Origin: a virus
Reading direction: 5' to 3' (one strand)
DNA: 41,208 nt
Virus record (IMG/VR): IMGVR_UViG_3300009526_000021
Coordinates: 1 to 41,208 of that record
Below the pieces are notes generated by a model. The model was given only the letters and a program-made list of their open reading frames with translations, did not search any database and was not told where the DNA came from. The translations under genes and the position numbers were made by a program. Shown here piece by piece: positions 1 through 41,208 of this stretch (positions are counted from its first letter, which is position 1; each line of letters begins with the position of its first letter).

Positions 1-2144
1 CAAATAGAAAAGCCATCAACATTTATCGCATATTCAGTGTCTTCAATTTGCACCCAATCTATAGAATCAATAGTATCCCCACTCAGCATTGAGTCTAAAG
101 GCAAGGCTGTAAAAAATGGAGTATCCACTTCACTCAAACCAGGTGTACCAGCATTTGAACGATCGTCTAGCCATTGGTGAGGAAAGGTAAGCCATGCAGA
201 TCCAAAGTTATCAAAATGTTTACCTCCATTTTCTCTCCCTCCTTGTATTGGAGCGTAATCAACACATACTTTTTCGTTTGTAGTTTTTTCTAAATAATAT
301 ATTTTATAAGCAACGCATAACTCTATAACTTCTGCAGGTATTGGAACGTCATTAATTCGTATTCCTAAAGGGTTAACAGTTTGCAATTGTTGTGTATTAA
401 AATCAACAGAATTTCCCATAAACCCGGATTCAGCAAAAGCAGCATTTGTAGGAAAATGATGATGCCTAACTTTCTCACCGTGTAAGTCTATAGATCCTGG
501 AACCTGATTACCATTACCAAACGTATCAACTTTCCACTCTTCAAAATTACCTGCATAATTACCATCTATATCTACATCATTAGCTAGATCAGGATATGTT
601 TCAGTTTGATTTTCCCAATAACCAAAACCCCTCCTGTTACCAATAGTATAATTAGTTCCAGCGTAAGTGTCAGTAAAATAAAATAGACTTTGACTTCCTA
701 AATGTGGTATTTGACTCATCCAAGAGTGGTCATCACCACCTGTTGATTGTGTTTGTGTAGTAACTAGTTCATTTTCATACATTCCTCCATTCGCAGTCCA
801 AATTCCATCTACATACCATCTCCACGTGGGCGTAGCTCTCCTGCCTGGTATATGATAAGCAACGCTTTCTGTACCATCTTTCATTACCCAAGTAATGTAA
901 AATGCATACACCTCCCCTCTTTTATATCCTTTTAATGTACTAGCATAGCGATTACTTTTTAAAGCAAATCTATCCATAGGTATACCAGTGTCATATATTA
1001 AGTGCCATATTGACGTCGTTCCAGTATCTGCATTATGATCAGGGTTTACTTGAGCTTTGTGTATTTTTATATGATTTGCATATTTTTGATACCCAATATC
1101 AGTTCTGTTTTTTTCTAAATTTCCCCAATATAATACGTCATCTACTTGCGCAACTGATTTTGCTTTAGTGTAAGCTTCTTTAGGAACTTGAACAGCACCT
1201 ATTATTTCTGATGCAGATTGTTCTAATCCTGTAAAGTATACGTATGTTAAACCTCCAACTGCGGTATTAATCTGTACTTTATCAAGAGTAATTGCATCTT
1301 GAATATTATCTACTACTCTTATAATACAAGGTTGAATAAATTTATAATCTAAATCTAATTCACGCACAGACCATCTAATAGCTTTAGATGTTCCTATACC
1401 TCCCGCACCTCCATTATATACACCATCACTTAAAAGGTTAGCGCCTCCCCAAGAATTTGTAGGTTCCATTGCAGCAGATTCATTCTCATCATTTATATAT
1501 ATAGGATTACCTATCTCTAAATATGAAGTTACAGCCCCATCTTCTGTCATGTATGCGACAGCTAACTGATAAGTCCCTAGTTTAAGAGCACCTCCATTAG
1601 ACATTATATTATCTAGTAGTACAATAGGATACGATTTTATTTGAGGAAACAAATTAAAAAGATCTAAATTATATGGAGATGTAGGAATGTTACTAAGATT
1701 CATATATCTTGGAACATTCTTATCATCAGTCCAATATATTGAAACTTCTCCTGTTGAGTTAATTTTATATTCTCCTTCTATAGGAAACCCACTACTAAAG
1801 TTAAACTTCTCTATTGATGCGACGTCGTTTACAAGAGTAGTATACATATGATCTAAACCTATTTTACCTATTTCAGAAACGCCTGTATCACTAACAGAAA
1901 ATATAACAAACTTTGTTTGAGAAGCTAAATCATAAACAACTACTGACCCAATAACTTCAAGCGCACTGGGGAGGTCTACATAATTTATAGTACCTGCTTC
2001 ATTTGAAATAGCACCTATATCTCTACCCGTAGTAGCATTTAACGCATACCTGTACGTACCAGGTATTTGATCTATAGGGTTTAAATCCCTATTGATACCT
2101 TGAATAAGTTTTTGTTGCCTTTTACCTTTCTTTTCCTCTGCCAT
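1..2144 (-). CDS. Large crAss-like muzzle/tail protein (partial, C-terminus off window)
   Basis: The frame opens with ATG at 2144 (MAEEKKGKRQQKLIQG) and stays open to the left edge, so at least 714 codons are present and the C-terminus is missing. My translation shows an N-terminal beta-rich part with LNPIDQIPGTYRYALNA, a central KRGEVYAFYITWVMKDGT followed by YHIPGRR, and further on SQIPHLGSQSLFYFTDTY and KVRHHHFPTN. These short blocks (KRGEVYAFxI, YHIPGR, RHHxFP) recur in the large tail-nozzle proteins of crAss-like and other Bacteroidota podoviruses, where the protein forms the distal muzzle of a short tail. It lies one base after the stop of the preceding ring-type protein, matching neck-then-muzzle order. 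Family membership is from memory of motifs; the exact structural position is inferred. Confidence 0.72.
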   Translation of the reverse strand, partial: MAEEKKGKRQQKLIQGINRDLNPIDQIPGTYRYALNATTGRDIGAISNEAGTINYVDLPSALEVIGSVVVYDLASQTKFVIFSVSDTGVSEIGKIGLDHMYTTLVNDVASIEKFNFSSGFPIEGEYKINSTGEVSIYWTDDKNVPRYMNLSNIPTSPYNLDLFNLFPQIKSYPIVLLDNIMSNGGALKLGTYQLAVAYMTEDGAVTSYLEIGNPIYINDENESAAMEPTNSWGGANLLSDGVYNGGAGGIGTSKAIRWSVRELDLDYKFIQPCIIRVVDNIQDAITLDKVQINTAVGGLTYVYFTGLEQSASEIIGAVQVPKEAYTKAKSVAQVDDVLYWGNLEKNRTDIGYQKYANHIKIHKAQVNPDHNADTGTTSIWHLIYDTGIPMDRFALKSNRYASTLKGYKRGEVYAFYITWVMKDGTESVAYHIPGRRATPTWRWYVDGIWTANGGMYENELVTTQTQSTGGDDHSWMSQIPHLGSQSLFYFTDTYAGTNYTIGNRRGFGYWENQTETYPDLANDVDIDGNYAGNFEEWKVDTFGNGNQVPGSIDLHGEKVRHHHFPTNAAFAESGFMGNSVDFNTQQLQTVNPLGIRINDVPIPAEVIELCVAYKIYYLEKTTNEKVCVDYAPIQGGRENGGKHFDNFGSAWLTFPHQWLDDRSNAGTPGLSEVDTPFFTALPLDSMLSGDTIDSIDWVQIEDTEYAINVDGFSI

Positions 2145-2145
2145 A

Positions 2146-3018
2146 TTAGTCTCTTGCTAAGTCTTCTCGTTTATTTATGTCTCTAAAGTTATTGTCAAAT
2201 CTATTCATATTAGGAACTAATCTAACCCATTGATTTAAGAAAGATTCATATCCTGCAATATCAGGGAAATTAGCATTATTTCTAGCTTGTGTGCAATAGT
2301 ACTTCCATTGCTCTTCAGCAACTTGATATGTCATGCCATTATGATTAGGCGCGTACCCCCCTAATAATAGTTTTTTATATATATACCAAAACAAAGCTTC
2401 TGAAAAACTAATGTCATCTGGTATTAAAGGATAGCAATCTTCGTCTAAAGGAAAAGCTGTGTAGCTTAAACATAACTTCCCATCTTTAAAAGATGTTTTA
2501 ATTAAATTATTTTCTATTACATAAGATTCTGAAAAATCAGAAAATTCATTATCACATCCTAAAGAGTGTATATCTTTTCTAAATGTAGGTCTTCCATATG
2601 ATAAAGTTTTAAGATTACTAGAATTTGTATCAGCAAAATATATCCCACTAAGAATTGCTACTTGATTATTTAAATCTCTTAACTCGTGATTTAAATCTTG
2701 ATTAGGGTTAACAGCTAATTTGTCATTAAGTACTTTTATTTTAGCAAGTACAGAATCAAGTTCAGTTGTTGTATTAGAAGATATACCAACATTAATAGAA
2801 ACTTGATTTACATAATATAAGTCAGCTGGCATAGCAACTTTATAATCCGTCACTGTTAAAATTGTATTCTTCGTAACTAGTTGAGGACTTGCTCCTATAT
2901 GCTCTAAAGCTTCACCTATCCACTCAACAGCATCATCAGTCCAATTATCATTAGTAGGTTTTAAATCTCTAAATACTTTTCTAATTATTGATTGAGAAGA
3001 CTTATTTTTATAAATCAT
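2146..3018 (-). CDS. Neck/ring adaptor-type virion protein
   Basis: The 290-residue product has an alpha-helical start with WTDDAVEWIGEALEHIGA, then VTDYKVAMPADLYYVNQV, a pattern (helix, beta strand with a Leu/Met-Pro-x-Asp-Leu-Tyr turn) typical of small head-to-tail adaptor proteins of Bacteroidota phages. Residues 95-125 are helical and heptad-like. The C-terminal third is rich in Trp and Tyr (ALFWYIYKKLLLGGY). It sits between a putative ring protein (2 nt upstream) and the muzzle-type protein (1 nt downstream), so it probably belongs to the tail rings that join portal to muzzle. No enzymatic motif is visible. The role is inferred from context and sequence style. Confidence 0.6.
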   Translation of the reverse strand: MIYKNKSSQSIIRKVFRDLKPTNDNWTDDAVEWIGEALEHIGASPQLVTKNTILTVTDYKVAMPADLYYVNQVSINVGISSNTTTELDSVLAKIKVLNDKLAVNPNQDLNHELRDLNNQVAILSGIYFADTNSSNLKTLSYGRPTFRKDIHSLGCDNEFSDFSESYVIENNLIKTSFKDGKLCLSYTAFPLDEDCYPLIPDDISFSEALFWYIYKKLLLGGYAPNHNGMTYQVAEEQWKYYCTQARNNANFPDIAGYESFLNQWVRLVPNMNRFDNNFRDINKREDLARD

Positions 3019-3020
3019 AT

Positions 3021-3497
3021 TTAATTCTTTTTAAATGTTAAATAAGCTAAATCATCTTGCTTAAGTAAAGTTGTTAATTTTTCTTTATTACCTTTAACTC
3101 CTCTAGTAGGCACAAACTTATATACAGATTTGTTAGGTATTTTACATTTACCTTTATGCCAAGCATATCTATAAAAATCTTTATCTGTATAATATATATA
3201 CCATTTAGTTCCCTCCTTAGTTTTATTGTCATATAATTTAACACCTTTTTTTAAAAGCTCTTTCTTATACGTATTAGACTCACCCCAATCTATAGTAGGT
3301 TTAGAGTTATTTCTTTCAACTCTTTTAATACTTATAGATGACAAGTTGTTACCTAAGTTAACTTTGTTTCCTTTTAATATATACTCAATAACTTTAATAT
3401 TAAATTCAGAGCATATAGACCTAAACAACTGATTGTCAATCGGCTCACTTTTCTGAGCTTTATAGTCTTTATATATGTCATCTAATAAATAATTCAT
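3021..3497 (-). CDS. Small tail-ring candidate with an HU/IHF-like segment
   Basis: The protein is 158 residues long. Residues 25-62 (ICSEFNIKVIEYILKGNKV, then LGNNLSSISIKRVER) follow the HU/IHF plan: an amphipathic helix, a gly-containing turn, and strands like the GDxVxLxGFGTFxVRxR core. IDWGES and the later Lys/Tyr-rich part (TKWYIYYTDKDFYRYAWHKGK) recall a conserved crAss-like virion protein of the neck region. The ATG overlaps the upstream stop as TAATG, so translation is coupled to the adaptor-like gene before it. It may be a ring protein with an IHF-like fold or a DNA-binding protein; the position among tail genes favours the first. No function is proven by sequence alone. Confidence 0.5.
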   Translation of the reverse strand: MNYLLDDIYKDYKAQKSEPIDNQLFRSICSEFNIKVIEYILKGNKVNLGNNLSSISIKRVERNNSKPTIDWGESNTYKKELLKKGVKLYDNKTKEGTKWYIYYTDKDFYRYAWHKGKCKIPNKSVYKFVPTRGVKGNKEKLTTLLKQDDLAYLTFKKN

Positions 3498-4198
3498 TAT
3501 TGTTTTCCGCTAGATTGTGGTGGTATTTGACCTGGACTATCTTGTGCAGCATCATTTGTAGTGTCACTATTTGTCGTGACAAGCATTTTCATCTCTCCAT
3601 TAAGTATTCCAGCAGTTAACATTTGAAGCATATCCATTGGTAAAGGGTATTCTGAGTTATCATCATAACACACTTCTCCCTCACAACTACTATATATATT
3701 TAATTTTTCAGGATCTTCAAAAATACCCCTTACATTAATCATACCATCTGCATCTGCGTTATACAAATAAAGATAATTTTCTAAAATATATACTTTCTTT
3801 TTATCATGAGTATATTTATCCCACGGTAAAAATTGAACCATGTGAGGTTCTACTATTTGATAACTTCTTAACCCCGTTATATCTCCTGCATATGTAATTG
3901 CGTCATTGAAATTTAGCCTCACAAATTTAGGTAGGGGCATTTTAGTTCTGAATACATCACAACTAGTTTTGAGATTGCAACATTTAGAAGCATCTATCTT
4001 TTCTAATTCTAAACACTTTAAGTCTTGTTCAACTCCATTAGAAACAAATCCGTGTTTAGCCATGTCTCTTCTAATCATCATAGCTCTATAATACTTTATA
4101 GTAAATTTAACTTGATCTAAAGAAATGTGGTCATTGTGATTTGACCTACCTCCTCGATAAGTATTTAAAATATTGTATGCAATCTCATTTAATGTCAT
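3497..4198 (-). CDS. Head-tail connector/ring protein candidate
   Basis: This 233-residue protein starts MTLNEIAYNILNTYRGGRSN and continues with a helix carrying YRAMMIRRDMAKHG, followed by a Cys-containing stretch (CLELEKIDASKCCNLKTSC, then RTKMPLP). The set TLNEIAYxIxNxYRGG, RAxxIRRD and RTxxxLP is one I associate with a widespread connector-type protein of Bacteroidota phages. The C-terminus (residues 205-233) is low-complexity Thr/Asp/Gln/Pro. It lies next to two further neck-type genes and a muzzle-type gene, supporting a role in the tail ring stack. Assignment to a particular ring is not possible here. Confidence 0.55.
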   Translation of the reverse strand: MTLNEIAYNILNTYRGGRSNHNDHISLDQVKFTIKYYRAMMIRRDMAKHGFVSNGVEQDLKCLELEKIDASKCCNLKTSCDVFRTKMPLPKFVRLNFNDAITYAGDITGLRSYQIVEPHMVQFLPWDKYTHDKKKVYILENYLYLYNADADGMINVRGIFEDPEKLNIYSSCEGEVCYDDNSEYPLPMDMLQMLTAGILNGEMKMLVTTNSDTTNDAAQDSPGQIPPQSSGKQ

Positions 4199-4203
4199 AA
4201 TTT

Positions 4204-5334
4204 TTAAACGTTAGTTTGTAAATATCCTTCGTATCCTCGTAGTTTATTCCAAATATGTGCTTGTCCCGTACGTTTAGCTTCGTACCCCATCATTTTATGC
4301 CATTCATCATTACCACAAATAGAAGGAATAAATCTAACTTTAATCCCTCTGTACTCATTAACCATCTCTTTATGCAAGTGACCACAATGAACTTCCCTGT
4401 GAGTAGTTTGCGCAAACATTTCAGGTTGCTCTGTAGCCATAATTAATGGCATCTCTGCTTTTTTCTCTTTGTCTCCGTGTGTAAACATAATCATATTTGT
4501 TCCGTATTTATAATATTTTCTAGAGTCATAGTTATTATCTATTGTAACTCCTTCATCATTTATATAAAAAGCTCTTAAGAACTCTCCTGAATAAAACATT
4601 CTTTCATAGTCATGATTACCTTGTATAACAATCACGTCTACAGGAGCTGTTTTGGCTAAAAAGTTTATTGCTCGTACCATTAAATTACAATACCCAATGA
4701 ACGTTTCTTGCCATCCCGCGGAGTCGTGTTGAGATGTTCCTTTAGTAGTAGCTCTCGAATACCCTTCTGAATTCATACCGTCATTACCTATAGGTAAAAG
4801 AATTCTTTCTATCTTCAAGCCTGATGCTTTATTCATAAGATCTTTTATAGTATCCATATAAACATTTTCAGCTTGATCTAAAGTTTGACCATCTAGTTTG
4901 CCATAATGTATATCTGGTAAAGATATCTCATACACTATAGGGTCTTCTACCGCCTCATACTTTCTCTCAACTTTAGGACTATACTTTTTAAGAGCTTCTA
5001 GAATTTCTTCTTTAACTTCTTTCATTATATTATCCTCTCCTTTTGTAACTACAGAAAATCTATTATCTCCTTTAATTGTCTGCCAAAACTTTACAGACTT
5101 AACATCATCTTCTGCTATCCCGTTACTGTCTAAGAACTCTTTGAACTCATTGATTTCAGACTTACTTATATTATCTAAATCAAAGTCGTTTCCTTTTGCT
5201 TCTATCCTACCTTCTCTTAGTGCGTGCCCACATGCTTCAACACTGCAGTCTAAGCGTTCAGAAAGACGTTCAGCACCTTCTTTAAGGTAGCCAGGCCTGT
5301 CTTTCAAAAAGGCCTTGATTTCATCTTTTGTCAT
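4204..5334 (-). CDS. Calcineurin-like metallophosphoesterase with N-terminal helical domain
   Basis: All five signature blocks of the two-metal phosphoesterase fold (Mre11/SbcD, calcineurin class) can be read in order: D141-x-H143 (LPDIHYG), G183-N-D185 in place of GD, GNHD at 239-242, H286 in FTHGDKE, and GHLH at 318-321. Residues 1-48 form a separate small helical domain resembling a helix-turn-helix, and a linker rich in Glu/Lys runs to about 125. At 376 residues it is compact for an SbcD-type nuclease and lacks that family's capping domain. It lies between holin and connector genes, so it may act on DNA or nucleotides at entry or late in infection, or be virion-associated. The fold is well supported; the substrate is unknown. 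Confidence 0.85.
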   Translation of the reverse strand: MTKDEIKAFLKDRPGYLKEGAERLSERLDCSVEACGHALREGRIEAKGNDFDLDNISKSEINEFKEFLDSNGIAEDDVKSVKFWQTIKGDNRFSVVTKGEDNIMKEVKEEILEALKKYSPKVERKYEAVEDPIVYEISLPDIHYGKLDGQTLDQAENVYMDTIKDLMNKASGLKIERILLPIGNDGMNSEGYSRATTKGTSQHDSAGWQETFIGYCNLMVRAINFLAKTAPVDVIVIQGNHDYERMFYSGEFLRAFYINDEGVTIDNNYDSRKYYKYGTNMIMFTHGDKEKKAEMPLIMATEQPEMFAQTTHREVHCGHLHKEMVNEYRGIKVRFIPSICGNDEWHKMMGYEAKRTGQAHIWNKLRGYEGYLQTNV

Positions 5335-5353
5335 ATATATATTTAGTTAGTTA

Positions 5354-5746
5354 CTACTTTTTGGCTTTTTCAAGTGAGCGACCACCAAAGTATGCACCAA
5401 TCACAGTTATCAATACTAATTGTAATAGGTCTGTCCATTTTGCTTCGACGACAAAGTTAATAACTCCTGCGTCAATAAAGATTAATAATACAGTACTTAT
5501 CACTAAAAATATTAACACTAATGGTCTAACATTTTTACTCAACCAAGAATCAGACTTCATATCTGCTGACCATCTTGAAGAAATTTCCTTCTCCATGTTA
5601 GTCTCATAGTTAGCTATTAACTCTTTTATTTTTAATTCAGCGGCCAGTTTTTCTTCTTTTGAGGTGTGTAAGTTGTCTATAACTCCACCAACACTCTTCA
5701 CTAATTCACCTGCTCCTGCTGAAAATATTTTTCCTAATATACTCAT
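5354..5746 (-). CDS. Holin of the three-TM / gene-transfer-release type
   Basis: The protein has 130 residues. After an amphipathic N-terminus (residues 1-25, GKIFSAGAGELVKSVGGVID) and a charged helix, two strong hydrophobic segments are seen at about 74-92 and 105-121, ending in a basic tail (GGRSLEKAKK). The motif SWLSKNVRPLVLIFLV, in which a Trp-Leu and Arg-Pro precede the first TM helix, is typical of the holin family called 3TMs holin. Such proteins permeabilise the inner membrane so that endolysin can reach the wall. An M15 endolysin-like gene lies 1.2 kb upstream in the same transcription direction, giving a split lysis cassette. Confidence 0.78.
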   Translation of the reverse strand: MSILGKIFSAGAGELVKSVGGVIDNLHTSKEEKLAAELKIKELIANYETNMEKEISSRWSADMKSDSWLSKNVRPLVLIFLVISTVLLIFIDAGVINFVVEAKWTDLLQLVLITVIGAYFGGRSLEKAKK

Positions 5747-5763
5747 GTTATTTTATTTAATTG

Positions 5764-6936
5764 TTATTCACAAGGATCTGATTTATGCTGACATCGGCCT
5801 ATTTCACTACACCAATAATAATCTGTTTCACACTCTTGTTCTTCTTTTAATGTTTCTTTATCACTAATAACTTTTTCTTCTCTTTGTACTTTTTCAGTTG
5901 CTTCATATCCATCGTTATATGTAACTATCTCTGAGTACTGCTCATCAAGAATAGTATCTTCTGTATACGCTTCTTCCTCTTTAATTACTTCTGGACTTAG
6001 TACTGGAGTTATGTTTGCTAGTTCTGGCTTCTTAAGTATTTCCGCTGCTAGTTTTTTCCTTTCTTTATTTTCAATTATTAATAGTTCTTGGTTTATTAAA
6101 TACCCTTCTATCATAGACGTTACATCTACAGTACCACCCACAGTTTCAATACTTATATTTATATCAGTCCCAGCAGGAAATAGATAAGGCGCATCAAAAC
6201 TTAAAGCTGGTTCATTTTGAGACTCAAACGTATTTGGTATTCTACCTTTATATACAATTTGTAGCGCTCCTTGTATTCCAGCTTTCAAACTCCAGTTACA
6301 TATTTGCAACACATCTGTATGTAGCTTAATACTATTTATGTACAAGCTGTGTGCCCTAGGCACTGTATAATGAGAACTTAACATTTTTCCTTCTTCTGCT
6401 AGAATCTTAGCGTAAATATACTGAGTAGCTATTGGAACTCCTGAAGAAACAAAATCATTTATATCTATTATATTATATTGTCTAACACCGTCTAAAGCTG
6501 TAACATAAATATCTCCTTGATTTTTTAACAACCTTCCAGCTGTACATACTTTTATGTCATTTATTCTCCTATAATGATTAACTAATTTTATAGGAGTTTG
6601 CCCAGACAATCTAACTTTTTCTGTGCTAATACCATAAGAAGATGTAAGTCCTGTAATTCTAACTTCTATAGCTCCTTTGTCTCCATGCCTATCTTCAACT
6701 ACTTCTTCTCTCTCATCATAATCTCCATAGCCTGTATCAAGAATACTGGAACTAGATATAAAATATATCCTAGTGTATACACTATCATTAGTTAAAACCC
6801 TAGGCACGCTAATAGGAAACGTATAGTCCCCATTACCATTAAGACCTAATCCACTACAAACATTTTCAGGGTCTGTACTAGTTGTTATCTCCGGATTATA
6901 TCCAATCCTACAAAATTTAGTTTTATACACTGCCAT
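5764..6936 (-). CDS. Virion-associated protein of unknown function
   Basis: I do not recognise this 390-residue protein. Residues 1-285 look beta-rich, with several SxxT/IxIxxxG strands (for example PAGTDINISIETVGG), and no signal peptide. Residues 290-370 are strongly acidic and helical (Glu/Lys-rich, with VIKEEEAYTEDTILDEQYSE), and the last 22 residues form a small Cys-rich tail with C-x6-C-x6-C-x7-C-like spacing ending in PCE. This layout (beta head, charged stalk, disulfide- or metal-type cap) would suit a tail-associated or receptor-binding accessory protein. It sits between the M15 peptidase and holin genes. Any role is inferred from position only. Confidence 0.6.
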   Translation of the reverse strand: MAVYKTKFCRIGYNPEITTSTDPENVCSGLGLNGNGDYTFPISVPRVLTNDSVYTRIYFISSSSILDTGYGDYDEREEVVEDRHGDKGAIEVRITGLTSSYGISTEKVRLSGQTPIKLVNHYRRINDIKVCTAGRLLKNQGDIYVTALDGVRQYNIIDINDFVSSGVPIATQYIYAKILAEEGKMLSSHYTVPRAHSLYINSIKLHTDVLQICNWSLKAGIQGALQIVYKGRIPNTFESQNEPALSFDAPYLFPAGTDINISIETVGGTVDVTSMIEGYLINQELLIIENKERKKLAAEILKKPELANITPVLSPEVIKEEEAYTEDTILDEQYSEIVTYNDGYEATEKVQREEKVISDKETLKEEQECETDYYWCSEIGRCQHKSDPCE

Positions 6937-6939
6937 ATA

Positions 6940-7407
6940 TTACATGCTTCTATGTTCGTAAATAGTTCTACCGTTCTTCTTTAGTGCTACTGTTAGCTTC
7001 TTTCTATTTGGACGATGAGTTACATAACTTACATGTATCCAATTAGGATTATTATCATCACCAAACTCCCATATAAGCTGATCAAAAATTAAATTGTCTT
7101 TTATATAATGATACATTTCAGCATTTGTTTTATATTTAAACGTATCATCTAAATCTAAAGCTTGACCTTTCATATGTTGAGAATTCTTAGATCCACCTAT
7201 TGCTGTATTAACAGGTTCTCCTCTAAACATACTAGTAATTTTTATTGGACCTCCCACCCATTCTCTCAATGGTTCAAACAAGTGTTCAGCTATTTCATGC
7301 ATGCACTTCAATTGCTCTGGCCCAGGTGTGTTATCTAAACCTCTTCTTAGAGCAGTATTACTGTGCATACCTTCTTTGTAACTTATATGTGGACTTATCT
7401 TTTTCAT
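6940..7407 (-). CDS. M15-family peptidase (endolysin candidate)
   Basis: The zinc-peptidase core is clear: SQHMKGQALDLD at residues 76-87 gives the SxHxxGxAxD signature (H78 and D85 as ligands), and NWIH at 122-125 gives the third ligand H125 next to the expected Trp; E114 is a candidate general base. Family members (peptidase M15, D-Ala-D-Ala carboxypeptidase type) cut peptidoglycan cross-links. I choose ATG at 7407 (155 residues) and not the longer 7509 start, because 7407 lies 4 nt after the preceding TAG stop and is preceded by AGAGG, while the longer start would overlap that gene by about 100 nt. No signal peptide is seen, so release would depend on the holin. Confidence 0.85.
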   Translation of the reverse strand: MKKISPHISYKEGMHSNTALRRGLDNTPGPEQLKCMHEIAEHLFEPLREWVGGPIKITSMFRGEPVNTAIGGSKNSQHMKGQALDLDDTFKYKTNAEMYHYIKDNLIFDQLIWEFGDDNNPNWIHVSYVTHRPNRKKLTVALKKNGRTIYEHRSM

Positions 7408-7411
7408 ACCT

Positions 7412-7777
7412 CTATGAGAATATACCATACTCCACAATAGTATTTGCAGTTTGTGCGTGTACTTTAATATCTGCTGCAGTAGACCAAGGCAACCATGCCC
7501 ACTCTCCACCTTGTATGATCAAATGATCACCAGTTGAAAAAGTTACATATAAGTAGTTACCAGCTGTAGTGTCGCAGTTTCTTAAATATACATATGTACC
7601 TGTAGAATATTCACCGTTAACTGCAAGTACTGTTGCTGCGCCCGCAGACGTGCCTGCAATATCTTTTCTTTGTACACCACCTTCAGTAACAGTTAAAGAG
7701 TTAGTTGTCTCTGAAGACAAACTATCTGTAGTTAAATCAGTAGATGTTAAAATTAATTTTGCTTTTAATGTTGCCAT
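7412..7777 (-). CDS. Small beta-rich virion protein, paralogue A
   Basis: This 121-residue protein and its neighbour at 7813-8196 align along their whole length. Both start MAxLxAxLxLTSTD, then a TDSLS motif; both have a central YVYLxN and a Trp near residue 95, and both end xxxEYxIF. No signal peptide or catalytic motif is present. The size, beta-rich composition and paralogue pairing suggest a small capsid- or tail-decoration protein or a fibre tip subunit. It ends in TAG, with the M15 peptidase starting 4 nt later. The function is not known; the duplication itself is what the sequence shows. Confidence 0.65.
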   Translation of the reverse strand: MATLKAKLILTSTDLTTDSLSSETTNSLTVTEGGVQRKDIAGTSAGAATVLAVNGEYSTGTYVYLRNCDTTAGNYLYVTFSTGDHLIIQGGEWAWLPWSTAADIKVHAQTANTIVEYGIFS

Positions 7778-7812
7778 TTTTATTTATTTTTAATTGTTAA
7801 TAATTATTTTTA

Positions 7813-8196
7813 CTACGCTTCAAATATTGCATACTCTATTATAGGTGTTCCTGATGCTGCATCTACCCAAAGATAATCGTTTTCTCCATAAGGAAAGAAC
7901 ATCCATTCGTTTGGACCTAACACTGCAAATGCTGACCCAACAGAACCACTACTGTCTTCTTTTATTACTATTTTTTCTGCTGCGTCAGTACTTAAATTTT
8001 TAAGATAAACATATGCTTTCTTGTCTGTAGAGTCCAAAACACCTACTGGTATCTTAGAATCTGTTGTGCTTGTTGTGTATCTTCCTATTGCTTGCTCATC
8101 TCCAGTTGCTAGTAAGCTTGCTGTCTGATTGATACTTAAGGAATCTGTATGCCAGTCTGTGCTGGTTAACGTTAATCTTGCTGATAATTTTGCCAT
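7813..8196 (-). CDS. Small beta-rich virion protein, paralogue B
   Basis: The 127-residue product is the paralogue of the gene that follows it. Shared features are the LTLTSTDxxTDSLS start, the KAYVYLKNLSTDAAEK block (matching GTYVYLRNCDTTAGNY in the other copy), the EWMFFPYGEND block (matching EWAWLPWSTAAD) and the IIEYAIFE end. Divergence is strong outside these blocks, so the duplication is not recent. The start is preceded by an A-rich leader without a Shine-Dalgarno sequence, as for most genes here. I infer a structural role because it sits among virion and envelope genes. Confidence 0.65.
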   Translation of the reverse strand: MAKLSARLTLTSTDWHTDSLSINQTASLLATGDEQAIGRYTTSTTDSKIPVGVLDSTDKKAYVYLKNLSTDAAEKIVIKEDSSGSVGSAFAVLGPNEWMFFPYGENDYLWVDAASGTPIIEYAIFEA

Positions 8197-8210
8197 AATT
8201 TCTATTTTTA

Positions 8211-10382
8211 TTATTTGTTATTAATTTTTACTTGTCTAGTCACACTTCCATCATCATATATATATAATATAATTTGATTCTTAATATCAACTACAGGCCT
8301 ACCTAATAAATCTGTAGTCATTATTAAATTTTTATTTTCTGCTCGTTTAGGTAACGAAGTGATCCAATTACTTGAGCAATGTTCATATGTTAATTGACAG
8401 ATATTGTCCCATTCATTAGCACAGCAATACTCATCTACTTCTATAGTCCAAGCGTAGCAGGCGTCATTTAACCAATAAGGTAAACCAGGACCAGTAATAC
8501 AACCAGCATCATAGAGACAGCTAAGACTGTCAGACGTATTAGCAATTGGATTAAAGTTATAGGCTCCTTGGTCCATACAACCTTGAACCACAGATATACA
8601 TGAATTATTTTCAGTATTAGCCAGCGAATCATAGTTAATAGCAGTACTGTCAGTACAACCATAAATGTAAGCGATACAACTAAAGTCTTCTGTATTAGCT
8701 GTTGGATTGTAATTAAGGGCACTTGGATCAGTGCAACCATAAGTAAAAGTAACGCAAGTATTATTATCGACATTGGCTAAGGGATTAAAATTAAACATTA
8801 TACTATCAGTACATCCATATATAGGAAGCACACAACTAAAATCATCTGTATTACAGCTATCACAGAAGTTTAAGGCTATTGGATTTGTACACCCTAACAG
8901 TACTCCTATACATGTAGAGTTATCTGTATTTGCTAATGGGTCGTAATTAAATGCTGCTGTGTCCATACACCCATAAAGATAAGGTATGCATGAATTATTA
9001 TCTGTGTTGGCCGTTGGGTCATAATTAAATTGAGACGCATCCATACATCCAAGTATAACTGGAAGACAAGAGGTATCCTCAACATTAGCTAAAACATTAT
9101 AATTAAATGCTAAAGGGTCTGTGCATCCATAAACAACTCCAATACAACTACCATCATCAGTATTTGCTAGTGAGTCGTAATTAAATGCTAATTGGCTCAT
9201 ACAACCATATATTATAGCAATACAAGTATCTGGAACATTAGCGTTAGGATTGTAGTTAAATGCTAAAGGCTGCATACACCCTGTTACAATTGCTATACAT
9301 GAGCCAGTAAGCTCTGTGTTAGCTAAAGGATTGTAGTTAAGCGCTAGCGGATTCATACATCCTAAAATAACTAAAGTACTACAAGATCCATTATCATAAT
9401 CATAATTAGCGCTGTATTCTAAATAAACAGGATTTGTACACCCTGGATTGTAATAGCAACTAACATCATCTGTGTTTGCTAAACTATCATAGTTAATAGC
9501 TGTTGGGTATGTACATCCAAATATCTTTTCAATACATAAATTACCACAATAAGTTGATGTTTTATATTTAAACAAAGGCTGTATAAAAGGAGCTAATACT
9601 TCTATCATTATATCTCCTAAAGGATTTGTTAATTTAAAGCCACAATGAGAAGCTGTTAAAGAAGCTTGTTGTGAAATGTAAAACTTAAACTCGACCTCCA
9701 TTGGTGAGTTTAGATTTATTATAAAGTCTTGTGTATATAAAGCAGTATCTATAGTATAGTACCACGTATTAGTATCTTGTTTGACTTCTAAGTACGATGA
9801 TTGCCATCCATCGCCTATCAGATCATTGAGTGTTAGTATATAATCACAATTAGGTATCAATGCCATTGTATTAGCTACTGGGTCATAGTTATACATACTA
9901 TCGTCTATACATCCAAATACTTTTAAAGTATTACATGAACCGTCGTCTGTATCAGCTAAAGGGTTAAACTCTACATACATGTGATCCATGCAGCCCATGA
10001 CGGGTGGGCAAGCATCAGATACAAAAAAGTGCATTGAATCATTACCAAAAGCAGGATCTGTACCAAACACAAGAGTGTCATTACATTGTTTAACATAATA
10101 AGATCCATCTAAACCGCCCCACATAGCCCCATTTAATCCATCACCATAACTATCATATATTGTAAATACTAAATTACCTTCTGGCAACATAACAGGTATT
10201 ACCATAGACTGATAATTAACAGCACTATAATAAGGTCCATCAGAAGCAACTATAGTTCCAGTCGTATCTTTTATATCCCAAGATGTTTCTGACATATATT
10301 GATCTAAATAAATATGTACAGACGATGGAACTTGTCCAAATACAGTAAGTGGTAATAATAGTAATAATAGTAGTTTCTTCAT
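8211..10382 (-). CDS. Secreted Cys-repeat surface protein with T9SS-like C-terminal domain
   Basis: Starting at ATG 10382 (1 nt after the upstream TAA, in preference to ATG 10394) the protein begins MKKLLLLLLLPLTVFGQ, a clean signal peptide with the Gln after the cleavage site common in Bacteroidota. It carries YDSYGDGLNG and IGDGWQS blocks, then about 15 repeats of some 21-25 residues of the form GC(T/M)DPxAxNYxPLANTDDxSC. A short module with WTIEVDEYCCANEWDNIC follows, and the end is DLLGRPVVDIKNQIILYIYD and then DGSVTRQVKI. Flavobacterial cell-surface proteins carry these repeats, the CC-WD-C module and this type of ending, which resembles the type A sorting domain of the type IX secretion system. 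All are host-style parts in a phage gene. Function is unknown; surface display or release is inferred. Confidence 0.78.
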   Translation of the reverse strand: MKKLLLLLLLPLTVFGQVPSSVHIYLDQYMSETSWDIKDTTGTIVASDGPYYSAVNYQSMVIPVMLPEGNLVFTIYDSYGDGLNGAMWGGLDGSYYVKQCNDTLVFGTDPAFGNDSMHFFVSDACPPVMGCMDHMYVEFNPLADTDDGSCNTLKVFGCIDDSMYNYDPVANTMALIPNCDYILTLNDLIGDGWQSSYLEVKQDTNTWYYTIDTALYTQDFIINLNSPMEVEFKFYISQQASLTASHCGFKLTNPLGDIMIEVLAPFIQPLFKYKTSTYCGNLCIEKIFGCTYPTAINYDSLANTDDVSCYYNPGCTNPVYLEYSANYDYDNGSCSTLVILGCMNPLALNYNPLANTELTGSCIAIVTGCMQPLAFNYNPNANVPDTCIAIIYGCMSQLAFNYDSLANTDDGSCIGVVYGCTDPLAFNYNVLANVEDTSCLPVILGCMDASQFNYDPTANTDNNSCIPYLYGCMDTAAFNYDPLANTDNSTCIGVLLGCTNPIALNFCDSCNTDDFSCVLPIYGCTDSIMFNFNPLANVDNNTCVTFTYGCTDPSALNYNPTANTEDFSCIAYIYGCTDSTAINYDSLANTENNSCISVVQGCMDQGAYNFNPIANTSDSLSCLYDAGCITGPGLPYWLNDACYAWTIEVDEYCCANEWDNICQLTYEHCSSNWITSLPKRAENKNLIMTTDLLGRPVVDIKNQIILYIYDDGSVTRQVKINNK
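8521..9990 (-). repeat. Tandem Cys-bounded repeats within the secreted protein gene
   Basis: Some 15 coding repeats of GCxDPxAxNYxPLANTDDxSC type, 99-117 nt apart where they are evenly spaced. They are well diverged at the nucleotide level, so the array is old and under selection for the protein pattern. One unit (near 8860) has FCDSC in the place of YNPxA, adding two cysteines. Confidence 0.8.
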
Positions 10383-10383
10383 T

Positions 10384-10746
10384 TTAAAAATCACTCATTA
10401 GTTGGTTATCAATTTCTTCTTGTACTTCTTCTTTTGTAGCTACCATCTTAAAACTTAAATCAGCTTGGAACCTAGCTACTTCAACTCCATCTTTAAATAT
10501 TATAATAGTAGGTATAACTGCTATCTTATGTTTCTTTTGCAACTCCGTGTCTTTACTTACATCTATATATGCAGCTGTTTGAATATCTGTAAGGTCATAT
10601 GCCCACTCTACTTTATTACTCTCGTTCCACCCTGCATTAAATACTGCTATAGACATCTGCCCATACGACGCATTACTAAGTAACATAAAAAATATTATTA
10701 ACATATACATACCAAATATTTTCCAAGTTACATCAGGCTTTTCCAT
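10384..10746 (-). CDS. Exported thioredoxin-fold protein lacking the CxxC
   Basis: The protein has 120 residues. A hydrophobic segment at 11-24 ends in NASYGQ, a likely signal-peptidase site with Gln at +1, so the domain should be periplasmic. After it the thioredoxin plan is visible: strand IAVFNAGW, then NESN at 41-44 exactly where CGPC is expected, the cis-Pro loop AVIPTIIIFKDG (Pro79) and a final helix. Both catalytic cysteines are therefore replaced and no redox activity is expected. The start overlaps the previous stop (TAATG) and the next gene begins 1 nt after its stop, so it is coupled on both sides. It could serve as a binding or chaperone module for its Cys-rich neighbour; that is inference. 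Confidence 0.72.
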   Translation of the reverse strand: MEKPDVTWKIFGMYMLIIFFMLLSNASYGQMSIAVFNAGWNESNKVEWAYDLTDIQTAAYIDVSKDTELQKKHKIAVIPTIIIFKDGVEVARFQADLSFKMVATKEEVQEEIDNQLMSDF

Positions 10747-11027
10747 TATCTGTTATATAATTTATCCTCTATTCTTTCAAGAGTCTTTTTCATTTCGTCT
10801 ACATCTGATTTTGTATCCATAATAGTCTGCCTAATCATTTTATCTTTCATATCAAACTCCATACGAGTAACTTCTGGGTCTGGTGGTACTGGCATTTCCA
10901 TAGCCCTTGCTATATCAGCTTGCAGCATAAACCACATACTAACTAGTGTAAATATTAACGCTGCAATTCCTCCTAATGTTTTTATACTTAACTTTAAGGT
11001 TGTATCTTCGTTTAGTTCTTTGTCCAT
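10746..11027 (-). CDS. Single-TM coiled-coil membrane protein (spanin-like candidate)
   Basis: The product is 93 residues. A charged N-terminus (MDKELNEDTTLK) leads to one transmembrane helix at about 17-36, then a Pro-rich joint (MPVPPDPEV) and a heptad-patterned helix from about 53 to 92 (KMIRQTIMDTKSDVDEMKKT). The topology, a short cytoplasmic end with an outside coiled coil, is that of inner-membrane spanins and also of some phage membrane anchors. No lipobox is present in the gene or its neighbours, so a classical i-/o-spanin pair is not shown. It is joined by TAATG overlaps to the genes on both sides, which indicates co-translation with the exported thioredoxin-like protein. Confidence 0.65.
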   Translation of the reverse strand: MDKELNEDTTLKLSIKTLGGIAALIFTLVSMWFMLQADIARAMEMPVPPDPEVTRMEFDMKDKMIRQTIMDTKSDVDEMKKTLERIEDKLYNR

Positions 11028-11113
11028 TATTTTTTACATTTTACAGGACACCATCCTAAACATACTTTACCAAACGTTATTGCCTTAACAGCCTTACATA
11101 TAAATTTCTTCAT
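11027..11113 (-). CDS. 28-residue Cys-rich basic peptide
   Basis: A short frame from ATG 11113 reads 28 codons (MKKFICKAVKAITFGKVCLG, then WCPVKCKK) and stops with a TAA that overlaps the next start as TAATG, the same junction used by several larger genes in this region. It begins 9 nt after the stop of the outer-membrane protein gene, so the operon otherwise would have an 95-nt gap. The peptide has seven lysines, four cysteines (positions 6, 18, 22, 26) and an amphipathic hydrophobic part (IxKAVKAITF). It could bind metal, form disulfides in the periplasm, or act on membranes. The coding call rests on the perfect fit between neighbours. Confidence 0.55.
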   Translation of the reverse strand: MKKFICKAVKAITFGKVCLGWCPVKCKK

Positions 11114-11122
11114 TTTTTATTT

Positions 11123-12217
11123 TTAAAATATTATATAATTTACTCCTAGTTTAAAGTCATACCACTCTCTATTCCAATACTTATTATATTTGCCCTCTAC
11201 AAAGTATCCTAAATTTTTATTTACCTTTATACCATATATTAATCCTGCAGAATAATCATACCATTGATCCTCTGTTATGTAATTATGGTAAGAGAACTCA
11301 CTGCCATCATTGTAGTGGTACGGCATTAAATTGCCCCATGCGTGCAACCATGTGTTTTTCTTATATTTATAATAATCAAACCCAAACACTAAAGAGTGTT
11401 GAATTATCTTTTTTAACTCGCCCCTTTTCTTTTCTGTATACTCTGCTAGAACTTGAGGTATAACTACTTCTTTCCATACTTCAGCACTATTAGCAACTAT
11501 ATTTCCACTAGGATCAGTATATTCATTCGCATATAAATCATAACTATATCCTTCTTCTATAGCTAAATGCGTATAATGTAAACTACCATTATCCAACAAC
11601 CACTCTGCTAAAGGATCATATCCATAAGGCTCAGCAAGTCTATGTGCTGCGCCTATGCTAAAAGACAAGTCTGAGTTTTTCTTAACTCTATATCTTTCTG
11701 ACAATTCAAAATATTCTATATCTGCAAATCCGTCTTTTAAATATTCTACTTTAGCAGCAAATTGATTAACACAATAAGGACCATCACATGCGTCGTCAGA
11801 GCTATATCTAATAAAATGATGTTGATCTATATAGTCAACTCCTTGTTGCCTAGCATAATCGATTTCAAATAAATATTCAAATCCTTGTACTTTACCAACT
11901 GTAGCTGCATCACTGTAGTTAGACTCAGTACCGTCATAAAAAGTATTAGCTTTATTTTCATATCCAAATCTAGCTATCTTTCGTATACCAAATGTAATAG
12001 AGTAATCATAAGGAGTGTTTATAACACCTTCTTCTAATTGCCCTGAAGTAATAGCAAATGTAGATCTAGGAGATAACGATGTTCCACCGTTAACTGCTCC
12101 ATACACAGTAGAAAATTTTAATTGTTTTTTAAACTCAGATTTAAAATCAAAATCTATTTGAGCATTAACTGTAAAGCTAATTAAAAGGATTAATAAAATA
12201 TTTAGAATTTTGTTCAT
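11123..12217 (-). CDS. Predicted outer-membrane beta-barrel protein
   Basis: The 364-residue protein opens with a signal peptide (MNKILNILLILLISFTVNAQ, cleavage probably before or at Gln20). The mature part alternates polar and aromatic residues in many short strands, for example HSLVFGFDYYKYKK, NTWLHAWGNLM, LGYFVEGKYNKYW, and ends DFKLGVNYIIF with a terminal Phe, the usual recognition residue for barrel insertion by the BAM machinery. No virion homologue is recognised. It starts at a TAATG overlap with a small virion-type gene and is followed by four other envelope-directed genes. A role in altering the host outer membrane (receptor masking, exclusion of other phages, release) is inferred. 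Confidence 0.65.
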   Translation of the reverse strand: MNKILNILLILLISFTVNAQIDFDFKSEFKKQLKFSTVYGAVNGGTSLSPRSTFAITSGQLEEGVINTPYDYSITFGIRKIARFGYENKANTFYDGTESNYSDAATVGKVQGFEYLFEIDYARQQGVDYIDQHHFIRYSSDDACDGPYCVNQFAAKVEYLKDGFADIEYFELSERYRVKKNSDLSFSIGAAHRLAEPYGYDPLAEWLLDNGSLHYTHLAIEEGYSYDLYANEYTDPSGNIVANSAEVWKEVVIPQVLAEYTEKKRGELKKIIQHSLVFGFDYYKYKKNTWLHAWGNLMPYHYNDGSEFSYHNYITEDQWYDYSAGLIYGIKVNKNLGYFVEGKYNKYWNREWYDFKLGVNYIIF

Positions 12218-12513
12218 TACCCTGATACTTTCACTGCTCCACTACTATTCCATAATTGACCAGCACTTCCTGGATCCCTGGTTGGTAATGAATCTCCCAT
12301 TGTGTTTGGTAATAGAAGCTCAGCACTTATTACATATCTTCTTAACTCATCTATATCTTCTTGCATTTGTTGCATTTGATATAGCATGGCTGCTTCAGCA
12401 GGATAAGCTTCTAATGTAGTGTGATTTCCAGCGTCAAATTTAGCTTTCATTGCGGCTTTTATATCGCCTGATCTTGAATGTATTGCTTCTTGTTTTTTAC
12501 TTGCTAATGCCAT
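12217..12513 (-). CDS. Small virion-type protein with coiled coil
   Basis: The 98-residue product starts with a basic helix (MALASKKQEAIHSRSGDIKA), then a helical segment AMLYQMQQMQEDIDELRRYV that looks like a coiled coil, and ends with RDPGSAGQLWNSSGAVKVSG. The terminal xDPGxAGQLWNxxGxxKVS motif recurs, from memory, at the C-terminus of small proteins encoded near fibre genes of marine phages. The gene follows the repeat-rich fibre gene by 7 nt and its stop overlaps the start of the outer-membrane protein gene. It may trimerise and attach to a fibre. Function is otherwise unknown. Confidence 0.6.
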   Translation of the reverse strand: MALASKKQEAIHSRSGDIKAAMKAKFDAGNHTTLEAYPAEAAMLYQMQQMQEDIDELRRYVISAELLLPNTMGDSLPTRDPGSAGQLWNSSGAVKVSG

Positions 12514-12520
12514 ATTGTTT

Positions 12521-14707
12521 TTATATTAATGCTAAGGTTACTGTAGCTCCATATATGAGAATATTTGCTGCTCCAGGAGTACATTTAATTACTAAATCTT
12601 GAGTTGCTGATGAAGGTATGTTTGTTATTGCTTGGTTTGTGTTGAACGTAGCGTTTGTTGATGCGACCGCATTTGTAGAACCAGTTTGGTAGTTAAATGG
12701 TGAGATAACTGCGGCGTTAGAAGTATTAGCACTTGCGTGTACTTGAACGTATGTTACTTTGAATAGTGGTGGTATTTCCACAAATGCGTAGAAATCATCA
12801 GTAGTACCGTGCCCCCTAACTGCTAGCGTATTAGCTACAGCGTCATGAACATACGCCGGTCTTCCAGTATCAGGATTGTTCTTAAACTCATTAGGAAATA
12901 CTTTTATTGTTAGTGATTGAGTTTTAATGTGGTTACCTTCTATTGAAGCTGCTCCAGCTGCAACTCTTTCAAAAGTACAGTCAGGCTCTTCTAAACTGAT
13001 TGACCCAGTAGTTGTTACAACACCAGTTATATTTGTATTACCTTCTAATTCAATTGTAGTGGCAGCATCTAAAGTTAAAACAGTACCTTCTATATCAACA
13101 GTTGTCCCTGAAGTAATAGTTGATGCTCCTGTAACATCTATATCTAAGACACCTGCGTCTATATCAACTATAGACCCAGCATTTGCATCAGCATCTAAAT
13201 GAAAAGCAACTCCTGCTAAATGTTCAGTAATTATACGGACGTCACTAGCAGATCCTTGAGACATTATTGTTGTTTGACCCCCAGAATCAAAGTACTGTGC
13301 TCCTGCTGATGTAATGGCTGTTGCTCCCGCTACATCTACGTCTAGCCCTCCCGCAGTAGCATTTATATCTATTGCGTTAGTTCCTGTTCCTGCAGAGTTA
13401 ATTGATAGTACTTGCGCTCCTCCTCCAACTACCGCTAAAGAAAGATCTTTACCAGATCCTGTAACGTGTATGTTAGAGTCATCTGTACCATCTATAGATA
13501 TAGTAGTTCCATCTAACGATGCAGCTCCTAGTGCATTTAAATCTAAAATACCAGCATCGATTTTAACTTCTGAGCCAGCGTCAGCATTTGCAGCTATATG
13601 AAATGCAAGGCCTGCAGTGTGTTCAGTAATCATTCTTATATCACTTGCATTTCCCTGGGACATTATAATTGTTTGTCCGCTAGAGTCAAAAGTTTGAGCA
13701 CCTACTGTTGTAATGACTGTTGCTCCTTCTACGTCTACATCTAACCCACCTGCAGTGGCGTTTATGTCTATTGCATTGGTTCCTGTACCAGCTGAAGTAA
13801 GTGATAACACTTGAGCACCACCACCAACTACACCTACAGTAAGGTCTTTACCAGACCCTGTGACATTTATATTAGAATCGTCTGTTCCGTCTATAGACAC
13901 AGTAGCCGCATCTATTGTAGCAGTTCCTGTAACATCTATATCTAGAATACCAGCATCAATATCTACAATCGATCCTGCGTTTGCATTTGCATCTAAATGG
14001 AATGCTGTTCCCGCTAAATGCTCAGTGATTACTCTAACATCGCTTGCGCTCCCTTGAGCTAATATAGTAATTTGCCCGCTAGCGTCAATGGTAGATATTC
14101 CAGTTGTAGTAGTTATATGTGTAGCAGCATTAAGCGTGCTAGCTCCTGTTACATCTATGTCTAAAATACCAGCGTCAATTTGTACTTCTGAAGCTGCATT
14201 TGCGTTTGCGTCAAGGTGGAAAGCAACTCCTGCTGTGTGAGCGGTAGTTATTTTAATATCACTTGCTGCTCCTGCGGTATCAATAGTAATTGCACCTGAA
14301 GTATCTATATCTAAAGCTACAGCATCTAAATCTAAATTTCCAGATCCATCATAAGCTAATGCTTCTGTATCATCTCCAAATGTTGCTCCAGTAGCACCTG
14401 CAATTGTAACTGTAGAAGCTGCATCTATAGTAGTAGCACCATCTGAATCTATATCCAATATACCTGCATCTATATTTAATATTGAACCTGCAGTTCCATT
14501 ACATTCAATTTTAATTGCCTCTCCTGCTGTATGTTCTGAGACGATATGAATATTACTAGCAGCTCCTTCACCTGCTATATACATACTACCATCACCAATA
14601 CCAATTATATCTACATTACCATCTACTTGGAGGCCTCCCCATTTTTTTGCTGTTGTTCCTATACTACCTTCATTATCGGCTCTAGGGACTATATTTTTTG
14701 TTGCCAT
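12521..14707 (-). CDS. Repetitive tail-fibre/structural protein
   Basis: This 728-residue protein begins ATKNIVPRADNEGSIGTTAKKW, the typical 'decorated grid' start of phage fibre proteins. Residues 50-550 consist of five related units of about 45 residues with the core ASDxRxITEHxAGxAFHLxA followed by xxIDAGILDIDVTGA. Units 3 to 5 sit inside a longer duplicated block of 133 codons that also contains SIDGTDDSNIxVTGSGKDL and GTNAIDINATAGGLDVDV. The C-terminal 170 residues are non-repetitive, with one KVFPNEFKNNPDTGR stretch, and may be the head domain. Composition is rich in Ala, Thr, Asp, Gly and contains almost no Cys or Lys in the repeats. A beta-helical fibre shaft is likely. Confidence 0.72.
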   Translation of the reverse strand: MATKNIVPRADNEGSIGTTAKKWGGLQVDGNVDIIGIGDGSMYIAGEGAASNIHIVSEHTAGEAIKIECNGTAGSILNIDAGILDIDSDGATTIDAASTVTIAGATGATFGDDTEALAYDGSGNLDLDAVALDIDTSGAITIDTAGAASDIKITTAHTAGVAFHLDANANAASEVQIDAGILDIDVTGASTLNAATHITTTTGISTIDASGQITILAQGSASDVRVITEHLAGTAFHLDANANAGSIVDIDAGILDIDVTGTATIDAATVSIDGTDDSNINVTGSGKDLTVGVVGGGAQVLSLTSAGTGTNAIDINATAGGLDVDVEGATVITTVGAQTFDSSGQTIIMSQGNASDIRMITEHTAGLAFHIAANADAGSEVKIDAGILDLNALGAASLDGTTISIDGTDDSNIHVTGSGKDLSLAVVGGGAQVLSINSAGTGTNAIDINATAGGLDVDVAGATAITSAGAQYFDSGGQTTIMSQGSASDVRIITEHLAGVAFHLDADANAGSIVDIDAGVLDIDVTGASTITSGTTVDIEGTVLTLDAATTIELEGNTNITGVVTTTGSISLEEPDCTFERVAAGAASIEGNHIKTQSLTIKVFPNEFKNNPDTGRPAYVHDAVANTLAVRGHGTTDDFYAFVEIPPLFKVTYVQVHASANTSNAAVISPFNYQTGSTNAVASTNATFNTNQAITNIPSSATQDLVIKCTPGAANILIYGATVTLALI
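12960..14020 (-). repeat. 399-nt tandem duplication within the fibre gene
   Basis: Equivalent positions in the repeat core (the plus-strand TGxTCAGT block) fall at 13221, 13620 and 14019, exactly 399 nt (133 codons) apart twice. Between them the SIDGTDDSNI, GTNAIDINATAGG and ASDxRxITEH blocks recur in the same order. The exact outer limits are not set. Confidence 0.75.
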
Positions 14708-14728
14708 ATTCTTTTATTTTTTATATTA

Positions 14729-14983
14729 TTAAATTACTTCAGGCATTATATCACCATTTGAATCTATATCCCAGCACTCACTAATACTAGGAGATACTTC
14801 TGGCATAATGTCGCCACCCCCATCTAAATCCCAAGTATCACAAAAATCTGTAATAATATCTTGGGGTCGTAAGTTCTGCACTCCATCATCCTCAAAAAAG
14901 CAACATAAAGTAAATTGACTTAAGACTGGATAATTAGCTAAACGTATATTACTAATACCTAATATGTTTTGTAATATAGTCAC
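14729..14983 (-). CDS. Small acidic protein with a duplicated WD-GD-IMPEV motif (GTG start)
   Basis: The frame starts with GTG at 14983, overlapping the TAG of the preceding gene, and no early ATG exists, so coupled initiation at GTG is the best choice. The 84-residue protein has Cys-Cys-Phe-Phe at 27-30 and, at the C-terminus, two copies of a short acidic unit: DTWDLDGGGDIMPEV and CWDIDSNGDIMPEV. The DxDxxGD spacing in each resembles a Ca-binding loop, though this is only a resemblance. It is flanked by fibre and small virion-type genes. No family is recognised. Confidence 0.55.
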   Translation of the reverse strand: MTILQNILGISNIRLANYPVLSQFTLCCFFEDDGVQNLRPQDIITDFCDTWDLDGGGDIMPEVSPSISECWDIDSNGDIMPEVI

Positions 14984-15282
14984 TATTTATAGTATGCCAT
15001 TATTGACCCATCCACTAAAGCTACAGCTTTAAAATCTCCGTAGTATGGAAGTCCTGTTATTAAATCTATATCTGTAGTTACAGTATTAGCTCCATTTTCC
15101 TCCCAATTTACAATAGATGCAGAAACATCTAAAGTTGTATTATCCGCTATAGCTATTATACAATAAAAGTGCCCATAGTGTTTAGCTGTATTGTTTATTA
15201 CATTAGCCCCCTGCTGTCCATAAGGAGCCTTTAGTAGATCTTCTACCATATTTGTTGTGTCCCTATCTTTTATTAATGCCAT
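14983..15282 (-). CDS. Small virion-type protein of unknown function
   Basis: This protein has 99 residues and starts MALIKDRDTTNMVEDLLKAP. The remainder is beta-rich, with HYGHFYCIIAIADNTTLDVS and DLITGLPYYGDFKAVALVDG, and ends in AYYK. The compact beta pattern with GxxxG turns and the location between fibre genes suggest a fibre-associated or baseplate-type subunit. There is no signal peptide and no catalytic motif. It ends in TAG overlapping the GTG start of the next gene. I do not recognise a named family. Confidence 0.6.
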   Translation of the reverse strand: MALIKDRDTTNMVEDLLKAPYGQQGANVINNTAKHYGHFYCIIAIADNTTLDVSASIVNWEENGANTVTTDIDLITGLPYYGDFKAVALVDGSIMAYYK

Positions 15283-15295
15283 ATTTTCTTATTTA

Positions 15296-15706
15296 TTAAT
15301 TATCGATTACTATCTTACGAATACTCATTATTTGTTTTGCACTAATATCAAAAGGTAGCTTATCAGAATAAATAGTATAAAGTTGAATAGTAGCTTCTTC
15401 TTCTAATAGCTTTTCAACTTCTTTTAATTGTTCCTGTCTAGCTTGTTCAAGATCTTTATGCTCATCTTCTAATTTTTTAGCTGCAGCTTCGTTTCCGTCT
15501 TTATGTAACTTTTGAACTTCTTCAGCTACCTTTCTAAACTCATCTGTTGGTTTACTTGCTTCTTCAATGTGTTTTAATTCTTTCTGAATATTCTCTATGT
15601 TTTTAGCTACTACCATAGCGAATTTAACTCCACGCAATTCTGAACATTCGTTTAGACCTTGCATTAATTCTACTAACTGCCTGTTTGTTACTGTTTGTGT
15701 TGCCAT
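15296..15706 (-). CDS. Coiled-coil protein in the fibre block
   Basis: The 136-residue protein begins MATQTVTNRQLVELMQGLNE, followed by a long charged helix from about 35 to 105 with heptads rich in Glu and Lys (KVAEEVQKLHKDGNEAAAKK). The C-terminal 30 residues (IYSDKLPFDISAKQIMSIRK) look like a short helical capping domain seen in small phage proteins beside fibre genes. It may be an assembly factor or a component that trimerises with a neighbouring fibre. There is no DNA-binding or catalytic motif. The role is not known. Confidence 0.6.
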   Translation of the reverse strand: MATQTVTNRQLVELMQGLNECSELRGVKFAMVVAKNIENIQKELKHIEEASKPTDEFRKVAEEVQKLHKDGNEAAAKKLEDEHKDLEQARQEQLKEVEKLLEEEATIQLYTIYSDKLPFDISAKQIMSIRKIVIDN

Positions 15707-15735
15707 CGTTTTAAATTTATTTAGTTTATATTAGT

Positions 15736-17058
15736 TTATGCGGGTGTTGCAAAATACGGAACCCACTTATCCGTGCCATTTATATTTATTCTTGCCCATC
15801 CATCATTTGCGTTTGTGTGATTAGGAAATGTTCCATGTAAACTAGAAACGCATGTAGATGCATCTGTTGCTGATGATCCAGTAAATATGATGAATGGTTC
15901 ATCATTGTCATTTTGATCTAACTCTAAACAAGCGGCTCCAGTTGTATCGTTTTGTATGTCAACTACAGCATTGTTATTAGCTCCTGTACTACCAAAGGTA
16001 AAGTGTTTATTAGATCCGTGAATTTTCATAACTTGAGCAATAGTACCTCCATCAGTTACAGAAAGATTAATATCTCCATCTCCTGATCCTGAATTACCTG
16101 CTAATAAATTAATAGCTCCTCCTGCAGCAGTGCCGTTTGCAGCACCTCCAGATAATGTTATAGCTCCTCCAGCTGTATTACTAGCTGTACCAGCAGAGCC
16201 AGTTATTTTAAATTCATTACCAGCTCCTGTACTAGGAGACATAACGTTTATTTCTCTTGTGTCACCAGATGTAAAAGATATATTATCTCCTACAGTTAAT
16301 GCTGCAGTATTAGTAGTATCATATGTTGCAGTAGGACCACTGTGTCCTATAAAAACTCTACCAGTAGTATCAATGTTTATACCTTCCGATGAGCCATCAC
16401 CACTAAGCCATCCTATTCCTAAGTCTAAATTATGACCATTTAAACTAACTTCATTATTAAAAACTACTGATGATGTAAATGTAACGTCATTTAAATCCAC
16501 ATTTAAAGTATGTGGAGAAGTAGTAAGATCCCAAGCTAATCCCGCACCTGCTGGTATTAAAGTAGAGAGTGATGCATACTCTGCATTTAAGCCGTCAGTT
16601 TTTAAAACTTGATTAGCTGTTCCTACTCCAGATAGAGTTAATGCATTTATAGCAGATTGTTGATTTAAAGCTCCTGTACCTCCGTTTTCTATAGATAGTA
16701 CGCTTACTCCTCCGTCAGATGCTAAATCTATAGTTTGTAAAAATTTAGATTTCTCATTGTTGCAACTATTTAAATCTAATTCTGCTGGATAAAAGTTTGC
16801 CATGATAGTTCCACTAGAAGTATTAAAAGCTAAAAGATTTGTATTAGATTTAATACTTTTTAATTTAATTCTATTCCCTGTAGTAGATTCTATCAATCCA
16901 ACTCCAATACCACTATTAGTTACAGTTGTAGCTAAATCAGATGCTTTAAATTTTGCTTCTCTATTACTTGTAATATCTGCTATATACACATACCAAGCTC
17001 CAGCATTAATCTGTTCTATTACTGCGTTTTGTAAATTTTTTATTTTTGTATTTGCCAT
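15736..17058 (-). CDS. Tail-fibre protein
   Basis: The 440-residue protein has phage fibre hallmarks: an N-terminal MANTKIKNLQNAVIEQI anchor, the ENGGTGALNQQSAINAL motif near residue 125 and GVGTANQVLKTDG just after it, which are frequent in fibre shafts. Central residues 210-370 are low-complexity Gly, Ala, Thr, Ser, Asp with GGAxxLSGGAANGTAAGGA, consistent with a beta-helix. The end, NDGWARININGTDKWVPYFA, reads like a small receptor-facing or capping domain. It follows the giant adhesin gene by 11 nt. The specific receptor cannot be read from the sequence. Confidence 0.72.
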   Translation of the reverse strand: MANTKIKNLQNAVIEQINAGAWYVYIADITSNREAKFKASDLATTVTNSGIGVGLIESTTGNRIKLKSIKSNTNLLAFNTSSGTIMANFYPAELDLNSCNNEKSKFLQTIDLASDGGVSVLSIENGGTGALNQQSAINALTLSGVGTANQVLKTDGLNAEYASLSTLIPAGAGLAWDLTTSPHTLNVDLNDVTFTSSVVFNNEVSLNGHNLDLGIGWLSGDGSSEGINIDTTGRVFIGHSGPTATYDTTNTAALTVGDNISFTSGDTREINVMSPSTGAGNEFKITGSAGTASNTAGGAITLSGGAANGTAAGGAINLLAGNSGSGDGDINLSVTDGGTIAQVMKIHGSNKHFTFGSTGANNNAVVDIQNDTTGAACLELDQNDNDEPFIIFTGSSATDASTCVSSLHGTFPNHTNANDGWARININGTDKWVPYFATPA

Positions 17059-17069
17059 AGTTTTATTTT

Positions 17070-20000
17070 TTAAAAGTCAAAATTCTGTATGTCATCTACT
17101 CCGTCTACCCCTCTTATAGGAGAAGATGATTCGTTTGGATCTGGTAGATAATCAACATCTTCGTCTGTTTTAGCCTTGCTTGCGCAGTCTGGGCAGATCT
17201 TTGTTAAATAAGTGGTCCAAGTTAGTAAAATTTTAGGAGATAAGCAAGACCCGCGGAACCCTAATCCGAATCTTTTTATTAAGTATCTTATTAACAATAC
17301 CCTCCACACATCTATAGTATTGTAAGTGAAACTGTTCATATCTAGTACTCCTCCTAGCATTTTATCATAAACAGTAGTAGCAAGATTACCTACACATCCT
17401 ACAATATCTTCAAGATCGTCAAGACATTCAGGGCAGTCTGGTTCTGCTGAAGCCGTTCCCGCACATCTAAATACACCATTACAGTATGTTAAATGCTGCG
17501 TTCCTGTACATTCGTGTCCTACAAATTGAGCAGTTGTAGAATGAAACTCTCCATTTATATAAGACTCACTTGATATTGGAGTTCCTCCCCCATCTAGTAC
17601 AGTTATATTTTGAAGATCTGTAGCTGTAAGTGTAGGGTCTGCTAAGTACGCAACTGTTGGTATACCCCCTACATTTTGATTATATAATTCAAATGCAAAA
17701 GCTGCTGGTCCCGTAACATTTTTACCATCAAATTGTAAAGTATGTTTTCCTGGGAGTAAAGCTATAGGAAATAAATTCCAAAATGTATTATTAGATGTTT
17801 GATTAAGTAAATGTATATACACCTGCCCGTCTACACTAAATCTAACTTCATCGTCTCCAGCTAAAGCTAGTATAAAATTAGTAGCAACTGGTATATCTAT
17901 AGTACATATTGTAATACCAGGTCTAGAATTAACAGGCTGATGAGCTGTAGTAGTAGAAGTATATTGATTAAACCATTGAGGCCATATACCTATATCTTTT
18001 AATCTATTATTATATACTGGGAAGTTCATAGTCCAAGATGGATCTGTTGCTAAGATACCTGCTCCAACGTCTATAACTTCAGCTTCTCCTGGTAGAGTAG
18101 GTAGTTGCGATGTGAATGGTAATAAATTTACATCTTGACCTACAGGAACTGGTGATGTATAAGTACCTCCAGTCCATACTCCAAATATTTTAGCGCCAAC
18201 TTGCCCCCAAGTTAAAGTGTTTGCGCAGCAAGGCATGTTTTGAGCTACAGTAACTGCTGTCCAATTATTCTTCCATACTCCAGATATATTTAAACAATCT
18301 ACAGGATTATTAACACCTCCTATAACTGTACCTGCATTAGCATCAAAACATTTACCATATAACGGTGCAGCTTCATTTTCAAATCCTATACATGTATTGA
18401 AGTTTGGATTAACTATTAAATTTCCAGTCCATACTCCTGCAGCGTTAGTACAATCTATGTAATTATTATTACCTGCAACACTACAAGTACCAGTATTTAA
18501 GTCTTCTGTGTATTGATTTTCATCTAACTCATAACCTGGAGGACACCCACAATCACAGTTTTCCGCTCCAAATATATCGATAAGATTTAACATTCCATTA
18601 TCTAAAACGGCTGCTGCACAATTATCACAATTTTCTATTGGAGCTATAAGTGGAGAACCACTTGTCCCTCCATATGATGATGCAGGTGCATCTATTACAT
18701 TATTAGTAACTCTAACAACATACATAGCTTCTAGTGCCGCCGCTCCAAGTGGAGCAGTAACAGATAAATTTGTTAGAGTAAATTCTACTGGTGCTCCCAT
18801 TTGAGCTTGTGTTGGTGTATAATAGAAATAACCTTGAGAATTTAAACCGCCATCTATTTCAGGACATATTTCAGTACCTGCACTAGTTTCTGTTAATTGA
18901 AAACACCATCCGCTATTATTTGCGCTACATGATGGAGTTCCACATTCGTGTCCTCCTTGCCCTCCTCCTGCTGTAAAATCAAATTTTACTTGATGGTCTG
19001 CACAACAATCTAAATTACAAGATCCTGTTCCTGGCACATCACAACAAACATCTCCGTAATAAGGAGAAAATAAATTACTATCATATGATAAAGAAGATGC
19101 TCCTGGATCTTCTATAAATACTTCAATTGCCCAGTTCATACCTGGCCACCAAAAATCTTCTTGAACTTCAAATGTAAATGTTCCATTAGTACCCCCCATA
19201 ATAGATACTCCTGTGTGTCCTGTTGTAGTAACATTTAAATTAGATATACTTTCTAACTCTACTTTTGTACCTCCATTCCATATAGCTACTGAATGATCTG
19301 CAAATATATCTACAAAATCTGCATAACAATTATCCTCTGTACAATCTACACAAAAGTTAACACATGTAGCTGGTCCTCCAGGATTACAATCTTCTATCAT
19401 ATCATCAAACATAGGATTAAAGCAAGGACTAGCATCATGAACCCATATTCTATATATACCAGAATCTAAATTATCAAAGCCATAATATGTAATATTAGTA
19501 TTAGCATCTACTATAGAAGTCCAAGTTCCTGGTGTTGTTGTGCTAGCATTATAATTAGTTATATTAAATATTGTAGGCCCACTGTCAGTAGCATTAGGAT
19601 CAGTATTGACCCAATGTAGACCATCGTCAATACTGTAATATAAATCTCCTACTCCTCCACTTGCAGTAATAGTTATAGACCCACATCCACAATCATTACA
19701 ATAAGGATGAGTATATTGTATGTCCTCAATAAGTACTGGGTTGTTTGCTATAGTCCAAGTACCTGTAACAGTTTCACCACAAAAGTCTGTAACAGTAACT
19801 TCATAATCCCCAGGGCATAACGCTCTTATATCTTCAATAGTGGCTCCAGGCCACGTAGCAGTATTAGTTGTACTAGTATGAGCCCCTGAAGTAGTTATCC
19901 ATGAATATGTAAATGGTCCAACTCCATCATGTACAGTCAAATCAATTTCTCCACTACACTCGTCGCAACAGTTAGAATCGACAACTACAGCGCTTAAAGT

Positions 20001-23000
20001 CATAGGAACATATGGACTTAAAGGTATTTGATCTGCTACTGTAGGACCTTGACAACTATTAACTACACTGACTAAATATATATAAATATCTAATCCTCCA
20101 GTTAAGCTTAGGTTATTTCCACTAACAGTTTCTGTCCAAGTGTTGTCTACTAAGAGGCCTACTAAATCTGTAGAATTAAAAGATACTGTCCCTCCAGAAT
20201 TTTGTATTTGAACAAATGTAGCATTATCTGTACTAAACCACAACTCAAACGGAAAGTCTCCTACAGTATTTGAAACTTCAAAAGTCCCATCATCTCCAGT
20301 CACACAAGTAGGTCCAGTTGTTTTTGGAATAGCAGTATCTTCAATAGCATTAGCTAAAATAATCTGCGTTATTGTTTCTGAGCATCCATTTTGATCAGTT
20401 ACTGTCACAGTGTAAGTTCCTCCTATTAAATTAGAATCTCCTGTTGGTGTGTCTGGTGTGTAAGCCGCTCCGTCTTTAGTCCATACAAATGTATATCCCG
20501 GAGTCCCTCCAGTTGGCGTTACCTCAATTGTTCCGTCGTTTGTTGAAGCGCATGAGACGTCTGAGTATGTATAATTTACTACTATAGAATTTCCACCTCC
20601 GAGTACAAATGTCATGTCATGAGTACATCCTGTAGCGGTTACAGTTATTGTAATAGTATATTGTGTAGCGGATGTAACTCCCGATACTTCATATTCTCCA
20701 TTTGCTGGACTACCAAGTATAACCCAAGTTCCTACTGACGCTCCACTGTTAAAATCAATTAGATTTGTAATAGTATAATCATTAGCATTTATAAGATTTC
20801 CACTACTATCTTCTGCAATAATTGTAAATTGGGTTGGCCCAGGAGTACAAGGAGCAACGTAATTGTTTAGTATAGCTGTAGGAGAGTTTCCTTCAGTTAA
20901 AACAACACCTAACTCTTCAGCTGTACATCCATTTGAGTCTGTAACTTGAATGTCCCAAGATCCAGCACCTAATCCTGTTATAGTTGCAGTTGAAGAGAGA
21001 ATCCAAGTACTAGTACCATTTAATTTATATGCATACGTATAAGTCCCACTACCTGCATTTGGAACTAATTGTATTGTTCCAGTTCCACCACCACAAACAG
21101 CGCTTGTTGCAATATAACTTAAGCCTACAGTAGGTACTATTCCTATAGTAAAACTACCTGATACATCACAGCTATCAGGATCTACTAGAGTATAAGTATA
21201 AGTACCAGCACCTAAACCATTATTAGAAACATTTATTGTAGTAGTAGTAGATGTTAATGGTGTATTAGTAAAACTTAAACTAGGACCAGTAACACTAAAC
21301 AAATAAGTTACATTAGGAGTAACATCCCAAGACATAGAAAATGATCCGTCAGAACCAGCACATGTTTCATCTGTAATTGTAGGGGCGAAAAGCAAACTAT
21401 GTGTGGCCCCTGCAATACTTAGAGTGTACGTACCTGCATTGTCAGTACAACCAGTTGCATCTGAAACATTGATTATATATTGCCCTGCAAAAAGAGGACT
21501 AGCAGTTTGTACAGCAGATGCACTTCCTGCATTACCAGAAACAATTGCAACACCTCCACTAGTAATTGTCCAACTATAAGGTGCAGTACCTGTAGGATTA
21601 TTAGGGTCATCACAAGTAAATTGTATCTGCCCATTTGTATTACACGTAGGACTAATTATTTGAACTAAATTTATTGTAGGAGCTACACCTTGATTAGTTA
21701 CAGTAAACATTTCTGAATAGCTACATCCTGTTGACCTATCAATCACCATTAACATATGGTTCCCAGGACAGACAAGCGAAGCTTTACCGCAAGAACCAGT
21801 AATAGGAATACTGGTTCCTCCAGCATCAGTCCAAAGTCCAGTTCCTGTATGATTACTATAAGGTCCAGCTGAAAATATAGGTGTAACTGTTTGCCCAGTA
21901 AAAAGCCATAGAATATCAGCATTTTCCATATTCACTGTAGTAAGATCTGTATTTATCTGCACAGATCCAGCACAAGAAGTATTACATCCCCCATAATTTG
22001 TTACAGCTACACTTAAATTAATAGGTCCATCTGGACAACTTGCAAAGCTATTATAATAAAGAGTACTCCCATTAAAGTTACGCTGTGGACCTGTGGCGTA
22101 AGAATTCCAAGGAGTATAGTCTATCCTATCAAACCTAACAATCATTGGAGTATAAAAAGGATTAGTACCATTATAACTACCTAATGAAGTTGATTCAATC
22201 TCCTCAGAAACACTAGAATTAAAAGCTACATTACCACTTATAGGATCTCCGTCAAAAACTCCTGCAAATACAGGATGATGAGTACAAGTTGTAGCTGTTG
22301 ATCCTGGAACTATCTCTTGATCTTCTATTCCAAATCGTGCATTTGCAGTTGCACCACTGCCCGTCCAATTAGGAGACTTAGTGCCATACCCTTGACCATT
22401 AGCAAAATTAGATCCTGGCCCACCAGATAAATTAAACGCGCTGTAAGCGGAAGTACTATTAAACCCAGAATTGTTTTGATCCCCTGCTTTAGCTAAACTA
22501 ATTAATCCATATTCAGGCTGGAAAGTAACCGCAGCTCCAACATATCCATTGTCTAATAGAGGTGTTGCTCCTTGGAGCAGTCTGTCAGAAGACGTTGCAC
22601 CTTCTAATAATCCACCGGAAATTTTATTAGTACCCATATTTCCAATAGGAGATATGTGATCCATCATAATCGCTGAAGTTCCTTGATTAAATGTATTGAA
22701 ATACCAAGTGGCTGTACCACCTGTCGGGTGCCAATGAGTATCTCCTATGTGTTGTACTGCACCGGAAATTTTATTTCTTATTATAATATCCCAACCACTG
22801 TTTCCTGTAGTGTCTGAATTCTGTCCAACATCATTAAGTATATCGTAACCTGCACCCTGAAAATACTGAGAGTAAATCTGCTCATGTACAGTATTGTAAC
22901 TAGAGTTATCAAAACCCATTTCTGTATCCGTCATCGTATTCCCCTTAGTATTTAGTTGGGTTATATGCGATGCTAAATAATGATTAGGAATATGATGCTG

Positions 23001-23840
23001 TCCTCCTTGTATAGGCTCTTTAGATATAAATACACATTTTCTTTTATCAGCGGCTGAAAAATTATTAAACCTAGGATCTGTAGCGTTTATTTGAGACCAA
23101 AGATTGTCAGCAAAAATTATTGCTTTAGCAGTATCAAACATATCACCAGCAGTAAAAAAGTCAAGAGTTTCCCCAGTAAGGGAATCTTGAAAATCAATAG
23201 TTAAGTCGCTACTATTAAGAGTACTTGCAGTTGGATCTGAAGTAGAAAATAAAGGCACAAAAGGAATAATGTAATCTAGATTATGTTCTTTATTTGAGTT
23301 CCAATTATATGCGGTAGTACCGTTTACATAATTATTAGCAGGATCACCACACGAATTTATAAATTGAAAAAAGGTACTACCATTTCTAGCTTCACGAAAT
23401 CTATACGTTCCCCTTAACCGTATTGTTGATGAGTTTGCAAAAGAGGATATGTTAGACCTTCCTAGCATACCAGCAGGAGTATCCTCTGGATACAACACAC
23501 AAATCATATGCTGCTTTGCTCCATTGCTGGCGTTAGTGTTGCTACCCCATGAACCATATCCGTTTGGTTCATTAGGAGTTAGTACAGTTCCACCTGCAGA
23601 TTTTGCTGTACCTTGAAGGTACTCACAGTAATTGTCTGATGCTCCAGCCACTCCCCATGTTGTTCTAGTTACAGTTCCTGTACCTCCTTGAAGTACAGCA
23701 GAGTTGGAATGTAAAGGACCCATTAAAAATCTTAACCCTCTTTTATCACCACCCGAATCTACCCAATTACTAATGTCTAAGTGATCATACCCGCCTGTAT
23801 CATTCAGGCCTACCATGTTTATCCATTCTCCGTAAGCCAT
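17070..23840 (-). CDS. Giant adhesin-like virion protein with SprB-like repeats
   Basis: At 2256 residues this is the largest gene in the window. Residues 1 to about 600 form a non-repetitive head with many Gly/Asn/His and no signal peptide. From about 610 to 1440 come at least seven immunoglobulin-like repeats with the SprB pattern, best seen as SCASTNDGTIEVTPTGGTP followed by YTFVW and GGTYTVTVTDQNGC. Residues around 1880-2060 contain LALAGDDEVRFSVDGQVYIH, which resembles a PA14/lectin-like sugar-binding fold. The last 120 residues include Cys pairs (CPECLDDLEDIVGC) and may anchor it to the tail. SprB repeats come from the flavobacterial gliding adhesin. Without a signal peptide, and coupled by TAATG to a virion-type gene, it is most likely part of the particle. 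Confidence 0.75.
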   Translation of the reverse strand: MAYGEWINMVGLNDTGGYDHLDISNWVDSGGDKRGLRFLMGPLHSNSAVLQGGTGTVTRTTWGVAGASDNYCEYLQGTAKSAGGTVLTPNEPNGYGSWGSNTNASNGAKQHMICVLYPEDTPAGMLGRSNISSFANSSTIRLRGTYRFREARNGSTFFQFINSCGDPANNYVNGTTAYNWNSNKEHNLDYIIPFVPLFSTSDPTASTLNSSDLTIDFQDSLTGETLDFFTAGDMFDTAKAIIFADNLWSQINATDPRFNNFSAADKRKCVFISKEPIQGGQHHIPNHYLASHITQLNTKGNTMTDTEMGFDNSSYNTVHEQIYSQYFQGAGYDILNDVGQNSDTTGNSGWDIIIRNKISGAVQHIGDTHWHPTGGTATWYFNTFNQGTSAIMMDHISPIGNMGTNKISGGLLEGATSSDRLLQGATPLLDNGYVGAAVTFQPEYGLISLAKAGDQNNSGFNSTSAYSAFNLSGGPGSNFANGQGYGTKSPNWTGSGATANARFGIEDQEIVPGSTATTCTHHPVFAGVFDGDPISGNVAFNSSVSEEIESTSLGSYNGTNPFYTPMIVRFDRIDYTPWNSYATGPQRNFNGSTLYYNSFASCPDGPINLSVAVTNYGGCNTSCAGSVQINTDLTTVNMENADILWLFTGQTVTPIFSAGPYSNHTGTGLWTDAGGTSIPITGSCGKASLVCPGNHMLMVIDRSTGCSYSEMFTVTNQGVAPTINLVQIISPTCNTNGQIQFTCDDPNNPTGTAPYSWTITSGGVAIVSGNAGSASAVQTASPLFAGQYIINVSDATGCTDNAGTYTLSIAGATHSLLFAPTITDETCAGSDGSFSMSWDVTPNVTYLFSVTGPSLSFTNTPLTSTTTTINVSNNGLGAGTYTYTLVDPDSCDVSGSFTIGIVPTVGLSYIATSAVCGGGTGTIQLVPNAGSGTYTYAYKLNGTSTWILSSTATITGLGAGSWDIQVTDSNGCTAEELGVVLTEGNSPTAILNNYVAPCTPGPTQFTIIAEDSSGNLINANDYTITNLIDFNSGASVGTWVILGSPANGEYEVSGVTSATQYTITITVTATGCTHDMTFVLGGGNSIVVNYTYSDVSCASTNDGTIEVTPTGGTPGYTFVWTKDGAAYTPDTPTGDSNLIGGTYTVTVTDQNGCSETITQIILANAIEDTAIPKTTGPTCVTGDDGTFEVSNTVGDFPFELWFSTDNATFVQIQNSGGTVSFNSTDLVGLLVDNTWTETVSGNNLSLTGGLDIYIYLVSVVNSCQGPTVADQIPLSPYVPMTLSAVVVDSNCCDECSGEIDLTVHDGVGPFTYSWITTSGAHTSTTNTATWPGATIEDIRALCPGDYEVTVTDFCGETVTGTWTIANNPVLIEDIQYTHPYCNDCGCGSITITASGGVGDLYYSIDDGLHWVNTDPNATDSGPTIFNITNYNASTTTPGTWTSIVDANTNITYYGFDNLDSGIYRIWVHDASPCFNPMFDDMIEDCNPGGPATCVNFCVDCTEDNCYADFVDIFADHSVAIWNGGTKVELESISNLNVTTTGHTGVSIMGGTNGTFTFEVQEDFWWPGMNWAIEVFIEDPGASSLSYDSNLFSPYYGDVCCDVPGTGSCNLDCCADHQVKFDFTAGGGQGGHECGTPSCSANNSGWCFQLTETSAGTEICPEIDGGLNSQGYFYYTPTQAQMGAPVEFTLTNLSVTAPLGAAALEAMYVVRVTNNVIDAPASSYGGTSGSPLIAPIENCDNCAAAVLDNGMLNLIDIFGAENCDCGCPPGYELDENQYTEDLNTGTCSVAGNNNYIDCTNAAGVWTGNLIVNPNFNTCIGFENEAAPLYGKCFDANAGTVIGGVNNPVDCLNISGVWKNNWTAVTVAQNMPCCANTLTWGQVGAKIFGVWTGGTYTSPVPVGQDVNLLPFTSQLPTLPGEAEVIDVGAGILATDPSWTMNFPVYNNRLKDIGIWPQWFNQYTSTTTAHQPVNSRPGITICTIDIPVATNFILALAGDDEVRFSVDGQVYIHLLNQTSNNTFWNLFPIALLPGKHTLQFDGKNVTGPAAFAFELYNQNVGGIPTVAYLADPTLTATDLQNITVLDGGGTPISSESYINGEFHSTTAQFVGHECTGTQHLTYCNGVFRCAGTASAEPDCPECLDDLEDIVGCVGNLATTVYDKMLGGVLDMNSFTYNTIDVWRVLLIRYLIKRFGLGFRGSCLSPKILLTWTTYLTKICPDCASKAKTDEDVDYLPDPNESSSPIRGVDGVDDIQNFDF

Positions 23841-24424
23841 TAGCAGTTACAATTACATTCGTTAGTACTGCACATACTTTTAGCTTTTAAATATTTTTTA
23901 TATGCTTTTTTAAATTGATCTGGTGTCTGTAAACAATCTGTTGTGTTTACTTTAGCTCCTTGTATTAATAAATATATTTTACTTATTACATCAAGAGCTT
24001 TAGAACATTCTTCGTCACAACTACAATCTATTAACTCAGTTAATTTACTTGCAATACAACAATCTATGTCACAATGTCCTACAACACCCGCAGTAAATGT
24101 TGTCCCTGGATCTACTGGATCTTGAATAACTATCATAAAAACTCCATTCAAAGATTCTTCTGTTGCAGTAGAAATATTAAGAAAAGTTAATTCTGTTGCT
24201 CCTGAGCCATTTAAAGCTACAGGACTATTTAATACATATCCATTTATAGTTAATCCTGTTGCAGGATCTACATTCCCATTATAAGGTTGGGTCGGATCTA
24301 AGAGTTCATATATTTGTGATGGACTCTCAAAATCGTTATGGAATAGTGTATACGTAGCGCCTGAAGGAGCCCCCGAAACTTGCAAGGTTTTACAATCAGC
24401 ACTTAGTGAAAAAGATACAGGCAT
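23840..24424 (-). CDS. Cys-rich virion protein preceding the giant adhesin
   Basis: This 194-residue protein has a beta-rich N-terminal half (SFSLSADCKTLQVSGAPSG) with a single Ig-like appearance. From residue 116 it becomes Cys-rich and helical: DIDCCIASKLTEL, DCSCDEECSKALDVISKIYL, and the last residues CNCNC. About 14 cysteines sit in the final 80 residues, suggesting metal binding or disulfides. The giant adhesin also carries a Cys-containing C-terminal region with CPEC spacing, and the two genes are coupled by a TAATG overlap, so the pair may assemble together. A terminator lies immediately upstream of its start. Confidence 0.62.
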   Translation of the reverse strand: MPVSFSLSADCKTLQVSGAPSGATYTLFHNDFESPSQIYELLDPTQPYNGNVDPATGLTINGYVLNSPVALNGSGATELTFLNISTATEESLNGVFMIVIQDPVDPGTTFTAGVVGHCDIDCCIASKLTELIDCSCDEECSKALDVISKIYLLIQGAKVNTTDCLQTPDQFKKAYKKYLKAKSMCSTNECNCNC

Positions 24425-24444
24425 TTAATTTAAGTTTTAAAGTT

Positions 24445-24476
24445 AAAAAAAGGAAGGGGGTATTAACCCCCGACCT
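24445..24476 (-). terminator. Rho-independent terminator after the 338-residue virion gene
   Basis: Read on the minus strand, a GGGGG arm (24471-24467) and a CCCCC arm (24460-24456) form a G/C stem closing a TTAATA loop, with AGG/CCT extending it after two mismatches, followed directly by a T-run (24451-24445). It sits between the stop at 24492 and the next start at 24424, so it would limit read-through from head/neck genes into the fibre block. Confidence 0.8.
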
Positions 24477-24491
24477 CTTATTGATCATTCT

Positions 24492-25508
24492 CTATGCAGA
24501 GAATAATATTGTTTTATCTGTTACTGCAGCTTGATCCATGAACATGTTATCTAACACAGTATCTCCTGCAGCCATTTCTGTAGAACTATCACCAATATAT
24601 ATTCTTATAGTATTCAATTCACCTGCAGGAGCAATTCCTGTTGAGTTAGGGTGGTTGTGTCTGTAAGTAACATCCATTACATGATATTTCCATGTTTTTG
24701 TTGCAAATGTCTCAGCAGTCTTTGGAAGGTATAATCTATTTAAATGACCATATCTACCTTGAGTTTTTTTCTCATCTGATAAAGCTTGAGCATAATTTCC
24801 AACTCCTACAATAGGAGCATGAACTTTAAAGATGTTAGCAACTGTACCAGCACTAACAGTAATAGCAGTATCACTATCATCAATTACTTGAAATGATGTT
24901 CCAAACTCTTTAGCAGTAATCGTAAAGTCAGAAGTATTAGCTAAAGCTGCAGAAACTGCTGCTGCTTTATCTGCATTTACTGCATCTACTAAACCTTGAC
25001 ATATTTCTGCTGCAGTTGCTGAAGCATCTGATACATACTCATAATTTCTAATTTCTCCAGTTCTATCTGATAACTCTTTAGCATTAGTAGGATTAGCATA
25101 TTCAGAATAATCGTTGATAGATCCAATATACTTTACTATTACTTTAATAGCAAACCTAGTGTTGTTATTAGTATTACTGATAGTCTCAGTTGTAGTGTTT
25201 CCAGCTTTTACAGCCGTAACGTGCTCTTTCCAATCTACTCTTACAATATCTCTTGTATTAATGATTGGAGACGATAAAGGATTACCTGTTGTTCTCCCTT
25301 GAACGAATTGTACTCTTGATTTAACCCATTGTTCTGTACCCCCTGTTGGCTTGTCTACATATAAATCTGCAGCAGCTCCGTCAGTGTTATTTGTACCTTC
25401 ACCTAAAATACCTACAATACCAGATCCAATCGCGCTCATCGCTTGATTGTTTGATACTACCGCATTTGAGATGAACACTTGAGATAAATTACTTCCATTT
25501 CTTGACAT
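24492..25508 (-). CDS. Virion structural protein, possibly abundant
   Basis: The 338-residue protein starts MSRNGSNLSQVFISNAVVSN and has a Gly-rich loop (GSGIVGILGEGTNNTDG). QWVKSRVQFVQGRT and RDIVRVDWKEHV follow, then an alanine-rich domain (residues 165-215, AAEICQGLVDAVNADKAAAV) and a C-terminal beta part (KTWKYHVMDVTYRHN). No enzymatic motif is seen. It is a single gene between the neck-type protein and a strong terminator, an arrangement typical of a highly expressed particle protein. It may be a second coat, decoration or tail-tube-like component. A specific family is not recognised. Confidence 0.58.
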   Translation of the reverse strand: MSRNGSNLSQVFISNAVVSNNQAMSAIGSGIVGILGEGTNNTDGAAADLYVDKPTGGTEQWVKSRVQFVQGRTTGNPLSSPIINTRDIVRVDWKEHVTAVKAGNTTTETISNTNNNTRFAIKVIVKYIGSINDYSEYANPTNAKELSDRTGEIRNYEYVSDASATAAEICQGLVDAVNADKAAAVSAALANTSDFTITAKEFGTSFQVIDDSDTAITVSAGTVANIFKVHAPIVGVGNYAQALSDEKKTQGRYGHLNRLYLPKTAETFATKTWKYHVMDVTYRHNHPNSTGIAPAGELNTIRIYIGDSSTEMAAGDTVLDNMFMDQAAVTDKTILFSA

Positions 25509-25543
25509 AATTTTTGTTTTTAATTATTAATAATAAATTGATC

Positions 25544-26773
25544 TTATTCAGATCTTAATTCCTCCATCCTATTTGTTTGATACCTTGGGTCTGCTAACCC
25601 CTCAAGAATGCTAGCTACAGACATATCAACAATTTCTTGGTGAGTATGTTCAGCTAGTTCACAAGTTATAACAGATCCTGTAGTACTACTAATAGCACGA
25701 GGTTTTCTTAAATACGTAAGTTTTACCTTAGGCACAAAAAAAGTTTCATCAGTATATATATCTAAATTGCTCCCATTTATAGTCGAGAGCGGACTTGTAT
25801 GTTTTGTTTTGTTAAAAGGATCATCTAATAATGTGTAGATATCATCTAACTGTGAAAATCTATTTACAGACGATGTTGTATATTTAACATCATCGCAAGA
25901 CCTACTAAGTACTTCTGGTTGAGAATCTATACGAGGAACTCCATCAGAACGTACACCATCTCTATCACTTACAGCTGAATTAGTATTACATCTCCATCTT
26001 TCAACTACAATAAAGCAATCAGGATTAGTAAAAATGGTTGCTGTACCATCATCTCTAAATGTCCAATAAGGAGGTAAAACTATACCTACTACTGGATTAC
26101 CTGATGGTGGTGACCAAGCTGGTACACTACCTGTCGGATCAAGATTTATAAATGTAGTAACACCAGAATTATTTAAATATTGATTATCTGTGTATACAGA
26201 ATTATCAGTACAACCTCCTGTTATACCTCCCATAGCCTGATTGTAAACATCTATTTGCTGTGGAACTCCATTTTCATCATATACTTCAATCAGTATCTTG
26301 TTTACCCAATAGGTGTCATTAGGGTTATAACCAACCATCGAATAATTATCCCATGAAAACTCGTAAAGATCAACCATAGCCCACTGTAGTGGTTGCATGG
26401 CAGGTATAATACAATCCATTTTTTGACAATTATTATGATACACTAAACTTCTTTGATTCAGCAAAAACATATATTTATTATCCTCAGGCAATACTATTGA
26501 ATCTATAAATACATTATGGTCTACTTGACCTTTATATGTAGTAGTAATAGATTCTTCAGTTATTAATCTTCTTAGATCATCTATTCTTTTTTGAGATTGT
26601 TCAAATCCTTTAGAATATTTATTTCCAAATTGATTATACCTGCCTTTAACAAATTTATCTTGAGCTTTGTTAAGTTCAAAATCAATTTCTTGAGGTAATA
26701 AAACGTCAACCTGGTGGGATGCAATTTTTTGCACCCCTTGGTTGACAGCTATATGCATTTCTGATACGGTCAT
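25544..26773 (-). CDS. crAss-like head/tail stabilisation (neck) protein
   Basis: The 409-residue protein starts MTVSEMHIAVNQGVQKIASH and continues LLPQEIDFELNKAQDKFVKGRY, then FEQSQKRIDDLRRLI. These N-terminal blocks, in particular QEIDxxLNKxQxxFVKxRY and QKRIDDLRxLI, are ones I associate with the conserved crAss-like protein annotated as tail stabilisation (P22 gp4-like) or first ring protein. The remaining residues form a beta-rich domain with several Cys and Trp (NPDCFIVVERWRCN). It follows the gene after the capsid gene through a TAATG overlap, the expected position in crAss-like genomes. It should sit below the portal and close the packaged head. Confidence 0.75.
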   Translation of the reverse strand: MTVSEMHIAVNQGVQKIASHQVDVLLPQEIDFELNKAQDKFVKGRYNQFGNKYSKGFEQSQKRIDDLRRLITEESITTTYKGQVDHNVFIDSIVLPEDNKYMFLLNQRSLVYHNNCQKMDCIIPAMQPLQWAMVDLYEFSWDNYSMVGYNPNDTYWVNKILIEVYDENGVPQQIDVYNQAMGGITGGCTDNSVYTDNQYLNNSGVTTFINLDPTGSVPAWSPPSGNPVVGIVLPPYWTFRDDGTATIFTNPDCFIVVERWRCNTNSAVSDRDGVRSDGVPRIDSQPEVLSRSCDDVKYTTSSVNRFSQLDDIYTLLDDPFNKTKHTSPLSTINGSNLDIYTDETFFVPKVKLTYLRKPRAISSTTGSVITCELAEHTHQEIVDMSVASILEGLADPRYQTNRMEELRSE

Positions 26774-27576
26774 TAAATAATTACTTCTTTAAGTTTCGCT
26801 CTTAGCGTTGTTAATGTTCCAGAATTCTTTTTATCTTTCATATACACAATAGTATCTTCTGTTGTTTCTCCAAGAACCTCGTCTATATGGATAACTTGAT
26901 TTCCAATTTTTCTTAAAACTCCAGCTGAAACCATTTCTTCAATTTCTGCTTTTAGTTCTAAATTCTTATCTCTAGCAATTCTAATGAACTTTGCTGGCTC
27001 ATTGTTTTTAATTTCATATAGAATTGTTTCCTTTTGATCGATATTTAGAGTTTCAGGCTTAGCTTTTGACATCATACGTAACATTCTGTCCATTGTAGCG
27101 GGATCGCTAGATGCTTTAATATATTCTTTATCTGCGTCTTTTCTTAATCTCACTTGTTTAGCTTTTGCCATTTCGTCGCTTTTATTATCATGGATATAAA
27201 ACTTATGTGTGCTTAACATATCATTTTTACTGCCTGCACATTTAGGATGTTTTAAAGCAAACCTATATTGTAAATAGTGTTCTGCATTAAGTGGCATCTC
27301 ATTTTCATCTAGTCCTACTTCCAATTCAACTCCTCCAAACGGAACCTTAATACTTAGTTCTGTCCAAAATCGTCTTTCATGATGTGGCCAGTCCTGATGG
27401 TCTGGGTTAACATCTAAAAGCCCTTTCATTAATTTTTTAGCTTCCTCTCCTTCTATACCTTTTAAAGGTTGTCTTCCTACAAAACAACTACTTAATCTTA
27501 CTTGTGCTGCAACTCGTACAGCTTCTGGTAAATGATCAAGCGTGTTTTCTTTTCTTCTTATCCAAATTTTTCTCAT
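26773..27576 (-). CDS. crAss-like conserved structural protein downstream of the capsid gene
   Basis: In this 267-residue protein the segments VGRQPLKGIEGEEAKKLMKG, ERRFWTELSIKVPFGGVELE and MPLNAEHYLQYRFALKHP follow a pattern I associate with a virion protein encoded just after the major capsid gene in crAss-like phages. The C-terminal 140 residues are helical and charged (SSDPATMDRMLRMMSKAKPE). No catalytic residues are evident. Coupling by TAATG to the stabilisation protein supports a shared neck or head-completion role. The start ATG 27576 is preceded by a 164-nt intergenic stretch with a terminator, so it may begin a separate transcript. Confidence 0.65.
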   Translation of the reverse strand: MRKIWIRRKENTLDHLPEAVRVAAQVRLSSCFVGRQPLKGIEGEEAKKLMKGLLDVNPDHQDWPHHERRFWTELSIKVPFGGVELEVGLDENEMPLNAEHYLQYRFALKHPKCAGSKNDMLSTHKFYIHDNKSDEMAKAKQVRLRKDADKEYIKASSDPATMDRMLRMMSKAKPETLNIDQKETILYEIKNNEPAKFIRIARDKNLELKAEIEEMVSAGVLRKIGNQVIHIDEVLGETTEDTIVYMKDKKNSGTLTTLRAKLKEVII

Positions 27577-27740
27577 AGTGTGGTACTTTTATAGTTTAAA
27601 TTAGTCGGATGTAAAGTATAACTCTCCTAATTTTGTATTCTAGATATTTAAAATAGAGGGGGAATTTCACCCCCCACTACTTTAAAACTAAATATATAGA
27701 CTACGATGTAACACAGTGCTAGCTTCCTAGCATTGCTTCT
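27577..27740 (-). terminator. Intergenic terminator and hairpins after the capsid gene
   Basis: Two minus-strand hairpins follow the capsid stop. The first, at 27718-27733, has 6-bp arms TGCTAG/CTAGCA with a four-base loop. The second, at 27658-27675, pairs GGGGG with CCCCC around TGAAATT and is followed by TCTATTTTA. The second looks like a moderate rho-independent terminator. The T-run is interrupted, so partial read-through to the neck genes is expected. Confidence 0.6.
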
Positions 27741-29177
27741 TTATGATTTTACACATGTAATATCTAATGATGTATCGAATCGTCTTAGTACAATACCTGC
27801 TGTTTTAAGCATGTGTACACTAGCACCATCAATATCAGAAGCTCTAGCATTACCTTGGTCGAAACCTCTAGGCACTACAGAACCACCAACAGCCCAACGC
27901 ATCATTTCACGACCTTTTTTATTGATCATTTGTACGTTAGCTTGTCCGTCATAATTAGATTGATCTACAAAAACCATACGGTAAGACTCCATAGAGTAAC
28001 CAGTTACTGGATGCTTTTTAGCTGCATCAGCAACAGGACCATGATCAAACATAGGATGCTTAACTACATTTACTGAATGCCCATCAATATGGTCATATCT
28101 AGTAAAGTAACCAGTCATTCCTAATGATCTACCTGATCCAGTAATGAATTTACTATCAGCATTAATAGTCCAAGGTGTACCAGCACCAGTAGTGAAACCA
28201 CCTGTATAACCTTTCATAGCGTTATCAAATTCTCTCATACCACCTGTACCTGTAAACAATGTAACTTGCTTGTCATTACCATCTGTCATTCCATAGAATA
28301 AATCACCGATTATATTCTTAAGTTTTGTCTCTGTCATAGTAGAGTACGTGTCCTTATTAACAACTTGTTGTAAAAGACCCGGACCTGTAATTACAGGTTG
28401 AGCATTTTCATCAAGCATGGTAGTTATACCATTAGCGTCATAAGTTTTTTCACCATACCAATACATCAACTCACATTCTTCTTTAAATTTAAGCATGTGT
28501 GTATACTCTTCATAATCCATCCAAAGCTTAGTAGTCTTACCACCTTTAACAGGTAATGAGAATTCAGCTACATAATCTTTAGCATTTCCTGCGAAATGAT
28601 AAGATTTTCTAACTGTACCAATCTTTGCGCGAACCATACCTGGAGCAGACCAATTAGAAGCGTTACCTCTAGAAAAGTCTAATCCAACGTTAGCATACAT
28701 TTGTGCCCAATTTGCTCCTGACTCAAAATCACCAGCTGATAAACCAGTAGATCCTGGCTCAACTAACTGCATTGAGTAATCATATCCAACACCACCAGCT
28801 GCAGCAGTAGGTTCAGACATAATTCTTGCCTGTGTTCCGTTTGCTGAGATTAGAGTGTATGGAAAAATAAACCACTTATCCGGAAATGTTAAGGTAAAAG
28901 GAGCGCCACTTGCTCCGTCACCTGAAGAAGCTGCTGCTACCAATGGACGTACGTTAACTTCATGAGTTTTTACGCGGTATTCATATTCCCATCTATCGAT
29001 GGATTTAGTGTTACCAACACCCTCAGTTAGCATAGTCAATGGAAACTTTCTATCTTCTCTTCCAGCTAAGTGCGTAATAATTGGAGATAACTCAGTTGGT
29101 CTCTCCAATAACGCATTTGCCAAACTGTTTGAGTCTGTCATTTGCGCGTCATTGTAATACGTCCTTAATACTTGCAT
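27741..29177 (-). CDS. Major capsid protein (crAss-like, HK97-type fold expected)
   Basis: The 478-residue protein lies directly after an acidic scaffold-like gene and two genes after the portal. Its blocks ITHLAGREDRKFPLTMLTEG, YEYRVKTHEVNVRPLV, GAPFTLTFPDKWFIFPYTLI and QARIMSEPT are the pattern of crAss-like major capsid proteins, which form the icosahedral shell by the HK97 fold. Mid-protein FKEECELMYWYGEKTYD and the later GPGLLQQV also fit an HK97-type middle domain. There is no N-terminal extension or protease motif. It starts near an A-rich leader, 48 nt after the scaffold stop, and ends with hairpins, consistent with strong separate expression. Confidence 0.85.
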   Translation of the reverse strand: MQVLRTYYNDAQMTDSNSLANALLERPTELSPIITHLAGREDRKFPLTMLTEGVGNTKSIDRWEYEYRVKTHEVNVRPLVAAASSGDGASGAPFTLTFPDKWFIFPYTLISANGTQARIMSEPTAAAGGVGYDYSMQLVEPGSTGLSAGDFESGANWAQMYANVGLDFSRGNASNWSAPGMVRAKIGTVRKSYHFAGNAKDYVAEFSLPVKGGKTTKLWMDYEEYTHMLKFKEECELMYWYGEKTYDANGITTMLDENAQPVITGPGLLQQVVNKDTYSTMTETKLKNIIGDLFYGMTDGNDKQVTLFTGTGGMREFDNAMKGYTGGFTTGAGTPWTINADSKFITGSGRSLGMTGYFTRYDHIDGHSVNVVKHPMFDHGPVADAAKKHPVTGYSMESYRMVFVDQSNYDGQANVQMINKKGREMMRWAVGGSVVPRGFDQGNARASDIDGASVHMLKTAGIVLRRFDTSLDITCVKS

Positions 29178-29225
29178 TTTTTAATTCAATTTTTATGGGA
29201 CCCTATCTCCCAATTCCGGGTACTA

Positions 29226-30329
29226 CTAAGACCAGTTGCCTAAGTCTAATTCTAAATCATCAACGTCAAAATTGCCTGATGAAGCCCTTACGCCTTTACC
29301 TGCAGTTTTTATTTTATCTTTATTTGTCTTTAATCTAGATCTTAAGCTTTTAGCGGCTTGAGTCTTAGCTTTCTTTTGTACAATAGATGTTAAATCAAAA
29401 CCTTTGAATAACAAATAGTCTATTGCTAATTTCGTTTCTACGTCTGCGTCTGCATACATACTATCTCTTTTAGTTTCTCCTTGCGGATTAATAGGTTTAG
29501 ATAAGAAATCAAAAAAATCTGATTTGTCTCTTTCCTGTATTGAGATACCTTTAAATTCTTTATTTTCAGATATCGTGCCTTTTACTCCATCCCAAAATTC
29601 TTTTTGGTTTTTTTCTGATTCACGATTTTCAACAGCTTGCTCCTCTAGTTGTTTTGTCTTAACATCTTTTTGATATTTAACTAAAGCAACTTTAGCTTTT
29701 TGTGCTTTCTCAAATAATTTATCTGAGTCTGCATAGTCTGATATTAGATCAGTTATAAATTCTTGTTCATGCCCTTTTATCTTTAAGTATTCTGCCATTA
29801 CAGCTTGTTGAGAAGTTACATCATTAATATCTACTTTAAAATCTGCTAGATCTTTAATAGCGTTATTGCCCATTAAAAATTGTCTAGAATCTCCTCCGTT
29901 CATAACATATTCTAAATGCTCTTTTACGTCTGGGTGAGTTTGAAACAATTTATCTAATTGGCTTTCTGCTACTTTAGTTGCCAACTCTTTAGTCATATTA
30001 GTTAAGCCTTCTGGAGTATCATCATACTCATTCTCTAACTCAAACCCAAAAGTTGTAGCTATCTCAGATACTAATGTATCCTCTACAGTTTCTATTTCAG
30101 GTTCTACGTCTTTCTTTTTCTTTTCTAAAACAACTTCTTCCTTTACTTCTTCAACTTCTTCTACTTTTTCTGTTAGCTCTAGAATGTCTTCATCTAATGT
30201 TACATCTTCGAGTTTAGCTTCTGTTACTTCTTCTTGGGCGGACTCTTCAACCGCCTCTGGGATACCATCACCTATTACATCTTCAAAGGTAATGTCCTCT
30301 AGTTTAATTTTATTATCTGTGTTATCCAT
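29226..30329 (-). CDS. Capsid scaffold protein candidate
   Basis: This 367-residue protein sits immediately before the capsid gene. Residues 1-110 are extremely acidic with repeated VEEV/EVKEEVV stretches. Residues 110-260 are helical, with LTNMTKELATKVAESQLDKL. The C-terminus is basic (KTQAAKSLRSRLKTNKDKIK) and ends with an acidic tail (NFDVDDLELDLGNW). An acidic helical body with a basic capsid-binding end is the usual design of phage scaffolds, and the position between a hydrolase-like gene and the capsid gene fits. No serine-protease motif is visible, so maturation cleavage is not supported by this gene. Confidence 0.7.
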   Translation of the reverse strand: MDNTDNKIKLEDITFEDVIGDGIPEAVEESAQEEVTEAKLEDVTLDEDILELTEKVEEVEEVKEEVVLEKKKKDVEPEIETVEDTLVSEIATTFGFELENEYDDTPEGLTNMTKELATKVAESQLDKLFQTHPDVKEHLEYVMNGGDSRQFLMGNNAIKDLADFKVDINDVTSQQAVMAEYLKIKGHEQEFITDLISDYADSDKLFEKAQKAKVALVKYQKDVKTKQLEEQAVENRESEKNQKEFWDGVKGTISENKEFKGISIQERDKSDFFDFLSKPINPQGETKRDSMYADADVETKLAIDYLLFKGFDLTSIVQKKAKTQAAKSLRSRLKTNKDKIKTAGKGVRASSGNFDVDDLELDLGNWS

Positions 30330-30342
30330 AGTTTAGTTATAT

Positions 30343-30358
30343 TTAATTTACAAATTTA
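30343..30358 (-). promoter_or_regulatory. Flavobacterial-type -7 box upstream of the scaffold gene
   Basis: On the minus strand the sequence TAAATTTGTAAATTAA holds a TAnnTTTG box (30358-30351), 21 nt before the scaffold start codon. Upstream it is preceded by two copies of TTAACTAAATTT. A nearly identical 16-nt block precedes the portal gene. A -33 TTG is not clear. This would allow scaffold and capsid genes to be expressed separately from the portal transcript. Confidence 0.5.
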
Positions 30359-30424
30359 GTTAAAATTTAGTTAATATTAAAGTGTTTTTTTACTTTTACT
30401 CTAGTCTTTATTATATACCACTTT

Positions 30425-31753
30425 TTATTTATTGTTTTTTACTGAATCTAGCTTCGTCTCAACATTTTTAATAGCTCTATCTAAAATTAATTTCTGCTGC
30501 TCATTTAATTTTGTTGCCTTATCATCCCTCTCTTTGATTAATTCATTATATTTTTTTTCTACCGCTTTAGCATATGCATCAGTACCAGTACCATAATCCT
30601 TTATCATATTATATAAATGAGTCTTGTCACTAGCTTTGTGTTCTTCTATTTCTTTTCTATATCCTCCCTTTAACATTTCTATTCCTAAAATCTTATACTT
30701 TTCTCTATCTTCATCTGAATCGCCAAGAAATCCTTCACCTCCATATTCATATGTGTTTAGTATGTCTTCTTTATCTAATCCGTCGTATTGCCCAGTTTCT
30801 TTATTATAGTACTTTACATAATCTCCTCCTCCATATTTAAGAAATAATTTAGATTGATCTACTAATTGTTTGTGGTATTCAGTATCCATATTTTCTACAT
30901 CATAAAATCTTCTTATACCCGGAGTAGTTATATTTTTAAGTAAATTTCCAGTCAACTGCACAGGACCATAGGCAGACGATCCTGATTTTTTTGCTTTAGT
31001 TCTAATAAAAGAGTTATACCCTTCTTCATCTATTGATCCTCTATGTTCATGAGATTCAACTGCATTATATAATAAATCAAAATCTACATCACTAATATCA
31101 GTATCACTAACGTTATAGCTACCTCTTGTGAATTTATAATCTGGATCAACCACCCCACTTTCTGTGTCTCCTTGTTTTTTAGGAAATCCTTCTTGCATGT
31201 TTGAATAAGCCTTAGTGCTAATTGTACTATCCTTTTTAGAATTAGAAGTTCCTGATTTTTTCTTATGATTTATATTATGATATAATCCTCCTGCATGATA
31301 TTCTTTCATAGATCTCCCTTCAACCATAGAAGGTATTAAAGTATCTAACTGACTTTTTATTTCTTCTCTTTTAATTGGCACACCCCCATATGTTAGCATA
31401 GGTGTTTCTTCTACTTCACTAGAAGTATCTACTATAAACTTTTCTTCTCCTGGAAATAATATTCCTTGATAATTTCCATCTGCAGTAACTTTAACAGGGT
31501 GATCTTGCCTACCTTCTAACGAGTGGGCTTCTAAAGTATCAAAATTTAATTTAGCAGATGACCCATAAGGCGCACCTTCTAATCCTTTTTGTATTTCTTT
31601 TTTTGAATTTGCTTCTGTGTGATTGTCTGCACTAGAAGTGTGACTTTTAAATAAGTCTATGTAGCTCCCAGTGTACCCAGAAGATTTAGCTTGTTTTAAT
31701 AATTCTAGTCTAGTTTTATTATTCACCTGTATTATTAGAGTTTCTGTCTGCAC
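30425..31753 (-). CDS. Transglycosylase/lysozyme-like virion protein
   Basis: This 442-residue protein overlaps the portal gene by 35 nt. Near residues 225-268 the stretch DFDLLYNAVESHEHRGSIDE leads to FIRTKAKKSGSSAYGPVQLT, which resembles lytic transglycosylases: a helix with the catalytic Glu (E233 or E236) followed by a SSAxGxxQ motif. Residues 120-165 carry TYGGVPIKREEI and KEYHAGGLYHNI; the C-terminal 100 residues are helical and lysine-rich. In crAss-like particles a cell-wall hydrolase carried with the DNA helps it cross the peptidoglycan. Fold assignment is by motif; the position between portal and scaffold suggests packaging inside the head. Confidence 0.6.
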   Translation of the reverse strand: MQTETLIIQVNNKTRLELLKQAKSSGYTGSYIDLFKSHTSSADNHTEANSKKEIQKGLEGAPYGSSAKLNFDTLEAHSLEGRQDHPVKVTADGNYQGILFPGEEKFIVDTSSEVEETPMLTYGGVPIKREEIKSQLDTLIPSMVEGRSMKEYHAGGLYHNINHKKKSGTSNSKKDSTISTKAYSNMQEGFPKKQGDTESGVVDPDYKFTRGSYNVSDTDISDVDFDLLYNAVESHEHRGSIDEEGYNSFIRTKAKKSGSSAYGPVQLTGNLLKNITTPGIRRFYDVENMDTEYHKQLVDQSKLFLKYGGGDYVKYYNKETGQYDGLDKEDILNTYEYGGEGFLGDSDEDREKYKILGIEMLKGGYRKEIEEHKASDKTHLYNMIKDYGTGTDAYAKAVEKKYNELIKERDDKATKLNEQQKLILDRAIKNVETKLDSVKNNK

Positions 31754-34049
31754 TAGCTTTTCTTTCTTCTGATTTTATTTTCATAACATCTATAGATTCG
31801 TCAGCTCTATTAGACCTTACATCTTCTTTTTGGCCTTTATCTTTTATAAATACGTCTTGCTTTCTAATTTCTAACTCTTTCTCTTTAACTTGTATTTCTC
31901 TATCCTTAATTGCTTTGTTAGAAATTATTTTTTCCATCTCTATTTCAGATTTATCTGACCCTTCTGCTGAAATCAAAGCTTTTTCAATTTCAACTTGCCT
32001 GTCTTTCTCTTTATTCATATTCTCATTCTCCAACTTCATTTGCTCCATTTGTAATTTTCTCTCTTCCATTTCAGCTTGAGCTTCTTGTTGGGCTTGGCCT
32101 AGTTTTTCCATATGAGCTTCAGCTTCTTTAATTTTAGATTTAACTTGAGTGAAACTATCAGAATCTATAGCTTCAGCAACTATAGAAGCAGGAACTCCGT
32201 TTTGAATCATAGACTGAGCTAATGATTCTACTTTTAATTTCTTTTCTAAATCAGCGCCTCCGTCACTTACAAATACTCCATATTCTGATTCCATGTGAGA
32301 TAAAGCATCTACAGATAAAAACTCTGATGTTCCGTCTGGCATAACATACATAGTTTTCTTTCCATTAATCCAAGCTTCTTTAGAATAATCTAATATAGCT
32401 TGTAAGTCTCTTTTTTCTAAAGAAGAATATTTTTTAAATAAATCTTCTGTAATATGAGAGGATTGCATAATTGCTTGTTGTGATGTTGCCTTACCTTCAT
32501 AACTTCCTACTTGGCCTTGTCTTTGTCTATTAACTCCAGAAACTCTTTCCCATTCTAATACTATAGATTCTAATAATACAATATATTGTTCTATAGTTTT
32601 AATAGATAAATCTAATACAGATTGATGTTGAGGTGATAGTTGTATTCCTTCTTTATTGTAATCTACCCAGGCAATACCTGTAGCATCTACATAGTACATA
32701 AACTTATCCATGTCCCATTTTTTAGGAATCATGTTAATATCAAACTGAGCTATAATATCTTTTGATTTAGAAATAGCTACTTCTAATCTATATTTAAAAA
32801 TATTATAATTTAATTGGTAAGGGATTCCCAGAGACACTAAGGATATGTTTTTAGAATTATAGTCAGAGTACCTCCTACCATTGATAGGTAATTTACATTT
32901 AGAGGGATTATCCATGGACGTTCTCTGGTTTAATACGGGTTTCAAACCTACGTATATATCCTTACCAATTTTTGTTCCTTCCCAAACTTCATTTGTCCAC
33001 TCCCACCTTAAAGTTGCTTCAGCCTCTTGTTCTAATCCTTCAGGCATTTCAAATCCATCTGGTACTATTTGTTCTTCTTCTTGACCTGTCATTGGATCCA
33101 TATAAGTTAAGAACCCTAGTCTTTTTCTTGACTTCCAATATACAGTTATAACTTCTATTAGTCTAGATTCATTTCTTCCATCACGTTGTTGTCTATTACT
33201 CCAAATAGAACTTTCTGTATCATATATAGTTGAATCTTCTAACTGAGATGTTTCTGCGCTTGTTAATTCATCATGGTAGAAATCAACAATAGTTGACGCG
33301 TGTGCAAATTTTCTAACAGAAGCCCAATCTCCATCTTCTACAAATTCTAAATCTGGATCAAGATCATAATCTACATCTAATGGATTTAAAATTTCATAAA
33401 ACACTTCGTCTCCTCTAACTCCTCTATGTGTATATACTTCGCCTGCTACTAAAAAATTAAACCAACCTTTCCTAAACTTATCGTGAACTTCTTCTGCTTG
33501 TACAAGAAAGTTTAAAGATTGCTGACCTTTAGTGGCCCTCATATCTACATATGAATTATTAAATTCTTTTACTATATGTTCTGGTAATGGTATTTGTTCT
33601 GGATCTTCAATAGGCATTCCTTCCATCTGACCTACAGCTTGCATTTTAGATATGAACTGTTGATGCAAAGATTTCATAATTTTTTGTTTCTTTTCTTCTT
33701 CTCTTTGATCTACAGCATCAGAGTTAGTTACTATAACAGAGAAATTAAAAGGTCTTTTAGATTTTTCTCCTAACAACAAATCAATAACTGGTTTTATTAT
33801 TGGATAGTTTCTAAGCCTTGAAGGAAAGTTTTTTCTTGATTTACCATAAGGTTTAAGAACATAGTTGTAATCATGCTCATCTATCTCTCCATTATAGAAA
33901 TCAAATAATCTTTTTAAATCGCCTCGCCTATTACTGACACTGTACGTAGTACCGTCTGTAAGGCCTATAAAAGCTTCCACACATTTTTTAGCCCACTTCT
34001 TAGTTTTCTGTGCGCTTTTTAATTTTTGTTTTGGTATTTCTTGATTCAT
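31719..34049 (-). CDS. Portal protein (crAss-like)
   Basis: The length of 776 residues and position two genes after TerL fit the long crAss-like portal. Early blocks are RRGDLKRLFDFYNGEIDEHD, PSRLRNYPIIKPVIDLLLGE and KSKRPFNFSVIV, which I recognise from crAss-like portals. Further on a typical portal wing carries WNRQGQ-like segments (RVSGVNRQRQGQVGSYEGKA). The C-terminal 120 residues form a long Glu/Gln/Lys coiled coil (AQAEMEERKLQMEQMKLENE), consistent with a barrel or internal extension. A dodecameric ring at one vertex is the family role. Its leader (34050-34148) carries a flavobacterial promoter box. Confidence 0.85.
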   Translation of the reverse strand: MNQEIPKQKLKSAQKTKKWAKKCVEAFIGLTDGTTYSVSNRRGDLKRLFDFYNGEIDEHDYNYVLKPYGKSRKNFPSRLRNYPIIKPVIDLLLGEKSKRPFNFSVIVTNSDAVDQREEEKKQKIMKSLHQQFISKMQAVGQMEGMPIEDPEQIPLPEHIVKEFNNSYVDMRATKGQQSLNFLVQAEEVHDKFRKGWFNFLVAGEVYTHRGVRGDEVFYEILNPLDVDYDLDPDLEFVEDGDWASVRKFAHASTIVDFYHDELTSAETSQLEDSTIYDTESSIWSNRQQRDGRNESRLIEVITVYWKSRKRLGFLTYMDPMTGQEEEQIVPDGFEMPEGLEQEAEATLRWEWTNEVWEGTKIGKDIYVGLKPVLNQRTSMDNPSKCKLPINGRRYSDYNSKNISLVSLGIPYQLNYNIFKYRLEVAISKSKDIIAQFDINMIPKKWDMDKFMYYVDATGIAWVDYNKEGIQLSPQHQSVLDLSIKTIEQYIVLLESIVLEWERVSGVNRQRQGQVGSYEGKATSQQAIMQSSHITEDLFKKYSSLEKRDLQAILDYSKEAWINGKKTMYVMPDGTSEFLSVDALSHMESEYGVFVSDGGADLEKKLKVESLAQSMIQNGVPASIVAEAIDSDSFTQVKSKIKEAEAHMEKLGQAQQEAQAEMEERKLQMEQMKLENENMNKEKDRQVEIEKALISAEGSDKSEIEMEKIISNKAIKDREIQVKEKELEIRKQDVFIKDKGQKEDVRSNRADESIDVMKIKSEERKASADRNSNNTGE

Positions 34050-34068
34050 CCGCTCTGACTGGTTTCAA

Positions 34069-34084
34069 TTAACTTACAAATATA
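34069..34084 (-). promoter_or_regulatory. Flavobacterial-type -7 box upstream of the portal gene
   Basis: On the minus strand TATATTTGTAAGTTAA contains the TAnnTTTG box at 34084-34077, 27 nt before the portal start codon. It matches the block before the scaffold gene at 14 of 16 positions. No convincing -33 TTG was found at the expected distance. The intergenic stretch of 99 nt after the SET-domain gene otherwise holds no frame worth calling. Confidence 0.5.
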
Positions 34085-34148
34085 ATACTTTATCTTGACA
34101 TCTCATAGTGATTTTAAATTTTTGGTGTGCACATTATTAATATAACAC

Positions 34149-34481
34149 TTATAAATAATTACATATGTCGTATAAACTGTATTTTAAAGTTAACTCTTCT
34201 CCCTGTTCTATTTTTTTTATTGTTTTTAATTTTTTATAATCACTATCATCATCTTCAATTAACTCGCAATTTGCAGTTTCAGAATGATTAATAAATCCTC
34301 CTAATGGAGTTCTAATATAATCGTGTTGAAAATTTGGATCATAAACATGACTAATACCTATAACTACCTCTCCCGGAATATCTTCTTTGGCTAGAATCCC
34401 TGCTCCGTGAATTTCTGACGGACCTATCGCTAAGTATTCTGGTAGAGGGTTATAAGGTTCTTTTTCTTTACATTTTTTCAT
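34149..34481 (-). CDS. SET-domain protein (putative protein-lysine methyltransferase)
   Basis: The whole protein of 110 residues is one compact SET domain. EIHGAGILAKEDI (23-35) is the usual start, LGGFINHSETANC (60-72) supplies the NHSxxxNC motif that binds S-adenosylmethionine and forms the pseudoknot, and QGEELTLKYSLYD (93-105) supplies GEELxxxY with catalytic Tyr101. Length is close to minimal viral SET enzymes (about 120 residues), and no post-SET Cys cluster is present. It starts immediately after... the terminase stop codon is directly adjacent, with no gap, so the two are co-expressed. It lies between terminase and portal; a lysine of a virion or host protein is a possible target. Confidence 0.85.
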   Translation of the reverse strand: MKKCKEKEPYNPLPEYLAIGPSEIHGAGILAKEDIPGEVVIGISHVYDPNFQHDYIRTPLGGFINHSETANCELIEDDDSDYKKLKTIKKIEQGEELTLKYSLYDICNYL

Positions 34482-36455
34482 TTAATAGTGATTTTGATCA
34501 AACCAATCATTGGCAGAATTATCTTCTAAAACTTCTTTTACTTCTGCATTATAAAGTTCTCTCGTATGATACATTCCTATCATCAATGACATAACTCTAT
34601 CAAAGTTGCCTTTATGGTTAAATTTTATTAATTCTGTTATAAGAGCCGGATCATTTATAGTGTGTAGATTTAAATATGTATTACCCTCAGCATCTTGACT
34701 TCTAGGTGTAATTAACCAATCTCTTATATAAAGCTCTCCTTGACGTTTCCGTGCTTCTGTCATATGCATTCCATATTGTCGTCGTACTTTTCTAGATTGC
34801 AATTCTCTTTTATCTAGCATTTCAAACTCTTCTTGTAGTCTGTGTAACTTTCTATGTCTTTTTGCATAAGCAATTACTTCTCCTCGATCATTCTCAAACC
34901 CAATTTTACATCCATAATAATCTGCTAGCATAAACATATTTCTATTAAATTCATCTGATGTAGATGGCCTCCCTACATAAGAAGCTACTATCATATCATC
35001 AGGAGTGGATATATTGTTTGGTCGTTTTATAATAAATACACTACCTAAAGATTTAGAATCTGCTGACTGACTTTGTCCATAAGGATCATGACAAGCTACG
35101 TATAAATTAATAGGTACTTGTTGTTTAGCGTTTTTATATGGAGACTCCCAAATTACAACACATCCTGAATTGTCATCATCTTTTTTATGTGGAAATTTAT
35201 GAACTGGCTTTAAGTTGGGATTAGGTTTAAATTTTATTTTTGAACTCTCTCCATAATATAATTCTCCTGCTATACCTAAAGAATCTAAATTGTGTACTTG
35301 AATTTTATTATATTGTTCTTTTAAACTAGCTATATCAAATAAATTTGCACTTACTTGTAGTGTAGCTTCATTAGGTGAGTAAGGATGCTCAGCTATGTAT
35401 TGGTCTAATGCTTTTGGATCAGAACTGCCTTTCTTCTTTTCTCTTTCTGATTCTTGGAAGACTCTAGATTCTGCTTCTAAAGAATTCCCATCATCATCCA
35501 TAAAACCATCTAAGTTTTCATATATTGGAATAAAATAACCACACGTAGTTCCCATAGCTCCTTCATCCCACACATTCTCATAGTCCATACAATCATATGC
35601 TGCTGGATTATAAAATATTTCTTCCATAGCTTCAAAGTCATTTCCTTCAGTACCTCCTGTACCAAAAGCTACCATAGTACCTAGTGTTTTGTTTCCCTGT
35701 CTCATTGTTGGCATGGTTACTTCCCAAGCTTTTAATAATCCTGGGAACGACCCTGCCTCTTCAAAAAATACTAGCTCTCCCGCTTTACCCCTTACTTTAT
35801 CTGGAGCATCTTTTAATGATACTCCCATTATTTGAGATTTCATACCTAACTCTACTTCAACACCATTAACTTTCTTTTTATACCCAGACATTTTACTCAT
35901 CTCTCTATCTCGCAACCGTGGTTGAGCCCAAGCTGTGTTATCATCTATAAATGATAAAAATTCCCACGCTTTAGATAAAAGACCATCTCCAATTAAATAT
36001 TCTTTCTGTCCTGCAAATACAAAGTTCTTAGAGTTTCTTACATGGAAATAATTACGAGCAAGCATAGACCCTGCTTTATAAGAGTATCCCTTACGCCTTG
36101 CTTTTAATACAATCATATGTCTATCACTTTTTCTAGCTTTATTTATTTCATGAAAGTATTTATAATCTCCGTCGTAAAAGGATGGGAAGGTTCTGTCACG
36201 TTTTGCTTGCATAGTTCCATCTGGTAATAGTACATCTACAGCCCTATCAATAGGACAATAATTTAAATAAAAATAATGAAAGCCAGTAAGATAAATACCA
36301 TCAACTGTGTGTCCATGTAAACATCTATTTCTTTCTCTGTCCCAAAATTCATAATAATCTTTAGTTCCAGGTAAAGCTGTAGTATATACTTTATGTTCTT
36401 TAAAGTAGTTTGCTGCTTTACTAAACTTAGAAGTATCTTTAAATTTCTTCTCCAA
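34482..36455 (-). CDS. terL: Large terminase subunit (TerL)
   Basis: The 657-residue protein shows both terminase domains. The ATPase has a Walker A-type VLKARRKGYSYKAGS (116-130), a Walker B ELVFFEEAGSF (227-237) with the catalytic Glu pair, and a coupling region GTMVAFGTGGTEGNDF (259-274). The nuclease half has ACHDPYGQSQSADS with the first acidic ligand, GFENDRGEVIAYAK with the second, and NFDRVMSLMIGM with the last Asp. The enzyme pumps and cuts the genome at the portal. The deviant ARRKG Walker A is normal for crAss-like and many Bacteroidota phage terminases. The start overlaps the end of the preceding 89-residue gene by 17 nt. Confidence 0.92.
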   Translation of the reverse strand: MEKKFKDTSKFSKAANYFKEHKVYTTALPGTKDYYEFWDRERNRCLHGHTVDGIYLTGFHYFYLNYCPIDRAVDVLLPDGTMQAKRDRTFPSFYDGDYKYFHEINKARKSDRHMIVLKARRKGYSYKAGSMLARNYFHVRNSKNFVFAGQKEYLIGDGLLSKAWEFLSFIDDNTAWAQPRLRDREMSKMSGYKKKVNGVEVELGMKSQIMGVSLKDAPDKVRGKAGELVFFEEAGSFPGLLKAWEVTMPTMRQGNKTLGTMVAFGTGGTEGNDFEAMEEIFYNPAAYDCMDYENVWDEGAMGTTCGYFIPIYENLDGFMDDDGNSLEAESRVFQESEREKKKGSSDPKALDQYIAEHPYSPNEATLQVSANLFDIASLKEQYNKIQVHNLDSLGIAGELYYGESSKIKFKPNPNLKPVHKFPHKKDDDNSGCVVIWESPYKNAKQQVPINLYVACHDPYGQSQSADSKSLGSVFIIKRPNNISTPDDMIVASYVGRPSTSDEFNRNMFMLADYYGCKIGFENDRGEVIAYAKRHRKLHRLQEEFEMLDKRELQSRKVRRQYGMHMTEARKRQGELYIRDWLITPRSQDAEGNTYLNLHTINDPALITELIKFNHKGNFDRVMSLMIGMYHTRELYNAEVKEVLEDNSANDWFDQNHY

Positions 36456-36708
36456 TGCTATTCTTGATTTTCATTAATTCACTACATTTTTCATATTCTT
36501 CTGTTGAGATAAAATGTTCTAATAACATATCTAGTATCATATCAGACTTACCATCATCTCCTTTTGGATTAAAAGGAAGAGCTACGTTACCCGCTCCTCT
36601 ATCTAATGCGTCCATTAAGTTATCAAAAGACGTTCTATTTGTTACTAATAAATATGCGTTATTCATAGCTTGATTAAATAGTTCAACATCATTTTCAAAT
36701 TCTGCCAT
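36439..36708 (-). CDS. Small acidic protein next to terminase
   Basis: This 89-residue protein is acidic and helical: MAEFENDVELFNQAMNNAYL, DGKSDMILDMLLEHFISTEE, and YEKCSELMKIKNSIGEEI. The middle holds a Pro-Lys-Gly loop (LPFNPKGDDGK). It is coupled by TAATG to the preceding gene and overlaps TerL, a position usual for a terminase accessory or small subunit. There is no clear helix-turn-helix. I do not assign a function beyond a packaging accessory by context. Confidence 0.6.
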   Translation of the reverse strand: MAEFENDVELFNQAMNNAYLLVTNRTSFDNLMDALDRGAGNVALPFNPKGDDGKSDMILDMLLEHFISTEEYEKCSELMKIKNSIGEEI

Positions 36709-37250
36709 TACTCATTATATTTATTTAATTCTACACCTCCTCGTGTACTTGCTTTTTCTTGTTCTTCTCTTTTAACTATATCTTCTAATTTAGATAATCC
36801 TTGAACTACATCTCCTACTTTAGTTAAATTAACAACTAGATCTTTAGCTGAATATATAGGCTTACCATTATCATCTAATATTGTTAAATCTATATCTTGG
36901 AAATAAGCTTCTAGTTTTTTAATAGAACTTCTAGCAGCTTTTAATAATAACACCGCATGAGTATCCATTAAATTTGTATATCTGTCACATGCAGCTTTTA
37001 CTACTTTATCAGCTTTCCATTTACCCTCTCCAAATATACTATCTATTACCCTTAATTCTTTTTGCTCTCCATCATAAACTGCATATGGTGAATTATGATT
37101 ACACATAAAATAAATATAAGCAAATTCTTTTAATGCTGTTTCTTTACCTGGATTTCTATCTCTCTTATGTATCTTCTTAAATTCTTGTATTATTAAGGCA
37201 TAAGGAGAAGCAGATGCTAAATTATTATTTATTATTATCAGGTCTTGCAT
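36708..37250 (-). CDS. Possible small terminase subunit
   Basis: The 180-residue protein opens with MQDLIIINNNLASASPYALI and continues IQEFKKIHKRDRNPGKETAL and KEFAYIYFMCNHNSPYAVYD. This pattern occurs, from memory, in a gene found just upstream of TerL in many Bacteroidota phages. Residues 80-170 are helical, including RSSIKKLEAYFQDIDLTILD, and would suit ring-forming oligomerisation. DNA-binding elements are not obvious. Its start overlaps the end of the preceding 68-residue gene by 26 nt. The small-terminase call depends on gene order and size. Confidence 0.5.
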   Translation of the reverse strand: MQDLIIINNNLASASPYALIIQEFKKIHKRDRNPGKETALKEFAYIYFMCNHNSPYAVYDGEQKELRVIDSIFGEGKWKADKVVKAACDRYTNLMDTHAVLLLKAARSSIKKLEAYFQDIDLTILDDNGKPIYSAKDLVVNLTKVGDVVQGLSKLEDIVKREEQEKASTRGGVELNKYNE

Positions 37251-37431
37251 TTTCTAAAATTTTTAATAATTGTTTATCTGTATACATTTTTTTAGCGCCT
37301 TTATATTTACTATATTCATCTGGATTAAATATCATTTTAACCTCAGTTAATTCATTCTTAACTTTTCTTATAGTCCATCTTCTTCCTCTAAGAGATCTCT
37401 TTAAATTTTTTAATTGTAGTCTCAAACTCAT
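37225..37431 (-). CDS. Small basic protein
   Basis: The 68-residue product is strongly basic (MSLRLQLKNLKRSLRGRRWT, then IRKVKNELTEV), with a short acidic-aromatic centre (FNPDEYSKYKG) and a Lys-rich helix. It may bind DNA or RNA. The gene is the first of the packaging group and has its own promoter candidate 37 nt upstream. No known family is recognised, and the start is chosen as the first ATG after that promoter box. Confidence 0.55.
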   Translation of the reverse strand: MSLRLQLKNLKRSLRGRRWTIRKVKNELTEVKMIFNPDEYSKYKGAKKMYTDKQLLKILENARPDNNK

Positions 37432-37467
37432 AGCTCAAATTTTTTATGTGTGTTACCAGTTATTAGG

Positions 37468-37475
37468 CAAAGATA
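37468..37475 (-). promoter_or_regulatory. TATCTTTG -7 box before the packaging genes
   Basis: Read on the minus strand, TATCTTTGCC lies 36 nt before the start at 37431 inside a 111-nt gap between genes. TATCTTTGC also occurs at the two other best promoter sites in this window (38974-38981 and 40201-40208). A matching TTG at -33 is not seen at the expected spacing, so this is a partial match to the flavobacterial promoter. The rest of the gap has no further feature I can support. Confidence 0.5.
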
Positions 37476-37542
37476 CGTATTTTCTTTTGTATAGATACGC
37501 CTTCTACAGTCTTTGTTATGTATGTTTAAGTAATGTAAGAAC

Positions 37543-37773
37543 TTAAATATTTTTAATATCTTTTTCATTTTTTAAATTGTTTATATGTTTTATTCTGTTT
37601 TTATCCACTGTAAACTTTCCTAAATATGGTAAACGTATAGTATCAAAATCACCTCTCTTAATAATCTTAGCTGTAAATTTAAATTGAGAGTTTACTATTT
37701 CTTCTACTTGTTTTATTGTTAATCCGTATTTATTTGCTAAGTGATAAATTATTTCTTCTCTATTTCTTTCCAT
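37543..37773 (-). CDS. HU/IHF-like DNA-binding protein
   Basis: The 76-residue protein reads as an HU-type fold: helix REEIIYHLANKYGLTIKQVE, helix EEIVNSQFKFTAKIIKRGDF, then the strand-turn DTIRLPYLGKFTVDKNRIKH, which corresponds to the GxFxVxxR part of HU. The long beta arms of true HU are missing, as is common for phage members. Such proteins bend DNA, and crAss-like genomes often carry IHF-type genes. It overlaps the downstream end of the Zn-ribbon gene by 25 nt, so the two are co-transcribed. Confidence 0.65.
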   Translation of the reverse strand: MERNREEIIYHLANKYGLTIKQVEEIVNSQFKFTAKIIKRGDFDTIRLPYLGKFTVDKNRIKHINNLKNEKDIKNI

Positions 37774-37988
37774 TTACCTTTTGGACAATTTGATGTTGCC
37801 CATGTAGCTTTAACAGGCATATAACACCCACACATTTTACATGTGGCTTTTTGTTGGTTTAAATGTTCACACGTTGAACATGTTTCTATTCTTTCTTTAT
37901 ACTCGTCTTCATTTACGTTAGGTCTTCCTTCTTTAACATATTTGTAAACTTCAGACGAGAAGTTACTTATCAATTCAAATATCTTCAT
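37749..37988 (-). CDS. Small Cys-rich zinc-ribbon-type protein
   Basis: The 79-residue protein has an N-terminal helix (MKIFELISNFSSEVYKYVKE) and a Zn-ribbon-like region: CSTCEHLNQQKATCKMCGCY, with CxxC at 37-40 and CxxCxC at 50-55, and a final TSNCPKGKW. Such CxxC...CxxCGC proteins are frequent small genes of Bacteroidota phages, with no proven role. The start at 37988 lies inside the end of a possible 30-residue frame and 92 nt after the winged-helix-like gene. Zinc binding is inferred from cysteine spacing. Confidence 0.65.
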   Translation of the reverse strand: MKIFELISNFSSEVYKYVKEGRPNVNEDEYKERIETCSTCEHLNQQKATCKMCGCYMPVKATWATSNCPKGKWKEIEKK

Positions 37989-38067
37989 CTTTTTCTGTTA
38001 TTAAGTCTAATAATTTTCCATTTATATTATATACTGCAACTATGATGTATGGCGATATAGTCCACAT
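37975..38067 (-). CDS. Possible 30-residue small protein
   Basis: ATG at 38067 reads 30 codons (MWTISPYIIVAVYNINGKLL, then DLITEKDEDI) and stops with TGA inside the next gene, overlapping its start by 14 nt. The hydrophobic strand followed by NINGKLLDLIT looks like a small beta hairpin. It fills most of the otherwise empty 92 nt between two genes. Evidence is limited to fit and composition, so this could also be a chance frame. Confidence 0.35.
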   Translation of the reverse strand: MWTISPYIIVAVYNINGKLLDLITEKDEDI

Positions 38068-38080
38068 CTGTATTATGTAA

Positions 38081-38416
38081 TTAGTATCTTCTGAATACTG
38101 TAACCGTAATCTCTCCTCCATCGTCTGCTTTTAATAATTTATTTAGTTTGTATATAGAACCTGTAGTGTGTATAGCTTCTTTATCTTTTAATCTTTTAAT
38201 ATAATTATTTAAAGTATTGTAATCTTTAATACCTAAAGCTATTGCTACATCCTTTTTATTTTCAATACTACATAAATTTCCAGTTTCTTTTTGATCTTCT
38301 ATAGTTATTAAAAGGGATAGTATTTGAAGCTCAGTCTTAGTTAGATTAAATACACCGTTCCAAAAGCTTATATATTTATATGGACTGTTTAATGTTATTT
38401 TAATATTTTCACTCAT
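38081..38416 (-). CDS. Winged-helix-like small protein
   Basis: In this 111-residue protein residues 25-90 look like a winged helix: FNLTKTELQILSLLITIEDQ, NKKDVAIALGIKDYNTLNNY as a recognition-type helix pair, then IKRLKDKEAIHTTGSIYKLN as the wing. A short C-terminal strand ends in FRRY. Such small DNA-binding proteins in early phage regions often act as regulators or replication accessories. It lies 1 nt after the 84-residue gene in the GroES-led operon. The fold is inferred from pattern only. Confidence 0.5.
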   Translation of the reverse strand: MSENIKITLNSPYKYISFWNGVFNLTKTELQILSLLITIEDQKETGNLCSIENKKDVAIALGIKDYNTLNNYIKRLKDKEAIHTTGSIYKLNKLLKADDGGEITVTVFRRY

Positions 38417-38417
38417 T

Positions 38418-38672
38418 TTATTTCTTTAGTTTTCTTATTTCTATTTTAGCTTTACCATCATTAATTAGTATCTTAGCTTTAGTGGATTGTATGTTATACT
38501 TCTCTATATGCTCATCCATTCCGTACCTTGTACATAAATAAGATAAGAATACTTCTAGCTCATATGAAACTTCTTGAAATTTTTTACGTAATTCTAAAGT
38601 TTTAATAACTTCAATTTTTAAATCCTCATAATCTTTAAGACTAATAGTAACTGTTCCAGCTATAGTTTTCAT
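38418..38672 (-). CDS. Small protein of unknown function
   Basis: This 84-residue protein has an N-terminal strand (MKTIAGTVTISLKDYEDLKI), a long helix with EVIKTLELRKKFQEVSYELE, and a basic end (KAKILINDGKAKIEIRKLKK). The start overlaps the stop of the GroES-like gene as TAATG and it ends next to the winged-helix-like gene. No motif that names a family is visible. Co-expression with the co-chaperonin is clear from the arrangement. Confidence 0.55.
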   Translation of the reverse strand: MKTIAGTVTISLKDYEDLKIEVIKTLELRKKFQEVSYELEVFLSYLCTRYGMDEHIEKYNIQSTKAKILINDGKAKIEIRKLKK

Positions 38673-38950
38673 TACATTACTCCTAATACTAGATGTTCAG
38701 GAGCCATAACATAACTCTCTTCATCTATAATTACAATGTGTCCTTTTCCTGCTGGATCTAACATAACGGTATCACCCTTCTTAACCCATTGCACTTCTGG
38801 GCCAACTTCTAATACTTCTAGAATATTTGTTTTCATTGCTTCTTTAACGGAATCAGGCAGAATTATACCGCTCTCTGTTTCTTCTTTTCTTGGATCAGGC
38901 ATTATTATCCAACTCCTAACAGGTTTAAATGTGAATTTTTTCTTTGTCAT
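38672..38950 (-). CDS. GroES-like co-chaperonin
   Basis: At 92 residues this is a normal-length Cpn10. It starts FTFKPVRSWIIMPDPRKEET, has ESGIILPDSVKEA as the mobile-loop region that docks on GroEL, then ILEVLEVGPEVQWVKKGDTV, which matches the (V/L)xxVGxG...V..GD.V core of the family, and a roof-type turn (DPAGKGHIVIID). Host GroES carries the same plan; phages such as T4 (gp31) use their own version so that host GroEL folds the capsid protein. A canonical flavobacterial promoter lies directly upstream, making this the head of an operon. Confidence 0.88.
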   Translation of the reverse strand: MTKKKFTFKPVRSWIIMPDPRKEETESGIILPDSVKEAMKTNILEVLEVGPEVQWVKKGDTVMLDPAGKGHIVIIDEESYVMAPEHLVLGVM

Positions 38951-38973
38951 AGTTTATTATTAATTAGTTTATG

Positions 38974-39006
38974 CAAAGATATAAAAAGTTTTGTTACACT
39001 TCCAAA
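38974..39006 (-). promoter_or_regulatory. Canonical flavobacterial promoter for the GroES operon
   Basis: On the minus strand TTTG (39006-39003), a 21-bp spacer and TATCTTTGC (-7 box 38981-38974) match the published Flavobacterium consensus TTG-N17-23-TAnnTTTG. The start codon of the co-chaperonin is 23 nt further on. It lies just beyond the terminator of the upstream gene, so this operon is started afresh. It is the best single promoter in the window. Confidence 0.75.
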
Positions 39007-39024
39007 CGTTTCTTAATATTTTTT

Positions 39025-39061
39025 AAATAAAAAATGGGTAGCAAATTTCTTTACTACCCAT
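39025..39061 (-). terminator. Strong terminator after the decoration-type gene
   Basis: Minus-strand arms ATGGGTAG (39061-39054) and CTACCCAT (39041-39034) form a perfect 8-bp stem around a 12-nt loop, followed by TTTTTATTT. It lies 22 nt beyond the stop codon at 39084 and directly before the next promoter. A frame crossing it (39023-39211) is not a gene. Confidence 0.85.
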
Positions 39062-39083
39062 CTCTAAAATTTTAAAGGTCTTC

Positions 39084-39917
39084 TTAGCTATTAAGTGTAA
39101 TTGATCCATCAGCAGAAGCTGTTGCTCTACAAAACCACTCAGTACCATCCGATATAAACTCAATCCACTCACCACCAAGGGCAGCAGCTTCAAGAGTAAC
39201 AGAATCTGCACCTAGATTAGTAGTATTTCCTGTACCTGTTCCTGATCCTCCTCCTGATACTGGTTGTGTTACAGTTATAATCTCCCAATTAGTTTGACTT
39301 GATCCCCCAGTAATTGATATATCTGAAAAGTCAATGTCAACACCTGCAACTGCAGCTGTAATTACAATATTACGATCATCAGCACCTAGTTGATTTCCTC
39401 CTACTACTGTTACAGCAGCGCTGGCAATTTGAGGTTGATCCGCTAGCTTAGCAGCAAATGCAGCTATCGTTTGATCACTAGTACCTGAATATGTTGTTGT
39501 AGATAGTGGATATCCTTCTATTGAGCATGCTATAACATTACTAGCTACAAGCGCACCACCAAAACTAAAAGTATATACAGCTTTAGTAATTGTAGCTCCG
39601 GATCCTATTTGTTGAGCTCTAATTGTGTGTTGCGGACATAATATAATAGCGTCCCCTAGGCCTGATGGACTACTCCTTGCTATAAAGGTAAAATTTAATC
39701 CTGGTGTACTTGGAAGTGGTAAGTTTATAGTGAGATTGTTTGATCCCGATATGTCTAATATAACATAGCTTCCGCTATCATAGTCATATAAAGTCATACC
39801 ACTAGTAGTTACTCTATGTACTCTACGTGTAGTACCAGTTAACTCAGCTAACTGAAAGTTTTTATTTATAGATGAGGTTTTCTCGTTTAAGAAAGACCTT
39901 ACTCGTTCTAATTTCAT
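39084..39917 (-). CDS. Capsid decoration/head-fibre-type protein
   Basis: The 277-residue protein begins with a helix (MKLERVRSFLNEKTSSINKN), then a beta-rich domain with SGSYVILDISGSNNLTINLP and FTFIARSSPSGLGDAI. A low-complexity Ser/Gly/Thr linker (VSGGGSGTGTGNTTNLGADS) leads to a final domain ending GTEWFCRATASADGSITLNS. Terminal EWFCxAxxSxDGxI is frequent in small decoration proteins of tailed phages. It is a single-gene transcript: its own promoter and 290-nt leader upstream and a strong terminator downstream, which suggests very high expression as for an abundant surface protein of the head. No signal peptide or enzyme motif is present. Confidence 0.6.
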   Translation of the reverse strand: MKLERVRSFLNEKTSSINKNFQLAELTGTTRRVHRVTTSGMTLYDYDSGSYVILDISGSNNLTINLPLPSTPGLNFTFIARSSPSGLGDAIILCPQHTIRAQQIGSGATITKAVYTFSFGGALVASNVIACSIEGYPLSTTTYSGTSDQTIAAFAAKLADQPQIASAAVTVVGGNQLGADDRNIVITAAVAGVDIDFSDISITGGSSQTNWEIITVTQPVSGGGSGTGTGNTTNLGADSVTLEAAALGGEWIEFISDGTEWFCRATASADGSITLNS

Positions 39918-40208
39918 AATTTCTTTGGTTTTTATTTTAAGTGTGAAGAGGATATAGTTATCCCCCTATGATTTCTATTTTCAAACTTGGATTTCACTCT
40001 AGTAGTTCTCCTTATTAAGGGACCCAAGGATGCTATTCTCGTTGTTAATTCAACACACTTACTAATGTGGTTATGCACCCTACCTAGAACTTATACACTT
40101 GTTCTTTTGTAACTACCGGAGAAAACTCTATCTCTATTTGAGACTACAACCCGATGTCTTTCCCCATTTTTGGTTACCGTGGGGTGATATTGTTACGATG
40201 CAAAGATA
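39918..40208 (-). ncRNA. Long structured 5' leader (possible regulatory or small RNA)
   Basis: Between the -7 box (TATCTTTG at 40208-40201; TTTG at 40236-40233 with a long 24-bp spacer) and the start at 39917 lie about 285 nt with only one tiny frame (7 codons) and no tRNA shape. Minus-strand hairpins can be drawn: CCCCA/TGGGG at 40184-40162 and GGGGATA/TATCCTC with a four-base loop at 39965-39948, 31 nt before the start codon. GAAC/GTTC and CCTT/AAGG arms lie in between. It may be a stability or translational-control leader for the abundant protein, or an independent RNA. Confidence 0.45.
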
Positions 40209-40240
40209 TAAACTTTATTTGGAATAAAAAAACAAAACTA

Positions 40241-40379
40241 AAAAAAAATTAATGTGGAGAGTTAGTGAGAGCGTGATCCACCTCAAAGCGTAACCCCTGT
40301 GGGAATTAAGGAATTGAAGGTACTCCCTCCAATTTCCGATTTTTGAATTTTAGAATATTAACCAATTTAATTATATATT
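40241..40379 (+). other. Plus-strand structured leader with terminator-like hairpin
   Basis: This rightward leader of the 117-residue gene contains GTGGA/TCCAC arms at about 40254-40282 and a 10-bp stem with one bulge between 40310-40320 and 40326-40337, followed by GATTTTTG. The second could act as an attenuator or end a small RNA that starts in the divergent region. No TAnnTTTG promoter was found on this strand, so the promoter for this direction is of another type. Confidence 0.4.
40354..40370 (+). repeat. 17-nt upstream element, copy 1
   Basis: AATATTAACCAATTTAA lies 9 nt before the start codon at 40380. An identical copy lies 10 nt before the start at 41004. It occupies the ribosome-binding zone, where no Shine-Dalgarno sequence is seen. 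A related AATATTAACTAAATTT appears on the minus strand before the scaffold gene. Confidence 0.7.
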
Positions 40380-40733
40380 ATGAACAAATTAACAAACTAT
40401 GTAGAGTTTACGTCAGACAAAGATACTAAGAAGTATTTTGATGAAGTAAAGAAGAACAACCTAAGTGTTATAGGGCAGTCGTCAGAAAGTCCATTAGATT
40501 TAGGAGAGTACAAAGCATCTATCACAGGTAACAAAAACAGAATAGTAGGTAAAACAGGTGAGAACGAATGGTGTATTTTCTTGATGGAAGTAAAAGTAAA
40601 AGGTGGAAGTTTTAGTGGAGTAATGGATAAAATTCCATTCAACCCAACTACCAACTACAAAAAGAATTCAGTTATAAACTTTGAAATTTACAAAGATAAA
40701 AACGGGTTGAAACGTGGAAGATTAGTAAACTAA
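40380..40733 (+). CDS. Small protein of unknown function, first rightward gene
   Basis: This 117-residue protein (MNKLTNYVEFTSDKDTKKYF...) is polar, Lys- and Asn-rich and probably a small beta/alpha domain: strands are suggested at NRIVGKTGENEWCIFLMEVK and SVINFEIYKDKNGLKRGRLV. There is no signal peptide, TM helix or known motif. It is the first gene of the opposite transcription direction, has a structured leader, and is followed by its own terminator, so it is a monocistronic unit, probably early. Function cannot be assigned. Confidence 0.6.
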   Translation: MNKLTNYVEFTSDKDTKKYFDEVKKNNLSVIGQSSESPLDLGEYKASITGNKNRIVGKTGENEWCIFLMEVKVKGGSFSGVMDKIPFNPTTNYKKNSVINFEIYKDKNGLKRGRLVN

Positions 40734-40740
40734 CAAATTG

Positions 40741-40772
40741 AAGGAAGGGGAGAAATCCCTTTCCTTTTTTTT
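40741..40772 (+). terminator. Rho-independent terminator after the 117-residue gene
   Basis: Plus-strand arms AAGGAAGGG (40741-40749) and CCCTTTCCTT (40757-40766, one bulged T) form a 9-bp stem around GAGAAAT, followed by a run of T to 40772. It is 8 nt after the TAA stop codon. The next 230 nt up to 41003 hold no frame I can support, only a palindromic ATCGCGAT near 40795 and the second upstream element. Confidence 0.85.
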
Positions 40773-40976
40773 ATTTACCTTACAGCGAGATATTGATCGC
40801 GATTGCATGTACCAGGATTTATTCATAATATATTAAGCCAAATTCAAAGATGAGTAAAGATAATCATTATAATATAACATAAAGTCTAATCAGACAGACT
40901 ATAAAAGCAGTAGAACTGACCAGAGTTATTGAGTTAACTTGTGTTGTGAGGCACTTAAAAACTCTATTTATTAACT

Positions 40977-40993
40977 AATATTAACCAATTTAA
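40977..40993 (+). repeat. 17-nt upstream element, copy 2
   Basis: This AATATTAACCAATTTAA is identical to the copy at 40354-40370 and is followed by 10 nt before the start codon at 41004. Sequence on either side of the two copies differs, so the match is confined to this block, as expected for a functional site. Confidence 0.7.
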
Positions 40994-41003
40994 CATAATT
41001 AAC

Positions 41004-41195
41004 ATGAAAACGTATGAAAAAGAGTGGTGTTCTGTAACACTAATGAATAGATTTAAGATCTGTTTAAAGTTTGAATTTAGTCCAAGACAAATAGATTTAC
41101 TAATGATTGGTGCTCAATTGACCAATGGAATAGCAATAACCATTTTAGGTGTATCAGTTATGATAGAATGGAATGTTGTAAAGAAGAAGAAATGA
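41004..41195 (+). CDS. Small membrane-type protein
   Basis: The 63-residue protein begins MKTYEKEWCSVTLMNRFKIC and has one long hydrophobic stretch, about residues 30-54 (QIDLLMIGAQLTNGIAITIL, then GVSVMI), ending in a basic tail (WNVVKKKK). This is a single-TM topology. The 17-nt element lies before its start. The stop TGA overlaps a following ATG (ATGA), so at least one more gene probably follows. No family is recognised. Confidence 0.55.
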   Translation: MKTYEKEWCSVTLMNRFKICLKFEFSPRQIDLLMIGAQLTNGIAITILGVSVMIEWNVVKKKK

Positions 41196-41208
41196 TGAGT
41201 AATAATAA
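41192..41208 (+). CDS. Possible start of the next rightward gene (cut by window edge)
   Basis: An ATG at 41192 overlaps the stop of the previous gene as ATGA, and a second ATG follows at 41195; only five to six codons (MMSNN) are visible. The coupled junction is the only support. Nothing can be said about its product. Confidence 0.25.

Follow-up and report, generated by a model that had tools for sequence, protein, structure and literature searches.

A conserved gene cassette of Bacteroidota phages with a probable late role at the host envelope

Background

How phages of the Bacteroidota open the outer membrane (OM) of their hosts is poorly known, and five adjoining genes of a crAss-like phage contig may bear on that question. 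The window analysed here comprises the 41,208 nucleotides of IMG/VR record IMGVR_UViG_3300009526_000021. A preliminary description of its sequence proposed that these genes form a single module that rebuilds the envelope of the infected cell, with the exclusion of other phages, a change in secretion or assistance to release as possible purposes. The locus raises the questions of whether the genes form a module and what this module might do. Many phages in marine metagenomes carry the cassette, which is conserved as a unit and of a size that makes it amenable to testing, and it places phage proteins addressed to the host type IX secretion system (T9SS) inside a conserved gene set. For two of its families, the OM barrel and the transmembrane coiled coil (TMcc), Pfam, NCBIfam and PHROGs gave no significant match, and work on them would help to interpret hundreds of genes that lack annotation, irrespective of the function that proves right.

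Gene layout of the window

All five open reading frames described between positions 8211 and 12217 are present on the minus strand (Table 1), the likely start of the Cys-repeat gene being the ATG at 10382 rather than the GTG at 10394. The three TAATG junctions reported are real (at 12217, 11027 and 10746), but the first joins the barrel gene to the preceding gene, outside the five; the two other junctions among the five measure 9 and 1 nt, within the range of 0 to 9 nt given. Such spacing was ruled out as evidence for a module, as it is ordinary in this genome: gaps of at most 9 nt occur at 22 of the 38 gene junctions of the window and 1-nt overlaps at 9 of the 38, so that coupling alone is uninformative. 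The genes are located within the block of structural genes and adjoin tail-fibre-like genes.

Table 1. Coordinates of the cassette genes and of the lysis genes in the window
Feature	Position	Strand	Properties
Outer-membrane barrel, core gene 1	11123..12217	-	364 aa, predicted 12-strand beta-barrel, signal peptide
Cys microprotein, optional	11027..11113	-	28 aa, cationic, net charge +8
TM coiled coil (TMcc), core gene 2	10746..11027	-	93 aa, one N-terminal TM helix
Thioredoxin-fold protein (Trx), core gene 3	10384..10746	-	120 aa, exported, WNxxN
Cys-repeat protein, cargo gene	8211..10382	-	723 aa, short C-terminal sorting signal
Peptidase M15 endolysin	6940..7509	-	PF08291 E 3e-14, phrog_894 E 4e-27
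Holin, GTA_holin_3TM-like	5354..5746	-	phrog_3427 E 6e-31

The three signal peptides and the single TM helix described earlier are evident on reading the sequences, the putative signal peptides ending in NAQ (barrel), YGQ (Trx) and FGQ (Cys-repeat protein). That the genes are aimed at the host envelope fits these data, every large protein carrying an export or membrane signal and one of them being predicted to leave through the host T9SS.

Conservation and exchange of the cassette

The status of the genes as a module comes from their conservation as a set, not from junction spacing. All four large genes were found together, in one of three circularly permuted orders, at 257 of 323 IMG/VR loci, a count that includes several loci per contig (repeat views) and is not made of independent samples; at nearly all of the others, the end of the locus or of the contig falls inside the module. 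The genes are thus not scattered independently in relatives. There is very little doubt that selection acts on the cassette as a genuine module, maintained beyond one lineage, although the fixed five-gene unit first envisaged was not found and the core consists of barrel, TMcc and Trx.

Phages that share mostly 14-60% identity in their portals have barrels with 66-89% identity. Lineages B and C have portals that are 14-28% identical to that of the window, and the virion genes of the window were undetected there; a median identity of at least 50% to the window is retained solely by the module, by the Cys peptide and by the M15/holin genes. With a median identity of 71% for the M15 endolysin in lineage C and of 76-81% for the holin in lineages A and B, these two lysis genes are exchanged between lineages like the module. 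A siphovirus and an RNR/UvsX-bearing phage likewise have the full set, another RNR-bearing lineage having the barrel-TMcc-Trx core only. The cassette is missing from 4 of 8 contigs of at least 50 kb from close crAss relatives, a rough prevalence given that the 66 portal loci are a sample. The location in the structural block, next to tail-fibre-like genes, would suit common virion parts, of the tail or for ejection, whose leaders are misleading. This reading is extremely improbable, since phages with unrelated virions have the genes and close relatives sharing the same virion genes lack them, and the products have clear Bacteroidota-style signal peptides ending in Q, a T9SS sorting domain and a 12-strand barrel model.

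Gene-to-gene identity correlations within the module are low (mirror-tree, rho 0.07-0.31), indicating that its genes recombine and that their linkage is kept despite recombination; for the same reason mirror-tree co-evolution was unusable as evidence of contact. TMcc is present in 76 of 80 barrel loci, and at 299 of 300 loci no more than 60 nt separate it from Trx. The core is still intact where barrel identity has fallen to about 30%, and this across several phage lineages. Other genes come and go, namely SNase, PAP2, a small OM barrel, DUF5675 and the Cys peptide. The drift of these accessory genes would be expected if unrelated envelope genes had gathered beside the lysis region and hitchhiked together, like the lom and bor genes of phage lambda, which encode late OM proteins and lie near tail and lysis genes, as the cassette does. 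We consider such a collection of morons highly unlikely in view of the close TMcc-Trx spacing, the depth to which the core is kept and the linkage maintained despite recombination. Moreover, lom and bor are single genes of temperate phages, whereas the cassette is a conserved multi-gene set that is apparently rare in host genomes.

No close relatives of the barrel, Trx or TMcc were found by tblastn in 50,697 annotated phage records, in which the Cys-repeat protein gave repeat-level matches only.

Predicted proteins of the core

The OM barrel of the preliminary description is backed by an AlphaFold2 model with 12 strands (pLDDT 70.5), whose structural matches in Foldseek are porins and autotransporter barrels. 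The matches in the PDB were generic, none reaching a TM-score of 0.4 when normalised by query length, and assignment to a specific barrel family was dropped. The sequence gave no match in the PDB, no Pfam or NCBIfam family match of any kind, PorP/SprF models included, and a match to PHROGs at chance level only, whereas one BFVD model, A0A516LKJ4, matches it (E 4e-21). Weak PspC, Fes1 and DotU matches were likewise set aside as chance level. IMG/VR contains 429 barrel relatives, with invariant residues in the alignments (A1/A6/A10), and conservation is nearly the same in the long outward loops and in the strands (0.81-0.83), which is unlike a surface in an arms race. The barrel was found in 2 of 398 Flavobacteriales genomes, one of them the query MAG and both copies on phage-like contigs; it is therefore not a common prophage gene. 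A few barrel relatives have lipobox-like leaders.

Trx was modelled with a pLDDT of 81.9 (AlphaFold2) and matches thioredoxins in Foldseek (E 1e-5) and by HMMER (2vim, E 1e-10). It shares with the thioredoxin family (PF00085) the fold, the overall profile and the cis-Pro, P79 being invariant, which bears out the thioredoxin fold noted before. The absence of CxxC, noted as well, is correct and can be specified further: unlike that family, Trx has Asn at both catalytic positions (WNxxN), is exported and is encoded by a gene tied to a phage cassette. The NxxN aligns without gaps to the CxxC of the solved thioredoxin 2o87, and no aligned member, even at 27% identity, departs from the Asn pair, with further alterations in a few lineage-D variants. 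Lacking both Cys, Trx cannot carry out thiol oxidation by the usual route.

The third core protein, TMcc, has a predicted N-terminal TM helix followed by a putative periplasmic coiled coil with the conserved motif TRMEFDMKDxMIR, and its alignment (A2) contains 28 invariant columns.

The Cys-repeat cargo and type IX secretion

The Cys-repeat protein contains about 15 GC...C repeats and 43 Cys. It had been described as secreted, in agreement with its evident signal peptide; its T9SS sorting signal had been missed. The sorting domain PF18962/TIGR04183 was detected in 6 of 41 members of the family (E 8e-12 / 5e-12) and also in L083 (E 3e-13) and L084 (E 3e-14). At the level of the family, the Sec signal peptide and C-terminal sorting domain that define a type A T9SS cargo are therefore represented. 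The protein of the window has a short tail only and does not match these models. All 53 C-termini of the cargo family have a tail, canonical in 6 and short in 47, and the short tails, which were set against the literature on T9SS signals (PMC5445135, PMC11285876), resemble D(L/V/I)(L/I)GR...YIYxDGxVxxK. From its sequence, the Cys-repeat protein is thus predicted to be a T9SS cargo that the host would export to its surface. SprA_N (PF14349) is present in both MAGs that bin module-bearing contigs, binning being weak evidence of the host. Members of the family are 626-1121 aa long, and 11 of 41 have a MAM domain.

Phage-encoded T9SS cargo has precedents. Such cargo is encoded by Cryophage (MT820023; Bellas et al. 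2020, PMC7468147), for which superinfection exclusion or inter-strain competition was proposed, and by crAss-BACON phages (de Jonge et al. 2019, PMC6949934). As in the cassette, these are phage proteins with a T9SS sorting domain, destined for export by the host and varying between relatives. The cargo is there an endoglucanase, GH39, PA14 or BACON, and the portions of the reports consulted mention neither a barrel nor a TM coiled coil or thioredoxin linked to it. The cargo of the window differs in belonging to a conserved cassette, of which we found no published description, and in its mostly shortened family signal.

The co-occurrence of the four large genes in three circular orders could mean that barrel, TMcc and a Trx-like chaperone fold, export or anchor the cargo, which would be an enzyme or a surface adhesin for aggregation or particle attachment, as the MAM domains suggest. 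Host T9SS cargoes often neighbour an OM barrel (PorP/SprF), and a protein with 43 Cys lies here beside one with the fold of a disulfide enzyme. Yet the barrel matches no Pfam or NCBIfam model, those of PorP/SprF included, and Trx lacks the two Cys needed for the usual thiol oxidation. The core also persists without detectable cargo nearby in G052 and in lineage D (0 of 80 loci), where a search of the contigs with PF18962, a model that also misses short tails, gave no match. A cargo-display platform is hence decidedly unlikely.

Lysis genes and spanins near the cassette

In the siphovirus, the gene order is tail, barrel, TMcc, Trx, cargo, M15 and holin, overlapping or nearly so. An Amidase_2 endolysin gene lies 30 nt after Trx in the RNR/UvsX-bearing phage, the M15 gene overlaps the start of the barrel gene in G440, and the holin gene follows Trx within 10 nt in G052. 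A lysis gene is found within 3 kb at all 72 lineage-D loci at which one was recognised, and at a median of 2 kb in lineage C; 7 of 16 loci in A and 24 of 36 in C contained no recognised lysis gene and fall outside this comparison.

Judged by its sequence, TMcc has the features of an i-spanin, a small type II inner-membrane protein with a periplasmic coiled coil. As in the two-component spanins (lambda Rz/Rz1, T4 PseT.3/PseT.2), a small N-in single-TM protein with a predicted periplasmic coiled coil would have an OM partner and is encoded near endolysin and holin. An o-spanin is a lipobox lipoprotein encoded by an embedded, overlapping or adjacent gene, whereas the neighbouring OM protein is here a 12-strand barrel with an ordinary signal peptide, and Trx is added; no family match to the described spanins in PHROGs was found. 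Kongari et al. reported that 91 of 677 phages (13%), including Bacteroides and Croceibacter phages, are without recognisable spanins, and suggested that an OMP could serve as o-spanin (PMC6139136).

A separate lipoprotein is encoded near a lysis gene in 23 of 80 lineage-D loci, where it is a more orthodox o-spanin candidate, and in 1 crAss locus. A heuristic scan of the circular 95-kb crAss genome G028 detected no lipoprotein spanin pair. Where relatives lack the module (G055, G056 and G058), no obvious spanin replaces it, an observation that weighs neither for nor against a role in lysis. Since about half of the close crAss relatives (4 of 8 contigs) have neither the cassette nor an obvious spanin there, crAss phages can lyse their hosts without the cassette.

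Proposed function

As the set is kept together, is swapped between unrelated marine Bacteroidota phages and is usually close to lysis genes, its probable target is the host envelope, at a late stage of infection. We regard it as a horizontally exchanged late-gene envelope set, probably of virulent Bacteroidota phages. Among the three roles first suggested (blocking other phages, modifying secretion, helping release), the evidence leans to release without settling the choice.

We tentatively prefer, at somewhat less than an even chance, a trans-envelope complex that acts at lysis and replaces or assists spanins. TMcc would reach from the inner membrane into the periplasm and contact the barrel directly or through the redox-dead Trx as a binding adaptor. 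Once the endolysin has removed the cell wall, the complex would disrupt or detach the OM, doing the work of spanins with a barrel instead of a lipoprotein as outer anchor, and the T9SS cargo may add to the effect at the outer face, as may the cationic Cys peptide in the phages that encode it. The nearby lysis genes, the joint exchange with M15/holin and the placement of parts in inner membrane, periplasm and outer membrane lean towards this role, as do the negative scan for a lipoprotein spanin pair in G028, the suggestion by Kongari et al. of an OMP as o-spanin, the conserved barrel loops and the rarity of the barrel in Flavobacteriales genomes. Against it stand the absence of the cassette from half of the eight crAss contigs, the loci with no recognised lysis gene, the median distance of 2 kb in lineage C, the separate lipoprotein of some lineage-D loci and the variable adhesin-like cargo of 630-1120 aa, which is not needed for OM breakage. 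In addition, morons also gather near lysis genes, and a survey assigns only unimolecular spanins to Bacteroidetes phages (PMC12596118). A more specific version, in which the core is a lipoprotein-free OM disruption machine (barrel as anchor, dead Trx as adaptor, TMcc as arm, the T9SS protein from outside) and a Bacteroidota-specific, traded equivalent of spanins, seems rather unlikely.

The main rival to a role in lysis is surface remodelling or superinfection exclusion, itself somewhat unlikely, in which the barrel complex and the T9SS-displayed Cys-repeat protein would coat or alter the infected cell and stop adsorption or injection by other phages. The envelope signals on every large protein, the partly MAM-bearing cargo of variable length, predicted to be displayed on the surface, and the rapid exchange between lineages, which fits an arms race, are consistent with it, as is the role proposed for the Cryophage cargo by Bellas et al. 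2020 (PMC7468147). However, the outward loops of the barrel are conserved rather than diversified, no cargo was found near the core in lineage D, a position in the late block near lysis genes is late for exclusion, and a coat needs neither a TM coiled coil nor a dead thioredoxin.

The optional Cys peptide

Disruptins, of which that of phage phiKT is the archetype, are small phage peptides that act on the OM in spanin-less phages (PMC12819732). The 28-aa peptide has the charge and size of antimicrobial peptides, but differs from disruptins in being Cys-rich and optional. It is real and conserved rather than a chance ORF, as 18 distinct sequences were found, each of them no more than 230 nt from a module gene, and the remainder of the loci examined contained no further copy. 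The peptide occurs in 13 of 79 crAss loci, with a pN/pS of 0.62 over 12 distinct sequences, and the net charge of the 18 peptides ranges from +1 to +10.

Co-occurrence and gene order among relatives

A search of IMG/VR with the outer-membrane barrel retrieved 429 relatives. Among the best 80 of these 429 loci, the TM coiled-coil protein (TMcc) was found in 76, the exported thioredoxin-fold protein (Trx) in 71 and the Cys-repeat protein (CysRep) in 67, and searches starting at Trx or TMcc gave the same picture. The conserved co-occurrence proposed for this region was borne out over 323 loci, of which one contig can supply several: the four large genes occur together in three orders, barrel-TMcc-Trx-CysRep (205 loci), TMcc-Trx-CysRep-barrel (44) and CysRep-barrel-TMcc-Trx (8), which are circular permutations of a single order, and in nearly all remaining loci the module is interrupted by the locus or contig end. 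The distance between TMcc and Trx is at most 60 nucleotides in 299 of 300 loci. The genes of this cassette are co-selected. One locus (L039) carries two barrels, one on each side of the set, as a duplication-and-loss intermediate would.

Other arrangements were also seen. In a contig of RNR-bearing phages (lineage D), the barrel is flanked by two TMcc-Trx pairs, one Trx having lost its NxxN motif. In about 11 loci the module also contains a PAP2-family phosphatase, a lipid-phosphate enzyme within an envelope cassette, usually placed between Trx and CysRep; a staphylococcal-nuclease-like protein lies in or near it in 27 loci, a similar protein being directly 3' of Trx in L084; and a second small exported outer-membrane beta-barrel, present in 15 loci, sometimes sits between the module barrel and TMcc.

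The window (41,208 bases, a single IMG/VR virus record) has a portal, large terminase and major capsid matching PHROG families of the same functions (phrog_6547, 6681 and 11589), and its portal shares about 30% identity with the portals of gut crAss-like phages. The five ORFs were recovered at the positions claimed in the preliminary description, in the minus-strand late block where every window gene discussed is located. All three TAATG junctions exist, but one of them links the barrel to the preceding gene. Tight coupling had been taken as a sign of a module; gaps of at most 9 nt are found at 22 of the 38 window junctions and 1-nt overlaps at 9, and, such junctions being ordinary in this genome, coupling is no evidence of a module, which comes instead from the relatives.

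Coordinates of the features in the window and in related loci
Feature	Sequence	Position (strand)	Remark
Barrel	window	11123-12217 (-)	
Gene preceding barrel	window	12217-12513	
Cys peptide	window	11027-11113 (-)	28 aa
TMcc	window	10746-11027 (-)	
Trx	window	10384-10746 (-)	
CysRep	window	8211-10382 (-)	start probably ATG 10382, not GTG 10394
Two small proteins	window	7412-8196 (-)	121 and 127 aa, MAxLxAxLxLTST...
M15 endolysin	window	6940-7509 (-)	
Holin	window	5354-5746 (-)	
SET-domain protein	window	34149-34481 (-)	110 aa; PF00856, E 3e-8
GroES-like chaperonin	window	38672-38950 (-)	PF00166 Cpn10, E 2e-9
Barrel with two TMcc-Trx pairs	L499	5311-7905	
PAP2 phosphatase	L066 (and relatives)	12092-12619	PF01569
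Staphylococcal-nuclease-like protein	L036 (and relatives)	11029-11397	PF00565
Protein similar to the L036 one	L084 (and relatives)	2277-2630	directly 3' of Trx
Second small barrel	L051 (and relatives)	11527-11946 (-)	OMP_b-brl match, below cut-off
Lipoprotein	L480	8615-9046	overlaps M15 gene
Lipoprotein	L443	8550-8960	overlaps M15 gene

Exchange between phage lineages

The crAss portal was present on 39 of 50 contigs tested. Across 13 contigs, portals were 14-98% identical (mean 34%) and barrels 66-89% (mean 74%), barrel identity exceeding portal identity in 71 of 78 contig pairs; among the exceptions is L003, with a portal 98% and a barrel just 81% identical. The only window genes whose median identity reached 50% in crAss lineages B and C are those for the barrel, TMcc, Trx, CysRep, the Cys peptide, the M15 endolysin and the holin; a metallophosphoesterase and two small proteins were at 32-34%, and none of the window virion genes looked for was detected. 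The cassette moves between lineages as the endolysin and holin do. Of eight contigs of at least 50 kb picked by a window-like portal, four carry the barrel and four lack it, which makes the cassette an accessory element.

Among phages other than crAss, siphovirus contigs (tape-measure matches) contain a packed run of tail, barrel (34% identity), TMcc (72%), Trx (37%), a 179-aa cargo, M15 and holin genes. L083, a phage-like contig from a Flavobacteriales MAG, carries RNR genes and gives matches to a DnaB-like helicase and a UvsX-like recombinase; its gene order is CysRep-barrel-TMcc-Trx, with an Amidase_2 endolysin 30 nt beyond Trx. Of 398 Flavobacteriales genomes, two had barrel matches; both matches lie on phage-like contigs, and one of the two genomes is the query MAG. 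Lineage D (e.g. G440) has the barrel, TMcc and Trx with M15 close by; of 80 loci, 77 have TMcc and 73 Trx, a lysis gene lies within 3 kb in all 72 with a recognised one, and no CysRep was detected within ~6 kb of the core. The conserved core is therefore these three genes, CysRep and the Cys peptide being optional, so that of the single five-gene module first proposed the co-selected set stands in reduced form. The PF18962 model, which also misses short tails, found no T9SS domain on 36 lineage-D contigs.

Predicted properties of the proteins

The AlphaFold2 model of the barrel has 12 strands (pLDDT 70.5); Foldseek retrieved generic porins and autotransporters, and no family was found in Pfam, NCBIfam or PHROG. 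Its outward loops are about as conserved as its strands. TMcc has a single TM helix followed by a coiled coil, with a conserved TRMEFDMKDxMIR. AlphaFold2, Foldseek and HMMER agree on the thioredoxin fold of Trx, in which N41 and N44 align to the CxxC positions. Alignment A11, which extends to members of 27% identity, shows no variation at these two residues or at the cis-proline P79; some lineage-D copies diverge further from the NxxN site.

A canonical T9SS type A sorting domain was found in 6 of 41 CysRep members, and also in L083 and L084. Of 53 complete C-termini, 6 have this domain and 47 a short DLLGR...YIYxDGxVxxK-like tail, which by analogy may plausibly function as a sorting signal. 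Eleven CysRep members carry a MAM domain. For the 28-aa peptide there are 18 distinct conserved forms, mostly strongly cationic and found only beside module genes. In some barrels and cargoes (L045, L048, L032, L010 and, in G028, L418) the leader is of an alternative type containing a lipobox-like SC..PK.CC.Q segment; signal peptides appear exchanged among module genes.

T9SS cargo encoded by phages is already known from Cryophage (PMC7468147) and crAss-BACON phages (PMC6949934). The combination of barrel, TM coiled coil, NxxN thioredoxin and T9SS cargo was not found described in the open-access literature, to which the search extended.

Possible role at lysis

The cassette parts are predicted for the inner membrane, periplasm and outer membrane, and in several phages unrelated to one another lysis genes lie near the cassette. 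We tentatively suggest that it acts at lysis, where a trans-envelope complex would disrupt or free the outer membrane, the barrel replacing the o-spanin lipoprotein. Kongari et al. counted 91 spanin-less phages among 677, Bacteroides and Croceibacter phages included, and raised the possibility of an OMP serving as o-spanin (PMC6139136). In the circular crAss genome G028, no lipoprotein spanin pair was seen in a heuristic scan. Spanins and disruptins (PMC12819732) are the nearest functional kinds, but the cassette was not classed as a spanin because it does not provide the lipoprotein required of that class.

Against a role at lysis, half of the close relatives are without the cassette and no obvious substitute was seen, and many loci have no recognised lysis gene within range. 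One survey describes the spanins of Bacteroidetes phages as exclusively unimolecular (PMC12596118), and a separate lipoprotein lies close to a lysis gene in 23 lineage-D loci. The big adhesin-like cargo is unneeded for lysis. Surface remodelling or superinfection exclusion is somewhat less likely than a role at lysis, and a cargo-display platform is improbable. The remaining probability is shared by hitchhiking morons, virion components and other possibilities.

The lineage-D lipoproteins, of 120-145 aa and near the M15 endolysin gene, share a segment like THVLAVTxxGDTLxLP and had no match in PHROGs; they are possible o-spanin candidates. The window also encodes a SET-domain protein between terminase and portal, and a chaperonin. 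The two small window proteins of 121 and 127 aa look paralogous; their family numbers 69 copies over 42 related loci, often in tandem pairs or triplets.
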